Shown here: positions 1 to 64,000 of the stretch, in pieces
Layout of the letters: each line of letters starts with the position of its first letter
How positions within the stretch are numbered: position 1 is the stretch's first letter
Source: Tissierellia bacterium
Lineage (GTDB): Bacteria > Bacillota > Clostridia > Tissierellales > Peptoniphilaceae
Direction of reading: 5' to 3'
DNA length: 64,000 nucleotides
Assembly (NCBI GenBank): GCA_030535395.1
Contig: JAUNLK010000003.1
Coordinates: 62,001 to 126,000 of the forward strand
Notes under the pieces: model-generated
Database searches by the model: none
Seen by the model: the letters and a program-made list of their open reading frames with translations, nothing else
What the model was told of the DNA's origin: nothing
Position numbers and translations under genes: made by a program

Positions 1-278
1 GAAAAACGACACTCCATTCTCAGGCCTATGAGGTCCTGCATGTTCTCGTAGAGCTCCTGGGGACTGTCGTATTTCAGGTACAGATTATTGCGAATGACCT
101 TTTCCTTAAAGCTGTTCTCGCTCTTTACCCGACTGTTAATGCTGAGAAAGCTGTCCTCATCCTTAAAGTGGTAGAGGAAGAAGGCCTCCAAGCGGGAGCA
201 GACCTCTTGGGTCCTATGGTATTCTTTACCCAATATCTCCACTGCGCCGCTGATTTTGTCAAATAGTTCTAACTCCAT
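1..278 (-). CDS. RelA/SpoT-domain (p)ppGpp synthetase, partial (C-terminal part beyond window)
   Basis: Ninety-two codons read without interruption from an ATG at 278 to the window edge. The product has a helical N-terminus followed by INSRVKSENSFKEK and later DLIGLRMECRF, which match the substrate-binding region and the D-[IL]-x-G-[IL]-R motif of RelA/SpoT nucleotidyltransferase domains. There is no room for a hydrolase domain before this region, so a small synthetase-only alarmone enzyme is likely; it would transfer pyrophosphate from ATP to GDP/GTP in the stringent response. The catalytic C-terminal half is missing, so activity cannot be judged. Confidence 0.7.
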   Translation of the reverse strand, partial: MELELFDKISGAVEILGKEYHRTQEVCSRLEAFFLYHFKDEDSFLSINSRVKSENSFKEKVIRNNLYLKYDSPQELYENMQDLIGLRMECRF

Positions 279-363
279 GGACTCCCCCTATTCCATATTA
301 TTATACCACGTTCGGGGGCCCCCTCCAGTGCTCTGAAGGGGGGATGCTTCCAATAGATCCCCA

Positions 364-391
364 CAAAAAAAGATCGGCCCAGCCGATCTTT
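364..391 (-). terminator. Rho-independent terminator after the prolyl isomerase gene
   Basis: A perfect 10-bp stem (AAAGATCGGC with GCCGATCTTT, 369-391) with a 3-nt loop is followed on the minus strand by a run of T. It lies 13 bases after the stop codon at 404. Confidence 0.9.
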
Positions 392-403
392 CCTCGGGTC
401 CCA

Positions 404-1171
404 CTAGTACATTTTTACCGGATACTGCTCCATGAGCTCCTGAATTTTGGCGGTGTAGGCGTCCTTCTGCTTGAGGCGGAGAAGCTCCATGCGAATGTCG
501 TCTCGGGCTTCGTCGAAGCTCCGCTCCGTGGCCTCTTTGCTGTCCAGTCGCTTGATGATGTGATAGCCAAACTGGGTCTTGACGGGGGCGGAGAGTTCGC
601 CATCTTTTAAATTCCAGGCGGCCTCATCAAATTCTGCCACCATGGCCCCCCTGGGGAAGTCCCCCAGATCTCCCCCCTGGGCCTTGGAGGGGCAGGTGGA
701 GTGCTCTCTGGCCAGGGCGCCAAAGTCCCCGCCATTTTGAAGTTCCTGGTGAATCTCCTTGGCCTTTTCCTCCTCGTCCACCAGAATGTGGGCGGCGCGA
801 ACGGTGGCGGGCTCTTGGAACTGCTCCCGGTGCTCGTCATAGTACTTCAGGGCCTCTTCCTCGGTGACATGTACCCCTTCAATGGACTTACTGAAGGCAT
901 AGGACTTCACCAGGGACTCGGTGGTCTGAGCCAGTACCCTTTTGAACTCCTCATCTTCCGTGAGGCCGGTGGCCAGGGCGTCCTGATAGAGGAGCTCCTG
1001 GCGCACCAGCTCGTCAATGACCTGGCGCACCCCGTCCTCCGATTGGAACTGAGCGGCCATATTGGGGTCCATGGTGCTGAAGTACTGGACGACATCGCTG
1101 TCGAAAATCTTCTTCTCCCCTACCGTTGCCACCAGTTTTGGTTCTTTGTTTTCCTTTTGTTCTACAGTCAT
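404..1171 (-). CDS. PpiC-type (parvulin) peptidyl-prolyl isomerase
   Basis: A 255-residue protein. The N-terminal ~130 residues look like a SurA/PrsA-type helical chaperone region (VGEKKIFDSDVVQYF). A parvulin domain follows (RAAHILVDEEEKAKEI, then GGDLGDFPRGAMVAEFDEAAW and FGYHIIKRLD). Parvulins isomerise Xaa-Pro bonds during folding. Unlike PrsA it begins MTVEQKENKEPK, with no signal peptide and no lipobox, so it should be cytoplasmic. It is preceded by the cold-shock gene but separated from it by a terminator, and so may have its own promoter or depend on read-through. Confidence 0.9.
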   Translation of the reverse strand: MTVEQKENKEPKLVATVGEKKIFDSDVVQYFSTMDPNMAAQFQSEDGVRQVIDELVRQELLYQDALATGLTEDEEFKRVLAQTTESLVKSYAFSKSIEGVHVTEEEALKYYDEHREQFQEPATVRAAHILVDEEEKAKEIHQELQNGGDFGALAREHSTCPSKAQGGDLGDFPRGAMVAEFDEAAWNLKDGELSAPVKTQFGYHIIKRLDSKEATERSFDEARDDIRMELLRLKQKDAYTAKIQELMEQYPVKMY

Positions 1172-1184
1172 TGCTGCCTCCTAT

Positions 1185-1212
1185 AAAAAAGGACCCCAGC
1201 GGGTGGAGTCCA
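1185..1212 (-). terminator. Terminator after the cold-shock gene
   Basis: The stem GGACTCC/GGGGTCC (one wobble pair) with a 7-nt loop at 1191-1211 is followed on the minus strand by TTTTTT. It sits 10 bases beyond the csp stop codon and just before the start of the prolyl isomerase gene. Confidence 0.85.
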
Positions 1213-1221
1213 TAGTCTTCC

Positions 1222-1419
1222 TTAGAGTACGACGATATTGGCTGCTTGCTCGCCCTTTTCCCCTTCAACGACTTCGAAGGACACTTCCTGGCCTTCGTTG
1301 AGGGTGCGGAACCCGTCGGCTTGGATTTGGGAGTAGTGGGCAAAGACATCGTTGCCCTCCTCGGTGGTGATGAAGCCAAATCCTTTTTCTGCATTGAACC
1401 ATTTTACTTTACCGGTCAT
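1222..1419 (-). CDS. csp: Cold-shock protein (CspA/CspB family)
   Basis: A 65-residue single OB-fold protein, the usual length of bacterial Csp. It carries [15 protein letters not shown] (RNP1, KGFGFI) and VFAHYSQI (RNP2), the aromatic surface that binds single-stranded RNA and DNA. The ATG at 1419 is chosen because the family starts at M-x-G-K-V-K-W and GGAGGT lies just upstream; an open frame further upstream is not conserved family sequence. Such proteins act as RNA chaperones, at low temperature or constitutively. The gene has its own terminator. Confidence 0.97.
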
Positions 1420-1497
1420 TGAGATTACCTCCAGTGTAAATTCTTCAGAACAAAACGAGAGATAACCTGCTGCCAAGTTGCATCTCAGTTTTTACTA

Positions 1498-2238
1498 CTA
1501 AAGTTTCTTAATCGTATCAAAGGGACCCTCTTCCGTCAAGAAGGAGAGGTGGCCCGAGGTGTGAATTCTTTTTTGCTCCTCGTCCCAGAAAGTGAAGGCC
1601 ACCTGGGGCCCCTGGGTCTTGGCCATGGCAAAGCCCTGGGGGTGGAGGAGCTCCTTGGAATAGATGATATCGAAGTGGGTGGTGGGCCCCCTGCCCTCCA
1701 GGCCCTCCCTGAGAAAATCCACGTAGAAGTAATTGCCAATGTGACCGTTGTCATCGACAAATTCCTCCCGGGTTTGGTGGAAAGTCATGGACTGGGTCAC
1801 CTTGACCTTCCGGGGGATGATACTGGCGGCGTCAAATTCGGGATCGGCGTACATGGCAATCATCTCCCGGGGGATTTTCACCATTCGCCGCTTTTTGAGA
1901 TCGGTGAGGACATACTGGCCGTAGGCCGAGGCAAAGACCTCCCCTGGGGTTAAAATTCGAAACCTCCGGAAGACATAGAGGGCCGTTGCCTGGACCACCG
2001 TAGTCTCCACTAAGAGCCCCTCTTTGGGAAGCTTGCCCTCCTGGTGGAGGTCCACATTCCAGGAGTAGAGCATCCAGCTCTGGCTGGGGGCTATGACCGG
2101 CTCAGAGGAGGAGTCGTGCTCCACGCTGATTTTCTGAAAGAGGACCAGGACTTTTTTCAGATCCAGCTGGCCCAGAGGGTCCAGTATTTCCTCCCTCTCC
2201 CCTGCCCCGAGAACTCGCCGATAGGACTTAGAATACAT
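1498..2238 (-). CDS. Acyl-ACP thioesterase (FatA/FatB-like, double hotdog)
   Basis: A 246-residue protein, a typical length for bacterial acyl-ACP thioesterases (PF01643). The first hotdog carries ILDPLGQLDLKKVL and SWNVDL followed by YVFRRFRI. The second carries DDNGHIGNYFYVDF, which fits the D-x-N-x-H catalytic signature of the plant FatA/bacterial family. The enzyme releases free fatty acids from acyl carrier protein in the cytoplasm. The ATG at 2238 follows AAGGAGGCGAACT; an in-frame upstream start lacks a good ribosome binding site. It is divergent from glmS. Confidence 0.85.
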   Translation of the reverse strand: MYSKSYRRVLGAGEREEILDPLGQLDLKKVLVLFQKISVEHDSSSEPVIAPSQSWMLYSWNVDLHQEGKLPKEGLLVETTVVQATALYVFRRFRILTPGEVFASAYGQYVLTDLKKRRMVKIPREMIAMYADPEFDAASIIPRKVKVTQSMTFHQTREEFVDDNGHIGNYFYVDFLREGLEGRGPTTHFDIIYSKELLHPQGFAMAKTQGPQVAFTFWDEEQKRIHTSGHLSFLTEEGPFDTIKKL

Positions 2239-2282
2239 AGTTCGCCTCCTTGTTTTCAGTATAACACAGGATTTTCCCTTCA

Positions 2283-2311
2283 TTGTATGGGGCCTCTAAC
2301 TGTGCTATACT
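2283..2311 (+). promoter_or_regulatory. Probable sigma-A promoter of glmS
   Basis: TTGTAT (2283-2288) and TATACT (2306-2311) are separated by exactly 17 bases. Transcription would begin near 2318, about 25 bases before the ribozyme cleavage site. Confidence 0.65.
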
Positions 2312-2338
2312 GAGAGGCATTACACAGGGAGAAAAAGC

Positions 2339-2471
2339 ATAAGAGCGCCAGAACCCCAGCTTCTGGGGTGGACGAGGAATGGAGTGATCGAAGATTCGGC
2401 GGATGCTCCATAGGTATCACAGCCTCAGTTCGAAACAAATTCCGGGGCAATCCGGCGACAAATTTCGAACC
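2339..2471 (+). promoter_or_regulatory. glmS ribozyme (GlcN6P-responsive self-cleaving riboswitch)
   Basis: The conserved core is present in order: AGCGCCAGAAC (cleavage expected between A2344 and G2345), GACGAGGAATGGAGT, ATCGAAGATTCGGCGGATGC, TATCACAGCC, then a long stem GTTCGAAA/TTTCGAAC (2428-2470) enclosing a P4-like CCGG/CCGG hairpin. Known glmS ribozymes cleave the mRNA when glucosamine-6-phosphate binds, which leads to mRNA decay and feedback control of GlmS. The position, directly before glmS, fits. Confidence 0.95.
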
Positions 2472-2475
2472 GTGA

Positions 2476-2543
2476 CTCCCGTGTTAGGCCCCAGTTCCGG
2501 GGCCAGTATTCCCGGGGTCTAAGACCCCCTGGCAACACGAGAG
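2476..2543 (+). other. Predicted three-way-junction RNA between glmS ribozyme and start codon
   Basis: CTCCCGTGTT (2476-2485) can pair with AACACGAGAG (2534-2543) at 9 of 10 positions. It encloses two GC-rich hairpins, GGCCCC/GGGGCC (2487-2504) and GGGGTC/GACCCC (2514-2528). The outer stem covers the first half of the glmS Shine-Dalgarno GAGGAG. It lies outside the P1-P4 core of the ribozyme. There is no U-tract, so it is not a terminator. A role in translation or RNA stability is inference. Confidence 0.55.
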
Positions 2544-2551
2544 GAGAAACT

Positions 2552-4375
<1,824 letters not shown>

Positions 4376-4387
4376 AAAAAGAAAAGC

Positions 4388-4415
4388 AAAAAAGCACCCC
4401 AGGGTGCTTTTTTTT
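4388..4415 (+). terminator. Terminator after glmS
   Basis: The stem AAAGCACCC/GGGTGCTTT with a short loop is followed by eight T, 20 bases after the glmS stop codon. Confidence 0.92.
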
Positions 4416-4529
4416 GTGGTCACTATAGGATTTTACTCTTCCCATCCGGGATCCTCTCTTCTCAATCTCGGCACTGTGCAATCATATGGTAAAGTGAATG
4501 GTAAGTTTACTGCAAAGGGAGGGGTGGCA

Positions 4530-5702
4530 ATGAAACATGTGAAATACACCTTGATGAACAAAAACAAGCCTGTCCTGGATTTTTTGTACGATATGGAAGC
4601 TCACCGCATCGTCAAGATTCTCCAGTCCCGGGAGCTGGAATTTGCTCCACCGGCCATTCTCGATGGGAATGGAAACGCCACAAGGGAAAATCTCAACAAT
4701 TGGTGGCAGAGGAGGGCGATCCCGACCTCCCGTTGCCAAATTGCGCAACTTATGAGTCGGCTAAACATCGAAAGTACCCTCGTGCTGGCTGAGAAGAACT
4801 CCGGACTCTCCCTCTCCGATCGCTACTGGATCAACGATGCAGAAAACCCCCAGGAATGGGACAAAATCAACTTTTTTGACAACGACTTTCCTGAAGACCT
4901 TGGCTCTCTCACCTTGGGACAAAATTCATTCATCGAAAGTCCAAACTTTATGTCTCCAAACGCCACAGTTGGTGGAGATTTAATGAAAAAGTGGACCATT
5001 GTGGCTGGAAGACGGGTCCTTATCAAGAGGGGCACGGCCTTTACAAATCAAGAAGTGTACAATGAGGTAATTGCCACAATGCTGCACCGGAGACTCCTCC
5101 ATGAGGATGATTTCGTTCCTTACACACTCCATAAAGAAAATAGGCGGATGTATTGTGCCTGTCCGAATATGCTTCGGGAAGATGAAGAGCTCATCCCCGC
5201 CCTACACTTGATTCACAACCGAAAAAAACGGAGCTCCCAGAACGATTACCAGTTTCTCGTTGGCCGCCTTAAAGATCTTGGCTTGGATGATGTGGAGGTC
5301 TTTCTCTCTAAGATCTTCGTCTGTGATGTGATCATGGGGAATTTTGACCGGCACTACCAAAATTTTGGTGTGATTCGAAATGTGGAAACACTGGAATACA
5401 CCCGTATGGCGCCCATCTTTGATACGGGCAACAGCCTTTGGTGCAATGTAGAAACCCTCGATACATTGAGAGACTTCGAATATATTGCGAAGCCCTTTGG
5501 GATCGGATGGAGTCCTGAAAGGCAGCTGAAACTTTTCTCTCATTTCCAGTGGTTTGCACCTGAAAAATTGGATGGATTTATAGCGGAGGCCATGGAAATT
5601 TTGGGGAGGAACTCCAATATGCCCCCTGCACGAATGGAAAAAATTGAAGGTGGCCTTAAGTTACAAATCGAAAAAACGGTGAAACACATTGAGAAAATGT
5701 AA
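4530..5702 (+). CDS. HipA-like kinase-fold protein, orphan
   Basis: A 390-residue protein starting at the ATG at 4530 after GGGAGGGGTGGCA. Kinase-like features of the HipA family are visible: SPNATVGGDLMKKW (142-155, phosphate-binding loop region), a lysine in VLIKRG (about 166), the catalytic loop NFDRHYQNFG (271-280) and the metal-binding PIFDTG (295-300). HipA toxins phosphorylate proteins such as GltX, but no HipB-type DNA-binding partner is encoded beside it, and the N-terminal ~140 residues do not resemble the usual HipA N-terminal subdomain. It is lower in GC, with codon use (TTT, AAA, ATT) unlike glmS, which suggests acquisition. Function and substrate are unknown; a housekeeping kinase is possible. 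Confidence 0.75.
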   Translation: MKHVKYTLMNKNKPVLDFLYDMEAHRIVKILQSRELEFAPPAILDGNGNATRENLNNWWQRRAIPTSRCQIAQLMSRLNIESTLVLAEKNSGLSLSDRYWINDAENPQEWDKINFFDNDFPEDLGSLTLGQNSFIESPNFMSPNATVGGDLMKKWTIVAGRRVLIKRGTAFTNQEVYNEVIATMLHRRLLHEDDFVPYTLHKENRRMYCACPNMLREDEELIPALHLIHNRKKRSSQNDYQFLVGRLKDLGLDDVEVFLSKIFVCDVIMGNFDRHYQNFGVIRNVETLEYTRMAPIFDTGNSLWCNVETLDTLRDFEYIAKPFGIGWSPERQLKLFSHFQWFAPEKLDGFIAEAMEILGRNSNMPPARMEKIEGGLKLQIEKTVKHIEKM

Positions 5703-5899
5703 GCAGGAAAAAGGGGACCCGAGCGATTGCCCAAGTACTGGAAAGGATCCTTAGTTACCATCAAGTGGATGGGAAGCTGGATTTTTAGGTTTCATCCTTT
5801 TTTCTTGCATTCACTCGTGATGGTAGCGGCGGATATATACTGATTTGGCTTAAGAAAACTCATCTTAATTAAACGCAAAGCTGAATCCCAATGCAAACA

Positions 5900-5932
5900 A
5901 CCCCCTCCACTGGCTCAGCCAGTAAAGGGGGT
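5900..5932 (-). repeat. 33-nt hairpin repeat, copy A
   Basis: Read on the minus strand it is ACCCCCTTTACTGG, a 5-nt loop, CCAGTGGAGGGGGT. A second copy on the plus strand at 24970-25002 has the same length and stem, differing at one stem base and in the loop; similarity continues into TTTGC-TTG beyond the stem. It could act as a terminator for the stalk-domain gene (stop at 5974), but the two copies point to a dispersed element. Confidence 0.65.
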
Positions 5933-5973
5933 GCTTTGTGTGGGTCCTTAATTTTGTTTTCAAAGGCGGGAGT

Positions 5974-6927
5974 TTACTCCTCCCATCCGGGATTGCCGGT
6001 GAAGTTTTCGAAGTAGTACTGTCCGTCTTCGGTGCTGACCCAGGCGTCGTTGGCGCCGCCGGGTCGTTCTATGAGGAGGCGGTTCTCCTCTTTTTTCTTC
6101 ACTTTGGCGTAGAAGTTTCCGTCCACTACCTCTTTCTCACCGGTGACGGCATCCTCCAGGGTCACTTTCCCCTCTCGGACAAAGGTCACCGTTGCCAATA
6201 TTTCATACTCCTGGGGGGTGGGCATGAGAATCACATTTTTCCTGGGAACATAGCCCCGGGCGAAGGACCAGTCCTCGGGGAGGTCCCCCACGGGGCGAAT
6301 GAGATCCACGAAGAGCTCCTCCCCCTCTGCCTTCAGTACGATGCCCACATCCCCCGCCTGAAGCTGCTCTGGGGCCCTCTTTTTAGAGTTTGCCTCGGGC
6401 AGGGCGGAATCGTTGATGAGGACCAGTCGATACTTGAAGTCCTCCTCTTTTTTAGGCTCCACTCGGTCCCGGGTGAAGTGGACCCTGCGGTGCTCATGAT
6501 CCCAAAGGACCACTTGGCCGAAGCGCTCCCCAATGTAACGGAGGGGAACGAAAGTCCTGTCCTCCCTGAGAATGGGGGCCACGTCCAATGTTTCCTCCCA
6601 CCCATTGTGGGTGACTTCTCTCTTGCCTATTTGAAAGACCAGCTCTTCCCCGCCCCTGATCACGGCAACCCTCTGACCCTCCTGATCCCAAGTCACTTCA
6701 TAGCCCAGCTTTTCAGAGAGGAGCCTCAGGGGGACCATGGTCCTGTCCCCATGGATGAGGGGGGCCACGTCGCTGACCAGCTTCTCTCCATGGAGATAAA
6801 TCTCGGGGCCGGGGAGTTCCCCTGCCCTCACCTGTCTGGGAGCGCCGAGGGTGGCCAAAACCACCAGGGCACAGCCAAGGATCCAGAGGAATCTCCCCTG
6901 TGCAAAACACTTCTCTTTCAATGACAT
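5974..6927 (-). CDS. Exported copper-amine-oxidase-N-like stalk-domain protein
   Basis: A 317-residue protein. Residues 1-35 form a signal peptide (hydrophobic ILGCALVVLATLGA, cleavage near QVRA-GE). Two stalk repeats (PF07833 type) follow: DRTMVPLRLLSEKLGYEVTW and, about 60 residues later, DRTFVPLRYIGERFG with VLWD. The C-terminal half (about 160-317) has no domain I recognise and is rich in beta-type sequence. Stalk domains are common in surface proteins of clostridia and support wall or extracellular enzymes. No catalytic domain is attached. The neighbour is an SLH-domain protein, which fits an envelope role. Confidence 0.8.
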   Translation of the reverse strand: MSLKEKCFAQGRFLWILGCALVVLATLGAPRQVRAGELPGPEIYLHGEKLVSDVAPLIHGDRTMVPLRLLSEKLGYEVTWDQEGQRVAVIRGGEELVFQIGKREVTHNGWEETLDVAPILREDRTFVPLRYIGERFGQVVLWDHEHRRVHFTRDRVEPKKEEDFKYRLVLINDSALPEANSKKRAPEQLQAGDVGIVLKAEGEELFVDLIRPVGDLPEDWSFARGYVPRKNVILMPTPQEYEILATVTFVREGKVTLEDAVTGEKEVVDGNFYAKVKKKEENRLLIERPGGANDAWVSTEDGQYYFENFTGNPGWEE

Positions 6928-7078
6928 CTACCTCCTGTTCTCAGGAAAACCGGCCCTCTGTTGGAGGGCACACTATGTATTTAAGAAAAGTTTAACACAG
7001 TTTCCCCGCCCTTTGGCCACCCCCCCAATTTCCTCGGAATGTTTGTAGCTTCTTAGACATCTTTACCTCCCTGTAATG

Positions 7079-7110
7079 AAAAAAACCCCCGGCTTCTCAG
7101 CCTGGGGGGT
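7079..7110 (-). terminator. Terminator after the SLH-domain gene
   Basis: A C/G-rich stem (CCCCCGGC with GCC-TGGGGGG) with the loop TTCTCA lies next to a run of seven A on the plus strand, which is a U-tract in the minus-strand RNA. It is 25 bases beyond the stop codon at 7135. Confidence 0.88.
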
Positions 7111-7134
7111 TATGGGATCCTTGGATCTTTAGAT

Positions 7135-8088
7135 TTACTTGTTGGCGTAGTAGTCGTAGAGCCGAACTGCCACGGCTATGGCCTGTTCCCGGGTGGTGTT
7201 TTCCAGGGGACGGAAGCTGCCGTCTTCGAAGCCCTCCAGAAGGCCGAAGCCCTGAAGGCGCATGACGTGGTCCTTGGCCCAGGTGTGAATCTTGGCCTGG
7301 TCTGTGAATTTCCCACTGCCCTGTTTTTTGGGGGCGTCGATGCGATCCAGGAATCTGGAGAGCATAATGGCCATCTCCTCTCGGGTGATGAGGGCGTCGG
7401 GGGCAAAGTGATTTTTGTCCACACCCTTCACCAGGCCCAGGGCCGTGGCCTTGAGGACATAGGGATTGCCCGTGTCCACATAGATGTTTTCCTCCATGGC
7501 CAAGGTGGTGCCGGATTCCAGCTCATAGATGCGCACCAAGACTTCGGTAAATTCACTTCGGGTGATGTTTTTCTTGACATCCTCCCGAACCCTGTTGGGG
7601 ACAATGCCCAATTTGTCGGCGGTTTCCAGGGCCGCTGCACTCCAGCTGCTGCCATTGTTGAAGTCGGACTTCACCCCAATGGCAACCACGGGGGTCTCGG
7701 GTCCTGCCACTCCATCCACCAAGTAGTGAACTTTAAAGCTGTACTGATTGCTGAAGATGTCCACCTGCTGGAGATAGTGGTGGTCCTTGCCCGTGAGGAG
7801 GACACTGCTCCTGGCTTCCCCGCTGAGGGGAGCCACTATGGATGATTTCCCCTCCCCGGCCCAGGCCTCGTCGTTTTTCTTTACATCGATCTCATAGGCC
7901 ACTTCTTTGCCCTCTGCCAGGGCATCCAATACCCCCTGGGGATTGTTCCAGTGGACCTCGATGCCCTTTTCCTCTTTCCGGTAGCCCGCTCCGGCTTGGG
8001 CGGGGGCAAAACTCATGGCGTGAATTTGGCTGGCTGAGATAAGTAACAGGGCCAGTACTGCAAATATATTGATAAAACTCTTTTTCAT
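7135..8088 (-). CDS. S-layer homology (SLH) domain protein
   Basis: A 317-residue exported protein. The signal peptide is MKKSFINIFAVLALLLISASQIHA. After a unique domain of about 130 residues come three SLH repeats: around WSAAALETADKLGIV; around YVLKATALGLVKGVDKNHF with ITREEMAIMLSRFLD; and around WAKDHVMRLQGFGLLEGF with TTREQAIAVAVRLYDYY. SLH triplets bind pyruvylated secondary wall polymers and anchor proteins to the wall. The unique domain is unrecognised; nothing enzymatic is visible. It has its own terminator and lies just downstream of the cobalamin operon, on the same strand. Confidence 0.88.
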   Translation of the reverse strand: MKKSFINIFAVLALLLISASQIHAMSFAPAQAGAGYRKEEKGIEVHWNNPQGVLDALAEGKEVAYEIDVKKNDEAWAGEGKSSIVAPLSGEARSSVLLTGKDHHYLQQVDIFSNQYSFKVHYLVDGVAGPETPVVAIGVKSDFNNGSSWSAAALETADKLGIVPNRVREDVKKNITRSEFTEVLVRIYELESGTTLAMEENIYVDTGNPYVLKATALGLVKGVDKNHFAPDALITREEMAIMLSRFLDRIDAPKKQGSGKFTDQAKIHTWAKDHVMRLQGFGLLEGFEDGSFRPLENTTREQAIAVAVRLYDYYANK

Positions 8089-8156
8089 TCTTCCTCCTTC
8101 TGGGGTATTCTACCAAACTGGGAGGAAAAAATATTGTTTGTTACCATTTTGTAATA

Positions 8157-8717
8157 TTACAGTTCCGTTTCGCACCACTGGCCCCCCGGGCCCTGCTCCA
8201 GACAGACCAGCTCCCCATTTTCCACCCGCCGGGCCTGGATGAAGTCGCAGCCTTGAACCAGGGAGAGGACGGAGCGAATGAAGGCCTCGTGGCTCACATA
8301 GAGGGTGCGGTCCCGGGCCCCCTCCAAAAATGCCCGCCCCCTCTGGAGGAGCTCATCGATGGATTCCCCCTCCGGGAGGGTGCGGTTTCTGGGGTCCTCC
8401 ATCCAGTAGTCCAGCTCCTGTCTGCGGAGCTGGTAGACCTCATCGAAGTAGTGGCCCTCCAGAATGCCCATGTGGATCTCCCGAATGCCTATATCCTCCG
8501 TCACCGGGAGTTGCAACTGTTCATTGAGGATCTTACTGGTCTCCAGGGTGCGCACATAGGGGCTGGTGATTAGCTGCTCCAGGGGCAGCTCCTTTGCCCT
8601 TTGGGCCGCGGCTCGAATCTGCTCCCTGCCCCTGTCATTTAAGGGCTCGTAGCGGTCGGCAAAAAAGCCCTTTCGATTGCCCTCAGTCTCTCCGTGCCGA
8701 ATCATGTAGATCTTCAT
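8157..8717 (-). CDS. cobC: Alpha-ribazole phosphatase-like histidine phosphatase
   Basis: A 186-residue phosphoglycerate-mutase-fold protein beginning MKIYMIRHGETEGN with the RHG motif, and later YVSHEAFIRSVL carrying the second catalytic His. The start at 8717 overlaps the cobS stop by 4 bases. CobC removes the 5'-phosphate of alpha-ribazole phosphate or adenosylcobalamin phosphate at the end of B12 assembly. Sequence alone gives only histidine phosphatase; the specific call rests on its place as the last gene of the cobalamin operon. Confidence 0.82.
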   Translation of the reverse strand: MKIYMIRHGETEGNRKGFFADRYEPLNDRGREQIRAAAQRAKELPLEQLITSPYVRTLETSKILNEQLQLPVTEDIGIREIHMGILEGHYFDEVYQLRRQELDYWMEDPRNRTLPEGESIDELLQRGRAFLEGARDRTLYVSHEAFIRSVLSLVQGCDFIQARRVENGELVCLEQGPGGQWCETEL

Positions 8718-9439
8718 AGTGTAATCCCCCACAAAATCAAGAGGCAGACCAGCTCCCCCAGTTCCATGGCGGCCCCGAAGATGTCCCCACTGACGCCGCC
8801 AATATTGCGAATGCTCCACCAACTGATCCAGAGGCCATTGAAACAGCCTCCCAAGAGGAGGAAGAGGGCCCTGGGATACCAAAACCAGAGGGCCAGGGCC
8901 GTGAGGGCCGTCAACAGGACAATGCCCTTTTGGGGTCTCCCACTCTGGAAGTAGGCCCCCAGGCCATCGGGCCGGGCGGAGGGGGCAAATCCTATACAGT
9001 AGAGGACCCCCAGCCGGGCGCTGAAGAGGGCGGCCATGAGCTTCACCGGCCCGTAGTTGTGGGCGGAGAGGAGGGCGAATTTCCCCAAGAGGACCAGGAA
9101 AATGGCCAGTATGGCGAAGGTCCCCACAGTGGAGTCATGCATGATCCTCAATTTTTCCTCTCTGCTCCGATTGGAGAGAAAGCCGTCGAAGGTGTCTCCC
9201 AGGCCGTCCAGGTGGAGGCCCCCATTGAGGAGATTCCAGAGGAGCAGGCCCACAAAGGCCGCCACCATGGCGCTGTGGGGGAAGAGCCACTGGTGGACCC
9301 AGCCAAAGATGAGGCCCATGAGGCCGCTGATAAAGGGAAAGGCGAAGAGGGCGTGTTTGGCATTTTCGTGGGTGAAGTCCACCTGGATGGGCAGGGGAAT
9401 TCGGGTGAGAAATTGCAGCGCCAGTATGATGCCCTTCAT
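8714..9439 (-). CDS. cobS: Adenosylcobinamide-GDP ribazoletransferase
   Basis: A 241-residue polytopic membrane protein starting MKGIILALQFLTRIPLP, the typical CobS N-terminus, with the conserved GLHLDGLGDTFDGFLS block followed by LRIMHDSTVGTFA. These acidic residues bind Mg2+ in the CDP-alcohol-transferase-like active site. It joins adenosylcobinamide-GDP to alpha-ribazole (or its phosphate) to form cobalamin in the membrane. It overlaps cobU and cobC by 4 bases each, consistent with translational coupling. Confidence 0.96.
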   Translation of the reverse strand: MKGIILALQFLTRIPLPIQVDFTHENAKHALFAFPFISGLMGLIFGWVHQWLFPHSAMVAAFVGLLLWNLLNGGLHLDGLGDTFDGFLSNRSREEKLRIMHDSTVGTFAILAIFLVLLGKFALLSAHNYGPVKLMAALFSARLGVLYCIGFAPSARPDGLGAYFQSGRPQKGIVLLTALTALALWFWYPRALFLLLGGCFNGLWISWWSIRNIGGVSGDIFGAAMELGELVCLLILWGITL

Positions 9440-9975
9440 GGCTGCCCCTTGATTTTCAGAGGCTGACCGCAGACCACCAGATACACCTCATCGGAGAGCT
9501 TCCCCAAAAACTGATTGACCCTCCCCTGGCTGTCCCGAAAGGCCCGGGTGAGGGGGTCCATGGGGACGGTGGCAGAGCCCACTTCATTGGTGACCAAATT
9601 GAGGTCTCGCCCCTCTTCCCTGGCCCGTTCAATGAGCCGGGAGAGCTCCCCCGTCACCTCCTCCTCCACCCTCTGGGCCCCCTCCTCCAGGGGCAGGGCC
9701 TGGTGGCGGAAGAAGTAGTTGCCAATCATATTGGTGATGTCGTCCAGGAGAATGGCGGAGTGGCCCTCTCCCAGGCCCTCCGCCAGCTTTTCATCGGCCT
9801 CCAATAGGCCCCAGGACTCCGGACGACGGATCTGGTGGAGGCGCACCCGCTCTCTCATTTCCCCGTCCTGGGGCTTGGAGGTGGCTATGTACAGGACATC
9901 GGGCCGGTCCTGAAAGAGCTCCTCCGCAAAGGTGGACTTGCCACTCCGGGCCCCACCGGTGATGAGGCGAATCAT
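9436..9975 (-). CDS. cobU: Adenosylcobinamide kinase / adenosylcobinamide-phosphate guanylyltransferase
   Basis: A 179-residue protein, the normal CobU length. The P-loop GGARSGKSTFAE lies at residues 7-18, and NLVTNEVGSATVP is the conserved motif near the catalytic region. The enzyme phosphorylates adenosylcobinamide and then transfers GMP from GTP to activate it for CobS. The gene overlaps cobT and cobS by 4 bases each. Confidence 0.96.
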   Translation of the reverse strand: MIRLITGGARSGKSTFAEELFQDRPDVLYIATSKPQDGEMRERVRLHQIRRPESWGLLEADEKLAEGLGEGHSAILLDDITNMIGNYFFRHQALPLEEGAQRVEEEVTGELSRLIERAREEGRDLNLVTNEVGSATVPMDPLTRAFRDSQGRVNQFLGKLSDEVYLVVCGQPLKIKGQP

Positions 9976-11066
9976 TGGGGATCGTCCATGTGGCGGATGT
10001 CCACCTGGAGCTTGACATCGATGCCCTGACTGTCGTAGCTGGCCATGGTCTCCATGCAGTGAATGGCCGCTTCCAGAATGAGGAAGGTAAAGGGACAGCC
10101 GCTCCCCTCGCCCAGGCGCATCCCCAGGGAAACCGGAGGACGAATGCCCATGGCCCCCAACAGGACCGGGGCGGCCTTCTCCCGGGAGAGGTGGGAGGCG
10201 AAGATATAGCCCTTGACCCGCTCATTGAGCTTTACGGCAATCATGGCGGCGCAGGAGGCAATGAGGCCGTCGATGACCACCCCCACTCGGTGCTTGGCTC
10301 CGGCCAGGTACACCCCCACCAGTCCGGCGATGTCCAGGCCCCCCACTTTGGCCAGAATTTCCAGGGGGCCGTCCTCGGGCTGGATGTGCTTTTTCACCCC
10401 CTCGGCCACCACCTTGACCTTTTTGGCGTACTGCTCTTCGTCGATGCCCGCGCCATAGCCCACACAGTCCTTGGCGGGGAAGCCTGTGAAGGCGTGGAGA
10501 ATGGCGCTGGAAGTGGTGGTATTGCCAATGCCCAGCTCCCCGGTGCCCAAAAGGTCGGCCCCGTTTTTAATGGCCTCCTCGGCCACTTCAATTCCCGCCT
10601 GTATGCCCGCAATGGCATCCTCCACCGTCATGGCGGGGCGGAGGTAGAAGTTTTCCGTGCCGGGGCGGACCTTCTTCTTCACCACCTCATCCACCAGGGG
10701 AATGTCCTCCCTCATGCCCACATCCACCACCACTACCTCGGCCTTGGCGTAGTCGGCCAGGGCACTGACCCCAGTGCCCCCGCCCACCATGGAATTGGCC
10801 AGAAGCTGGGTGAAATTTTGGGGGGAGGAGGCGATGTTCTCCTCCACCACCCCATTGTCGGCGCAGAAGACCAAAATGGACTTCTTGGTCACCTGGGGAA
10901 TCTTCCGCTGCTGTATCCCCGCCAGGCGAATGGACAGGCTCTCCAAGTCCCCCAGACTCCCCACCGGGTGGGTGAGGTGGTCCCAGTGGTCCCGGGCCAG
11001 ATCCATGTATTCCTCCGAGAGTTCCTCGATGCCTTGGATGTACTCATTTAACTCACTTCGGTTCAT
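9972..11066 (-). CDS. cobT: Nicotinate-nucleotide-dimethylbenzimidazole phosphoribosyltransferase
   Basis: A 364-residue protein with the family landmarks HLTHPVGSLGDLE, VFCADNGVVEENIASSP, LLGTGELGIGNTTTSSAI (phosphoribosyl-binding loop) and RLGEGSGCPF near the end. It forms alpha-ribazole phosphate from nicotinate mononucleotide and the lower-ligand base. The ATG at 11066 is preferred because GAGGAG lies immediately upstream; an ATG seven codons earlier has no clear ribosome binding site. The start overlaps the upstream cysteine-rich gene by 14 bases. Confidence 0.97.
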   Translation of the reverse strand: MNRSELNEYIQGIEELSEEYMDLARDHWDHLTHPVGSLGDLESLSIRLAGIQQRKIPQVTKKSILVFCADNGVVEENIASSPQNFTQLLANSMVGGGTGVSALADYAKAEVVVVDVGMREDIPLVDEVVKKKVRPGTENFYLRPAMTVEDAIAGIQAGIEVAEEAIKNGADLLGTGELGIGNTTTSSAILHAFTGFPAKDCVGYGAGIDEEQYAKKVKVVAEGVKKHIQPEDGPLEILAKVGGLDIAGLVGVYLAGAKHRVGVVIDGLIASCAAMIAVKLNERVKGYIFASHLSREKAAPVLLGAMGIRPPVSLGMRLGEGSGCPFTFLILEAAIHCMETMASYDSQGIDVKLQVDIRHMDDPQ

Positions 11067-11316
11067 TTGCTCCTCTTTTCTCATCATTGACTTTTTTTAT
11101 GACGCCAATGATGTAATCATATCCCCCTTCCGTGTGGGGAATGGTGCAATGGGTGCAGACCTTGACTCCATTTTTGTAGACGAATTTCCCCCCGCATTTT
11201 TCCTCTAAGAAATACAGGGGACAGTAGCAGAAGAGGCAGTTGAAGAATGTTCCCCGGGTCTGGTGGCAGGGGAAGTACTCACACTGCTCATTGGTGAAAT
11301 ACTTATAGTGCTCCAT
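11053..11316 (-). CDS. Cysteine-rich small-domain protein of the cobalamin operon
   Basis: An 87-residue protein with eight cysteines at residues 12, 17, 27, 30, 32, 41, 54 and 57 (CEYFPCH, CLFCYCPLYF, KCGG, VCTHCTIPH). The pattern matches the cysteine-rich small domain (PF04071 type), which is recurrently found in anaerobic cobalamin clusters and has no proven function; binding of zinc or an iron-sulfur cluster is likely from the cysteines. It is inserted between cbiJ and cobT with overlaps of 14 bases on each side, so it is co-translated with them. Cofactor handling or cobalt delivery would be speculation. Confidence 0.85.
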   Translation of the reverse strand: MEHYKYFTNEQCEYFPCHQTRGTFFNCLFCYCPLYFLEEKCGGKFVYKNGVKVCTHCTIPHTEGGYDYIIGVIKKVNDEKRGANEPK

Positions 11317-12040
11317 GGTGTTCCTCCAACCACTGGGCCAGCTCCTGAAAGCTCCCCACCCCCTCCTCCTCCTCTCGGGCGATAATGAGGGTGGTGAGGC
11401 CCAAATCCTCGGCGGCCCGGACCTTCTCATCCACGCCGCCCCCCTTGCCGGAGTCCTTGGTGACCAGCACCTGGGCGCCGGATTCCAAGAGCTGGAGGCG
11501 GTTCATCTCATAGGAGAAGGGCCCCAGCATGCAGATGAGATCTCTCAGGGCCACACCGGCTGTGTGGGCCCTTTCAATGGAACTCACTGAGGGGAGGATG
11601 CGGTGGATGAAGCGCCGGTCCTTCTTGATGGCCTCCAAGTCAAAAATGCCATTGACCCCCGTGGTGAAGAAGAAGGTCTTCTCCTCCGAGGCCTCAATCC
11701 AGCGGAGGGCCTCCTGAAAGCTTTCCACCACCGTGCCCTTCTGGGGGGCAGAGGGGGGCCGGAGATAGCGCACATAGGCTACCCCCGCCACCTCCGCCGC
11801 CCTCTGGGCCTCCTGGGTGACAATTTTTGCAAAGGGATGGCTCATATCGATGATGTGGCTAATGGACCACTGATGGATGAAGTCCACCATTTCCTGGCCA
11901 CTCATGCGGCCCACCTGGACCCGGGCCCCGGGGAGAAATTCCAGGCCGTCCTCTGTGGCCACAGTGAAGATGTACTGGGACAGGTCCACCTGCCGGGCCA
12001 GGGCGGTGGCATCCACCGTGCCCCCTATGACCCACTTCAC
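11303..12040 (-). CDS. cbiJ: Cobalt-precorrin-6A reductase
   Basis: A 245-residue CobK/CbiJ-family protein. It begins KWVIGGTVDATALARQV (nucleotide-binding N-terminus), has IIDMSHPFAKIVTQEAQRA and a C-terminal VLVTKDSGKGGGVDEKVRAAEDL, the conserved signature. It reduces cobalt-precorrin-6A to 6B with NAD(P)H. It overlaps cbiH by 4 bases. Confidence 0.94.
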   Translation of the reverse strand: MKWVIGGTVDATALARQVDLSQYIFTVATEDGLEFLPGARVQVGRMSGQEMVDFIHQWSISHIIDMSHPFAKIVTQEAQRAAEVAGVAYVRYLRPPSAPQKGTVVESFQEALRWIEASEEKTFFFTTGVNGIFDLEAIKKDRRFIHRILPSVSSIERAHTAGVALRDLICMLGPFSYEMNRLQLLESGAQVLVTKDSGKGGGVDEKVRAAEDLGLTTLIIAREEEEGVGSFQELAQWLEEHHGAL

Positions 12041-12768
12041 TTGTTTTCGTAGCCCCGGGGAGTGACCATGTGGCCGTCCACCACCTGGGTCTGGGAATTG
12101 CCGATGATGACCATGCTCATCATGTCCACTTCCTCAATGGGGAGGCTGTCCAGTGTGTGAATGGAGACCTCCTGGCCCTCCCGGAGGGCATTTTTCACCA
12201 GACCCACGGGGCGGTCTCCGGGCACGCCCTCTCCCCTAATGAGCTCAATGACCCGCTCCAGGTGGTGGGGTCTGCCCTTGCTTCTGGGATTGTAGAGGGT
12301 GATGACAAAGTCCCCCTGGGCGGCCAGGCGGGCCCGCTTTTCAATGAGCTCCATGGGGGTCAGGAGATCCGAGAGGCTCAGGCAGGCAAAATCGTGCATA
12401 ATGGGGGCCCCCAAGAGGGATGCGGCGGCGAAATTGGCGCTGATCCCCGGAATCACCTCAATGTCCACGTCCTTTCCCTCGGCCAGTTGATAGATGGGCC
12501 CTGCCATGCCGTAGAGCCCCGCATCCCCCGTGGAGACAATGGCGGTGTCCTTCCCGGACTCCGCCAGGGCGATGGCCTCCTTGCAGCGCTCAATTTCCCC
12601 CTTCATTCCCGTGGAGACCAGTTCCTTCCCAGGGAGATACTCCTCGATGTATTCCAAATAGGGGGTGTAGCCTACAATTGCAGTGACTTCCCTCAAAGCC
12701 TCGTCCATCCGCCGGGTGAAATAGAGGGAACTCCCGGGGCCAATGCCAATGACGTACAATTTTGCCAT
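12037..12768 (-). CDS. cbiH: Cobalt-precorrin-3B C17-methyltransferase
   Basis: A 243-residue SAM-dependent tetrapyrrole methylase starting KLYVIGIGPGSSLYFTRRM. It has VGYTPYLEYIEEYLPG, IVSTGDAGLYGMAGPIYQL and VIPGISANFAAASLLGAP, the pattern characteristic of CobJ/CbiH. It methylates C17 with ring contraction in the anaerobic pathway. It is about 240 residues, so it is a plain CbiH without a fused domain. It lies 13 bases downstream of cbiG. Confidence 0.95.
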   Translation of the reverse strand: MAKLYVIGIGPGSSLYFTRRMDEALREVTAIVGYTPYLEYIEEYLPGKELVSTGMKGEIERCKEAIALAESGKDTAIVSTGDAGLYGMAGPIYQLAEGKDVDIEVIPGISANFAAASLLGAPIMHDFACLSLSDLLTPMELIEKRARLAAQGDFVITLYNPRSKGRPHHLERVIELIRGEGVPGDRPVGLVKNALREGQEVSIHTLDSLPIEEVDMMSMVIIGNSQTQVVDGHMVTPRGYENK

Positions 12769-12781
12769 AATTTCTCCAAAT

Positions 12782-13789
12782 CTATTCTAGCGGCGCCTCT
12801 GCCTCTCGGGTAATGGAGAGGGTGAAGCCTCCGCGGGCTGCTTTTTCCACTATGAGTTCTCCCCCCAATTTTAGGGCGGAGGTCCCCGATACAGAGCCCA
12901 CCCCCACGGTCTTTCTCACAAATTCTGAGACTTCCAGGCCATCCTCTAGGGGAGCCAGTTCCTCCGGGGGGAAGGTGTAAAAGGGGAGTTGGTACTTTTG
13001 GGAGAGGGCCAGTAGGGCCCCCTCCTCTTTTTTTACATCGATGGAGGCCATGTCTTTGATGCTCAAAATGGAGAGATCCGCCTCCAAAAGGGTCTCCTCC
13101 AAGAGGGCCGAGAGTTCCGGGAAGGGGGCATCTTTCCTGGCCCCCAGGCCCAAGTGAAGATTCTTGGGCTTGAGATGGGCCGAGGCATGAGCGCCCCGCT
13201 GGGAGATTCGGCTGCTCACCACAATGCTGTAGTCCCACTCCAGGGCCTCCTCCATGGAAGAGACCCGCTTGAGCTGGGGATAGTCCGGAGTGGCGGGAAG
13301 CTCCGAGTAAAAGGCCACGGGCTTTCCATCCACCATGGCGGTGGCCACGGCCGTGAGCTCGGAGAGCCTTTCAATGGCATAGCCCTGGGCCCGTGCAAAG
13401 AGATCCAGAGACTGAAAGCCCCGGCTCTCCGATGCCGTGGTAATGACGGGCACCGCCCCAATGGACTGGGCGATCTCCCGGGCCAGCTCATTGGCGCCCC
13501 CCAAGTGGCCACTGAGGACCGAGATGACAAATTCCCCGCTGTCATTGACCGTGCAGACGGCGGGGTCCCTGTCCTTTCCCTGAAGGTGGGGGGCAATGTA
13601 GCGAACGGTGATCCCCACGGAGCCTATGAAGAGAAAGCCGTCGTAGCGGCCCCAGAGCTTTCCAAAGTCCTCCCGGCCCACGGGCCGGCCCAGGGATCTG
13701 CCGTAGAGCTCCCAGCCCTCCCTGCCGGCCGCCAGCCTCTCTCCCAGGGCCCTCCCCCGCTCCGAAAAGGTGAGAAGGGCGATTTTCAT
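12782..13789 (-). CDS. cbiG: Cobalt-precorrin-5A hydrolase
   Basis: A 335-residue protein of normal CbiG length. The N-terminal domain contains FLFIGSVGITVRYIAPHL and GEFVISVLSGHLGGANELA, the typical CbiG motif. The C-terminal domain has GLGARKDAPFPEL and VGVGSVSGTSALKL. CbiG opens the lactone ring of cobalt-precorrin-5A and releases acetaldehyde, a step specific to the oxygen-independent pathway. It overlaps cbiF by 4 bases. Confidence 0.95.
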   Translation of the reverse strand: MKIALLTFSERGRALGERLAAGREGWELYGRSLGRPVGREDFGKLWGRYDGFLFIGSVGITVRYIAPHLQGKDRDPAVCTVNDSGEFVISVLSGHLGGANELAREIAQSIGAVPVITTASESRGFQSLDLFARAQGYAIERLSELTAVATAMVDGKPVAFYSELPATPDYPQLKRVSSMEEALEWDYSIVVSSRISQRGAHASAHLKPKNLHLGLGARKDAPFPELSALLEETLLEADLSILSIKDMASIDVKKEEGALLALSQKYQLPFYTFPPEELAPLEDGLEVSEFVRKTVGVGSVSGTSALKLGGELIVEKAARGGFTLSITREAEAPLE

Positions 13790-14541
13790 TCCGTCCCCTG
13801 ACGGTACTCCGTGGTGAAACTGGGGTCGTAGAGCTTGGAGAGATCGTAGGCCGAATCCAGGAAGGGGCCCACCAAAATTTGGGCCTGCTTTACGATCTTT
13901 TCATCTCGAACCTTCTGGGTGATGTCCCTCAAGGTGCCCAGGACCCGCTTCTCATCGGGCCAGGTGGCCCGGTAGATGACGGCAATGGGCACATCCCAGG
14001 AGCCATAGCCCTCGGCCAGCTCCTCAGTGAGCTCGGCCAGACTCCCCACGGAGAGGAAAATGGCCATGGAGGCCCCGTGACGGGCGAGATCCGTGATGTT
14101 CTCCCGGCCGGGGACGGGGGTCCTGCCGGCCCTCCGGGTGATGATCACCGTCTGGGAGACCCCGGGGAGGGTGAATTCGTGTTCAATGGCGGCGGCGGCA
14201 GCGGTGAAGCTGCTCACTCCGGGCACCACCTCAAAGGCGATGCCGTCCTCTTTGAGGGCGTCCATCTGCTCTTGAATTGCCCCGTAAATACTAGGGTCCC
14301 CGGTGTGGAGGCGGACGGTGTCCAGGCCCTTCGCCTCCGCCTCTCTCATCACGGAGAGGACCTCGTCCAGGGTCATCTTGGCGGAATTGTAAAACTGGGC
14401 ATCCTCCCTGCAAACGGCCAGATGCTCCTCGGAGACCAGACTCCCGGCATAGATGACCACATCGGCCCCCTCCATGAGTCTTCTTCCCTTAACGGTGATG
14501 AGGTCCACATCTCCGGGACCCGCACCTACAAAATGTATCAT
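13786..14541 (-). CDS. cbiF: Cobalt-precorrin-4 C11-methyltransferase
   Basis: A 251-residue tetrapyrrole methylase beginning MIHFVGAGPGDVDLITVKG, with VVIYAGSLVSEEHL, LHTGDPSIYGAIQEQMD and VVPGVSSFTAAAAAIEHEFTLP, all typical of CbiF/CobM. It adds the C11 methyl group using S-adenosylmethionine. It follows cbiT with a 4-base gap. Confidence 0.96.
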   Translation of the reverse strand: MIHFVGAGPGDVDLITVKGRRLMEGADVVIYAGSLVSEEHLAVCREDAQFYNSAKMTLDEVLSVMREAEAKGLDTVRLHTGDPSIYGAIQEQMDALKEDGIAFEVVPGVSSFTAAAAAIEHEFTLPGVSQTVIITRRAGRTPVPGRENITDLARHGASMAIFLSVGSLAELTEELAEGYGSWDVPIAVIYRATWPDEKRVLGTLRDITQKVRDEKIVKQAQILVGPFLDSAYDLSKLYDPSFTTEYRQGTE

Positions 14542-14545
14542 GTCG

Positions 14546-15118
14546 CTACTCCTTGTCCTCTGTATCCCGGGGGGCGCTCAGGGTCCCCCCAATCATAAAG
14601 ATGGGATTCTGCCCCCGGAGGATTCCCAGCCAATCCTCATTGGCCACGGTGATCACACTCAGGGAGATCTGGGAGAAATTTTCCTCCAGCTCCTCTTTGA
14701 ATTTGGCCCCATTTTTCATGGTGACAAAATTCCCCACCAGTCTGCCTCCGGGACTCAGGTGGTCCTTGGCATAGGCCACCAGCTCCCTTAAAGTTCCCTT
14801 GCTGCCTCCGATGAAGATCCCATCGAAAGTTTCATCGGGGAGCTCCTGGGGGGCCTTTCCCTCAATAACCCTGAGCTTGAGGCCCAAGTTCTTGGCATTT
14901 TCCTCAATGAGTTCCACGCCCTCCCCATTCACCTCAATGGCCGTCACCTCGGCCCCCATGGCCGCGGCCTGAAGGGAGATGCTCCCGGTGCCGGCGCCGA
15001 TGTCCAAAAACCGAAAGCCCGGCTCAATATCGTAATTGGCCAGGGTGAGGATCCGCACTTCCTTTTTGGTCATGGGGACTTTTCCCCGAATCAATTCTTC
15101 GTCTTCAATCCATTTCAA
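14546..15118 (-). CDS. cbiT: Cobalt-precorrin-6B C15-methyltransferase (decarboxylating)
   Basis: A 190-residue class I methyltransferase. The early block GKVPMTKKEVRILTL is the CbiT substrate region, followed by the SAM motif LDIGAGTGSISLQAA and the later FIGGSKGTLRELV. It methylates C15 and decarboxylates the C12 acetate. Here cbiT and cbiE are separate, overlapping genes rather than a fused CobL. Confidence 0.95.
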   Translation of the reverse strand: MKWIEDEELIRGKVPMTKKEVRILTLANYDIEPGFRFLDIGAGTGSISLQAAAMGAEVTAIEVNGEGVELIEENAKNLGLKLRVIEGKAPQELPDETFDGIFIGGSKGTLRELVAYAKDHLSPGGRLVGNFVTMKNGAKFKEELEENFSQISLSVITVANEDWLGILRGQNPIFMIGGTLSAPRDTEDKE

Positions 15119-15704
15119 TTTGTATCACCACCACTGCCAAGGTCACATCCCCCTCGAAGGTCTCCCCAATGGGCTTCTTTTGAATTCGCTCCTTGGGATA
15201 GCTCAGATCACTCCCCGTGATGATGCTGCCTCGAGCCCCGGCCTCCTTGAGGGCCAGGGAGAGGGCATTGGGGCTGTGGTTGGCATCCACCAGGCCCACG
15301 GAGAGGGGGTATTTTAAAATTTCCTCGATGATCATTTCCCTGCCGTGGACGGAGAAGAGATGGGCATTCTGCCAGGGAATTTGGGTCTTGGCCATGAGGT
15401 ACTGAAAGCTACTGAGGCCGGGGAGGACCTCATCCACAGGGACCCCCATGCGCTTTAAGAAGTCCACAATGCCGTAAAAGAGGGGATCTCCACTGGCCAG
15501 AACCACCGTGTGGCCCCGGGGCGCTTCCAAGAGCTCCAGGATCTCGGCCACTTTGGCGGTGACCACCACATCCTCCCTCAGCTCGGCGATGCTCTCGGAG
15601 ACCCTGCCAAAGGCGATGACCTCATCGGCCTCTAGGATTCGGTCCCGGACGGCCAGGGTCATGTACTCCGGGCTTCCGGGGCCCACCCCTGCAACGGTAA
15701 TCAT
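15105..15704 (-). CDS. cbiE: Cobalt-precorrin-7 C5-methyltransferase
   Basis: A 199-residue methylase beginning ITVAGVGPGSPEYMTL, with VVLASGDPLFYGIVDFLKR and EVLPGLSSFQYLMAK, the pattern of CbiE. It catalyses C5 methylation and works with CbiT. It overlaps cbiT by 14 bases and cbiD by 4. Confidence 0.95.
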   Translation of the reverse strand: MITVAGVGPGSPEYMTLAVRDRILEADEVIAFGRVSESIAELREDVVVTAKVAEILELLEAPRGHTVVLASGDPLFYGIVDFLKRMGVPVDEVLPGLSSFQYLMAKTQIPWQNAHLFSVHGREMIIEEILKYPLSVGLVDANHSPNALSLALKEAGARGSIITGSDLSYPKERIQKKPIGETFEGDVTLAVVVIQIEMD

Positions 15705-16780
15705 TTCTCCTCCCCCTTTCCCATCATATCCGTCATGCTGTAGATGGCGGCGCGAATAGCCACATCTCTTCGGACGTATTTTTTAATTCGCTCCTCCACC
15801 CCCCGACTCATGGCCGTGAGGAGCCTCTCGCCATAGCCCGCCTCCCGGACCAATTTCAGGGCCTCCTCCGCCGTCAGGACCCCATCCACCGCCTCAATGA
15901 GGGCCATGGGGGCCCCCAGAAAGACCAGATAGTAGACAAAGGCCTCCATGCGGGTGTCGCTCACTGCCGAGTGGGTGTTGAAGATGCCCACACTCAATTT
16001 GCTCATTTTGCCAATGTGGCCCGAGACATGGATGGTTTCAAAGCCTTTGTTGGCGGCGTAGCGGAGGCCGTCGCCGAAGTAATTGCTCACTTCCACAATG
16101 GGGGCGTCGTTCCCCGAGGCCTCCGCCCAGCGGTGGCCGTAGTTCCCCGGGGTCAGGTGAATGGCGCGGAAGCCCTGGTCGTAAAATTTATCCATGGCCA
16201 GGGTCATGGTGGCCACATAGGCGTCCTTGCTCATGGGATAGACAATCCCCCGGGTCCCTAAAATGGAGATGCCCCCCTCAATGCCCAAGAAGGGATTGAA
16301 GGTCTTTTTGGCGATTTCCACTCCCTCCGGGGCGGAGATGATGCAGCGAATCCCACTCCCCCGGTGCTCCTCCAGGAGTTTCATCAGTCGCTCCTTGGGC
16401 TTGGGATTGATGGCCGCCTCCCCGATGGCCCCAAAGAGGCCCTTCTGGCGAATGCGGCCGATGCCCTCGCCCCCGTCCAGGGTGATCTCACCGTCTCCGG
16501 TGAAGGTGACTTCACTGTAGATGCGAATGCCGTGGGTGTCGTCGGGATCGTCCCCGGCGTCCTTGACAATGGAGTAGGTGGCGGTGTTTTCACTCCGCCC
16601 CTCTTCGCTCACCTCCAGCTCCAGGGTGTAGCCGTCGGCCTCCAGTACGACTTCCGAGACGGGCTTTCCCCTTTCCAATGCCTCAATGGCCGCCGTGGTG
16701 GCAGCCAGGGCACAGGTCCCCGTGGTGAAGCCCAGGCGCATCTTCTGGCCGTCCACCACCTGATAGGCCTCAAAGCTCAT
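15701..16780 (-). CDS. cbiD: Cobalt-precorrin-5B C1-methyltransferase
   Basis: A 359-residue CbiD-family protein: KMRLGFTTGTCALAATTAA at the N-terminus, then DAGDDPDDTHG, GEAAINPKPKERL and LTPGNYGHRW, all conserved in the family. CbiD is specific to the anaerobic route and unrelated to the other methylases. It overlaps both neighbours by 4 bases. Confidence 0.97.
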   Translation of the reverse strand: MSFEAYQVVDGQKMRLGFTTGTCALAATTAAIEALERGKPVSEVVLEADGYTLELEVSEEGRSENTATYSIVKDAGDDPDDTHGIRIYSEVTFTGDGEITLDGGEGIGRIRQKGLFGAIGEAAINPKPKERLMKLLEEHRGSGIRCIISAPEGVEIAKKTFNPFLGIEGGISILGTRGIVYPMSKDAYVATMTLAMDKFYDQGFRAIHLTPGNYGHRWAEASGNDAPIVEVSNYFGDGLRYAANKGFETIHVSGHIGKMSKLSVGIFNTHSAVSDTRMEAFVYYLVFLGAPMALIEAVDGVLTAEEALKLVREAGYGERLLTAMSRGVEERIKKYVRRDVAIRAAIYSMTDMMGKGEEK

Positions 16781-17397
16781 CGGGGGAAGACCTCATAGAG
16801 GAGGGCGTTGACCACGCTGGCCGCCACATTGCTCCCCCCCTTGGTCCCCACGGTGCGAATGTAGGGGAGCTCAGTTTCAGCTATGGCATCCTTGCTCTCG
16901 GCAGCTCCCACAAAGCCCACGGGGGTGGCCACGATGAAATCCGGGGTGACTGCCCCCTCCTCCACCAGTTCCAGGAGGCGGAAGAGGGCCGTGGGGGCAT
17001 TGCCAATGACAAAGGCCGTGCAGCCCCTCTTGATCCCCTCCTCCAGGGCCACAATGGAGCGGGTGGTCTCCCGTTCCTTGGCAAGTTTTGCCACCTCAGG
17101 ATCGCTGACCAGGGTCAGGAGTTCGCTGCCGCTCTTTTGAAGGGCTGCTTTGTTGATCCCCTGATTGCCCATATTGGTGTCGGTGTAGATCTTAATGCCC
17201 CTCTTCAGGGCCTCCTTGGCCCCCTCCAAAAAGGAGGGGTGAATGTCGATGATGTGGCGGTACTCCGGATCCCCGGTGGTGTGGATCATTCTCCGAACTA
17301 CGGGGAGCTCCTCCTCGGTAAAGGACACATCGTCCAAGTAGCCATCAATGATGTCCATGGATTTATTTTCTATGGTCATGGGTTTTTTTTCGTACAT
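16777..17397 (-). CDS. cbiC: Cobalt-precorrin-8 methylmutase
   Basis: A 206-residue protein of normal size with RRMIHTTGDPEYRHII near the N-terminus (including the conserved catalytic His region), YTDTNMGNQGINK, FVIGNAPTALFRLLEL and PVGFVGAAESKDAI. It moves the C11 methyl group to C12 to yield cobyrinate. The ATG at 17397 follows GGAGGGTAAC. Confidence 0.97.
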   Translation of the reverse strand: MYEKKPMTIENKSMDIIDGYLDDVSFTEEELPVVRRMIHTTGDPEYRHIIDIHPSFLEGAKEALKRGIKIYTDTNMGNQGINKAALQKSGSELLTLVSDPEVAKLAKERETTRSIVALEEGIKRGCTAFVIGNAPTALFRLLELVEEGAVTPDFIVATPVGFVGAAESKDAIAETELPYIRTVGTKGGSNVAASVVNALLYEVFPR

Positions 17398-17406
17398 GTT
17401 ACCCTC

Positions 17407-18438
17407 CTATTTCTCTCTCTCGGTGAATAGTTCTTCCATGGCTCCTATGAGGATGCCATTGTCGTGGGCGGCCCGAACGGCGATGCGGAAAAATCCCTCC
17501 CCCAGGCCCCGGTAGTTGTCGCATTTTCGAATGAGGATGCCCCGCTCCAAGAGGCCCCGGTAGATCTCCTCCACCGTAAGCTGCCGGGTCTTTATGAGGA
17601 GATAATTGGCCTGGGAGTCGTAGACCTGAAGGCCCAGCTCCTCCATGGCGGCCTTCAGGCGGGCCCGCTCTTTGGCCACGTAGTTACGGGTGTCCTCAAA
17701 AAATTTTTCCTGGTGACAAGCGAGCTGGCCCACTTCATCGGCCAAGGTATTGATTCGCCAGGGGAGGAGCCGCTGGGAGAGGAGCTCCGCCCGCTCCCTC
17801 TCAGTGAAGCCATAGCCCAGGCGAATGCCGGGGAGGCCGAAGATCTTAGTGGCCCCTCGGCAGACCAGGAGGGGATAGTCTTCAATGTAGTCGATGGCAT
17901 TGTAGTCCACGGGGGTGAACTCCACAAAGGCCTCATCCAAGAGGAGGAGGCCCCCCTGGCTCTTCACCGCTTTCAAAAGGGCGAGGAGCTCCTCCTGACT
18001 CAGGGTGTAGCCCGTGGGATTGTTGGGGCTCGCCAGGACAAGGAGGGCCCCGGGCTTCAGGGCCTCCTCCACTGCCGAAACATCCAGGTGGAAGGGCTCC
18101 TCCATGACCACATGGGTCATGTCCATTCCCCGGATTCTCCCCCGCTCCTCATACTCCGAGAAGCCCGGGTGGACCAGGACCATGGAGGAGGCCAGGGCCA
18201 TGGCCCCATCCAGGATGTCCACCACTCCATTACCCACCACCACCTCCTGGGGGCTCACCCCGCCGTAGGTGGCCAGGGCCTCTCTCAGGGCCCTGTACTG
18301 GAGATCGGGATAGCGGTGGGTGTGCTTCAGCCCCTCCTCCATGGCACGGACCATCTCCGGGGGAATCCCCAGGGGATTGATATTGCTGGAAAAATCATAT
18401 TGGACCTGGGGGTGGCTGTAGATATCGCCGCCGTGCAT
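17407..18438 (-). CDS. cobD: L-threonine-O-3-phosphate decarboxylase (PLP-dependent, class I/II aminotransferase fold)
   Basis: A 343-residue protein beginning MHGGDIYSHPQVQYDFSSNINPLG, the start typical of Salmonella-type CobD. It has LASPNNPTGY, LLLDEAFVEF and ATKIFGLPGIRLGYG, where the lysine should hold PLP. It makes (R)-1-aminopropan-2-ol phosphate for the nucleotide loop. Histidinol-phosphate aminotransferase is the main alternative by homology, but the operon position and N-terminus favour CobD. It lies 3 bases after cbiL. Confidence 0.92.
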   Translation of the reverse strand: MHGGDIYSHPQVQYDFSSNINPLGIPPEMVRAMEEGLKHTHRYPDLQYRALREALATYGGVSPQEVVVGNGVVDILDGAMALASSMVLVHPGFSEYEERGRIRGMDMTHVVMEEPFHLDVSAVEEALKPGALLVLASPNNPTGYTLSQEELLALLKAVKSQGGLLLLDEAFVEFTPVDYNAIDYIEDYPLLVCRGATKIFGLPGIRLGYGFTERERAELLSQRLLPWRINTLADEVGQLACHQEKFFEDTRNYVAKERARLKAAMEELGLQVYDSQANYLLIKTRQLTVEEIYRGLLERGILIRKCDNYRGLGEGFFRIAVRAAHDNGILIGAMEELFTEREK

Positions 18439-18441
18439 GGC

Positions 18442-19107
18442 CTACTGCTCCTTCTTTCTCGCCAAAATGAGGCTCATATAGCTCTTTCTTGCCACAATTT
18501 CATCTCGGTTTTTGCTGATGAACTCACTGGGATGGCCCACCCGCTCCAGATACACATAGTCGTAGCCCTCGGCCTCCAGGCGGTCCAGGATGTCCTCGGG
18601 ATTTTTGGTCTTCAAAATGGCCAAGCTGTCCGCTGTGAGGGCCCGCTCCGGCTCCAGGCCGTCCATGAGGGTGAACTCCTCGTCCTTCCGGACCAGGTCC
18701 CAGCGGGCGGCATTGGCGGCTGCCACAAAGGAGGGAATGCCGGGAATCATTTCCACGGTCAGATCCCCCTCCATTTTTCCCAGCATATTGAGGAGGGTGG
18801 AGTAAATGCTCCCGTCTCCAATGGTGATGAAGACCCCCACCTCCTGGTCTTTCAAAGTGTCGCTGATGGTGTTCCGGGCCAGTTCATAGGTCTGTTCATT
18901 GGAGGCCCCCATGGGAAAATCCAAGTAGACAATTTTTTCCTCCAGCTCCTCCCGGTTAAAGACCTCCAGGACCGTGTCCAGGGCCATGGTCTTCTTGCCA
19001 TTTCTGGGGACAAAGAGGTGGTGGCAGTTTTCAATGGCCCGGAGGGCCCCCAGGGTCAGAAGTTCCCCGGGTCCGGGTCCGGTGCCAATGCCAATGAGTT
19101 TTTTCAT
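18442..19107 (-). CDS. cbiL: Cobalt-factor II / precorrin-2 C20-methyltransferase
   Basis: A 221-residue methylase: KLIGIGTGPGPGELLTLGAL, VFITIGDGSIYSTLLNML and EMIPGIPSFVAAANAA match CbiL/CobI. This is the first methylation after cobalt insertion. It overlaps cbiK by 4 bases and lies second in the riboswitch-controlled transcript. Confidence 0.94.
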   Translation of the reverse strand: MKKLIGIGTGPGPGELLTLGALRAIENCHHLFVPRNGKKTMALDTVLEVFNREELEEKIVYLDFPMGASNEQTYELARNTISDTLKDQEVGVFITIGDGSIYSTLLNMLGKMEGDLTVEMIPGIPSFVAAANAARWDLVRKDEEFTLMDGLEPERALTADSLAILKTKNPEDILDRLEAEGYDYVYLERVGHPSEFISKNRDEIVARKSYMSLILARKKEQ

Positions 19108-19859
19108 AGATATTCCCCCTCGGGCACCTGGCCCGCCATCAGTGCTTTGGTCTTGTCCAAAAAGTGCTTCGCCACAAAATCATAGTCCCCCAGTCCCTTT
19201 AAAATGGGCTGAGTCTTGTATCCCTCCCGGGAGAGAATCCCCGCCAGAGAATCGGGGTCCTGGGAGGCCATGTCATTTTTGGCGTGGTCCCCCGCCACCA
19301 GCATCAGGGGCTGGAGGTAGATCTCCTTGGGATTGAGCCTGCGAATGTTCTCCATTTGGTTTTCAATGCCCAGGGCCCCCTCGGCGGTGACCACCAGGAC
19401 CCTCTCGGGACAGAGCTCGTCCAAATCGAAGTAGATCTGATCGTTTTTGTGGCTGCTGCCGTGGCCAAAGAAGATCATCATCCCATCGTCCAAGTCTGGG
19501 AAGGGAAATTCCGCCACAAAGCGCTTTAAATCCTCCCTTCCCGCAAAGAGGGGCGGCCCCACCGGCACCGGCAGGGAGAGGAGCTTCTCGTATTCGAAGC
19601 CGGGAATCAGGTGGAGGGACTGGACGAAGATCTCCCCCAGTTCCATCCCCATGTCCTGGAGGTGGGCCACGGCCTCCTCTTCACTGTAGATGTAGAGGCC
19701 CCGCTCCTTGAGGGACTTCATAATCATCCGGGATGTAAAGGCCCGGAGGACATAGGCCCCCGTCTCTGCACTGATATAGCGTTCAATATTTCCAATGGCC
19801 GCCCGACGGGTGTCGCCGTGGGTGGTTCCAAAACTGGCCAGTACTAGTCCTTTTTGCAC
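19104..19859 (-). CDS. cbiK: Sirohydrochlorin cobaltochelatase
   Basis: A 251-residue chelatase of the CbiK type: GLVLASFGTTHGDTRR at the N-terminus, IFFGHGSSHKNDQIYFDL with the metal-binding histidine, and LQPLMLVAGDHAKNDMA with the second. It inserts Co2+ into sirohydrochlorin and so commits the tetrapyrrole to B12. The GTG at 19859 is chosen because TTTGGAGGT lies just upstream (spacing is short) and family similarity begins there; a longer open frame runs back into the riboswitch and is not real. No signal peptide is present, so it is the cytoplasmic form. Confidence 0.93.
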   Translation of the reverse strand: MQKGLVLASFGTTHGDTRRAAIGNIERYISAETGAYVLRAFTSRMIMKSLKERGLYIYSEEEAVAHLQDMGMELGEIFVQSLHLIPGFEYEKLLSLPVPVGPPLFAGREDLKRFVAEFPFPDLDDGMMIFFGHGSSHKNDQIYFDLDELCPERVLVVTAEGALGIENQMENIRRLNPKEIYLQPLMLVAGDHAKNDMASQDPDSLAGILSREGYKTQPILKGLGDYDFVAKHFLDKTKALMAGQVPEGEYL

Positions 19860-19872
19860 AATACCTCCAAAA

Positions 19873-19900
19873 TAAAAAAAACCTAACACTTCGCTAGGTA
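19873..19900 (-). terminator. Intrinsic terminator of the cobalamin riboswitch
   Basis: On the minus strand, ACCTAGCGAAGTGTTAGGT folds into a hairpin followed by TTTTTTTT, then the cbiK ribosome binding site. This makes it the likely off-switch when B12 is bound. Confidence 0.85.
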
Positions 19901-19904
19901 CTCT

Positions 19905-20070
19905 GGGCTGAATAGCTCTTCCCACCGAAGAATGCAACGCAGCTAAACAGGTCTCCTGACTCGCACCTTTCCAGTACACGCCTTCCCCGGAAAGGACCGA
20001 GTGGCATCCGTGCACCGACATGCTTACAGTAGCGGGGGCTGTATTAGAATTTCACTAATTTCCCTTGATT
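19905..20070 (-). promoter_or_regulatory. Cobalamin (B12) riboswitch
   Basis: Minus-strand RNA carries the conserved CAGCCCCCGCTACTGT, GATGCCACT (B12 box region), GGGGAAGGC and CGAGTCAGGAGACCTG in the standard order and spacing. It begins immediately after the cbiB stop codon (20074) and is followed by a terminator and the cbiK start. It should repress the 16-gene segment cbiK to cobC when adenosylcobalamin or a related corrinoid is plentiful. cbiB lies upstream of it and escapes this control. Confidence 0.96.
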
Positions 20071-20073
20071 TAG

Positions 20074-21027
20074 CTAAACATAAATGAAATTGAATAGAAG
20101 CTGTGCCAGAATGACCCCCAAAGAGCTCACCCGCCACAGTATTTGATTTGTCCTTTTAATGTCCTCAGGCTCAATCTTTCGAATGTCGTCCCCAATGGTG
20201 GGCTTCTCCACGAATTTTCCAAAGTAGAAGTGGCCTCCCCCCAGTTGAATCCCCAAAATGCCGGCCAACGCCGACTCGGGAAATCCACTATTGGGAGAGA
20301 GATGGGCCCGGGCATCCCGCCTTAAAATCCTCAGGCCCTCCCCCCAACTGCCCGGGGAGAGGAGGACCATGAGAAGCCCGGTGAGGCGGGCCGGGATGAA
20401 ATTGGCCACATCGTCCACAATGGCCGCGGCCCTGCCCAGATCCACATACTTGTCATTGCGATAGGCAATCATGGAATCCATGGTGTTGATCATCTTGTAG
20501 GCCCAGCCCCCCGCCGGCCCCAGGAGGGCCAAGTACAGGAGGGGGGCAATGATGCCGTCTGAAGTGTTTTCCGCCACCGTTTCCACCGTGGCCCTAAGGA
20601 TCTCCTCCCGGGAGAGCTCGCGGGTGTCCCTGCCCACAATATAGGAGAGGCGGTGGCGCCCCGCCTCCAGGGACTCCTCCAGGGCCCTGGCCACTTTGTC
20701 CGCCTCCTCCACGAGAGTTTTGGCACTCAGTGAGGTCCAGGCCACATAGATGGAAAAGATGAGGCCCAGAACCGGAGGCAGGAGGGCGAGGATCAGTGCC
20801 GGGACAGCAAAGGCCACCGCCACATTGAAAATGACCATGGCAAGGCCCCACGCCCGGAGGCCCCTTGGGCTTTTGATCCTACTTCGCCCAAGTTTTTCCT
20901 CCCAGTGAATGAGCTTTCCCATGACCTCCACGGGGTGAACGAGGCCCCTGGGATCTCCAAAAATCAGATCCAGGAGGGCGGAAATCAAAAAAAATATGCC
21001 AAAGAGGATGGACAGGTTCGTTTTCAC
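20074..21027 (-). CDS. cbiB: Adenosylcobinamide-phosphate synthase
   Basis: A 317-residue membrane protein of the CbiB family: LLDLIFGDPRGLVHPVEVMG at the N-terminus, YIVGRDTRELSREEILRATVE, VAENTSDGIIAPLLY, and MIAYRNDKYVDLGRAAAIVDD. It attaches aminopropanol (or its phosphate, made by CobD) to cobyric acid. Several hydrophobic segments are visible. The GTG at 21027 follows GGGGGGAGG. It is upstream of the riboswitch and without its own terminator, so read-through into the riboswitch is possible. Confidence 0.94.
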   Translation of the reverse strand: MKTNLSILFGIFFLISALLDLIFGDPRGLVHPVEVMGKLIHWEEKLGRSRIKSPRGLRAWGLAMVIFNVAVAFAVPALILALLPPVLGLIFSIYVAWTSLSAKTLVEEADKVARALEESLEAGRHRLSYIVGRDTRELSREEILRATVETVAENTSDGIIAPLLYLALLGPAGGWAYKMINTMDSMIAYRNDKYVDLGRAAAIVDDVANFIPARLTGLLMVLLSPGSWGEGLRILRRDARAHLSPNSGFPESALAGILGIQLGGGHFYFGKFVEKPTIGDDIRKIEPEDIKRTNQILWRVSSLGVILAQLLFNFIYV

Positions 21028-21158
21028 GGACCTCCCCCCTTTCCACAATTTTCAGTTTATCAGAAGGCAAAGAAGGAGGCAATGAGGGAATTTAGACCCC
21101 AAAAAAATTCGAGTAAAAAATAAAAGAAAAAGGAAAACATTGCCACGCGGTTTTTCTT

Positions 21159-21187
21159 TTGTTTCCCACTCCAATAAAGTGTATACT
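21159..21187 (+). promoter_or_regulatory. Probable promoter of pyruvate carboxylase
   Basis: TTGTTT (21159-21164) and TATACT (21182-21187) are separated by 17 bases; the start codon is 37 bases further on, after AATAGGAGGG. Confidence 0.6.
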
Positions 21188-21223
21188 TTAAGGAACGAAA
21201 GCATGTATTAATAGGAGGGAATT

Positions 21224-24200
21224 ATGGAATTCAAGAAATTCAAAAGGATTCTCGTTGCCAACCGCGGCGAGATTGCCATTCGTATTTTCCGGGCTTGCCG
21301 GGAACTGGGCATTCGCTCCGTTGCCATCTACGCTCAGGAGGACAGCCTGTCACTCTTCCGTACCAAGGCCGATGAGTCCTATCTCATTGGAAAGGATAAA
21401 TCTCCAGTAGATGCCTATTTAAATATCGATGAAATTATCCAATTGGCCCTCAACAAGGGAGTGGATGCCATCCACCCCGGTTACGGATTTTTAGCCGAAA
21501 ATCCCGAATTTGCCCGGCGCTGTGAGGAGGCTGGCATTGCCTTTATTGGCCCCACGGCCCCCACGATGGAGGCCCTGGGGGACAAGATTCAGTCCAAAAT
21601 CGTCGCCAATCAGGCGGGGGTGGCCACCATTCCCGGGGTGGAAAAGCCCATTCAAACGGACAAGGAGGCCCTGGCCTTTGCCGAGGAGGCCGGTTATCCC
21701 GTCATGATCAAGGCCGCTGCCGGCGGTGGCGGACGGGGCATGCGGGTGGTTCACGATGCCAAGAATCTCATCACCGAGTTCCACTCCGCCAAAAATGAGG
21801 CGAAAAAGGCCTTTGGCAATGACTCCATGTTCATCGAGAAGTACTTAGAGAACCCCAAGCACATTGAAGTGCAAGTTTTGGGCGACCTCTACGGCAATGT
21901 GGTCCACCTCCACGAGCGGGACTGCTCCATTCAAAGGCGCCACCAAAAGGTCATTGAGTTCACCCCCGCTTTCTCCGTGCCCCAAGAGGTCCGGGATGCC
22001 ATCTGTGAGGACGCCCTGAAAATCACCAAGAGCCTCAACTACCGCTCCGCCGGTACCGTGGAATTTTTGGTGGACAAGGACCTCAATCACTACTTCATCG
22101 AGGTAAACCCCAGAATCCAAGTGGAGCACACCGTCACCGAGATGGTCACCGGGGTGGACATCGTCCAGGCCCAGATTCAAATTGCCCAGGGCTATCCCCT
22201 CTCCCACGAGAACATCAATATTCCCAGCCAGGAGAGCGTACAGGTTCGGGGCTTCTCCATTCAGTGCCGGGTGACCACCGAGGATCCTTTGAACAACTTC
22301 GCCCCTGACACCGGGCAGATCACCCTCTACCGCTCCTCGGCGGGCTTTGGGGTGCGCCTGGACGGCGGCAATGCCTACCAAGGGGCCATCATCAGTCCCT
22401 ACTACGACTCCCTCCTGGTAAAGGTCATCACCAATGGCAGAACCTGGACCGACACCGTGCAAAAGTCCATCCGGGCCCTGAGAGAAATTGTGGTGGGCGG
22501 CGTAAAGACCAATATCGGCTTCCTCCTCAATGTCCTAAACTCTGAGGAGTTCCGCAATGGTACCTGTGACACGGGCTTTATTGCTGCTCACCCCGAGCTC
22601 TTTGATATCACCGCCAAGAGCGACGAAGAGCTGAGAATTATGGAGTACATTGGCAATATCGTCGTCAATGAGCCCCATCTGAAAAAGTCCTTCGACGTCC
22701 CCCAAGTTCCCGCCCTGGACCCCGCCCCTGAAAAGGGCACCAAGCAGATCTTCGACGAGCTGGGACCAGAGAAGTTCAGTGAGTGGATCCTCAAAGAGCA
22801 GGGCCTCCTCCTCACCGACACCTCCATGCGGGACGCCCACCAGTCCCTCATTGCCACCCGGGTGCGGACCCTGGATCTGTTGAAGATTGCCAAGGCCTAC
22901 AACAACAATATGAGCAATCTCTTCTCCATGGAAATGTGGGGCGGCGCCACCTTCGATGTGGCCTATCGCTTCCTCCACGAGGACCCCTGGGAGCGGCTGC
23001 GCCTCCTCCGTGAAGCCATGCCCAATCTCCTCATGCAAATGCTGGTACGGGGCAACAACACCGTGGGCTACAAGAACTATCCCGACAATGTGGTGAAGAA
23101 ATTCATCAAGGAATCGGCGGAAGAGGGCATCGATGTCTTCCGAATCTTCGACTCCCTCAACTGGCTGGAGAGCATGCGCCTGGCCATTGATGAGACCCGA
23201 AACGCCGGGAAAATCGCCGAGGCCGCCATGTGCTACACCGGGGACATTCTGGATGAAAGCCGGGACAAGTACTCCCTCCAGTACTATGTAAATCTGGGGA
23301 AAGAGCTGGAAAAGGCCGGGGCCAATATCCTGGGCATCAAGGACATGAGTGGCCTGCTGAAGCCCTATGCCGCCAAGAAGCTCATCACCGCCCTGAAAAA
23401 CGAGGTCTCCATCCCCATTCACCTCCACACCCACGACACCACGGGCAATGGCGTGGCCACCATCCTCATGGCCGCCCAGTCCGGCGTGGACATTGCCGAT
23501 ACCGCCGTCAACTCCATGAGTGGCCTCACCTCCCAGCCCGCCCTCAACTCCGTAGTGGCGGCGCTGGAAAACACCAATCGCCAGACGGGCATCGACCTGG
23601 ACAAGGCCGACGGCATCAGCAACTACTGGTCCGCCGTTCGCCCCGTCTATGCCCAGTTTGAATCCGATCTCAAGAGCGGTACCACGGAGATCTACAAGTA
23701 CGAGATCCCCGGCGGTCAGTACTCCAACCTGAAGCCCCAAGTGGAATCCTTTGGTCTAGGCAGCAAATTCCAGGAAGTGAAGGAGATGTACCGGAAGGTA
23801 AATGCCATGGTGGGCGACATCATCAAGGTGACTCCCTCCTCCAAGATGGTGGGAGACCTGTCCATCTTCATGGTGCAGAACAATCTCACTCCCGAAAACA
23901 TCTACGAAAAGGGCGCCAATTTGGACTATCCCGACAGTGTGGTCACCTACTTCAAGGGCATGATGGGACAGCCCTATGGTGGCTTCCCCGAAGAGCTCCA
24001 GAAAATCGTCCTCAAGGATGAAAAGCCCATTACCGTCCGCCCCGGCCTCCTCTTGGAAGACGAGGACTTTGAAGGGGACAGGGAGTTCCTCCAGTCCATT
24101 ATGAACCGGGAAGTGACGGAGCTGGATGTCACCTCCTATGCCCTCTACCCCAAGGTCTTTGAAGAGTACGCCCGAAACGGCGCCAAGTACCACAATCTCT

Positions 24201-24667
24201 GGCGCATGGGCTCCGATGTCTTCTTCCACGGCCTCCAAGAGGGGGAGACCGCCGAAATCTCCCTGGACGAAGGGAAGACCATGATCGTGACTTTGGTGGA
24301 AGTGGGTCGCCTCAAAGAGGACGGCATGCGGGAACTCACCTTTGAAATCAATGGCTCCCGCCGCCGCGTCCTGGTGGAAGACAAGACCAAGCCCATCTTC
24401 AGCAAAGATGCCGGCATGAGCGTCCGCCTGGCCGATCCCAACAATCCCAACGAAGTTCCCTCCTCCATCCCCGGAACGGTCATCAAGACCTACAAACAGG
24501 CCGGAGATACCGTAGAGGAATCCGAACCCATCTTGGTAGTGGAAGCCATGAAAATGGAGACCAATATCATCGCACCCAAGAAGGGCGTCTTGGAAGAAAT
24601 CTACGTCAAAGAGGGCGACAGCGTAGAGAGCGGCCAACTGGTGGTTCTGCTGAAATCCGAAGAGTAA
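21224..24667 (+). CDS. pyc: Pyruvate carboxylase
   Basis: A 1147-residue single-chain enzyme of normal length. Domain order: biotin carboxylase (about 1-450, RILVANRGEIAIRIFRACR, glycine-rich AAAGGGGRGMR, FIEVNPRIQVEHTVTE); carboxyltransferase (about 520-800, LLTDTSMRDAHQSLIATRVR, GGATFDVAYRFL, HTHDTTGNG); an allosteric/linker region; and a biotinyl carrier domain at the end with VEAMKMETN. It converts pyruvate, bicarbonate and ATP into oxaloacetate for biosynthesis and reductive fermentation. It is monocistronic with its own promoter and terminator. PFOR encoded at 36152-39703 competes for the same substrate. Confidence 0.98.
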   Translation: MEFKKFKRILVANRGEIAIRIFRACRELGIRSVAIYAQEDSLSLFRTKADESYLIGKDKSPVDAYLNIDEIIQLALNKGVDAIHPGYGFLAENPEFARRCEEAGIAFIGPTAPTMEALGDKIQSKIVANQAGVATIPGVEKPIQTDKEALAFAEEAGYPVMIKAAAGGGGRGMRVVHDAKNLITEFHSAKNEAKKAFGNDSMFIEKYLENPKHIEVQVLGDLYGNVVHLHERDCSIQRRHQKVIEFTPAFSVPQEVRDAICEDALKITKSLNYRSAGTVEFLVDKDLNHYFIEVNPRIQVEHTVTEMVTGVDIVQAQIQIAQGYPLSHENINIPSQESVQVRGFSIQCRVTTEDPLNNFAPDTGQITLYRSSAGFGVRLDGGNAYQGAIISPYYDSLLVKVITNGRTWTDTVQKSIRALREIVVGGVKTNIGFLLNVLNSEEFRNGTCDTGFIAAHPELFDITAKSDEELRIMEYIGNIVVNEPHLKKSFDVPQVPALDPAPEKGTKQIFDELGPEKFSEWILKEQGLLLTDTSMRDAHQSLIATRVRTLDLLKIAKAYNNNMSNLFSMEMWGGATFDVAYRFLHEDPWERLRLLREAMPNLLMQMLVRGNNTVGYKNYPDNVVKKFIKESAEEGIDVFRIFDSLNWLESMRLAIDETRNAGKIAEAAMCYTGDILDESRDKYSLQYYVNLGKELEKAGANILGIKDMSGLLKPYAAKKLITALKNEVSIPIHLHTHDTTGNGVATILMAAQSGVDIADTAVNSMSGLTSQPALNSVVAALENTNRQTGIDLDKADGISNYWSAVRPVYAQFESDLKSGTTEIYKYEIPGGQYSNLKPQVESFGLGSKFQEVKEMYRKVNAMVGDIIKVTPSSKMVGDLSIFMVQNNLTPENIYEKGANLDYPDSVVTYFKGMMGQPYGGFPEELQKIVLKDEKPITVRPGLLLEDEDFEGDREFLQSIMNREVTELDVTSYALYPKVFEEYARNGAKYHNLWRMGSDVFFHGLQEGETAEISLDEGKTMIVTLVEVGRLKEDGMRELTFEINGSRRRVLVEDKTKPIFSKDAGMSVRLADPNNPNEVPSSIPGTVIKTYKQAGDTVEESEPILVVEAMKMETNIIAPKKGVLEEIYVKEGDSVESGQLVVLLKSEE

Positions 24668-24670
24668 ATC

Positions 24671-24703
24671 AAAAAACATGGAGGTCTCCCTCCATGTTTT
24701 TTT
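24671..24703 (+). terminator. Terminator after pyc
   Basis: AAACATGGAGG and CCTCCATGTTT form a strong stem around a 4-nt loop, followed by TTTTTT; it begins 4 bases after the stop codon. Confidence 0.93.
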
Positions 24704-24735
24704 CTTGCCCGGAAGTTTGTCACCTCCCCATCCCC

Positions 24736-24805
24736 CGTACGCGGCGAAATCAAGAAATATGGACGAAAGCCCGGCAGCTCCCCGTCCCGCGTACGCGGCG
24801 AAATC
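24736..24805. repeat. Two 16-bp direct repeats in a non-coding stretch
   Basis: CGTACGCGGCGAAATC occurs at 24736-24751 and again at 24790-24805, a spacing of exactly 54 bases; similarity extends upstream (CTCCCC-TCCC). The stretch 24704-24940 has no gene I can support. An open frame across it has no family resemblance and an arginine/proline-rich composition. Confidence 0.6.
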
Positions 24806-24969
24806 CCCTGGCCCTCCCCATCGACCTTCCCTTTGAAAATCCCATGGAGAGCAGCCCCATCCAGACTTTTTTAAGGACGAGGGCCACGGGGCCAATAGGT
24901 CACTTTGGGGAGCTCTCCACTCCCCGGCTGAGGGGATGCAAGCAAAAATGCCTCAGCAAAGTGAAACAT

Positions 24970-25002
24970 ACCCCCTTTACTGGATACACCAGTAGAGGGG
25001 GT
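24970..25002 (+). repeat. 33-nt hairpin repeat, copy B
   Basis: ACCCCCTTTACTGG, loop ATACA, CCAGTAGAGGGGGT. It is the same element as at 5900-5932 in the opposite orientation. It is located directly upstream of the IS3 OrfA remnant, where it could block read-in transcription. Confidence 0.65.
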
Positions 25003-25009
25003 ATTTGCG

Positions 25010-25216
25010 TTGAAATATAACTTTGAGTTTAAAATGGAAGGTGTTCGCTTGTACCGCGAAGGTAAGTTGCCGGAGACTCCTGCAGGGATTACAAGACGTA
25101 GTTTTCGTCATACCAAAAGATTTTGGGACAAGCTCGAGGAGTTTCATGGGCCTAAAATTTTAAAGGAACCAACAAATTCAAGCCAAAACAAAATGGATGC
25201 CACCTACAAAGTATAG
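25010..25216 (+). pseudogene. IS3-family transposase OrfA, N-terminal remnant
   Basis: A 68-residue frame from a TTG at 25010: KYNFEFKMEGVRLYREGKLP, ETPAGITRRSFRHTKRFWDKL, then EFHGPKILKEPT. This closely resembles the helix-turn-helix N-terminus of OrfA proteins of Firmicute IS3 elements, which continue for another ~40-100 residues. It stops soon after with unrelated sequence, and no OrfB follows, so it is not functional. Confidence 0.75.
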
Positions 25217-25291
25217 CTTGGCATCCACTTGTCAGTAACTAAATCTCATGTCCAGTTTTTGAGGTCCACAGCAGTTTGCTGAGGCATTTTT

Positions 25292-26707
25292 CTATTGGGG
25301 ATTTGCTTTCGTGGCCACAAAGTAGAAGGTGCTCCCCTCCCCCTCCACGGAGTTCACCCCATAGGGGAAGCCGTGGAGCTCCAGGATGTTCTTACAAATG
25401 GACAGGCCCAGGCCGGTGCCCACATCGCTCCTCTTGTAGTTGGCGCTGGCCCGGTAGTAGCGCTCCCAAATGCCCTCCAAGTGCTCCTGGGAGATGCCTA
25501 TGCCGTAGTCCTGTACGGAGAGTGCCACCCCATCCTCCTCTTCGGTGATGTGTATGTCCAGTCGCTTTTGATTGTGGGAGTAGTTCACCCCATTGGAGAT
25601 GAAATTGTAGATGACCTGGCGAATTTTACTGGCATCGCAGATGGCCATGGGGCTCCCCTTCAGGTGAATGACAAATTCATAGCCCTCTTCCTCCAGGTGG
25701 GCGAAGCGGCTCAGAGTCTCCCGGGTGAGGGCCTCCAGGTCCACCTCCTCCAGCTCCAGGGCGCTGATCCCCGATTCCACCCGGGAGAGGTCCAAAAGGT
25801 CGTTGACAAAGCCCGTGAGATAGTCCGCCTCCTCCAGTATGGTCTGGATGTGGCGCTCCCTGAGCTCGGGCAGATCCCCGCTGATGTCCCGAATCATCTC
25901 CCCATAGCTCTTAATGAGGGTGAGGGGGGTCTTCAAGTCGTGACTCACATTGGCAATGAGGTCCTTTCTCAGCTCAATGGTCTTGGTGAGCTCCCCGGTG
26001 GCATAGTTCAGGGTCTGGGCCAGGTCGTGGACCTCGGTGTAGCCCCGGGTGTCAAAGGTGACATCGTAGTCCCCCCGGCCCAGCTGCCGGGCGGTCTTGG
26101 CCATATTGCTCAGGGGCTTGGCCAGGCGCCGGGAGAGGAAGTAGGAGAGGACAAAGGCCAATATCAGGGAGATAATGGAGATGATCACCAACTGATTTTT
26201 CAAAATTTCCACGGTGGAATCCACCGGGTCCAAAATGGAGGAGACGGAGAGGTAAAACTTGTGACCCGCCTCCTCCCCCAAGTAGGTGACATAGAGAATG
26301 GCGCTGTTTTCCGTGCCCTCATAGGGGGAGACATAGGTGAACTCCTTGGTGTTCTCCTGAGTGAGGGGGCGGAAGTAGCGCTCGAAGTCCCCCTTGTCCA
26401 CCATGGGCTGGAAGATGTAGTCCAGGGGGTTTAGGGGGAAGACCAGTATCCCCTCCTCATTGTAGACCTGCACCGAGGCGTTCTGGCGAAAGCTCTCCCT
26501 GAGGACCGTCCCCTCAAAATTGGGGGTGCCAAAGGAGGCGGAAACGGTGCGGCCGATCTCCTCGGTCTGACGGATTTTAATGGTCTGGTAAAAGGAATTG
26601 ATAAAGACAATTTGAAGGAGCCAGAGGAGCACCAAAATAAAGATGGCCATACCGGAAAAGTACAGCCAAAAACGCACCCCTATGCTCCTGCGGTCAATGA
26701 GTTTCAA
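25292..26707 (-). CDS. Two-component sensor histidine kinase
   Basis: A 471-residue membrane kinase. The first transmembrane segment is near 13-35, followed by an extracellular sensor of about 130 residues. The second transmembrane segment (IISIISLILAFVLSYFL) leads into HAMP (RRLAKPLSNMAKTARQLGRGDYD). The phosphoacceptor motif is IANVSHDLKTPLTLIKSYGE. The ATP-binding N and G boxes are YNFISNGVNYS, VQDYGIGI and GTGLGLSICKNILELHG. The gene overlaps its response regulator by 4 bases. Signal unknown. It lies at the end of the phosphate-regulon run, but the pair need not respond to phosphate; envelope stress is an alternative. Confidence 0.93.
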   Translation of the reverse strand: MKLIDRRSIGVRFWLYFSGMAIFILVLLWLLQIVFINSFYQTIKIRQTEEIGRTVSASFGTPNFEGTVLRESFRQNASVQVYNEEGILVFPLNPLDYIFQPMVDKGDFERYFRPLTQENTKEFTYVSPYEGTENSAILYVTYLGEEAGHKFYLSVSSILDPVDSTVEILKNQLVIISIISLILAFVLSYFLSRRLAKPLSNMAKTARQLGRGDYDVTFDTRGYTEVHDLAQTLNYATGELTKTIELRKDLIANVSHDLKTPLTLIKSYGEMIRDISGDLPELRERHIQTILEEADYLTGFVNDLLDLSRVESGISALELEEVDLEALTRETLSRFAHLEEEGYEFVIHLKGSPMAICDASKIRQVIYNFISNGVNYSHNQKRLDIHITEEEDGVALSVQDYGIGISQEHLEGIWERYYRASANYKRSDVGTGLGLSICKNILELHGFPYGVNSVEGEGSTFYFVATKANPQ

Positions 26708-27381
26708 CGATGGTCCTCAGAGACAAATTTGTAGCCCACCCCCCGGACGGTGACAATGAGGGAGCGGTAGTCCCCGATGGAGTTTCGGAGCATTTTCACA
26801 TGGGTGTCCACGGTGCGGTCGTCCCCGTAAAAGTCGTAGCCCCAGACCTGGCTCAACAGACGATCCCGGGAGAGGGCCACCCCCTCATTTTCCACCAAGT
26901 ACACCAAGAGATCGAACTCCTTGGGGGTGACATCCACCGCCGTGCCGTCCACCACCACTTCCCTGCCGTCCAGGTCAATGTGGAGGCCCTCAAAGTCGTA
27001 GGAGTGATGCTCCTGCTTCTGATTCCGCCTCCGGACAATGACATTGAGCCGGGCCATGAGCTCCTTGGGGGAAAAGGGCTTCACCACATAGTCGTCGATG
27101 CCAATTTCAAAGCCAAAGAGCTTGTCGTACTCCTCCCCTCGAGCGGAGAGCATGAGGACGGGGATGTCCTTCTCCTTTTTGATCTCCCGATAGGCGGAGA
27201 AGCCGTCCAGCCGGGGCATCATAATGTCCATGACAATGACATCGTAGTCGTTTTTTTTGCAAAGCTCCACGGCCTCCAAGCCATCGGAGGCCTCGGTTAC
27301 TTTGTGTCCTTCAAACTCCGCATAGGTGCGAATGACCTCGCGGATTTTTTTCTCGTCATCTACCACTAAAATTCGAAACAT
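26704..27381 (-). CDS. OmpR/PhoB-family response regulator
   Basis: A 225-residue protein: receiver domain (ILVVDDEKKIREVIRTYAEF, phosphoacceptor Asp in VIVMDIMMPRLDGF, VLMLSARGEEYDKL, DDYVVKPFSPKEL) and winged-helix DNA-binding domain (LTPKEFDLL-like VTPKEFDLLVYL, LLSQVWGYDFYGDDRTVDTH, VRGVGYKF). It pairs with the adjoining kinase. It begins 40 bases after phoR, so it may be co-transcribed with the pst-pho genes. Confidence 0.95.
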   Translation of the reverse strand: MFRILVVDDEKKIREVIRTYAEFEGHKVTEASDGLEAVELCKKNDYDVIVMDIMMPRLDGFSAYREIKKEKDIPVLMLSARGEEYDKLFGFEIGIDDYVVKPFSPKELMARLNVIVRRRNQKQEHHSYDFEGLHIDLDGREVVVDGTAVDVTPKEFDLLVYLVENEGVALSRDRLLSQVWGYDFYGDDRTVDTHVKMLRNSIGDYRSLIVTVRGVGYKFVSEDHR

Positions 27382-27421
27382 AGCTCACCTCTTCACTTTA
27401 GGGTAGCAAAAGCAAGTGAAT

Positions 27422-29128
27422 TTACTGTGAAAAACTGATGCCATTTTTTGGGAAGGTCAGCACAAAGGTGCTCCCCTCCCGAATTTGGCTCTCCAGGGAA
27501 ATGGTCCCCCGAAGGGATTCCACATTGTGCTTTACAATGGCCAACCCCAGGCCCGTGGACTGCTTGTTGATGGTGCGGGCGGGATCCACCATGTAGAAGC
27601 GCTCAAAGACCCTGCGCTGATCGTCGTAGCTGATGCCGATGCCCGTATCTGCAATGCTGATGGTGAAGCTGTCCTTCTGATCCTCGATTTTCACGTGGAT
27701 CCTCCCCCCCTGACGATTGTAGGCAATGGCATTGTCCACCAAATTGGACAACACCTCCCGAATGAGGGTGGGATGGGTGTAGAGCTTGGCGGGAATGGGG
27801 GCATCGATATTCACCGAGAGCTGCTTCTTGGCGATCTCCTGTTGATTGCCGCTGAAAATCTCCTCGGTCATGGAGCGAATGTCCACCAGGATGTACTCCT
27901 CAATGCGGTTTTTCTCATCCACCCGGCTCATGGAGATCACCGCATCAATGAGATCGAAGAGCTTCCCCGATTCCTCCAAAATGATCCCGGCAAAGCGCTG
28001 CTGGGTCTCACTGTCCATGGCCTGGGCGCTCATGAGCTCCGCATAGCCCCGAATACTGGTGAGGGGGGTCTTGAGCTCGTGGGTCACATTGGAGGTGAAC
28101 TCCTGGCGCTGGCGCTCCAGCATGGTGGCCTGGGTGTCGTCGATGAGGAGCATCATCATGCCGAAGAACTCATTGTCCTCGGTGAAGACGGGGTTGAAGT
28201 AGATCCTCAAAATCTTGTCGTCCAAGTCCACCTTCTTCACTGAGGCCTTGGCCGATTGGAAGGCCTCGGTGAAGGAGCGAATGAACTTTGGATCTCGACA
28301 GAGGTAGAGAAGGTCCTTGTACTGATAGTGAATGTGAATGGAGGCATTGACCAGTTTCACCGCCGAGGCATTGATATTGATGATTTTCCGGTCCTTGCCC
28401 ACCAAAATCACGCCCTCCTCCATATTGACAATCATATCGGAGAGGGCACTGAGCTGGCTGTTGAGGCGGTCAATGTCCTTTTTGATGATGCTGGTCTCGT
28501 AGCGGAGGGGCTCCTCAAACTCCTTGAACTTGGCATTCATGTCCAAAGTGATCTCGGGATTCTTCACATACTTTCGAATGGAGTGAAGGAGATAGAGGGT
28601 CTGGGCCTTCTGCCGCTGGGACCAGTGGGTGTGAACCCCAAAGATGAAGAGGCCGCCAAAGACCGTGGCCATGAGAAAAATGGGCAGATAGTCCCCCACA
28701 TAGTCCCAGATGGTCTCCGGCTCCCAGTAGACGACGAGGTAGTTTCCCCCATTGAGGCGGGTCCCCTCCAAATAGGCCACTTCCCCCTCAGAGTAGGGGA
28801 TCTCCATTTGATGCACCCCGGGGCTCAGGCCCGCGCCGTCCAAGACCCCCTCCATGGCGTCGATGGTGTCCTGGTGGAGATTGGTGTGAATGAGGTCCAT
28901 GTCCCTGCTGTAGAGGGCGTAGCGATTCCCCAGTTCGTCCAGGCGGGGATACAGCCCCTCCCCTCCCCCCGACTTCTCCGCTCCATTGAAGGCGAGACGT
29001 AGACCTTCCATTCTTTCCTCGTTAAAACGAATCCCTCGATTGTATCCATCGAGGGAAGCGGAGATTAAAAAGATAAGGGATATGAGGCCACTGAGGATCA
29101 TGGAAAGGGCCAGGGCTCTGCGACTCAC
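27422..29128 (-). CDS. phoR: PhoR-type sensor histidine kinase
   Basis: A 568-residue kinase with a transmembrane segment near the N-terminus, an extracytoplasmic region, a second transmembrane segment (YLPIFLMATVFGGLFIFGV), a PAS domain (MEEGVILVGKDRKIININASA) and a kinase core with SNVTHELKTPLTSIRGYAEL, LVDNAIAYN, IADTGIGI and STGLGLAIVKHNVE. The GTG start forms a GTGA overlap with the phoB stop codon. Its place directly after pst, phoU and the regulator supports the phosphate sensor role. Confidence 0.9.
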   Translation of the reverse strand: MSRRALALSMILSGLISLIFLISASLDGYNRGIRFNEERMEGLRLAFNGAEKSGGGEGLYPRLDELGNRYALYSRDMDLIHTNLHQDTIDAMEGVLDGAGLSPGVHQMEIPYSEGEVAYLEGTRLNGGNYLVVYWEPETIWDYVGDYLPIFLMATVFGGLFIFGVHTHWSQRQKAQTLYLLHSIRKYVKNPEITLDMNAKFKEFEEPLRYETSIIKKDIDRLNSQLSALSDMIVNMEEGVILVGKDRKIININASAVKLVNASIHIHYQYKDLLYLCRDPKFIRSFTEAFQSAKASVKKVDLDDKILRIYFNPVFTEDNEFFGMMMLLIDDTQATMLERQRQEFTSNVTHELKTPLTSIRGYAELMSAQAMDSETQQRFAGIILEESGKLFDLIDAVISMSRVDEKNRIEEYILVDIRSMTEEIFSGNQQEIAKKQLSVNIDAPIPAKLYTHPTLIREVLSNLVDNAIAYNRQGGRIHVKIEDQKDSFTISIADTGIGISYDDQRRVFERFYMVDPARTINKQSTGLGLAIVKHNVESLRGTISLESQIREGSTFVLTFPKNGISFSQ

Positions 29129-29802
29129 GACTTGGTGCCCACCTTGTAGCCAATATTTCGAATCGTCTCAATTAAGTAGGCCCGGTCCCCCAGTTTTTGG
29201 CGCAGAGAGGCGATGTGCACATCCACCGTTCTGGACTCTCCCTCAAAGTCATAGCCCCACACATGGGACATGATCTTGTCCCGATTGAGGACGATGTTCT
29301 TGTTTTGGAAGAGATAGAGGAGGAGCTCAAATTCCTTATAGGTGAGATTGACATCCTCGCCGTCCACGGTGACGGTCCGCTGCTGATTGTCGATGATGAC
29401 ATCGTCAATGACAATGCTGTCTCCCCGAATCCTCCCGGGCTTGGAGCGGCGCAGCACCGCCTTCACCCGGGCAATGAGCTCCAGGACACTGAAGGGCTTG
29501 GTGATGTAGTCGTCGGCCCCTCGATCCAGTCCCATAATCTTGTCCAGCTCCGAGGACTTGGCCGTGAGCATGATCACGGGAATGTCCTCATAGCGGACGT
29601 CCTTGCGGATTTGGTCCAAAATTTCCAGGCCATTTTCCCCGGGGAGCATGATGTCCAAGAGGATCAGAGAGGGGATTTCCTTGGACATGGCTCGAAAGAG
29701 CTCCTCGGAGTTTTCAAAGCCCTGAACTTCCTGATCGTTGTTTTTTAAGGCGTAAACTATGAGATCCCGAATATTTGCCTCGTCCTCGACACAGTAAATC
29801 AT
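29125..29802 (-). CDS. phoB: Phosphate-regulon response regulator
   Basis: A 225-residue OmpR-family regulator: YCVEDEANIRDLIVYAL, LILLDIMLPGENGLEIL (phosphoacceptor Asp), VIMLTAKSSELDKI, DDYITKPFSVLEL, then a winged helix with LTYKEFELLLYLF and IRNIGYKVG. It should bind the 11-bp-spaced TTTACA repeats upstream of pstS (34358-34390). It overlaps phoU and phoR by 4 bases each. It could equally be called phoP in Bacillus nomenclature. Confidence 0.92.
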   Translation of the reverse strand: MIYCVEDEANIRDLIVYALKNNDQEVQGFENSEELFRAMSKEIPSLILLDIMLPGENGLEILDQIRKDVRYEDIPVIMLTAKSSELDKIMGLDRGADDYITKPFSVLELIARVKAVLRRSKPGRIRGDSIVIDDVIIDNQQRTVTVDGEDVNLTYKEFELLLYLFQNKNIVLNRDKIMSHVWGYDFEGESRTVDVHIASLRQKLGDRAYLIETIRNIGYKVGTKS

Positions 29803-30476
29803 GTCGTCGCACCGGACTTACGGGAGGCCTCGTAGTCGTCGTGCTGGCCGGTAATGGAGTAGATGACCCACTGGGCAATATTTTCCGCGTGGTCCCCCAC
29901 CCGCTCCAGATACTTGGCAATTTGCAGAAGATCCAGGAGCTCTTCCTCGTTGCCCTTGGATTCCTTCACCGAATCGATGATGAAACTGCGGCAGTCCCTG
30001 TACAGGGCGTCCACCACATCGTCGTGATTGATGCACTTGTGGGCCAGGTCCTCATCCTTGGTGATGAAGGCGTCCACGGCCATTTTAATCATGGAGGCAG
30101 CTTCATCGTACATCTTCTTAATGAGATTGATCTCCACACTGAGGGGCTCCGGAGGAAGGGTCAGGGAAATCTCGCAGATGTCCTGGGCGTGGTCCCCAAT
30201 GCGGCCCAAATCGGTGACGATTTTCAGAGCCGAGGAGATGAAGCGCAAGTCCCCTGCCACCGGCTGCTGGCGGAGGAGGAGGCTGATGCTCAAATCCTCA
30301 ATTTTTCGCTCCATTTCATCCACCCTGCGGTCCTCCAGAACCACATCCAGGGCCTTGTCCGTGTCCCGGTGCTCCAGGGCATCCAGGGCATTGGCAATGG
30401 CCCGCTCGATCATGGCCCCCATCTCAATGAGGAGGGTGTTGAGTTCATTTAATTCTTCATCGTATAGTTTCCGCAT
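29799..30476 (-). CDS. phoU: Phosphate signalling protein PhoU
   Basis: A 225-residue all-helical protein with two PhoU repeats (MGAMIERAIANALDALEHRD with EDRRVDEMERKIEDL; and a second with KYLERVGDHAENIAQWV). The E/D-xx-R-IGDHA motifs (RIGDHAQDI, RVGDHAENI) bind metals. PhoU links the Pst transporter to the sensor kinase and represses the Pho response in high phosphate. It follows pstB by 30 bases. Confidence 0.96.
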   Translation of the reverse strand: MRKLYDEELNELNTLLIEMGAMIERAIANALDALEHRDTDKALDVVLEDRRVDEMERKIEDLSISLLLRQQPVAGDLRFISSALKIVTDLGRIGDHAQDICEISLTLPPEPLSVEINLIKKMYDEAASMIKMAVDAFITKDEDLAHKCINHDDVVDALYRDCRSFIIDSVKESKGNEEELLDLLQIAKYLERVGDHAENIAQWVIYSITGQHDDYEASRKSGATT

Positions 30477-30506
30477 AGAAACCCCCTTTCTATTCTTAAT
30501 TATACA

Positions 30507-31454
30507 TCAACCAAAACGACCGGTGATGTATTCTTCCGTTCTGCGGTCCTTGGGGCTGCCGAAGAGCTGCTCGGTCTCCTCGTACTCAATGACTTCCCCC
30601 ACCAGGAAGAAGGCCGTCATATCGCTGACCCGGGTGGCCTGTTGCATATTGTGGGTTACGATGACAATGGTGTAGTCCTTCTTGAGTTCCTGAACCAGTT
30701 CTTCAATTTTCAAAGTGGAAATGGGGTCCAGAGCGGAGGTGGGCTCGTCCATAAGCAGCACCTCAGGCTCCACGGCCAGGGCCCGGGCAATGCAGATCCG
30801 CTGCTGTTGTCCCCCGGAGACTTCCGTGGCCTTTCTGGAGAGATTGTCCTTTACCTCGTCCCAGATGGCGGCGCCGCGGAGGGAGCGCTCCACAATTTCA
30901 TCCAGCTGAGCCTTGTTCTTGATGCCGTGGGTTCTGGGTCCAAAGGCAATATTGTCGTAGATGGACATGGGGAAGGGGTTGGGCTGTTGGAAGACCATGC
31001 CCACGTCCTTGCGGAGCTTGTTGACATCGTAGTTTTTGTCGTAGATGTCCCGGCCGTCCACAGTCATTCTGCCCTCAATGCGCACGCCCTCCACCAGGTC
31101 GTTCATCCGGTTGAAGCAGCGGAGCATGGTGGACTTACCGCAGCCCGATGGGCCGATGAAGGCAGTGACCCTGTTGGCGGGAATGTCCAAATTGATTCCC
31201 TTGAGGGCCTGGAAGTCATCGTACCAGAGCTTCACATCCTCCACCAAGATCTTGGTCTTTGTGGGGCCCTGATCCTTCGTGGATTTCTTTTCCCCGGTGC
31301 TGGCTTCATTTAAAAAATCTGCGGCGAATTGCTTTTCTTCAGCTTGATTGTTCATATGGATCGCTTCTTTTTCCTCAATTTGATTGTCTTCCACAGGGGA
31401 AGAGGTGTCGGTTTTTTTCAAAGCTACATCCTCCCTAGCTTTCAGTTTTTCCAC
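30507..31454 (-). CDS. pstB: Phosphate ABC transporter ATP-binding protein, with N-terminal extension
   Basis: Residues from about 66 onward form a normal PstB: Walker [25 protein letters not shown], signature SGGQQQR, Walker [15 protein letters not shown]. Before it are about 65 polar, charged residues not usual in PstB (about 250 residues). The start is uncertain: GTG at 31454 (overlapping the pstA stop, with GAGGA upstream), TTG at 31421 (after GGGAGG, good spacing) and ATG at 31355 are all in frame. It energises phosphate import with PstA and PstC. Confidence 0.95.
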
Positions 31455-32272
31455 TACGCTTCCTCGCCTTCAACGAATTTGTGACTGATGAATGTACTGA
31501 TTCCGTTAATGATTAAAGTCACCAAAATTAGGACAAAACCAGTGGCAAAGGCCTGGTCCACATAGAGGCCCTCAGTGGAGAGCATGTACATGTGCAGGGC
31601 CAGGGTACGACTGGATCCCAGGAGGGACTTGGGGGCATCGGTGGCAGTACCCAGGGTGAAGATGAGGGCTGCCGTTTCCCCAACGCTGCGGCCGATGGCC
31701 AGAATGATCCCCGAGAGAATCCCCGGCACGGCCACGGGAAGGACCACCCTAAAGATGGTGCGGAGCTTCCCCGCCCCCAGGGCAAAGGAGCCGTGGCGGA
31801 GGGAGTCGTCCACTGCAATGAGGGCCTCCTCCGTGGAGCGGATGATGAGGGGTAGCACCATTATGGAGAGGGTGAAGACCCCGGAGAGAATGGAAAAGCC
31901 CAGGTGCAGGGTGATGGAGAAAAAGAGCATCCCAAAGAGACCGTAGATAATGGAGGGAATCCCCGCCAAAGTCTCCGTGGCCAGGCGAATGACATCCACC
32001 ACTTTGCTCCCCTTCTTGGCGTACTCCACCAGGTAGAAGCCGGTGAACACCCCAATGGGGGTGGCGATGAGGAGGCTCAAAATGACCACAATGAAGGTGG
32101 AAACAATGGAGCGCATCATGGACACATTATCGGAATTGTACTCCCATTTAAAGAGCTCCGGAGTGAGATTGGGAATCCCCCGGAAGGCCAAATACAGAAT
32201 GATCAGTACCAGGGTACCGATGGTCACAAAGGCGGACAATTTAATAATTGCTCGCATTACTTTACTACCCAT
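31454..32272 (-). CDS. pstA: Phosphate ABC transporter permease PstA
   Basis: A 272-residue polytopic protein with the permease motif region [35 protein letters not shown] and [19 protein letters not shown] (EAA-type coupling loop). It forms the channel with PstC. It overlaps pstC by one base, and pstB also begins at its last base. Confidence 0.96.
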
Positions 32273-33153
32273 TAGTTCATCCTCTCTTTCACAACACTAA
32301 AGGCCAGATTAATGAGCAGGATAAATACGAAGAGCACGGCACCGGTGGCAATGAGGGCCTCCCGGTGATCTCCTGCAGCATAGGCCATGTCCAGGACGAT
32401 ATTGGCCGTCATGGTACGGACCCCCTGGGTGATGGAAGAGGGCATGCGGGCCTGGTTGCCGGCCACCATAATTACGGCCATGGTCTCCCCAATGGAGCGG
32501 CCAATGCCCAGGATGACTGCGGCCAGAATCCCGGATTTGGCAGCGGGGACCACCACTTTCATAATGCTCCGCTCCTGAGTGGCACCCAGGGCCACGGCTC
32601 CCCGGTAGTACTCCCCGGGGACGGAGCGAATGGAGGACTCGGAAAGACCAATGACGGTGGGCAGAATCATAATGCCCAAGAGGACCGATGCGGTGAAGAT
32701 GTTCATCCCCGTGCCGCCCCACCAGCTGCGAACCACGGGCACCATGACCATGAGGCCAAAGAAGCCGTAGACAATGGAGGGGATCCCGGCCATGAGGTTC
32801 ACGGCGGGCTTCACAATTTTATAGAGCTTGGGGGGGCAGTAATAGGACAGATAAATTGCGGTAAATAGACCAATGGGCACCCCAATGATGAGGGACCCCA
32901 GAGTGATGATGAGAGAGCCCACCAACATGGGCAGAATCCCAAAACTGGGGGGACGAGCCGTGGGCAGCCAGTTGGACTTCAATACAAAATTTCCCAGGCC
33001 ATATTTGGCGATAAAGGGAACACCATTACTAAAGATGAAGTAACAGATGACAATGATGGAGATAATCGACATCAGAGAAGAGATGAGGAAGATGATCTCC
33101 ATAAATTTCTCAAAAGCCTTGGATTTCATATACGCCTCCTTATTTAACCACAT
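32272..33153 (-). CDS. pstC: Phosphate ABC transporter permease PstC
   Basis: A 293-residue permease with six or so hydrophobic segments, AGIPSIVYGFFGLMVMVP and AVILGIGRSIGETMAVIMVAG. The ATG at 33153 follows AAGGAGGCGTAT; an upstream in-frame ATG is not available. It lies after the intergenic terminator that follows pstS, so it is probably made at a lower level than PstS. Confidence 0.96.
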   Translation of the reverse strand: MWLNKEAYMKSKAFEKFMEIIFLISSLMSIISIIVICYFIFSNGVPFIAKYGLGNFVLKSNWLPTARPPSFGILPMLVGSLIITLGSLIIGVPIGLFTAIYLSYYCPPKLYKIVKPAVNLMAGIPSIVYGFFGLMVMVPVVRSWWGGTGMNIFTASVLLGIMILPTVIGLSESSIRSVPGEYYRGAVALGATQERSIMKVVVPAAKSGILAAVILGIGRSIGETMAVIMVAGNQARMPSSITQGVRTMTANIVLDMAYAAGDHREALIATGAVLFVFILLINLAFSVVKERMN

Positions 33154-33214
33154 GAATTGTACCAGTACTTAATCAACATTATTTACTGATATTGTAATGA
33201 ACATGTAAATACAT

Positions 33215-33242
33215 AAAAAATACCCCGCATTTGCGGGGTATT
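33215..33242 (-). terminator. Attenuating terminator between pstS and pstC
   Basis: ATACCCCGCA and TGCGGGGTAT form a perfect stem, followed on the minus strand by TTTTTT. Partial termination here would give more PstS than permease, as is usual in pst operons. Confidence 0.9.
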
Positions 33243-33270
33243 CCCTCAGATACAATTCTGTGGGGAAGAG

Positions 33271-34215
33271 TTATTGTACTTCAGCCCAGTCGGTGGTGGT
33301 GCCGTTGAAGAGGTTCTTGATTTGATCAAGGGTCAGGTCTTCAATGGGGTTTTCGGTGTTTACGATAACAGCAATGCCGTCCAGGGCCAGGATGTACTGC
33401 TCCAGACCTTCAGCTTCTTCTTCAGCCTTCAGTTCACGGGAAGCCATACCGATTTGAGCGGTACCTTCAATGGCAGCGGTGATCCCAGCGGTGGAACCGT
33501 TGGATTGGATTTGAATGTCGGCATTGGGGTTGTGCGCCTTGTAAGCTTCAGCAACTTTTTCCATGAGGGGAGTTACGGAAGTGGAACCAGCAATGGCCAG
33601 TTGACCGCTTACATCGGCGGGGGTGTATTCGCCACCCTCTTGAGGTACATAGCCCTCTTCAGCAGCGATATCTTGAGCTTCCTTGGAAGCAACGAATTTC
33701 AGGAAGTCTTCAGCTACGGAACCAGCTTCGGGAGCACCCTTGGTTACCAAGAGGAAGGGACGAGCCACGGGATAGGAGCCGTCGGTTACAGTTTCAGCGG
33801 AGGCTTCAGCGCCCTCTACTTTAACTGCCTTTACAGTGTCGTTCAAGGAACCCAGGGAGATGTAACCTACAGCGGCGGGGTTACCGGCAACGGTGGTCAT
33901 TACGTTGTTGGTGGAGTTTTGAACTGCAGCGTCAGCAGTGGTGGTGTCCACTTCTTGACCATTTTGGTCTTCCAGAAGACCTACGATTTCGGTGAAGGCA
34001 CCGCGGGTACCGGAACCATCTTCACGGGTAATAACAGCAACTTCCCCAAGCTCTACATCAGCACCGGCATCGGCTTCGGGAGCATTTGCATTTACATTGT
34101 TTGCTGGTTCGTTATTTGCAGGTTCTGCGCCATTTCCGCCATTTCCACAGGCGGCCAGAGTACCAAAGGCCACTACGCAAAGAGCCAGGCTACCAGCGAT
34201 TTTCTTCAGATTCAT
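33271..34215 (-). CDS. pstS: Phosphate-binding lipoprotein PstS
   Basis: A 314-residue protein with a lipoprotein signal (MNLKKIAGSL, lipobox LAAC, Cys23), an Ala/Asn/Glu-rich linker, and a PstS-type binding fold: TREDGSGTRGAFTEIVG and, nearer the C-terminus, QLAIAGSTSVTPLMEKVAEAY, with NGSTAGITAAIEGTAQIGMASREL. The order is unusual: the segment normally at the N-terminus of PstS (AGSTSVTP) lies in the second half, so the protein looks circularly permuted relative to E. coli PstS. Codon use is richer in GCA/GCT than in neighbouring genes, as expected for high expression. Confidence 0.93.
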   Translation of the reverse strand: MNLKKIAGSLALCVVAFGTLAACGNGGNGAEPANNEPANNVNANAPEADAGADVELGEVAVITREDGSGTRGAFTEIVGLLEDQNGQEVDTTTADAAVQNSTNNVMTTVAGNPAAVGYISLGSLNDTVKAVKVEGAEASAETVTDGSYPVARPFLLVTKGAPEAGSVAEDFLKFVASKEAQDIAAEEGYVPQEGGEYTPADVSGQLAIAGSTSVTPLMEKVAEAYKAHNPNADIQIQSNGSTAGITAAIEGTAQIGMASRELKAEEEAEGLEQYILALDGIAVIVNTENPIEDLTLDQIKNLFNGTTTDWAEVQ

Positions 34216-34293
34216 TCAATTACCTCCTACGTCATGATCTAACCATGACCCATATGCTCTATGAAAATCTTACAACTCGATAATAGGTGAACC

Positions 34294-34390
34294 GTGTAAA
34301 GTTCATAGATGGGACTGTGTAAAGTTCTTTAAGTAGAAGGTGAATGTTCCGTGAAATTGTAAGGACTTTGTAAAGGCAATGTAAAAGAGG
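34294..34390 (-). promoter_or_regulatory. Putative Pho-box array upstream of pstS
   Basis: Three TTTACA-like repeats lie at exact 11-base spacing on the minus strand (plus-strand TGTAAGG, TGTAAAG, TGTAAAA starting at 34358, 34369 and 34380). Two further GTGTAAAGTTC copies lie at 34294-34304 and 34317-34327. PhoP/PhoB-type regulators bind 6-7 bp direct repeats at 11-base period, so this fits the adjacent phoB. Confidence 0.7.
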
Positions 34391-34405
34391 GGCCTCGGCC
34401 CCTCT
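34386..34405 (-). terminator. Terminator after the glutathione peroxidase gene
   Basis: AGAGGGGCC and GGCCCCTCT form a perfect 9-bp stem with a 2-nt loop, followed on the minus strand by TTTTACA. The U-tract is at the same time the first Pho-box repeat. Confidence 0.75.
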
Positions 34406-34410
34406 CATCT

Positions 34411-34872
34411 CTATATCAATTCATCGATGTCGTCCACCAGGTCCCGGGGATCCACCTTGGACAGATAGTGACCCACCACGGCTCCGTCCCGGTCCAGGAG
34501 ATATTTCTCGAAATTCCAGCGAATATCGTCGCCATCGTAGTCCCTCAGGGCCTTGAAAATGGGGTGGATCTCCTCCCCCACCACCTGAGTCTTGGCAAAT
34601 AAGGGGAAACGCACACCAAAGTTCTCCACGGCAAAATCGTATATTTCCTCATTACTTCCCGGTTCCTGGCCCCCAAACTGATTGCTGGGGAAGGCCAAAA
34701 TTTCAAAACCGTCGTCGTGAAATCTCTCATGAAGCCGCCTGAGACCTTCGTACTGATGGGTGTAGCCACATTCACTGGCCACATTGACGATGAGTAGCAC
34801 CTGACCTCTGTAGTCGGAAAGCGATTTTACCTCACCTTTAATGTCCATAGCTTGCAGCGATAGTAGATCCAT
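34411..34872 (-). CDS. Glutathione peroxidase family protein, single cysteine
   Basis: A 153-residue thioredoxin-fold peroxidase. The catalytic tetrad is present: Cys35 (NVASECGYTHQYEGL), Gln69 (NQFGGQEP), Trp119 and Asn120 (RWNFEK). The usual FPCNQF cysteine is a serine (FPSNQF), and no other cysteine exists, so the resolving cysteine of thioredoxin-dependent 2-Cys members is absent. It must be recycled by an external thiol. It probably removes organic hydroperoxides in this anaerobe. It is divergent from the peroxiredoxin gene. Confidence 0.93.
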   Translation of the reverse strand: MDLLSLQAMDIKGEVKSLSDYRGQVLLIVNVASECGYTHQYEGLRRLHERFHDDGFEILAFPSNQFGGQEPGSNEEIYDFAVENFGVRFPLFAKTQVVGEEIHPIFKALRDYDGDDIRWNFEKYLLDRDGAVVGHYLSKVDPRDLVDDIDELI

Positions 34873-34975
34873 GAAATCCCCCCTTTTGGCCTATTATAAA
34901 GGAAGAATTCAATTTTCTCAACGGTTCCGACATCCTTTTCCCATGGAAGCTGCCTGTAATTTATGAAAACTTCCC

Positions 34976-35112
34976 CGGAAAATCTCCCGACCTTCAGGGG
35001 GACGGGATGGAATTTTTCCAAGGTGGAACCTGCGGGGGATAAAAAAATCCCCTTTTGGGATATATATAAAAGGAGAACTCTATGTAGAAAAGCGCCTCTC
35101 AACGGAGAGGCA
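34976..35112 (+). promoter_or_regulatory. Structured leader of the peroxiredoxin gene with a start-stop codon pair
   Basis: In order: an imperfect long stem (34976-35029); GGGGAT/ATCCCC (35035-35052) which shares its 3' arm with the alternative stem ATCCC/GGGAT (35047-35061); AAAGGAG followed six bases later by ATGTAG (35082-35087), a start codon immediately followed by a stop; and the hairpin GCCTCTC/GAGAGGC (35094-35111). The real ribosome binding site AAAGGA lies just after it. Regulation is inferred. Confidence 0.45.
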
Positions 35113-35127
35113 CGGAAAGGAATGTCT

Positions 35128-35574
35128 ATGGCAATTTTACAAAAGGGCGGCCAAGTGCCCGAGTTTACCCTGAGAGATCAACACGGCGAAAAAATCAGCT
35201 CCAAGGATATCAAGGGGAAAATCCTCCTCTCCTTCCACCCCCTGGCCTTCACCTCCGTGTGCACCGACCAAATGAGGGACTTGGAAAATAACTACGACCG
35301 CTTCCTGGAAAAGGGCGTGACCCCCATTGGCCTCAGTGTGGACCCCTATCCCGCCAAGGGCGTGTGGGCCCAGAGCATTGGCCTGTCCAAGCTCTCCATT
35401 TTGGCGGACTTCCACCCCAAGGGAGCCCTGGCCGAGGCCTGCGGCGTCTATATCGACAAGGCGGGGATCAGCGGAAGAGCGGCCCTGCTCATTGAAGACG
35501 GCAAGGTCCTCTGGTCCAAGGAGTACGGCCAAGGGGAGCGCCCCGATGTGGAGGAAATTATCGCCCAACTATAA
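35128..35574 (+). CDS. Peroxiredoxin (AhpC/TSA, BCP-like)
   Basis: A 148-residue protein with the peroxidatic Cys45 in SFHPLAFTSVCTDQMRDLE and a second cysteine at 105 (EACGVY). The TxxC motif is intact (TSVC). Members reduce hydrogen peroxide and alkyl peroxides, using thioredoxin-type reductants. The ATG at 35128 is preferred because AAAGGA is 6 bases upstream; an ATG two codons earlier is possible. An open frame further upstream runs through the structured leader and is not family sequence. Confidence 0.92.
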   Translation: MAILQKGGQVPEFTLRDQHGEKISSKDIKGKILLSFHPLAFTSVCTDQMRDLENNYDRFLEKGVTPIGLSVDPYPAKGVWAQSIGLSKLSILADFHPKGALAEACGVYIDKAGISGRAALLIEDGKVLWSKEYGQGERPDVEEIIAQL

Positions 35575-35575
35575 A

Positions 35576-35607
35576 GGAAAAAGATGCCCTCGGGCATCTT
35601 TTTTTTT
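35576..35607 (+). terminator. Terminator after the peroxiredoxin gene
   Basis: GATGCC/GGCATC with a short loop, flanked by AAAAA and TTTTTTTTT, directly after the stop codon. Confidence 0.92.
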
Positions 35608-35780
35608 GCCGAAATTTATTTTTCATTGAAAAAGAAGTCGGTCATCCTAAAATTTTGATGCCCCATGGGAAATTTAGACCAAGGAAAAAACAGCTCCCCC
35701 ATGGCCAATGGCTGAATCTTGGGGGAATACTCTTTAAAGGCTCCGAGGCTCCGGGGCAATTTCCAAAACCATCTTTCAAT

Positions 35781-36045
35781 TTAAAAACTCAAAACCAGAG
35801 CTGAAAAATCAACTTCCCTCCCTCTTTCTACTTTTAAAAACTCAAAACCAGAGCTGAGAAATCAGCTCCCCTCCCCCTCTGTACTTTTAAAACTTTCAGG
35901 CAGAGATGGAAAATCTGCTTCCCTCCCCCCTTTCTACTATTAAAAACTTTAAGCCAGAGATGAGAAATCAGCTTCCCTCCCCCTTTCTACTTTTAAAAAC
36001 TTTAAGCTAGAGATGAAAAATCAGCTTCCCTCCCCCTCTGTACTT
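35781..36045. repeat. Five tandem copies of a 53-bp unit
   Basis: Copies begin at 35781, 35834, 35887, 35940 and 35993, each exactly 53 bases; a partial sixth begins at 36046. The unit is TTAAAAACTY, a variable AAAGCCAGAG part, CTGAGAAATCAGCT (a short hairpin in the best copies), then a pyrimidine tract CCCTCCCCCTTTCTACTT. It lies between convergent transcripts, after the peroxiredoxin terminator and before the PFOR terminator. No gene is supported between 35575 and 36151; 35608-35780 shows nothing I recognise. Confidence 0.93.
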
Positions 36046-36116
36046 TTAAAACTTCCTTCCTTTAAAATAAGCCCCCTCTCAGCTCCCCCTGCCAGAGGTC
36101 GCCATTTTTCCCACAC

Positions 36117-36144
36117 AAAAAAGCCCACCGAAGTGGGCTTTTTT
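36117..36144 (-). terminator. Terminator after pyruvate:ferredoxin oxidoreductase
   Basis: AAAGCCCAC-TTCG-GTGGGCTTT on the minus strand, a UUCG tetraloop, followed by TTTT; 8 bases beyond the stop codon. Confidence 0.93.
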
Positions 36145-36151
36145 AGCATGC

Positions 36152-39703
<3,552 letters not shown>

Positions 39704-39738
39704 TTCTACCTCCTCTTAGAGCTACTAGTTATAATGTA

Positions 39739-39766
39739 ATTATATAGCACTTGGAAACATTATCAA
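39739..39766 (-). promoter_or_regulatory. Probable promoter of nifJ
   Basis: On the minus strand, TTGATA (39766-39761) and TATAAT (39744-39739) are 16 bases apart. The start codon is 36 bases downstream after AGGAGGTAGAA. Confidence 0.75.
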
Positions 39767-39801
39767 GCAAGGTAGTTATCCTAGTACAATATACATTTCA
39801 C

Positions 39802-40752
39802 TCAGGGTTTTTGATTGAATTCTTTCTCGCGGTTGATGCGAATGGCCTCCATAATTCTCTGATTGAGGACCTCGGCGGGATTGTAGCCCATCTCTTTTTG
39901 CTTGAAATTCTGCGTTGCAATCTCCATTATCACCGCGGTATTGCGCCCGGGGCGAAGGGGAATTTCCGCCTTTTTTACCTGTCTGCCCATGATGATTTCG
40001 AAGTCGTCCAGCATGCCCAAATGATCGTATTCCTGGCCCTCCACCCAGTGGGTGAGGTGGATGATGAATTCGATTTCCTTCTGTTCCATCACCGCCCCCA
40101 CCCCAAAGAGGCGCTGGATGTCGATGATGCCGATGCCCCTGATTTCCATAAAGTGGCGGGTCACTGGCGGGGAGGTGCCTATGAGGCGATCGTCAATTTT
40201 TTTGATAATGACGCTGTCGTCGCTGATGAGTTTGTGGCCATTGACAATGAGGTCCAGGGCCGTCTCGCTCTTGCCGATGCCGCTCTCCCCGGTGATGAGG
40301 ACCCCCACCCCGTAGATGTCCATGAGGATGCCGTGGCGGCGAATGGTGGGGGCCAGGGCAGTTTCCATATAGGTGATGAGCTCATTGACCACCTTGGTAG
40401 TGGTCTTGGGGGTCCTTAATATGGTGATGTGATACTCCCGGGCCAGTTCCACGGTTTCGGGGAAGATCTCCTGTCCCCTGGTGACAATGAGGAGGGGGAT
40501 TCGCTGGGCGAAGAGCTTTTCTATTCTGCTCCGCCGAACCTCCGGCTCCAGGGTGTAGAGATACTGCCACTCGGCCCCGCCAATGATTTGAATCCTCCCG
40601 GGGACGAAGGAGGTGTAGAAGCCCGACAGCTGGAGCCCCGGCCGGTTGAACTCCGAGGTGTAAATGTGAATGCTCTCGGTGCGATGGGATTCATTGATGA
40701 TTTCATATTCCAAGTGCTGGATGAGCTGGTGTACGGTGAAGCTATTGTTCAT
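39802..40752 (-). CDS. hprK: HPr kinase/phosphorylase
   Basis: A 316-residue protein. Walker A is GVLITGESGIGKSETALDL; the K4/HprK signature MEIRGIGIIDIQRLFG and the C-terminal LRPGRNTAVIMEIATQNF are both present. It phosphorylates and dephosphorylates HPr at serine in carbon catabolite control. The ATG at 40752 follows GGAGGGAAAAA and overlaps uvrC by 11 bases; a longer in-frame start within uvrC is less likely. Its presence implies an HPr/CcpA system in this organism. Confidence 0.96.
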   Translation of the reverse strand: MNNSFTVHQLIQHLEYEIINESHRTESIHIYTSEFNRPGLQLSGFYTSFVPGRIQIIGGAEWQYLYTLEPEVRRSRIEKLFAQRIPLLIVTRGQEIFPETVELAREYHITILRTPKTTTKVVNELITYMETALAPTIRRHGILMDIYGVGVLITGESGIGKSETALDLIVNGHKLISDDSVIIKKIDDRLIGTSPPVTRHFMEIRGIGIIDIQRLFGVGAVMEQKEIEFIIHLTHWVEGQEYDHLGMLDDFEIIMGRQVKKAEIPLRPGRNTAVIMEIATQNFKQKEMGYNPAEVLNQRIMEAIRINREKEFNQKP

Positions 40753-42631
40753 TTTTTCCCTCCTTTTTTGGACCCTGCTCCTCTGTCCCTCTGAAGTGCT
40801 CATAGAGGGACTCCGCCGCCCGCCGGTTCATGGCGGGAACTTCCAAGAGCTCCTCCACTTCTGCGGCCTTGATCTTGCTGATGGTTTTAAAGTGGGCCAT
40901 GAGGGCTTTCTTCCGCTTGGGGCCAATGCCCGCAATGTCGTCCAATTCCGAGCGGAAGGTGGCCTTATTTCTCAAAGAGCGGTGGTAGTTGATGGCGAAT
41001 CGATGGGCCTCCTCCTGGATCTCGTAGATGAGGCGGTAGAGGGGGGAGGTCTTTTTCATATTGTACTCCCGACCCTCAAAGATGATCCCCCGGGTGGTGT
41101 GGTGCTGGTCCTTCACCAGCCCCGCCACGGCCATGGGAATCCCCAGCTCCCGGAGGACCTCCTGGGCCACCCCCACCTGGCCCTTGCCCCCGTCCATGAG
41201 GATGAGGTCGGGATAGTAGGAGAAGCTGGTGGCCTTCTCGCCGGAGCTCCGCTCTCCCTCTCCCCGGACAAAGCGGCGGGTGAGGACCTCCCTCAGGGAG
41301 CCGTAGTCGTCGGCCCCCCGAATGGATTTGATCCTGAAGCGGCGGTAGTCGGTCTTCTTTCCCCTGCCATTTTCAAAGACCACCATGCTCCCCACACTCT
41401 CCACCCCGGAGATATTGGAGATGTCGTAGGCCTCGATGCGCACAATGGGCTCTGAGAGACCGGTGATCTTTTGAAGTTCCTCCAAGGCCTCCATTCGCTT
41501 TCGATTTTTGTTTTTGTAGCTCTCCCCGTATTTGGTGAGCATGTCCAGGGCATTTTGCTGGACCATGCGGAGGGTGGCCCGCTTCTCCCCAATTTTGGGC
41601 ACCAGAATCTGCACCCGGCCCTCCCGCTTTTTCCGGAGCATTTCCTCAATGAGCTCCTGCTGCTCCAGTTCCACGGGGATGTAGATCTTGGCGGGGATGT
41701 AGGCGGTACCGTGGTAGAACTGGGTGATGAAGGCGGTGAGGAGGGCGCCACTGTCCTCCCCATAGGGATTGTCCAAAAGGAAGTGCTCCCGGCCCATATT
41801 CTTTCCCTGGCGGAAGAAGAAGATCTGTATAACGGCGTGGCCCTCGTCCTTGGCCAGGTGAATCATATCGTACTCCTCCAGGCTGCCGGCATCGGTGATC
41901 ATCTGCTTTTCCGAGAGAATCCTCAATGCCTCCAGCTGGTCCCGCCTCCGGGCCGCCCCCTCGAAATTGAGCCCACTGGAGTAGGCCCTCATCTCCCCCT
42001 CCAGCTTTTTCAAAAGGGACTCCTCCTTCCCCTCCAAAAATTCCACAATTTCATCGATGAAGACCTGGTACTCCTCATCGGAGACCTCCCCGGTACAGGG
42101 GCCAATACAGCGATTGATGAAATAATTGAGGCAGGGGCGAATGGGGGTGAAGTTTTTGTTGAAATTGAGCTTGCAGTTTCGAATGGGATAGACCTCGTGG
42201 AAGACCTCAATGGCCTCATTGACCGCCAGGGCATTGGGATAGGGGCCGTAGTACTTGGCCCCGTCCTTTAAAATTCTCCGGGTCTTCATGACCCGGGGGA
42301 AGCGCTCGTTGGTCACTTTGATATAGGGGTACTGCTTGTCGTCCCGGAGGAGAATATTGTACTTGGGATAGTACTCCTTGATGAGATTGGACTCCAAGAT
42401 GAGGCTCTCCAGCTCATTGTGGACGATGATGTACTCGAAGTCGGCAATGTGGCCCACCATGGCCCGCACCTTGGCGGCACTCTTGCCATAGGAGCCAAAG
42501 TACTGGCGCACCCTTTTTTTGAGATTTTTGGCCTTCCCCACATAGATGATCTGATCGGCCTTATTTTTCATCAAATACACCCCGGGTTCGTCGGGGAGTA
42601 GGGCTAATTTTTCCTGAATGTATCCGTTCAT
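40742..42631 (-). CDS. uvrC: Excinuclease ABC subunit C
   Basis: A 629-residue protein of normal length. GIY-YIG nuclease domain at the N-terminus (PDEPGVYLMKNKADQIIYVG, KRVRQYF), a cysteine group (RPCLNYFINRCIGPC), a UVR motif, then the RNase H-like 5'-incision domain (IEAYDISNISGVESVGSMVVF, LILMDGGKGQVGVA) and C-terminal helix-hairpin-helix (LDDIAGIGPKRKKALMAHF). It cuts both sides of lesions with UvrB. The start follows GAGGAGCA. Confidence 0.98.
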   Translation of the reverse strand: MNGYIQEKLALLPDEPGVYLMKNKADQIIYVGKAKNLKKRVRQYFGSYGKSAAKVRAMVGHIADFEYIIVHNELESLILESNLIKEYYPKYNILLRDDKQYPYIKVTNERFPRVMKTRRILKDGAKYYGPYPNALAVNEAIEVFHEVYPIRNCKLNFNKNFTPIRPCLNYFINRCIGPCTGEVSDEEYQVFIDEIVEFLEGKEESLLKKLEGEMRAYSSGLNFEGAARRRDQLEALRILSEKQMITDAGSLEEYDMIHLAKDEGHAVIQIFFFRQGKNMGREHFLLDNPYGEDSGALLTAFITQFYHGTAYIPAKIYIPVELEQQELIEEMLRKKREGRVQILVPKIGEKRATLRMVQQNALDMLTKYGESYKNKNRKRMEALEELQKITGLSEPIVRIEAYDISNISGVESVGSMVVFENGRGKKTDYRRFRIKSIRGADDYGSLREVLTRRFVRGEGERSSGEKATSFSYYPDLILMDGGKGQVGVAQEVLRELGIPMAVAGLVKDQHHTTRGIIFEGREYNMKKTSPLYRLIYEIQEEAHRFAINYHRSLRNKATFRSELDDIAGIGPKRKKALMAHFKTISKIKAAEVEELLEVPAMNRRAAESLYEHFRGTEEQGPKKEGKNEQ

Positions 42632-42663
42632 TGCTCCTCTTTCTCATGTTCCACTGATGAAAA

Positions 42664-42685
42664 AAGGCCGAAAAATTTCGACCTT
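42664..42685 (-). terminator. Terminator after comEA
   Basis: The minus-strand RNA folds as AAGGTCGAAA/TTTCGGCCTT with one G-U pair, followed by TTTT. It separates the comEA operon from uvrC. Confidence 0.85.
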
Positions 42686-42717
42686 CCCTCACCCCTCCAG
42701 TGGAAGCTGTGCTGCTC

Positions 42718-43731
<1,014 letters not shown>

Positions 43732-43745
<14 letters not shown>

Positions 43746-44094
43746 CCTCATCTTCCCCTTCCTCTCTCTGGGTCCAAAGGCGCTCCAAGCCATAGAATTC
43801 CCGCTCTTCCCGGTGGAAAACGTGGACAATGACCTCGTTGTAGTCCAGGATGACCCAGCGGCTGTGGGCGCTGCCCTCATTGTGATAGAGCTCGTAGCCC
43901 GCCTCCGCCATTTTGTCCTGGATTTCATCCACAATGGCATCGATTTGGGGGGCGGAATTCCCGCTGATCACCACAAAGTAATCGGCAATGGTGGTCATCT
44001 GGGAGATGTCCAACACCTGAATATTGGCCCCCTGCTTGGCATCTGCACTGGCTTGAATGATCTCTAATTTCTCCTTGGCTTCGATTTTATCCAT
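43732..44094 (-). CDS. rsfS: Ribosomal silencing factor RsfS (Iojap family)
   Basis: A 120-residue protein with IQVLDISQMTTIADYFVVIS and RWVILDYNEVIVHVFHREEREFYGLERLW, both defining for the family. It binds L14 on the 50S subunit and blocks subunit joining in starvation. The ATG at 44094 follows GAGGAGGCAGT. The acidic tail EEGEDEDESN is longer than usual. Confidence 0.96.
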
Positions 44095-44156
44095 ACTGCC
44101 TCCTCTCACTATTATAACATGGAAAACCCTGTCCTAAGGCTTTCATCTTCAAAGAC

Positions 44157-45035
44157 TCACTCCCCCAAGAGGGCCACGGAGCCCTCCCGGTCCCAAATGA
44201 AGTAGCTCACGCCCCCAATGGTGTCGGGAACTCCCGGCAGGGTGGCCGTCTCCATGCCCTCCACCCCGATGCTCAAACTGCTCATGCCCATGCGGCTCAA
44301 TTTGGAGAGGGGCATATTGGTGTCGGTCTTTTCCAAAAAGTCCATGAGGACCAGGGGGGACTGAAGGAGCCCCTGGGGAGATTTGATCTTCTCCACAAAG
44401 GCCTTGGCGAAGGACTGCTGGGCCTCCACTCGCCCCAGGTCCTGATTCTTGTAGCCCTTGCGGAATCTGAGAAATTGCAGGGCCTCATCGCCATTTAAGT
44501 TCTGATGCCCCGCCTTCAGGTGAATGGCCAGAGGGGGATCGGCGGTGGGGTCCTCATAGTCCATGTCCATGGGCACCTCCACTTCCACGCCGCCCACTCG
44601 GTCCACCACCCTCCGGACAAACTCATAGTCCACCACCATGTAGTAGGGGATCTCAGTGCCAAAATTGTTGTTCACCGTTTCCAGGGCCAGTTCCGCTCCC
44701 CCGTGGGCATAGGCGTGATTGACCTTGGTGGTGCCGTAGCCGGGAATCTCCACCCGACTGTCCCGGGGGATGGACACCATGGAAATTTTGTCCGCCACGG
44801 GATCCACCCGCACCACCATCATTACATCACTGCGACTGGGATTGGTGGTGCCCTTGGTGGATCGGGCGTCCACCCCCATGAGGAGGATCTCGAAGGATCC
44901 GCCGGAGTCGGTGAGATCCCCCAGCCACTGACCCGCCTCCCCCTGATTTTGGGACTCCAGGAAAAAGTAACTCCCCCCCAAAATGAGGATCAAAATCAGG
45001 AGGGTGATAAAAAAGGATTTGAAGAATGTTTTCAT
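44157..45035 (-). CDS. LytR-CpsA-Psr (LCP) family cell-wall polymer ligase
   Basis: A 292-residue protein with an N-terminal membrane anchor (FFITLLILILILGGSYFFL) and an extracellular LCP domain: ILLMGVDARS, RSDVMMVVRVDP, VSIPRDSRVEIPGYGTTKVN, HAYAHGGAE, LQFLRFRKG with the conserved arginines. LCP enzymes transfer undecaprenyl-linked glycopolymers to peptidoglycan. Such a polymer could be the SLH ligand of the protein at 7135-8088 (inference). It lies 18 bases after yqeK. Confidence 0.95.
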   Translation of the reverse strand: MKTFFKSFFITLLILILILGGSYFFLESQNQGEAGQWLGDLTDSGGSFEILLMGVDARSTKGTTNPSRSDVMMVVRVDPVADKISMVSIPRDSRVEIPGYGTTKVNHAYAHGGAELALETVNNNFGTEIPYYMVVDYEFVRRVVDRVGGVEVEVPMDMDYEDPTADPPLAIHLKAGHQNLNGDEALQFLRFRKGYKNQDLGRVEAQQSFAKAFVEKIKSPQGLLQSPLVLMDFLEKTDTNMPLSKLSRMGMSSLSIGVEGMETATLPGVPDTIGGVSYFIWDREGSVALLGE

Positions 45036-45053
45036 TGAAGCTGTCGATTCCTC

Positions 45054-45617
45054 CTAAGCTTTGGACCCCTTCCCCAGGACATAGTAGTGATAACAGGCCA
45101 GGGAATCGGGGTGAATGGGCTGATTCTGACGTTTCAGATAGTCCATATTTTTCTCAATGGCGACCCTCATGGCGGCGTTGAGGTCCTCCCGGGCCAGCTC
45201 CCTCAGCTCGTCCACCCCGGGGAATTTCCGCTTGGGCTCCAGATAGTCGGCCAAATAGAGGGCCATCTCCAGGCCGGACATGGCCGCCCTCCCGGTGGTG
45301 TGATAGCGAATGGCATTGGCGATGTCCTGATTGTAGCCCAGTTCCAGGACATAGTCGGCGGCCAGGTGGCCGTGATAGACGGGGGGATACATCCGCCCCT
45401 CCTCCGTAATGCCCATGCCCAAATTCCGGGCGGCCTGGTACTGCTGGTCCACATCCTTGTACTTCCAAAAATCGTGATAGAAGGCCGCCACCTTGGCATC
45501 CTCCTGGGAGAGCTCGTGGAGGAGGGCATACTCCTCACAGAGCTCCATGACCCTCAGGACATGTTCATAGCGCTTCTGTCCCACATGGGCTAACAGTTCT
45601 TTATAGGGCAAATTCAC
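45054..45617 (-). CDS. yqeK: YqeK-type HD-domain diadenosine tetraphosphatase
   Basis: A 187-residue HD phosphohydrolase: RYEHVLRVMELCEEYA, AAFYHDFWKYKD (HD motif), YHGHLAADYVLEL and IRYHTTGRAAMSGLEMALYLADYLEP match the YqeK family, which cleaves Ap4A symmetrically to ADP. It overlaps nadD by 4 bases, its usual partner in Firmicutes. Confidence 0.94.
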   Translation of the reverse strand: MNLPYKELLAHVGQKRYEHVLRVMELCEEYALLHELSQEDAKVAAFYHDFWKYKDVDQQYQAARNLGMGITEEGRMYPPVYHGHLAADYVLELGYNQDIANAIRYHTTGRAAMSGLEMALYLADYLEPKRKFPGVDELRELAREDLNAAMRVAIEKNMDYLKRQNQPIHPDSLACYHYYVLGKGSKA

Positions 45618-46222
45618 CGGTACAACTCCATTTCCTCTATATAGTCGATGACCGAGTCGGGAATGAGATATTTTACGGACTTCTTCTCCCTCAGTCTGCT
45701 CCTGAGGTCGGTGGAGGAAATCTCGTATCTGGGGGCGTGGAGTATGGTCACTTTGGCCCCAAATTGTTCCCCCAAAAGTCTCGCTTCAGTCTCGATCTCC
45801 TCCATGGTGATTTTTTCAAAGCCGGGCCTCAGGGTCACCACAAAGTCGGTGAGGGCCGCCAGTTCGTCGAATTTCTTCCACTTCTTTAGGTCCAGAATGA
45901 TGTCGCTGCCCAGGAGGAAGTAAAATTGAGTCCCCTGGGGATAGGCCTCGTGGAGGAGGCCCAGGGTGTCCACGGAGTAGGTGATGTGGGGGTTTCTGAT
46001 TTCGATGTCGCTGATGGTAAAGTGGGGATTGTCATCAATGGAGAGGCGGACCATTTGAAGCCGCTCCTCATCGGGGACATCCCGCAGCGCCTTGTGGGGG
46101 GGATTGCCCGTGGGCACAAAGAGGACCTCATCCAGCCCCAGCTCGTCTCGCACATACTCGCTCATCATCAGATGGCCCATGTGTATGGGATTAAAGGACC
46201 CCCCCATGATGCCGACTTTCAT
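45614..46222 (-). CDS. nadD: Nicotinate-nucleotide adenylyltransferase
   Basis: A 202-residue nucleotidyltransferase with GIMGGSFNPIHMGHLMMSEY (HxGH), FVPTGNPPHK, FLLGSDIILDLKKW and the late ISSTDLRSRL motif. It forms deamido-NAD from nicotinate mononucleotide and ATP. It is 15 bases after yhbY. Confidence 0.97.
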   Translation of the reverse strand: MKVGIMGGSFNPIHMGHLMMSEYVRDELGLDEVLFVPTGNPPHKALRDVPDEERLQMVRLSIDDNPHFTISDIEIRNPHITYSVDTLGLLHEAYPQGTQFYFLLGSDIILDLKKWKKFDELAALTDFVVTLRPGFEKITMEEIETEARLLGEQFGAKVTILHAPRYEISSTDLRSRLREKKSVKYLIPDSVIDYIEEMELYR

Positions 46223-46237
46223 CGTCGCCTGCCTTTC

Positions 46238-46543
46238 TCAATCCCCCGATCCTGTGATCTCCTCAAAGGAGGATTCCTCGGGGTTTTTCCGAAAGAGGGT
46301 CAGGGTGCTGCCAATGGCCTGGACAAATTCAGCGCCAGTGGCCTCCAGGAGTTCGTCCTTGACCTCTTTGGGACTGTAGATGCTGTTTTTCAAAAAGGTG
46401 ATTTTTACCAGTTCGTGGTCCTCCAAGAGCTGATTGAGCTGATCGATGACCCCCTGGCTGATGCCCCCCTTGCCGATTTGCAGCAGGGGCTTGATTCCAT
46501 TGGCAAAGCCCTTGAGCTTGGCCCTTTCCTTTCCACTGATCAT
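46238..46543 (-). CDS. yhbY: YhbY family RNA-binding protein (CRM domain)
   Basis: A 101-residue CRM-domain protein: SGKERAKLKGFANGIKPLLQ, IGKGGISQGVIDQLNQLLED (GxxG loop), HELVKITFLKN and IGSTLTLFRKNPE. It is associated with 50S assembly in other bacteria. It lies between obgE and nadD as in most Firmicutes. Confidence 0.95.
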   Translation of the reverse strand: MISGKERAKLKGFANGIKPLLQIGKGGISQGVIDQLNQLLEDHELVKITFLKNSIYSPKEVKDELLEATGAEFVQAIGSTLTLFRKNPEESSFEEITGSGD

Positions 46544-46557
46544 GGAACCTCCTTGAT

Positions 46558-47835
46558 CTATTCAAAAAATTCAAATTCATAGCCCGCCATAAAGACGCTG
46601 TCGCCCTCGGCGGTGCCCAATTCCTTGAGGCCATCGATGACCCCGTTCTTCCTGAGATTCTCCTGGAAGTAACGGACGCTCTCGTGATCGTCGAAATTGG
46701 TGGAGCGAAGGAGCCGCTCCATATAGGGGCCATCCACAATGAATTTGCCCCCCTCTTGGTAGATGCGAATGCCCTCTTCCTGGACCCGCTCCTCCACATA
46801 GAGCTCGTCGTAGGTCTCCAGTTCCTCCCGCTCCTCTTCATAGGCCTCATTGACCCTGCCCAAGAGATCGTAGAGGAGCTTTTTGAGATCTCCCCCCATG
46901 GCCAGGGAGGTGCTGTAAATGGTCATTTCTTGGCCATAGGCCTCCCTCAGGCGCTCCAAGTTTTCCTCTGCTTCCGGCAGATCCATTTTATTGGCCAGAA
47001 GAATTTGGGGCTTTTCCCCCAGGCGGGGATTGTAGCCCTTGAGCTCTCCGTTGATCTTGGCCACATCCTCCACGGGGTCCCGGCCCTCGGAGCCCGAGGC
47101 GTCTACAATATGCACGATGACCTTGGTCCGCTCAATGTGGCGCAGGAAGTCGTGGCCCAGGCCCACGCCCTCACTGGCCCCCTCAATGAGGCCGGGAATG
47201 TCGGCAATGACAAAGCTCTCCTCGGGTCCCAGGGAGACCACCCCCAAATTGGGGGAGAGGGTGGTGAAGTGATAGTTGGCGATTTTGGGCTTGGCCGCAC
47301 TGACAATGGAGAGGAAGGTGCTCTTGCCCACATTGGGAAAGCCCACCAGGCCCACATCGGCCAGGGTCTTCAGCTCCAGGACGATCTCCCGCTCATCCCC
47401 GGGAAAGCCCAGTTGGCGGAAAGTGGGGGCCTGACGGGTGGCATTGGTGTAGCGAGCATTGCCCTTGCCCCCCTTGCCCCCACGGGCGATGATGTACTCC
47501 TGGCCGGGGGTGTTGAGGTCCACTATGACCTTTCCCGACTTTTCGTCCTTGACCAGGGTCCCCACGGGGACCTTCAGGCGGATGGATTCCCCGTCCTTGC
47601 CATACTGCTTCTTGCCCCTGCCGTCGTCGCCGTGCTCGGCCCGGTAGACGGCCTTGTAGCGAAAGTCCATGAGGGTGTGGACCCGCTCATCGGCTATGAG
47701 CACCACATCTCCCCCTCTGCCGCCGTCGCCGCCGGCGGGTCCCCCCGCTGGGACGTATTTTTCTCGACGCCAGGCAACGGCGCCATTGCCCCCGTTGCCG
47801 GCTTTAACCGTTATGGTACAGATGTCTACAAACAT
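46558..47835 (-). CDS. obgE: GTPase ObgE/CgtA
   Basis: A 425-residue protein with the glycine-rich Obg fold (GNGGNGAVAWRREKYVP, GGPAGGDGGRGGDVVL), the G domain (GFPNVGKSTFLSIVSAAKP, DIPGLIEGASEGVGLGHDFL, NKMDL) and a C-terminal OCT domain (about 340-425). The ATG at 47835 follows GGAGGTAGCA; a longer frame upstream lacks family sequence. It acts in 50S maturation and stress control. Confidence 0.98.
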   Translation of the reverse strand: MFVDICTITVKAGNGGNGAVAWRREKYVPAGGPAGGDGGRGGDVVLIADERVHTLMDFRYKAVYRAEHGDDGRGKKQYGKDGESIRLKVPVGTLVKDEKSGKVIVDLNTPGQEYIIARGGKGGKGNARYTNATRQAPTFRQLGFPGDEREIVLELKTLADVGLVGFPNVGKSTFLSIVSAAKPKIANYHFTTLSPNLGVVSLGPEESFVIADIPGLIEGASEGVGLGHDFLRHIERTKVIVHIVDASGSEGRDPVEDVAKINGELKGYNPRLGEKPQILLANKMDLPEAEENLERLREAYGQEMTIYSTSLAMGGDLKKLLYDLLGRVNEAYEEEREELETYDELYVEERVQEEGIRIYQEGGKFIVDGPYMERLLRSTNFDDHESVRYFQENLRKNGVIDGLKELGTAEGDSVFMAGYEFEFFE

Positions 47836-47923
47836 TGCTACCTCCAAATTTATTATAGCATAGGTCCTATTTTCAACGTGACAGACCGGGTAGGTTCTGT
47901 CTGAGACAATGTTAAATCTTGTC

Positions 47924-47952
47924 AAAAAAAAATTGCCGCGCGGGGCGGCAAT
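47924..47952 (-). terminator. Terminator after rpmA
   Basis: ATTGCCGC and GCGGCAAT form the stem on the minus strand, followed by TTTTTTTT. It separates the ribosomal-protein transcript from obgE. Confidence 0.92.
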
Positions 47953-47964
47953 CCTAATTCATCT

Positions 47965-48255
47965 TTATGCTAGTTCCTCGTAGGCAACTACATTGGCATA
48001 TTTTTTATTTTTGCCCTTGGTGACGTAGGAAACGCGACCGTCAATTTTAGCGAAGAGGGTGTCGTCTCCGCCACGACCGACATTTTCACCGGGGTAAATC
48101 TTGGTGCCCCGTTGACGTACCAGAATATTGCCTGCCAGAACGTGCTGACCGTCGCCCTTTTTCACGCCAAGGCGCTTGGACTCGGAATCGCGACCGTTCT
48201 TGGAGGAACCCATCCCCTTTTTCGAGGAGAAAAGCTCTAAATCAAAACGGATCAT
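47965..48255 (-). CDS. rpmA: 50S ribosomal protein L27 with cleavable N-terminus
   Basis: A 96-residue L27. The N-terminal [14 protein letters not shown] matches the Firmicute leader that the Prp protease removes after the aromatic residue (here Phe9); the mature protein then begins [15 protein letters not shown]. The rest ([30 protein letters not shown]) is standard. It overlaps prp by 14 bases. Confidence 0.98.
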
Positions 48256-48586
48256 GGTCCACCTCCTGAATGGATATCTTTAAAAATTTGCTGTAGTTCT
48301 TCTCAATTTCCCTTAGTCCAACCATCATACTCTCCAGTATCGTCTGGGTTTCGGGCTTTTCGTGGCCCTTGAGGATCCACAGGTACAGATAGCCGTCCCT
48401 CTGTCCCACTTTCAGCTGATCCTCCGGTATGGGGACCAGTTGGTGTGCGGAGAGAACTGCCGTCTGAGTCAGGGCGCTCACCCCATTGCAGACCACATCC
48501 CCGGTGGGGCTGTCGCTGTCCGCGTGGCCAGAGGCCTGAAATCCTCGGATATATCCTCCGGAGCGATACAATATGAAGCGATGCAC
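48242..48586 (-). CDS. prp: Ribosomal-processing cysteine protease Prp
   Basis: A 114-residue protein with the catalytic pair His21 ([10 protein letters not shown]) and Cys33 ([16 protein letters not shown]), the Prp/YsxB signature. It cuts the N-terminal leader of L27, which is encoded next to it. It overlaps rplU by one base and rpmA by 14. Confidence 0.95.
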
Positions 48587-48891
48587 TAGAGGCTGCCGAT
48601 TTCCACTAAGGTATAGGGTTGACGATGACCTTTTTTCTTCCGTTCATTCTTCTTGGGCTTGTATTTGTAGACGATGACCTTTTTTGCCTTGTCCTGTTTC
48701 AGCACTTTGGCAGATACGGTCTTGCCTTCCACATAGGGACGACCCACTTGAGCCTGTCCTTCGCCGCCGATGTAGAGCACTTTGTCAAAAGTAACTTCAT
48801 CCCCCACTTCAGCGTTGAGTTTTTCCACTTTCAGTACGTCACCCTGATGAACGGTGTACTGTTTGCCACCGGTTTCGATAACTGCGTACAT
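48586..48891 (-). CDS. rplU: 50S ribosomal protein L21
   Basis: A 101-residue protein starting [20 protein letters not shown], with [24 protein letters not shown] at its end, the L21 23S-rRNA-binding tail. First gene of the rplU-prp-rpmA transcript. Confidence 0.98.
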
Positions 48892-48927
48892 TGTAGCACC
48901 TCCCTTTCTTTAGAAAAGACTCGCCCC

Positions 48928-48952
48928 GTCAGGTAAAATTTTCAAACCTGAC
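48928..48952 (-). promoter_or_regulatory. Hairpin in the rplU leader (L21-leader-like)
   Basis: GTCAGGT and ACCTGAC form a 7-bp stem with an 11-nt loop in the 5' untranslated region of rplU. L21 leaders are a known autoregulatory RNA class in Bacillota; position and size fit, but the consensus could not be checked. Confidence 0.5.
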
Positions 48953-48972
48953 AAGTGCGGTTACATCGCTGT

Positions 48973-49001
48973 ATATTATCACAGATCTTGCTCAAAGGCA
49001 A
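48973..49001 (-). promoter_or_regulatory. Promoter of rplU-prp-rpmA
   Basis: On the minus strand TTGCCT (49001-48996) and TAATAT (48978-48973) are separated by 17 bases. It begins 6 bases downstream of the aminopeptidase stop codon. Confidence 0.7.
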
Positions 49002-49006
49002 GGGAT

Positions 49007-50371
49007 TTACGCCTTTAAAAATGCCTCGTAGGCCCTATAGGTCATATAGGCATCGGCCTTACTGAGAAGCTCGTAGGGGGCGTGCATGGAGAGCATGGCG
49101 GTGCCCATGTCCAGGACCTCGGCGCCGTAGTCTGCCAAGAGGAAGGCGATGGTGCCTCCGCCCCCCTGATCCACTTTGCCCATTTCCCCGGTCTGCCAAA
49201 TGATGCCGGCGTCGTCCAAAATTTTTCTCACTTCCTGGAGGAATTCGGCATTGGCATCGCTGGCAGAGCTCTTGCCCCGGGCGCCGGTGAATTTGTTGAT
49301 GGTGACGCCGCTGCCCACCAGGGCGGAGTTCTTGTCGTCCATGACTTCCTTGAAGCTGGGGTCCATGGCGGCGGTGACATCGGCGGAGATGATCTTACTC
49401 TTGGCCAGGGCCCGGCGGAGGGTGAGCTCGGAGTAGTGGCCGCCTTCACTGGTGAGGGCCACCAGTTCTGCCACGGCGTTTTTAAAGAAGGCCGCACTCA
49501 TGCCGGTATTGCCCACGGAGCCAATTTCCTCCTTGTCGGCAAAAATGGCCGCCACGGTGTTTTTGGGGCGCTCCACGGAGAGAATGGCCTTTAAATTGGC
49601 GAAGGAGGCCACCCGGTCGTCCTGACCGTAGCCGGCCACCATGCCCCGGTCGAAGCCCACGTCCCGGGCCTTCATGGCGGGCACCACTTCCAGCTCTGCC
49701 ACTTGGAAGTCCCCCTCGGTGATGCCGTACTCCTCCTGGAGATGCTTCAGCACCAGGGCCTTGACGGGATTTTTCTCCTCTTCCCCGGGGATGTGGCCCA
49801 CCACCACATTGAGCTGCTCTCCGGTGATGGCCTCGGCGGCAGTTTTTTTCATCTGATCGGCGCCCAGGTGGGGCAAGAGATCATTGATGAAGAAGACGGG
49901 ATCGTCGTCCCTCTCCCCGATGTTCAGGGTGATTTTGCTGCCGTCCTTCCGGAAGACCACTCCGTGAATGGCCAGGGGCATGGCCACCCACTGATACTTT
50001 TTGATGCCACCGTAGTAGTGGGTCTTAAAGAGGGCCAGGCCCGAGTCGTCGTAGAGGGGACGGGCCTTGACATCCAGGCGGGGGGAGTCAATGTGGCTGC
50101 CCACAATGCGGAGGCCCTCCTCCAAATTTTCCCCCAGGACAAAGAGAACCACGGACTTGCCCTTGTTGTTGACCAAAATCTTGTCTCCGGCCTTGGCCTC
50201 TTTGATATCGTCTAAATTCTTAAAGCCGTGCTCTTTGGCCGCCGCCACAATGTAGTCCACGGCCTCCCGCTCGGTTTTGGCTTCATCCAAAAAGGCCTTG
50301 TACTCCTCGCCATAGTTGAAAATGGCCTCCCGATTCTCCTGCTTCCAAACGGATTGTTGCAACTCTTCCAT
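49007..50371 (-). CDS. M18 family aminopeptidase
   Basis: A 454-residue zinc aminopeptidase. Metal ligands are visible in IVGSHIDSPRLDVK (His, Asp), FADKEEIGSVGNTG (Glu pair) and AMLSMHAPYELLSKAD (His). A short-motif GQDDRVASFANL contributes the bridging Asp. M18 enzymes release acidic or neutral N-terminal residues from peptides in the cytoplasm. No signal peptide. It lies upstream of rplU, which has its own promoter. Confidence 0.95.
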   Translation of the reverse strand: MEELQQSVWKQENREAIFNYGEEYKAFLDEAKTEREAVDYIVAAAKEHGFKNLDDIKEAKAGDKILVNNKGKSVVLFVLGENLEEGLRIVGSHIDSPRLDVKARPLYDDSGLALFKTHYYGGIKKYQWVAMPLAIHGVVFRKDGSKITLNIGERDDDPVFFINDLLPHLGADQMKKTAAEAITGEQLNVVVGHIPGEEEKNPVKALVLKHLQEEYGITEGDFQVAELEVVPAMKARDVGFDRGMVAGYGQDDRVASFANLKAILSVERPKNTVAAIFADKEEIGSVGNTGMSAAFFKNAVAELVALTSEGGHYSELTLRRALAKSKIISADVTAAMDPSFKEVMDDKNSALVGSGVTINKFTGARGKSSASDANAEFLQEVRKILDDAGIIWQTGEMGKVDQGGGGTIAFLLADYGAEVLDMGTAMLSMHAPYELLSKADAYMTYRAYEAFLKA

Positions 50372-50432
50372 GAGTACCTTCTTTCTACTCCTCGATGACA
50401 GTCATCTATTGACGGAACCTCCGGGGAGGTCC

Positions 50433-52343
50433 CTAGTTTTCTTCCTCAGCCTCGGGGGCCTCTTCCGCCCCTGAGTTTTCATTTTCCCCGCCTTGGGTCT
50501 GCTCCTGGGTCTCTTCCCGGGCCTCCTCCCTCCCGGCCTGGGACCGGGGCTTGGCCTCCTCCGGGGGCAGTCCCCCCTGGGCAGAATCCAGGAGGGTCCG
50601 GGCCACCATTTGGGCCATGAGCTTGGCCCCCGACTCCGTGGGCCGATTGGCCTCATCGTCGAAGTAGTCCGGGGCGTTGAGGATCTCCCCGTACCAGTCC
50701 ACCATAAATACATTGGGATACTCCGAGGCCACGGTGGCCACTTTGTCATTGGCCTTTTCCATCCACTCCTCACTGCCGTATCCATTGATGATGAGGACCC
50801 GCTGTCCCTGGGCGGCGTCCAAAGCCTGCCTCAAGTTTTCCAGGTCAAATTCCCCATTCTCCGTCACTTGGAGGATGATGGGGCTTACGGGGTCCTCCAG
50901 CTGTTTGCCGTAATTTGCCATAAGGGAGGTGATCTCGCCCAAATGGTAGCTGCCCATTTCAAAATTGAGTTTGGGCATGAGGCGGTCGTAGTGGTCCCGA
51001 ACCACCTGCATGGCAGGACCCCCTATGACCACACCGGAGGTGGCCCTCAGCGTTCCCAGCTCATCCACCTGGAGGCGGTACTTGGGATAGAGGGCGTTGA
51101 TCTGCTCGAGACTTGCCGCCAGCTCCTGGGAGGGGCGGAAGTCCTCCCCCTCCTCCTGCTCCTCCAGGCCGTCCTTCTCCTCCGTCCCCTCCGGCTTTTT
51201 GGTAGTCTCTGCCCGGTGGGTGGGGAGATTGCCCACCTGGACGCCCTCCATACTGTAGCCCAGGCCCGAGCCCAGGAGGCAAATGGCCAGGGACGCCAGG
51301 ACCACTTTGGTCACGGGAATCCCCTCCCGGTTCAGAAGCTGATGGACCAGCTCGCCCAGAACCAGCAGCACCACCAGGGCCAAAATGTCCTGGAGGAGGA
51401 CGCTCTCATTTTGAAGACCCAGGCGCAGGCCGTAGGTTACAGGGTAGCTCAGTAAATAATACCCATAGGCCCGCTCTCCCAAAAGGGTCAGGACCCTCAT
51501 TTCTCCCATGCGCTCCAGGGCATTGCCCTTGAGGAGCATGACATAGGCAAAAATGGAGACCAAAATACTCACCAGCACCTCCAGGCCCAGGATGGCCACC
51601 CCCATGGGGGGATAGGCAAAGAGCACCACCAAAAGGAGGATCACCATGAGCCCCGTGGCCATGTGGTGGCCCCCGGTGCTCTGTCTGCTGCTCATCATGA
51701 GATAGTAGTAGCCGGTGAAAATTCCCGCCCCCAGGGAGAAAAATCGGCTGTCCGGGAGGACCAAAATTCGCACCAGATTCATCCCCAAGGAGCCGTAGAG
51801 GGCCATTAAAAGGCCACTGAGGACCGACAGGCCCAGGGCGCCATAGGCGATATTGTTGATCTTTTTCCGAGTTCTCCTCCCTGCAGTGACAAAGAGCCAC
51901 ACCAGGGAAAACTGCATGATGAAGCTCACCGCCCAGAGGTGGCGGAAGGGCTGGGCCTCCTCCAGGGAGGTGGCCTTGACGGCCCCGTAAAAATTTTCCC
52001 CAAAGAGGGCCGATGCCACGAGGTCCCCCACATTGGCCTTGAGGCCCCCCGGCTGAACAATGAGCAGGAAGATCACACTGAGGGCCAGGGCAATCCACAG
52101 GGGGGGCACCAGGGCTTTCCAGCTTTGAACCATCTTGGGACCGGGCCGGTGGGGCCCGGTGATGTAGCCGGTCATGGCGGCAAATCCCGCCAAAAATAAC
52201 ATCATTTCATAACCCATTACGCCGCCGGGAAAGAGTCCCGGGTAAAAAACATAGAGGAGGAATGAAATTACTGCTAGACCCTTCAGGGCTTTTATGGTAT
52301 TATTTCTTTCGTTGGTTTCCAAGGTTTCCAATTTCTCCTCCAA
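50433..52343 (-). CDS. OatA-like membrane acyltransferase with SGNH-like domain, catalytic residues degenerate
   Basis: A 636-residue protein: an acyltransferase-3 membrane domain (about 15-370, roughly ten hydrophobic segments, HLWAVSFIMQF at 135-145), a charged linker, an SGNH-like extracellular domain (about 415-590) and an acidic tail. OatA-type proteins O-acetylate peptidoglycan. Here the R-x10-H motif is Lys21 and Val32, the SGNH serine block is GGP (441-443) instead of GDS, and the D-x-x-H block reads DEANRPT (564-569 region) without His. The fold assignment is firm; acetyltransferase activity is doubtful. Confidence 0.8.
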   Translation of the reverse strand: MEEKLETLETNERNNTIKALKGLAVISFLLYVFYPGLFPGGVMGYEMMLFLAGFAAMTGYITGPHRPGPKMVQSWKALVPPLWIALALSVIFLLIVQPGGLKANVGDLVASALFGENFYGAVKATSLEEAQPFRHLWAVSFIMQFSLVWLFVTAGRRTRKKINNIAYGALGLSVLSGLLMALYGSLGMNLVRILVLPDSRFFSLGAGIFTGYYYLMMSSRQSTGGHHMATGLMVILLLVVLFAYPPMGVAILGLEVLVSILVSIFAYVMLLKGNALERMGEMRVLTLLGERAYGYYLLSYPVTYGLRLGLQNESVLLQDILALVVLLVLGELVHQLLNREGIPVTKVVLASLAICLLGSGLGYSMEGVQVGNLPTHRAETTKKPEGTEEKDGLEEQEEGEDFRPSQELAASLEQINALYPKYRLQVDELGTLRATSGVVIGGPAMQVVRDHYDRLMPKLNFEMGSYHLGEITSLMANYGKQLEDPVSPIILQVTENGEFDLENLRQALDAAQGQRVLIINGYGSEEWMEKANDKVATVASEYPNVFMVDWYGEILNAPDYFDDEANRPTESGAKLMAQMVARTLLDSAQGGLPPEEAKPRSQAGREEAREETQEQTQGGENENSGAEEAPEAEEEN

Positions 52344-52374
52344 AAAATTATTTTTTAAGATTCCGGTTCAGTGC

Positions 52375-52403
52375 TTTACATTCCGGTCAAGTGATAGTAT
52401 AAT
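52375..52403 (+). promoter_or_regulatory. Promoter of tRNA-Lys
   Basis: TTTACA (52375-52380), 17-base spacer, consensus TATAAT (52398-52403); the tRNA starts 28 bases further on. Confidence 0.85.
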
Positions 52404-52431
52404 ACTTTTTGCAAGAAATTTACAAATCCAT

Positions 52432-52507
52432 GCATCTTTAGCTCAGTTGGTAGAGCACCTGACTCTTAATCAGGGCGTCCAGGGTTCGAGCCCCTGAAGA
52501 TGCACCA
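52432..52507 (+). tRNA. tRNA-Lys (anticodon CTT)
   Basis: Cloverleaf: acceptor GCATCTT/AAGATGC, D arm GCTC-AGTTGGTA-GAGC, anticodon arm CCTGA-CTCTTAA-TCAGG (anticodon CTT), T arm CAGGG-TTCGAGC-CCCTG, discriminator A and encoded CCA. It reads AAG codons. Confidence 0.98.
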
Positions 52508-52510
52508 AAG

Positions 52511-52531
52511 GTCGCTTCGGCGACTTTTTTT
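52511..52531 (+). terminator. Terminator after tRNA-Lys
   Basis: GTCGC-TTCG-GCGAC followed by seven T, three bases after the CCA end. Flanking A residues mean that it may also serve the convergent XRE regulator gene. Confidence 0.9.
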
Positions 52532-52547
52532 GTGCCCAAAATTGTCT

Positions 52548-52916
52548 TCAGCTCTTGTTCTCCCAGTAGAGATCCCAGAGTCTGCGCATCAAACTGTCCT
52601 TCACCCGCTGGTCCACTCCTTCATCCGAGAAGGCATCGCCAGCGGCCTGAAGGGCTTTTTTCATGAGCTGATAGGCCTCAAAGCCGGCCTCCCCCGCCAC
52701 CACCGACAGGGGGTAGTCCCCCTCCCGGTAGAGATAGTCCACATCCACCTGGAAGAGGTCCCCAATGGCCCGGTAGATCTGGGGATTTTTGGGGGAGGAG
52801 TCCCCCCGCTCATAGTTCTTTATGGTTCGAAGGGACAGGCCCAACAGGTCGGCAAGTTCCTGCTGGGTCCAACCTCGGTCCCTCCGGAGTATTTTTATTT
52901 TTTCTCCGAATTCCAT
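52548..52916 (-). CDS. XRE-family transcriptional regulator
   Basis: A 122-residue protein: N-terminal helix-turn-helix (EFGEKIKILRRDRGWTQQEL, ADLLGLSLRTIKNYERG, residues about 1-60) and a C-terminal helical region. The ATG at 52916 follows GGAAGG and lies inside the end of glgP, a 22-base overlap, so it is translationally coupled to the malQ-glgP genes. Regulation of this operon is a reasonable guess; no operator could be identified. Confidence 0.88.
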   Translation of the reverse strand: MEFGEKIKILRRDRGWTQQELADLLGLSLRTIKNYERGDSSPKNPQIYRAIGDLFQVDVDYLYREGDYPLSVVAGEAGFEAYQLMKKALQAAGDAFSDEGVDQRVKDSLMRRLWDLYWENKS

Positions 52917-55261
52917 GATACCTTCCAAATCTCCCGGGCATATTCTTCGATGGTTCGGTCTATGGAGAAGTGTCCACAGGAGGCGAAATTCATCAAGCTC
53001 TTTCGGGCCCAGGTCCGCTGATCCTTGAAGTCCTCGGCGATTCTGTCCTTCACCTCAATGTACTCCGGCAAATCGTAGAGGACATAGTACTCGTCATTTC
53101 GGTTCATGCCATTGTCCACCAGGGCGTGGTAGAGGTCCAAGAATTTCATGGAGTCATTGTCATCCAGGGGGGAGTTCATGAGGCTGTCCAGGGCCTCTTT
53201 AATGAGGGGCTCCTCCTTCATCTGCTCTGGGTGGTACTCCAGGGCCTGGAGCTCTTCAAAGGTGGCCCCAAAGACATAGTTGTTCTCCTCCCCTGCCGCT
53301 TCAAAGATTTCGATATTGGCCCCGTCCCTGGTGCCCAGGGTGATGGTGCCATTCATCATAAATTTCATATTGCCCGTGCCCGAGGCCTCCTTCCCCGCTG
53401 TGGAAATCTGCTCCGAGAGATCCGCCGCTGAGACCAAGAGTTCCGCCCAGGACACATCGTAGTTTTCGATATAGACCACCTTCAGCCTGCCCTCCATTGC
53501 TGGATCGTCATTGATGACTCGGGCCAGCTCATTGATGTATTTGATGATGCCCTTGGCCCTGTGATAGCCCGGGGCGGCCTTGCCCCCGAAGATATAGGTG
53601 TGGGGCACGAAGTCCAGCTGGGGATTTGCCTTCAGCTCCTGGTATTTGTGCCAGATGCTCAGGGCAAACATGAGCTGGCGCTTGTACTCGTGGATCCTTT
53701 TAATGTGGATGTCGAAGAGGCTCTCGGGATTGATCTCAATGCCCATTTTTTCTTTAATGGCCCTGGCCAGTCGCTCCTTGTTTCTCCTTTTGATTGCCAT
53801 AAATTCATCCAGCATCTCATCACTGATCTGATCCTTGAGGGCCTCCAGCTGGCTGAGATCCTCCCGCCACTGGCGGCCAATCCAGCCATCGGCGGCCCGA
53901 GAGAGCTCCTGATTGGCCAAAAAGAGGAAGCGCCTGGGGCTCACCCCATTGGAGATATTCAAAAAGCGCTGGGGATAGAGATCGGCGAAGTCCTTGAGCT
54001 CGTGGTTTTTCAAGATCTCCGTGTGGAGCTTGGCCACCCCATTGACATGGCTGGACATGTGAATCCCCAAGTGGGCCATGCGCACATAGCCGTCCTCGAT
54101 AATGGAGATGCGGCGGATCTGCTCCTCACTGAGGCCCTGCTCCTGCCACTTCATCCGGAAGTGCTGGTCCATCCCCTCAATGATGTGGAGGGTTCGCTGG
54201 CAGACTTCCTGGAGAATGGCCACATCCCAGGTCTCCATGGCCTCCTTGAGGATGGTGTGATTGGTGTAGTGGAAGATCTGGGATGCAGTGTCCATGGCCT
54301 CTTCCAGAGTGAAGCCCTCCTTTTCCGTGAGGAGGCGGATGGTCTCTGCAATGGCAATGACCGGGTGGGTGTCGTTGAGCTGTATGGCATAGTAGTCCCC
54401 CCAGCGGGAGAGGTCCCGCCCCTGGGCCTTGAGACTCCGGTAGATATCGGCAATGGTGGCCTGGGCAAAGAAGTACTGCTGCTTAAAGCGGAGGACTTTC
54501 CCCTCGTATTTCTCGTCGTTGGGATAGAGGACCCGGGTGATATTGGCGGCGGAATTGCGATTGCCCACGGCCATTTCATACTGAAAATTGTTGAAGAGAT
54601 CGAAGTCAAAGTCGTTGAGGGCCTCGGCCTGCCAGAGGCGGAGGCGATTTACATTTCTGGACTCATAGCCCGGGACCACATAGTCGTAGGGGACGGCCTT
54701 GATTTTTTCCGTGCCGATGTCTATGAGGAGGGTCTCCTCCTCATTGCGAATGCCCCAGGGGTCCCCGGCCCGAAGCCACTGATCCCCCTCCTCCACCTGA
54801 AAGCCATTTTTAAACTGCTGGGTGAAGATCCCCTTTTCATAGCGGAGGCCGTAGCCCCGCAGGGGGATGTCCCGAGTGGCCGCTCCCTCCATGAGGCAGG
54901 CGGCCAGACGGCCCAGGCCCCCATTGCCCAGGCCCGCGTCGGGCTCCTGACTGTAGAGTTCCTCCACATGAACTCCGTAGAGCTCCTCCACCAGCTCCGA
55001 GACCACAGCCTCCGTCTCCTCCCCCAGGGCGTGGAGGTGATTGTGGAGGCTCTTGCCCATGAGGTACTCCAGGCTCATGTAAATGGCCTGCTTCTGAGTC
55101 TCGTGGCGGCGAAAGGACTCCTCCCTCCGGCCGTAGAAGGCCCAGGTGATGGTCTTGGCCATGGCCCGCATCTTGGCGGGTACACTGGCCTGCAGTTTGG
55201 GTTTGGTGGTCTCCAGGGACATGATATTGGACAGGACCAGGGCCCATTCCTCGCGCTTCAT
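52895..55261 (-). CDS. glgP: Glycogen/alpha-glucan phosphorylase
   Basis: A 788-residue glycosyltransferase family 35 enzyme, a bacterial-type length. It has QKQAIYMSLEYLMGKSL, EPDAGLGNGGLGRLAACLME, AIQLNDTHPVIAIAE, KRIHEYKRQLM and the PLP-lysine motif EASGTGNMKFMMNG. It releases glucose-1-phosphate from alpha-1,4-glucan ends. It overlaps malQ by 4 bases, so both act on maltodextrin or glycogen. Confidence 0.97.
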   Translation of the reverse strand: MKREEWALVLSNIMSLETTKPKLQASVPAKMRAMAKTITWAFYGRREESFRRHETQKQAIYMSLEYLMGKSLHNHLHALGEETEAVVSELVEELYGVHVEELYSQEPDAGLGNGGLGRLAACLMEGAATRDIPLRGYGLRYEKGIFTQQFKNGFQVEEGDQWLRAGDPWGIRNEEETLLIDIGTEKIKAVPYDYVVPGYESRNVNRLRLWQAEALNDFDFDLFNNFQYEMAVGNRNSAANITRVLYPNDEKYEGKVLRFKQQYFFAQATIADIYRSLKAQGRDLSRWGDYYAIQLNDTHPVIAIAETIRLLTEKEGFTLEEAMDTASQIFHYTNHTILKEAMETWDVAILQEVCQRTLHIIEGMDQHFRMKWQEQGLSEEQIRRISIIEDGYVRMAHLGIHMSSHVNGVAKLHTEILKNHELKDFADLYPQRFLNISNGVSPRRFLFLANQELSRAADGWIGRQWREDLSQLEALKDQISDEMLDEFMAIKRRNKERLARAIKEKMGIEINPESLFDIHIKRIHEYKRQLMFALSIWHKYQELKANPQLDFVPHTYIFGGKAAPGYHRAKGIIKYINELARVINDDPAMEGRLKVVYIENYDVSWAELLVSAADLSEQISTAGKEASGTGNMKFMMNGTITLGTRDGANIEIFEAAGEENNYVFGATFEELQALEYHPEQMKEEPLIKEALDSLMNSPLDDNDSMKFLDLYHALVDNGMNRNDEYYVLYDLPEYIEVKDRIAEDFKDQRTWARKSLMNFASCGHFSIDRTIEEYAREIWKVSWNSEKK

Positions 55262-56604
55262 TTCCTACCTGCCTTTCTCACTGTACTCTTTATGATGTCC
55301 CGGGCCTCCCTACCCATGAGCTGGGGGCCGATCTTGGCCCTCCAATTGCCCCTGGAAGTGCCGGGGGTGTTGATGCGAAAATCCTCCGTGCCGTCAAAAA
55401 AATCCACATGCTGGACCATCACCCAGGAATTTTCCCTGTGAAGGGCCTCCGTGAGGAGCTGGGCGCGGTTTACCTGAGGGAGCTTTTTCCGCCAGTGGTC
55501 CATGGACTGGGCCCTCTTTGCAAACTGGGCCAGGGACTCGGTGTCGTGATTGCCGGTGTAGTAGACCTTCTCCGGTCGGGGGGGTGCGGAGCCATCCTCA
55601 AAGACCATGACCTCCATCCCCCGAATCCCGGCTTTGCGGGCAAAGGAGTGGAAGGACTCATCTAAAAAGCCCAGGTCCTCCGCCAGGAGGCGCTCCCTGG
55701 AAAATCCCTCCAGAATCTCCAGGCCCGCCACGGGCTGCCAGTGGCCCTGGCGGGGGCTTTTGCCGGCGGGAATTTCAAAGACCTGATCCAGGCCCCGGAA
55801 GTGGTCCAGGCGCACATAGTCGAAGCGCTCCAGGGCCTCTGAAATCCGCTCCCGCCACATGGCGTGGCCATTTTGGGCCATGGCCTCTTGATCATAGACA
55901 GGGGTGTCCCAGTACTGGCCCTCCTGAGAGAAGCCATCGGGGGGCACGCCCCCAGAGGCCAAGATCCGCCCATCTTCCAGCTTAAAATCTCCGGGGAAGG
56001 CCCAGGCCTCTACGCTGAATTTTCCGGGATAATAGGGGAGATCCCCCACAATGGAGATGCCCAGGCTGTGGGCGAAGTCCATGACCTGGCCCCACTGGCG
56101 GTGGAAGAGAAATTCCAGGGCCAAATGGGCCTCCACCTCCGGGGCAGCTGCCCACTCCAGGGCCCGTTTAAAGTCCCCCTCCTCCCCCCACTGGCGTACA
56201 TCCCCAGTGCCGTAGAGGGCCATGAAGTGGCGGTAGAGGGCCGTGGCCAGGGCCCAGGGTTTTTTTCGAAACTCCCGGTAGCCCGGAAGCTGTGCCACCT
56301 CCCCGAGGCGCAGCCCCTGAAGGAGCCGCTCCTCCTTCAGAGCCGAAAATCGAAAGGCCCCTGGGGCAAAGAGCCCCTCCTGCTCCAAGAGGGCCTCATC
56401 TAAAAATGCCAAATTGCCCCCATTGAGGGAGTAGGAGCCATAGGGGGATCCGTGGACATCGGTGGGATTTAAGGGGAGGATCTGCCAGAGGTGGACCCCA
56501 CAGCTGTCTAAAAATTCCAAATACCTGCCCACATCCCCCAGAGCCACGCCCTCGGGGCCACTGGGCAGGGAAAAAATGGGGAGTACAATGCCGATTCGCT
56601 TCAT
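55258..56604 (-). CDS. malQ: 4-alpha-glucanotransferase (amylomaltase)
   Basis: A 448-residue family 77 enzyme, somewhat shorter than typical (about 500). It has WQILPLNPTD, GSPYGSYSLNGGN, the nucleophile region YVRLDHFRGLDQ, the acid/base LLAEDLGFL, and YTGNHDTES. It disproportionates maltodextrins to give chains long enough for GlgP. The ATG at 56604 follows AAAGGAAGACT; an in-frame extension upstream has no family sequence. Confidence 0.95.
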   Translation of the reverse strand: MKRIGIVLPIFSLPSGPEGVALGDVGRYLEFLDSCGVHLWQILPLNPTDVHGSPYGSYSLNGGNLAFLDEALLEQEGLFAPGAFRFSALKEERLLQGLRLGEVAQLPGYREFRKKPWALATALYRHFMALYGTGDVRQWGEEGDFKRALEWAAAPEVEAHLALEFLFHRQWGQVMDFAHSLGISIVGDLPYYPGKFSVEAWAFPGDFKLEDGRILASGGVPPDGFSQEGQYWDTPVYDQEAMAQNGHAMWRERISEALERFDYVRLDHFRGLDQVFEIPAGKSPRQGHWQPVAGLEILEGFSRERLLAEDLGFLDESFHSFARKAGIRGMEVMVFEDGSAPPRPEKVYYTGNHDTESLAQFAKRAQSMDHWRKKLPQVNRAQLLTEALHRENSWVMVQHVDFFDGTEDFRINTPGTSRGNWRAKIGPQLMGREARDIIKSTVRKAGRK

Positions 56605-56713
56605 AGTCTTCCTTTCTGCCTGCCAACTCCCCCGTGGCCATGGCCGGGAGGGGGAGGGTTCATCCCAAGGGGCTACTTGTTCTATTTTACCAATCTTTGT
56701 CCATTTTCCCCAC

Positions 56714-56746
56714 AAAAAAAGCTCTGAAATCTCTTCAGAGCTTTTT
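56714..56746 (-). terminator. Terminator after ftsH
   Basis: AAAAGCTCTGAA and TTCAGAGCTTTT form a long stem with a 5-nt loop, followed on the minus strand by a U-tract. It lies 11 bases after the ftsH stop. Confidence 0.93.
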
Positions 56747-56756
56747 AAAATGGAAA

Positions 56757-58637
56757 CTATGGGATCACAGTGGTATCGCCGTCCCCGGGTTCCGTCACAT
56801 CCAGCTGTTCTGCCTCCTCCAGGTGGGCATTGAGAATCTTCATAAATTCTTCCCCCGAGATGGTCTCCCGCTTCAGGAGATGGGCGGAGATGGCGTGGAG
56901 GGCCTGGATGTTCTCCACCAGGAGCTGATGACTCTTCTCCTCGGCCTTTTCAATGAGTTCCGCCACGGCCACATCAATTTGGAAGGCCCGCTTGTCGGAG
57001 ACGGAGAGGGTGGTGTCCCCGCCCAGATATTTGTTGGTGACATTTTCCATGGCCACAAAGCCAAATTCATCGCTCATGCCGTAGCGGCTGATCATGGCCC
57101 GGGCGATTTTGGTGGCCTGCTCGATGTCATTGGAGGCACCGGTGGTCCGGGTGTTGAAGATGAGCTCCTCGGCGGCCCTGCCCCCGGTGTAGGTGACTAT
57201 TTTATTGAAGGCCTCCTCCTGGCTCATGAGGAATTTTTCCTCCTCATCCACCTGGAGGGTGTAGCCCAGGGCCCCACTGGTTCTGGGGATGATGGTGATC
57301 TTGTGGACGGGGGCCGACTCCTTTTGGAGGGCCGCCACCAAGGCGTGGCCCACCTCGTGATAGGCGATCATTTCCTTCTCCCTGGGGGAGATGACCATGT
57401 TCTTCCGCTTCATGCCCGCAATGACCACTTCCACACTCTCCATGAGGTCCTCTTGGCTCATGCGGCCTCTGCCCTCTCGCACGGCCTTCAAGGCGGCCTC
57501 GTTGATCATATTGGCGAGATCCGCCCCACTGGCCCCGGCGGTGGCCCGGGCCACTTCATTGTAGTCGATATTTTCCTCAGTCTTCACCTGCTTGGCGTGA
57601 ACTTTGAGGATGGCCTCCCTGCCCGCCAAGTCCGGCAGCTCCACGGGCACCCTGCGGTCGAAGCGACCGGGCCTGAGGAGGGCTGGGTCCAGACTCTCGG
57701 GGCGGTTGGTGGCGGCCAAAATGACCACGCCCTTTTCCCCCTCGAAGCCGTCCATCTCCGCCAAGAGCTGGTTCAGGGTCTGCTCCCGCTCGTCATTGCC
57801 GGAGAAGCCGGAGCCGTCCCGCTTCTTCCCAATGGTGTCGATCTCGTCGATAAATACGATACAGGGGGCCTTCTCCTTGGCCTGCTCGAAGAGGTCCCGG
57901 ACCTTGGCGGCCCCGAGACCCACAAACATCTCCACAAATTCAGAGCCGGAGATGGAGAAGAAGGGCACACTGGCCTCCCCCGCCACGGCCTTGGCCATGA
58001 GGGTCTTCCCCGTGCCCGGAGGGCCCACCAAGAGGGCCCCCTTGGGGAGCTTGGCCCCAATGGCGGCGTACTTTCCGGGATTGTGGAGGAAGTCCACAAT
58101 CTCCGTCAGGGCCTCCTTGGCCTCGTCCTGGCCGGCCACATCGTCAAAGGTGATCCCCTCCACGGACTGGTCGTAGATTTTGGCATTGCTCTTGCCAAAG
58201 CTCATGGGCCCCACGCCCCCCTTGCCCATGGAGCGGGTCATGGAGCGCATGAGAAACTGCCCTGCCACCACAAAAAACACCAGCATGAGGACGAAGCTCA
58301 CGATGCTTTGAATAATGGGATTGAGCTCGCTGGGATAGTTCCAGTCGAAGGTGACATTCCCCTCCCGGAGGCGGTCCACCAATTGGAGATCTGGGAAGCG
58401 ACTGGTTTCGTATTCATCCTTGCTGTCCGTCACTTGAAAGCGAATGAGTTTATCGTTGATATGGGCTTCCTTCACCGTGCCGGCCGCCACTTTGTCCAAG
58501 AACTCATTGTAAGAAACTGTATGTACCACAGTCTCTGAAGTTCTAAGTCTTGGCATGAGGACAAAGGAGACCAAAAACACAATGACAATGGCCACTGCAT
58601 AATAAGCCATGAGGGGCTTATTATAATCCTTTTTCAT
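56757..58637 (-). CDS. ftsH: ATP-dependent zinc metalloprotease FtsH
   Basis: A 626-residue protein. Two transmembrane segments (about 10-27 and 110-128) flank an extracytoplasmic domain. The AAA module has Walker [10 protein letters not shown], Walker [12 protein letters not shown] and the second region of homology [19 protein letters not shown]. The M41 protease has [12 protein letters not shown] and a later ligand region. It degrades membrane and short-lived proteins. It is monocistronic before its terminator. Confidence 0.98.
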
Positions 58638-58817
58638 TACTACCTCCTAAACTACACTGTTACTCTTATATACCCAATCTTTGAAAATGAAAGTTTAATA
58701 TGAGTCTAAGATTTTACCCTTCCTGGGGAAAAAAATCTTCCAGTGGTATAATTTAAGTAAGTATTCTAATTGATTTAAAGCCCAGAAGCCCATCGGAATC
58801 ATTGATAGGAGGATCCC

Positions 58818-59447
58818 ATGAAAAAATTCACCCCCCTGCTCCTGGTTGCCCTCTTGGGCCTCACTGCCTGCGATCAGGCAGCCGCTGGAGTGGCCCCCGA
58901 CAATGGCAATCAGGAAACGGAAAATATCAAAGTAGTGGAGAGCCAGGACAATGGCGCCAATCTCCAAGAACAGGAAAATGAAAACAATGGGGAAAACACC
59001 CCCGAGGACCCCGCCCTGGAAGAGGAGGATGCCCAAGTTCCAGAGGCCGAGGAATTCGAGGCCATCCTCTACTTCCCCTCCACGGACTATCTCCTCGGTG
59101 TGACAGAGGACGAAAAGACCGTCACCGAAGAGGTGACCCTCCAGGGAGACAAGGCTCAGGGAGTACTGGACGCCCTGGCCGAGGGACCCCAGGGGGAGGA
59201 CGCCGAGACCACCGGCCTCGAGAACTACGACTACACCGCCGAGCTGGACGGCGACACCGCCCGGGTGGACTTCACCGGGGAGATCTCCGGAAGCAGCACG
59301 GAAGAGGAAGTCCTCCTCCGCGCCGTGGTCAATTCCCTCCTCTCGGTGGATGGCATCAAGGCCGTGGTCATCACCATTGACGGGGAAGAGGCCGAGACCC
59401 TCATGGGCCACATGCTCATCGACGAGCCCTTCGTCAATCTCCTCTAA
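58818..59447 (+). CDS. GerMN-domain lipoprotein
   Basis: A 209-residue lipoprotein: signal MKKFTPLLLVALLGLTAC with lipobox Cys18, a long acidic Asn/Glu/Pro linker (about 20-80), and one GerMN domain (AILYFPSTDYLLGV, VLDALAEGP, LDGDTARVDFTGEISGSS, LLRAVVNSLLSVDGIKAVVI). GerMN domains occur in GerM of spore formers and in many envelope lipoproteins, so sporulation is not implied. Start follows ATAGGAGGATCCC. Confidence 0.9.
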   Translation: MKKFTPLLLVALLGLTACDQAAAGVAPDNGNQETENIKVVESQDNGANLQEQENENNGENTPEDPALEEEDAQVPEAEEFEAILYFPSTDYLLGVTEDEKTVTEEVTLQGDKAQGVLDALAEGPQGEDAETTGLENYDYTAELDGDTARVDFTGEISGSSTEEEVLLRAVVNSLLSVDGIKAVVITIDGEEAETLMGHMLIDEPFVNLL

Positions 59448-59464
59448 TTTAAGTGCACGAAAAA

Positions 59465-59490
59465 AGGACCTCCCAGGAGGTCCTATTTTT
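59465..59490 (+). terminator. Terminator after the GerMN lipoprotein gene (may be bidirectional)
   Basis: AGGACCTCC and GGAGGTCCT form a 9-bp stem with loop CA, followed by ATTTTT. The upstream AAAAAA gives a U-tract for the convergent recR transcript, whose stop codon lies inside the stem (59483-59485). Confidence 0.9.
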
Positions 59491-60085
59491 GTACGGAGAT
59501 TCGGTTTTTCATGGCCATGGACACGGTCATCTCATCAAAGTACTCCAGGTCGCCCCCCACGGGGATGCCGTAGGCCAGGCGGGAGATTTTGATGGGCACA
59601 TCCTCCAGGTGATTGAGGATGTAGAGGGCCGTGGTGTCCCCATTTTTGGTGGGATTGGTGGCCAGGATGACTTCCTTCACTTCCTCGGACTTCAGCCGCT
59701 CATAGAGCTCCTTGAGGCGGAGGTCGGCGGGGAGAATCCCCCGCTCGGGGACAATGAGGCCGTGGAGGACGTGGTAGAGGCCCCGGTAGCTGCCGGAGCG
59801 CTCCATGGCCAGGACGTCCTTGGGGCCCTCCACCACGCAGATCATGGACCGGTCCCGCTCGCTATTGGCGCAAATGGGACAGGGATCGCCGTCGGTCCAG
59901 TCGTGACAGATGGAGCACTCCCTGATCTGCTCCTTGGCATCCACAATGGCACGGGCCAGGGCCTGGGCCTCCGGCTCAGTGCCCTCCAGGATGTGATAGG
60001 CCAGCCGCTCCGCGGACTTGGGCCCCACCCCCGGGAGCTTGGCCAGCTCGTAGAGGAGATTGTGGAGGGGTCCTTTTCCCTCCAT
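59483..60085 (-). CDS. recR: Recombination protein RecR
   Basis: A 200-residue protein: helix-hairpin-helix (LAKLPGVGPKSAERLAYHIL), a C4 zinc finger (CSICHDWTDGDPCPIC), a Toprim domain (MICVVEGPKDVLAMERSG) and the Walker-B-like C-terminus. It acts with RecO in gap repair. It overlaps ybaB by one base. Confidence 0.98.
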   Translation of the reverse strand: MEGKGPLHNLLYELAKLPGVGPKSAERLAYHILEGTEPEAQALARAIVDAKEQIRECSICHDWTDGDPCPICANSERDRSMICVVEGPKDVLAMERSGSYRGLYHVLHGLIVPERGILPADLRLKELYERLKSEEVKEVILATNPTKNGDTTALYILNHLEDVPIKISRLAYGIPVGGDLEYFDEMTVSMAMKNRISVQK

Positions 60086-60423
60086 TAGAACATCCCCGGT
60101 AGATTGAGCCCTCCGGTGAGTTTTGCCATTTCCCCCTGGGTCTTCTCCTCTGCCATATTGGAGGCCTCCCGAATGGCAGCCAGAATCAAATCTTCCAGAG
60201 TCTCCACATCATCGGGATCCACCACTTCGGGGTCCATTTTGATGGATACCACTTCCTTCTTGCCATTGACTGTGGCTTCCACCACGCCGCCCCCGGCGGA
60301 AGCGGTGAATTCCGCCGCATCCAAACTCTCCTGCATGGCCTCCATGTCCCGCTGGAACTTTTGGATTTGCTTCATCATATTTTTGTTGGCTCCCCCCATT
60401 TTGGGGAATCCGCCCTTAGCCAT
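60085..60423 (-). CDS. YbaB/EbfC nucleoid-associated protein
   Basis: A 112-residue protein starting [20 protein letters not shown], with [20 protein letters not shown] and [12 protein letters not shown], the family pattern. It binds DNA as a dimer and typically lies between dnaX and recR, as here. The ATG at 60423 follows GTGAGG and overlaps dnaX by 8 bases. Confidence 0.95.
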
Positions 60424-62014
60424 TTTTTTCCTCACTTTCTTCGATGAACAGTTTATCAGCTCCGAACAGCCCCCGCAGGATCTCCTCGGGCTGCAGCAGG
60501 GACTTCTCGCGAATCAGTCGAATCTCCTGAACCTCGCCCAAGACTTCCCCGGCCGCTGTTCGAATTTTTTCCTTCACTTCATTTAAATCATTGAGTTGCA
60601 GCAAAAAATCATACTGGGGATCCAGGTACAGGACCAGGACCCCGTGGTGAAAGCTCTGGGGCTCCAAGCGCTCCATGAGCTCGGTGGTCATGACATCCCC
60701 CGCCACCAGGGCCTTCACCCGCTGCCAATGGTCCAAGAAGAGATCAGAGCGCTCCTCTCCCTTTTCCTCCGGGCTCCCGGTGGCGGCCTCACGGCCCCCT
60801 TCACTCTCTGCCTCCTCCGATTGTACCGTAATCCCGGGCATTTGAACAGAAGGGGGCTCTTCAGCCTGGGAGCTCTCCCGGGGCTGGAAGAGGGCCTCTC
60901 TAGGTGCCGGCTCCTCGTTTCCGCCCCCCTGGCCCCCTTTGATGGCCATGAGCCTCAGAAGTAAAAGCTCCAAAAAGAGCCGCTGATCCTCGGCGAGTCT
61001 CAGATCCCTCTGGGCATCGGACAGGAGGGAGGTCATGGCCAAAAGGGGCCCCTCCCCCAGTTTCAAAAACTGGGCCTCCAGTGCCTCCCCCTCCTGGGGG
61101 CTGTAGGCCATGGGCACTTTTCGGGTGAAAGAGTAGACCAAAAGGTCCCGGAAATACCCCATGAGATCCTCCAGGACCCTCCCCAGGGCCACCCCCTGGC
61201 TGTAGAGGGTGCCAATGAGCTGAAAGCCCAGGCGCACATCCTGGAGGATGACGGCATCGGTGAGGCGAATCATGGCCTCATTTCCCGCAAGACCCAGGGT
61301 GCGGCGCACCACCTCCGCCGTGAGCTCCTCCCCGGCTGCCAAAGACAGGGACTGGTCCAGGAGGGTGAGGCCATCTCGCATGGAGCCGTCGGCCCGGTGG
61401 GCCAAGAGTTCCAGGGCACCGGGCCCCGCCTTCTCCCCCTCTTTTTTCAGGACCTCCTCCAATTCCCCCAGGATCTCCTCCTCCGTCAGTCGACCAAAGG
61501 AAAACCTCTGGGTCCTACTGAGGATGGTGTCGGGAATCCGCTCCGGCTCCGTAGTGGCCAATAGGAAGAGGACATACTCCGGGGGCTCCTCCAAAATTTT
61601 CAAAAGGGCATTGAAGGCGCCCTTGCTTAACATGTGCACCTCGTCGATGATATAGACTTTTTTCTTGGCCACCGACGGGGGATACTGGGCATTGTCCTTG
61701 AGGTCTCGAATGTCGTCGACACTGTTGTTACTGGCCGCGTCCATCTCCACCACGTCCAAAATACGCTCTTCCAAAATTCCCCTGCAATTTTCACACTCAT
61801 TACAGGGATTGCCATCCCGAGGATGGAGACAGTTGACCCCACGGGCCAAAATTTTTGCACAGCTGGTCTTCCCCGTGCCCCGAGTGCCGCTGAAAAGATA
61901 GCTGTGGGCCACGGTATTTGAAGCCACCTGATTTTTCAAAGCAGTGGTAATCATTCTCTGGCCCACCACCTCATCAAAGGTCTGAGGCCGATATTTACGA
62001 TATAGTGCTCCCAT
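60416..62014 (-). CDS. dnaX: DNA polymerase III subunits gamma and tau
   Basis: A 532-residue clamp-loader ATPase: [15 protein letters not shown], Walker [20 protein letters not shown], zinc cysteines [26 protein letters not shown], and the sensor-2 region. A tau-type C-terminal region (about 370-532) is present and is Glu/Pro-rich. No slippery frameshift heptamer was found. It heads the dnaX-ybaB-recR operon. Confidence 0.97.
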
Positions 62015-62147
62015 AATCCCCTCCGAACTCCATTATAACAAATGGAACTTAGAGATATCCTCAAAAGGATTTGACCTAAGGAACACAGGATTTTCACACT
62101 TTCTTATTACACTGTTAACATAGTGATAACCAATTAGGAGGTACACA

Positions 62148-62408
62148 ATGAACTTGAAGAAAATTGCTAGCACCGCCGTTATCGGAACCATGATGCTGGG
62201 CCTTGTTGCCTGTGGTGGCGCTCAAAACGCTGCTAACAACGCTGAAGCTGCTGCCAACGAAGCTGTAAACGAAGCTGTAAACGCTCAAGAAGAAGCCAAC
62301 GCTGAAGCCGAAGAAGCTGTAGAAGCTCAAGAAGCCGAAGCTGAAGCTGAAGCCGACGCTGAGAACGCTGAAGCTGCTGCTGAAGAAGCCGAAGAAGCTA
62401 CCAACTAA
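62148..62408 (+). CDS. Small Ala/Glu/Asn-rich lipoprotein
   Basis: An 86-residue protein: MNLKKIASTAVIGTMMLGLVAC with lipobox LVAC (Cys22), then 64 residues made almost only of Ala, Glu, Asn, Gln, Val and Asp, with no Lys or Arg at all. The start follows AATTAGGAGGTACACA and a terminator follows the stop, so it is a real gene. Its codons (GCT, GAA, AAC) differ from the GCC/GAG habit of its neighbours, which fits very high expression. Its signal peptide starts like that of PstS. The alanine/glutamate periodicity suggests a long helix or coiled coil. Function unknown; an abundant envelope spacer is one possibility. Confidence 0.85.
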   Translation: MNLKKIASTAVIGTMMLGLVACGGAQNAANNAEAAANEAVNEAVNAQEEANAEAEEAVEAQEAEAEAEADAENAEAAAEEAEEATN

Positions 62409-62423
62409 GATATACCATCGCAA

Positions 62424-62449
62424 GGGCTCCGGGTGACCGGAGCTTTTTG
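62424..62449 (+). terminator. Terminator after the Ala/Glu-rich lipoprotein gene
   Basis: GCTCCGG-GTGA-CCGGAGC followed by TTTTTG, 18 bases beyond the stop codon. Confidence 0.92.
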
Positions 62450-62477
62450 TTTTGTGAAATCTGGGCCTCGCCTATGT

Positions 62478-62483
62478 TATAAT
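62478..62483 (+). promoter_or_regulatory. Consensus -10 element upstream of the zinc-ribbon gene
   Basis: TATAAT lies 25 bases before the TTG start; no good -35 is visible at 16-18 bases (TGAAAT at 62455-62460). Confidence 0.55.
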
Positions 62484-62507
62484 TTTCTGTAAAAGGAGGG
62501 ATCAGAC

Positions 62508-64000
62508 TTGTATTGCTATCAGTGCGGAGAAAAATTAATCGAGGGGGCACGGTTCTGTCATCACTGCGGTGCAGATCAATCCAAGGCCATGGAGGCCATG
62601 GAGCTTTCCCTCCACGGCGCCCACGGGGCCCCCAAAAAATCCAAGGGGCAGGATCAAACTGTGGAGCAGACCAGAATCTTCCGTAGCAGCCAACATCCTC
62701 CCCAAGGGGATGAGGCGGGAAGGGACCAATCCCTCCAGGACTATGTCCGGAAAATCGATCGGGAAGTTCAAAAGAATGTAAAGCAAAAAGAGGACACCAT
62801 GGACCTGGACCGCAGGGTCATTGAGGAGGAGCTGAAAAAATCCTCCTCCCAAAAGGTCCAGGGGGTGGAGGAGAAGGCGCCTCCCAAGAAGAGCTTTAAG
62901 AGCCTCTGGCACGACTTCATCAATGAAGAGGACAATCCCTACTCCGTCTTCGGCGCCTGGGCCAATGAGGCAGAGGCCCAGGAGGAGCTCCCCTCCCCCG
63001 AGGAGATGGACGCCACCCTGGCAGAGGACGAGGAGACCACCGAGACCCGAGAGCCCCTGGAGGCCAAGGCAGTGCCCAGTCCCCAGAGTCCCCTGAAATT
63101 CCTCTCCAATTTGCGGCAAAAATTTACAAAGGCAGGCGGGCCCACTGACGAGGAAGCCCTGATCCAGCCCCGGGACGGCTACGAGATGGCCCCGGAAGTA
63201 GCCCCCTCGGTGGAAAAAGCCCAGATGGCCCCGGAGGTGGATGATTCCCTCGAAAGGGAGCAGATTCAGCCCCGGGACGGCTACGACGTGGCCCCGGAAG
63301 TAGCCCCCTCGGTGGAAGAGGCCCAGATGGCCCCGGAGGATGATGATTCCCTCAAAAGGGAGCAGATTCAACCCCGGGACGCCCATGGCGCACTGGAGGT
63401 AGCCCCCTCGGTGGAAGAGGCCCAGATGACCCCGGAGGAGCTCCCCTTGGCGGAGGATGCCCTCACAGAGGAGGCCCTTACAGAGGACGAGCCTCAGAGG
63501 GAGGACAGGGCCCAGCGGGGATTCTCCCTGAGCTTCCTCAAGCTGCCCTTCCTGAAGAGGGAAGCTGCCCCGGAACATGCTGAGCACACGGAAAAGCTGG
63601 AGGCCGTTAAAGAGGAGTCCCCTGCCCCTGAGTTCCAGGCAGTCGAAGCCCCCGGCCCCGAAGTGGCCCCGGCCCCAAGGGAGCTTGAAGCCCCCGGCCC
63701 GGTGGAAGTGACCCCCGAGGATTCCAGGGCCAGGGAAAAAGCCCCCCTCCAGGAGGCCCAAGGGGAGCAGCCAGCCGCCCCCGCCCCGCCCCTGGAGGAG
63801 TCAGAGGAAACCCAGCTGCCTGAGGAGAAAGTGGCCCAGCCCTTTGGCCTCAACTGGAGCATCGCCTACGAGGGCCTGCGAAACACCCTCCGGGCCCACA
63901 GCCCCGTGGTCCCCATCCTCCTTCTGCTCCTGGGTGGTTTTTTCTACGGCTACCCCATCTTCGCCATTCTCCGGGAAGTCAGTGTCCCCTCCCTCTTGGC
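62508..64000 (+). CDS. Zinc-ribbon protein with long disordered region and transmembrane segment, partial
   Basis: Read from a TTG at 62508 after AAAAGGAGGGATCAGAC; the frame is open to the window edge (497 codons). The first 20 residues form a zinc ribbon with Cys3, Cys6, Cys17 and Cys20 (YCYQCGEKL, RFCHHCGA). A long charged, Pro/Glu/Ala-rich region follows, with three 34-residue repeats (from residue 219), and then a hydrophobic stretch (VVPILLLLLGGFFYGYPIF) near residue 465. Similar zinc-ribbon membrane proteins occur in Bacillota with unknown roles. The C-terminal domain is outside the window. Confidence 0.8.
   Translation, partial: MYCYQCGEKLIEGARFCHHCGADQSKAMEAMELSLHGAHGAPKKSKGQDQTVEQTRIFRSSQHPPQGDEAGRDQSLQDYVRKIDREVQKNVKQKEDTMDLDRRVIEEELKKSSSQKVQGVEEKAPPKKSFKSLWHDFINEEDNPYSVFGAWANEAEAQEELPSPEEMDATLAEDEETTETREPLEAKAVPSPQSPLKFLSNLRQKFTKAGGPTDEEALIQPRDGYEMAPEVAPSVEKAQMAPEVDDSLEREQIQPRDGYDVAPEVAPSVEEAQMAPEDDDSLKREQIQPRDAHGALEVAPSVEEAQMTPEELPLAEDALTEEALTEDEPQREDRAQRGFSLSFLKLPFLKREAAPEHAEHTEKLEAVKEESPAPEFQAVEAPGPEVAPAPRELEAPGPVEVTPEDSRAREKAPLQEAQGEQPAAPAPPLEESEETQLPEEKVAQPFGLNWSIAYEGLRNTLRAHSPVVPILLLLLGGFFYGYPIFAILREVSVPSLL
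63162..63467 (+). repeat. Three 102-bp in-frame tandem repeats
   Basis: Units begin at 63162, 63264 and 63366. Each encodes 34 residues starting IQPRDGY and containing VAPSVEEAQMAPE; the third is divergent at both ends. Copies one and two are nearly identical in DNA, indicating recent duplication. Confidence 0.9.

What the first reader, a model, noticed from the sequence alone, without database searches (positions are those of the whole stretch)
35781..36060. Five tandem 53-bp repeats of exact period between convergent genes
The period never varies although the copies differ in sequence, so spacing appears to be under selection or the array is recent and drifting. Each unit has an A-rich start, a potential GAAA-loop hairpin and a strand-asymmetric pyrimidine tract. 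It is too short-spaced and lacks unique spacers for CRISPR. It could bind a protein at five helical-phase-matched sites (about five turns each), act as an iteron-type site, or be a fork or recombination feature.
Basis: partly seen in the sequence, partly recalled or inferred. Interest (0 to 1): 0.6.

Follow-up and report, generated by a model that had tools for sequence, protein, structure and literature searches.

The report
Ordinary intergenic 53-bp minisatellite array
Five drifting copies of a 53-base sequence sit in the probably untranscribed gap between two genes that end towards each other; they look like an ordinary bacterial minisatellite made by repeated local duplication, one of about fifteen unrelated arrays of this sort in the same genome, and nothing found suggests a dedicated function.

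Summary
The array is real: 5.1 copies of 53 bp at 35780-36051, far beyond chance. It lies between terminator-like hairpins of two convergent genes, a peroxiredoxin (+) and nifJ (pyruvate:ferredoxin oxidoreductase, -). The claims built on it mostly fail. The period is 53 only net: unit 3 has compensating -1/+1 indels that shift its core by one base. The hairpin is stable in one unit of five, with no compensatory changes. The A-rich start and pyrimidine tract are real, but there is no G-quadruplex motif. Copies differ as in a duplication-built array: incompatible variant columns, and shifts of three or four units that match better than shifts of one or two.

The unit occurs nowhere else in 99% of the own genome, in 129 family relatives, in 84,980 species genomes, or in viral, phage and plasmid records. 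In five close relatives nifJ is followed by gpx, without peroxiredoxin or array, so the array is lineage-specific. The genome holds 14 other intergenic arrays with unrelated units and periods of 33-153 bp that show no helical phase. Best reading: a locus-specific minisatellite (VNTR-type) grown by slippage or unequal exchange, without dedicated function. Strain copy-number data, the decisive test, were unavailable.

The parts
35780..35832 (.). repeat unit 1 (53 bp)
35833..35885 (.). repeat unit 2 (53 bp); the only unit with a stable hairpin (35851-35868, GAGCTGA-GAAA-TCAGCTC)
35886..35938 (.). repeat unit 3 (53 bp net; one A missing, one C extra)
35939..35991 (.). repeat unit 4 (53 bp)
35992..36044 (.). 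repeat unit 5 (53 bp)
36045..36055 (.). partial sixth unit (start only), sharing the four-A start of unit 3
35122..35574 (+). peroxiredoxin gene (AhpC/TSA), left flank, points into the array region
   Evidence: Pfam PF00578, 7.8e-23; start at 35122 is inferred
35578..35608 (+). intrinsic terminator-like hairpin with T run after the peroxiredoxin gene
   Evidence: I6; -10.2 kcal/mol, z -4.0
36117..36144 (-). intrinsic terminator-like hairpin with T run after nifJ
   Evidence: I7; -13 kcal/mol, z -5.8
36152..39703 (-). nifJ, pyruvate:ferredoxin oxidoreductase, right flank
34411..34872 (-). gpx, glutathione peroxidase family; directly follows nifJ in five of the closest relatives

Best explanation
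It is a locus-specific intergenic minisatellite (a VNTR-type tandem array). A 53-bp stretch of the spacer between the two terminators was duplicated in tandem by replication slippage or by unequal exchange between copies, in steps that sometimes took several units at once. The copies then drifted by substitutions and one-base indels. The period is exact (net) because duplication copies it, not because spacing is selected. The array persists because it lies in probably untranscribed DNA between the 3' ends of two genes, where extra length probably costs little. Shown: the array, its lineage specificity among the genomes held, the mosaic of variants, the lack of a conserved hairpin, and similar unrelated arrays elsewhere in the genome. 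Inferred: slippage or unequal exchange as the mechanism, absence of transcription, and lack of function.
For: Unit confined to one locus in 99% of the genome. No related array in 129 family genomes, 84,980 species genomes, IMG/VR, plasmids or phages. In five of the closest relatives nifJ is followed directly by gpx, with no peroxiredoxin or array between. Fifteen intergenic arrays of unrelated units and periods of 33-153 bp in this genome (about 10 per Mb), and others in relatives G003 and G109. Periods show no helical phase (Rayleigh p about 0.48). Self-identity 74, 67, 87 and 85% at shifts of 1, 2, 3 and 4 units, with variant columns that conflict (11 against 48), as expected from duplications of several units or exchange between copies. 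Stable hairpin in one of five units, no change on both sides of any pair. Array lies between two terminator-like hairpins. Published intergenic VNTRs of like size: Spneu26 (51 bp, 65% matches, alleles of 1-9 units) and Spneu35 (49 bp, 1-5 units) in S. pneumoniae (PMC1315331).
Against: No strain data, so copy-number variation is not shown. The stretch AAATC..CT.CCCTCCC is the best-kept part of the unit, which a binding site would also explain; with five copies the difference has little weight. In G000 6 of 14 classifiable arrays lie in convergent gaps that make up 16% of intergenic DNA (p about 0.015, post hoc); this fits tolerance, but a role in convergent gaps is not excluded.
Confidence: 0.86

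Rival explanations
1. Cluster of binding sites for a DNA-binding protein (nucleoid protein, or an iteron-like or fork-related factor), with five sites on one face of the helix.
For: Net period 53 is 5.05 turns at 10.5 bp per turn; the core AAATC..CT.CCCTCCC is well kept.
Against: Core spacing is 53/52/54/53. The unit is nowhere else in the genome. No initiator or recombination gene lies next to it. Other arrays in the genome share no phase. No counterpart in relatives. From general knowledge, TTTTAAAA tracts are not the strongly curved type.
Confidence: 0.06
2. Transcribed element (small RNA, or mRNA 3' end structure or backup terminator) acting through the hairpins.
For: Unit 2 folds into a perfect 7-bp stem with a GAAA loop (z -5.0).
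Against: Four of five units lack the stable hairpin; no pair changes on both sides; both flanking genes have terminator-like hairpins before the array; no Rfam match there.
Confidence: 0.04
3. A member of a dispersed palindromic repeat family (REP/BIME, BOX or MIRU type) that expanded at one locus.
For: Unit length and intergenic tandem form resemble boxB (45 bp) and MIRU units.
Against: One locus only in the genome, no dispersed single copies; no relatives elsewhere.
Confidence: 0.03

Closest known systems
Intergenic VNTR/minisatellite loci of bacteria, e.g. Spneu26 and Spneu35 of Streptococcus pneumoniae (PMC1315331)
   Same: Single-locus intergenic arrays of about 50-bp units in 1-9 copies; in Spneu26 the copies are also imperfect (65% matches).
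   Different: There copy-number variation between strains was measured; here no strains were available.
MIRU minisatellites of Mycobacterium tuberculosis (PMC3635867)
   Same: Minisatellite arrays, with copy-number change as the variation that is scored.
   Different: MIRUs are one sequence family at many loci (general knowledge); this unit is at one locus.
BOX elements (tandem 45-bp boxB) of S. pneumoniae (PMC1315331)
   Same: Intergenic tandem units of similar length.
   Different: BOX has boxA and boxC subunits and many genomic loci; this unit is at one locus.
REP/BIME palindromic units of E. coli (PMC2884548)
   Same: Intergenic, with some palindromic character.
   Different: Those are dispersed in many copies with conserved palindromes; here there is one locus, and the palindrome is intact in one unit of five.

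Membership tests
Bacterial intergenic minisatellite (VNTR-type) | Head-to-tail repeats of more than about 10 bp at one locus | tested here: met
   5.1 x 53 bp; one locus
Bacterial intergenic minisatellite (VNTR-type) | Lies outside coding sequence | tested here: met
   Gap between peroxiredoxin and nifJ
Bacterial intergenic minisatellite (VNTR-type) | Copy number varies between strains | not testable with these tools
   Only one genome of the genus is held
Dispersed repeat families (REP/BIME, BOX, MIRU) | Related copies at many loci of the genome | tested here: not met
Dispersed repeat families (REP/BIME, BOX, MIRU) | Conserved palindrome (REP/BIME) | tested here: not met
CRISPR array | Near-identical repeats separated by unique spacers | tested here: not met
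   Copies abut with no spacers
Iteron origin | Initiator (Rep) gene next to the repeats | tested here: not met
   Neighbouring genes are metabolic, transport, repair or redox genes
Iteron origin | Constant helical spacing of the core | tested here: not met
   53/52/54/53

The most novel reading that the evidence does not exclude
Arrays in convergent gaps of this genome, this one included, serve as length or structure buffers between converging transcription units (for example for supercoiling or read-through), with sequence free to change.
Probability: 0.05. Interest if true: 0.45.

Novelty: new member of a known kind. Interest (0 to 1): 0.1.

Why it matters
It matters little by itself. It shows how an exact period can arise by duplication without selection, and it gives a possible typing marker for this species. 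The number of such arrays in this small genome is mildly interesting.

Tried and rejected
Dispersed repeat family (nhmmer and patterns over 99% of the genome): rejected. Mobile, phage or plasmid origin: no match; the 12 viral pattern hits have no significant similarity to the unit. Homologues in other species: 68 pattern hits in genome contigs are chance or other repeats (best nhmmer E 0.75). G-quadruplex: no motif on either strand. Hairpin enrichment in array units generally: z values overlap those of random intergenic 60-mers. Conserved structured RNA: no Rfam match near, no paired changes. Helical phase of array periods: none. A weak match at C20 (L039:2577) lies inside a gene and is chance. 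A paper search for 53-bp MIRU units gave nothing.

Full report
OBSERVATION. TRF finds 35780-36051, period 53, 5.1 copies, 85% matches. Over 219 columns the intergenic region matches itself at 162 positions at its best shift; 300 dinucleotide-preserving shuffles give a mean of 82 and a maximum of 98. So the array is real. The units are 35780-35832, 35833-35885, 35886-35938, 35939-35991 and 35992-36044, followed by a short partial sixth. Pairwise identities over 54 aligned columns run from 40 to 49. The period is 53 only net: unit 3 lacks one A near its start and has one extra C in the pyrimidine tract, so the core AAATCNNCTNCCC is spaced 53, 52, 54, 53.

ANATOMY. The left gene is a peroxiredoxin (AhpC/TSA, + strand) and the right gene is nifJ (- strand), so the two are convergent. 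Each is followed by a terminator-like hairpin with a T run: 35578-35608 on + and 36117-36144 on -. The simple terminator scan did not list these readings, probably because its stem count absorbs the T runs; the folds (-10.2 and -13 kcal/mol) and the sequence show them. The array lies between the two hairpins, so it is probably not transcribed (inference). On the unit alignment no pair changes on both sides, and the central C-G pair is broken in four of five units. There is no G-quadruplex motif on either strand.

HISTORY. Ungapped self-identity is 74% at a shift of one unit, 67% at two, 87% at three and 85% at four; part of the contrast comes from the indels of unit 3. Variant columns conflict: columns 11, 12, 15 and 22 group units 1-2 against 3-5, while columns 48 and 50 group units 2 and 5 against 1, 3 and 4. 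All four combinations occur, as expected from duplications of several units or exchange between copies; recurrent mutation is an alternative for single columns.

DISTRIBUTION. The window lies in a 1.486-Mb draft genome (22 contigs); I read 99% of it as stretches. The unit occurs nowhere else in it (nhmmer, next best E = 1; pattern with three mismatches). It has no counterpart in 129 other genomes of the family: the best matches there are 20-40 base pieces. A two-unit pattern in 84,980 species genomes gave 68 stretches, none with real similarity to the unit. The tool notes that the own genome or very near records may be left out of that search. Viral contigs, phages and plasmids gave nothing.

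SYNTENY. In 29 nifJ loci from relatives, hprK is usually on the other side of nifJ as here. In five of the closest (L177, L178, L179, L182, L185) gpx follows nifJ directly and in the same direction. The nifJ-gpx gap is short in L177 and longer in L179, without this array. Here the peroxiredoxin gene lies between nifJ and gpx on the opposite strand. A peroxiredoxin homologue is present in 29 other family genomes, but in the eleven loci examined it is not near nifJ or gpx. So the convergent gap, and the array in it, are specific to this lineage among the genomes held. Some relatives carry unrelated short-period arrays near nifJ (L179, L197, L202, L203).

GENOME BACKGROUND. With a simple hexamer gene finder of my own (crude, 86% coding), TRF arrays of period 30 or more and score 100 or more number 15 in intergenic DNA of this genome, about 10 per Mb. 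Sampled relatives gave 4 in 200 kb (G003), 2 in 200 kb (G109) and 0 in 400 kb (G065). The other arrays have no copy of this unit. Their periods (33-153 bp) show no common helical phase (Rayleigh p about 0.48). Six of 14 classifiable arrays lie in convergent gaps, which hold 16% of intergenic DNA (binomial 0.015, post hoc). Their units are not consistently richer in hairpins than random intergenic pieces.

MECHANISM. The best-supported account is tandem duplication by slippage or unequal exchange in DNA that tolerates extra length, followed by drift. Exact net spacing then needs no selection. Published analogues are single-locus intergenic VNTRs of 49-51 bp in S. pneumoniae, with alleles of 1-9 units (PMC1315331). 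MIRU loci of M. tuberculosis show that such arrays change copy number at a measurable rate (2.7e-3 per locus per year, PMC3635867). Slippage itself and lack of function are inferred, not shown.

VERDICT. An ordinary member of a known kind. The missing test is copy number across strains; only one genome of the genus is held.

Noticed in passing
whole genome G000 (e.g. L033:16195-16613, L034:11659-12150, L050:14430-14907, L073:10042-10435, L088:15404-15710): About 15 intergenic tandem arrays with unrelated units and periods of 33-153 bp; 6 of 14 classifiable lie in convergent gaps (post hoc p about 0.015).
   Followed up: partly
window 34411-36152: A peroxiredoxin gene lies on the opposite strand between nifJ and gpx, which are adjacent and co-directional in five of the closest relatives; a lineage-specific insertion or rearrangement.
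   Followed up: partly
window 63161-63440: A 102-bp (34-codon) repeat of 2.8 copies inside an open reading frame that begins with a zinc-ribbon-like CxxC motif pair (62508 to the window end).
   Followed up: no
L179:5278-5322, L197:5311-5363, L202:1227-1319, L203:5299-5351: Unrelated 18-23 bp tandem arrays next to nifJ in relatives, so this gap seems to gather repeats independently.
   Followed up: no
window 19929-20088 (-), 2333-2481 (+), 48907-48972 (-): Cobalamin riboswitch, glmS ribozyme and L21 leader, all known Rfam families.
   Followed up: no
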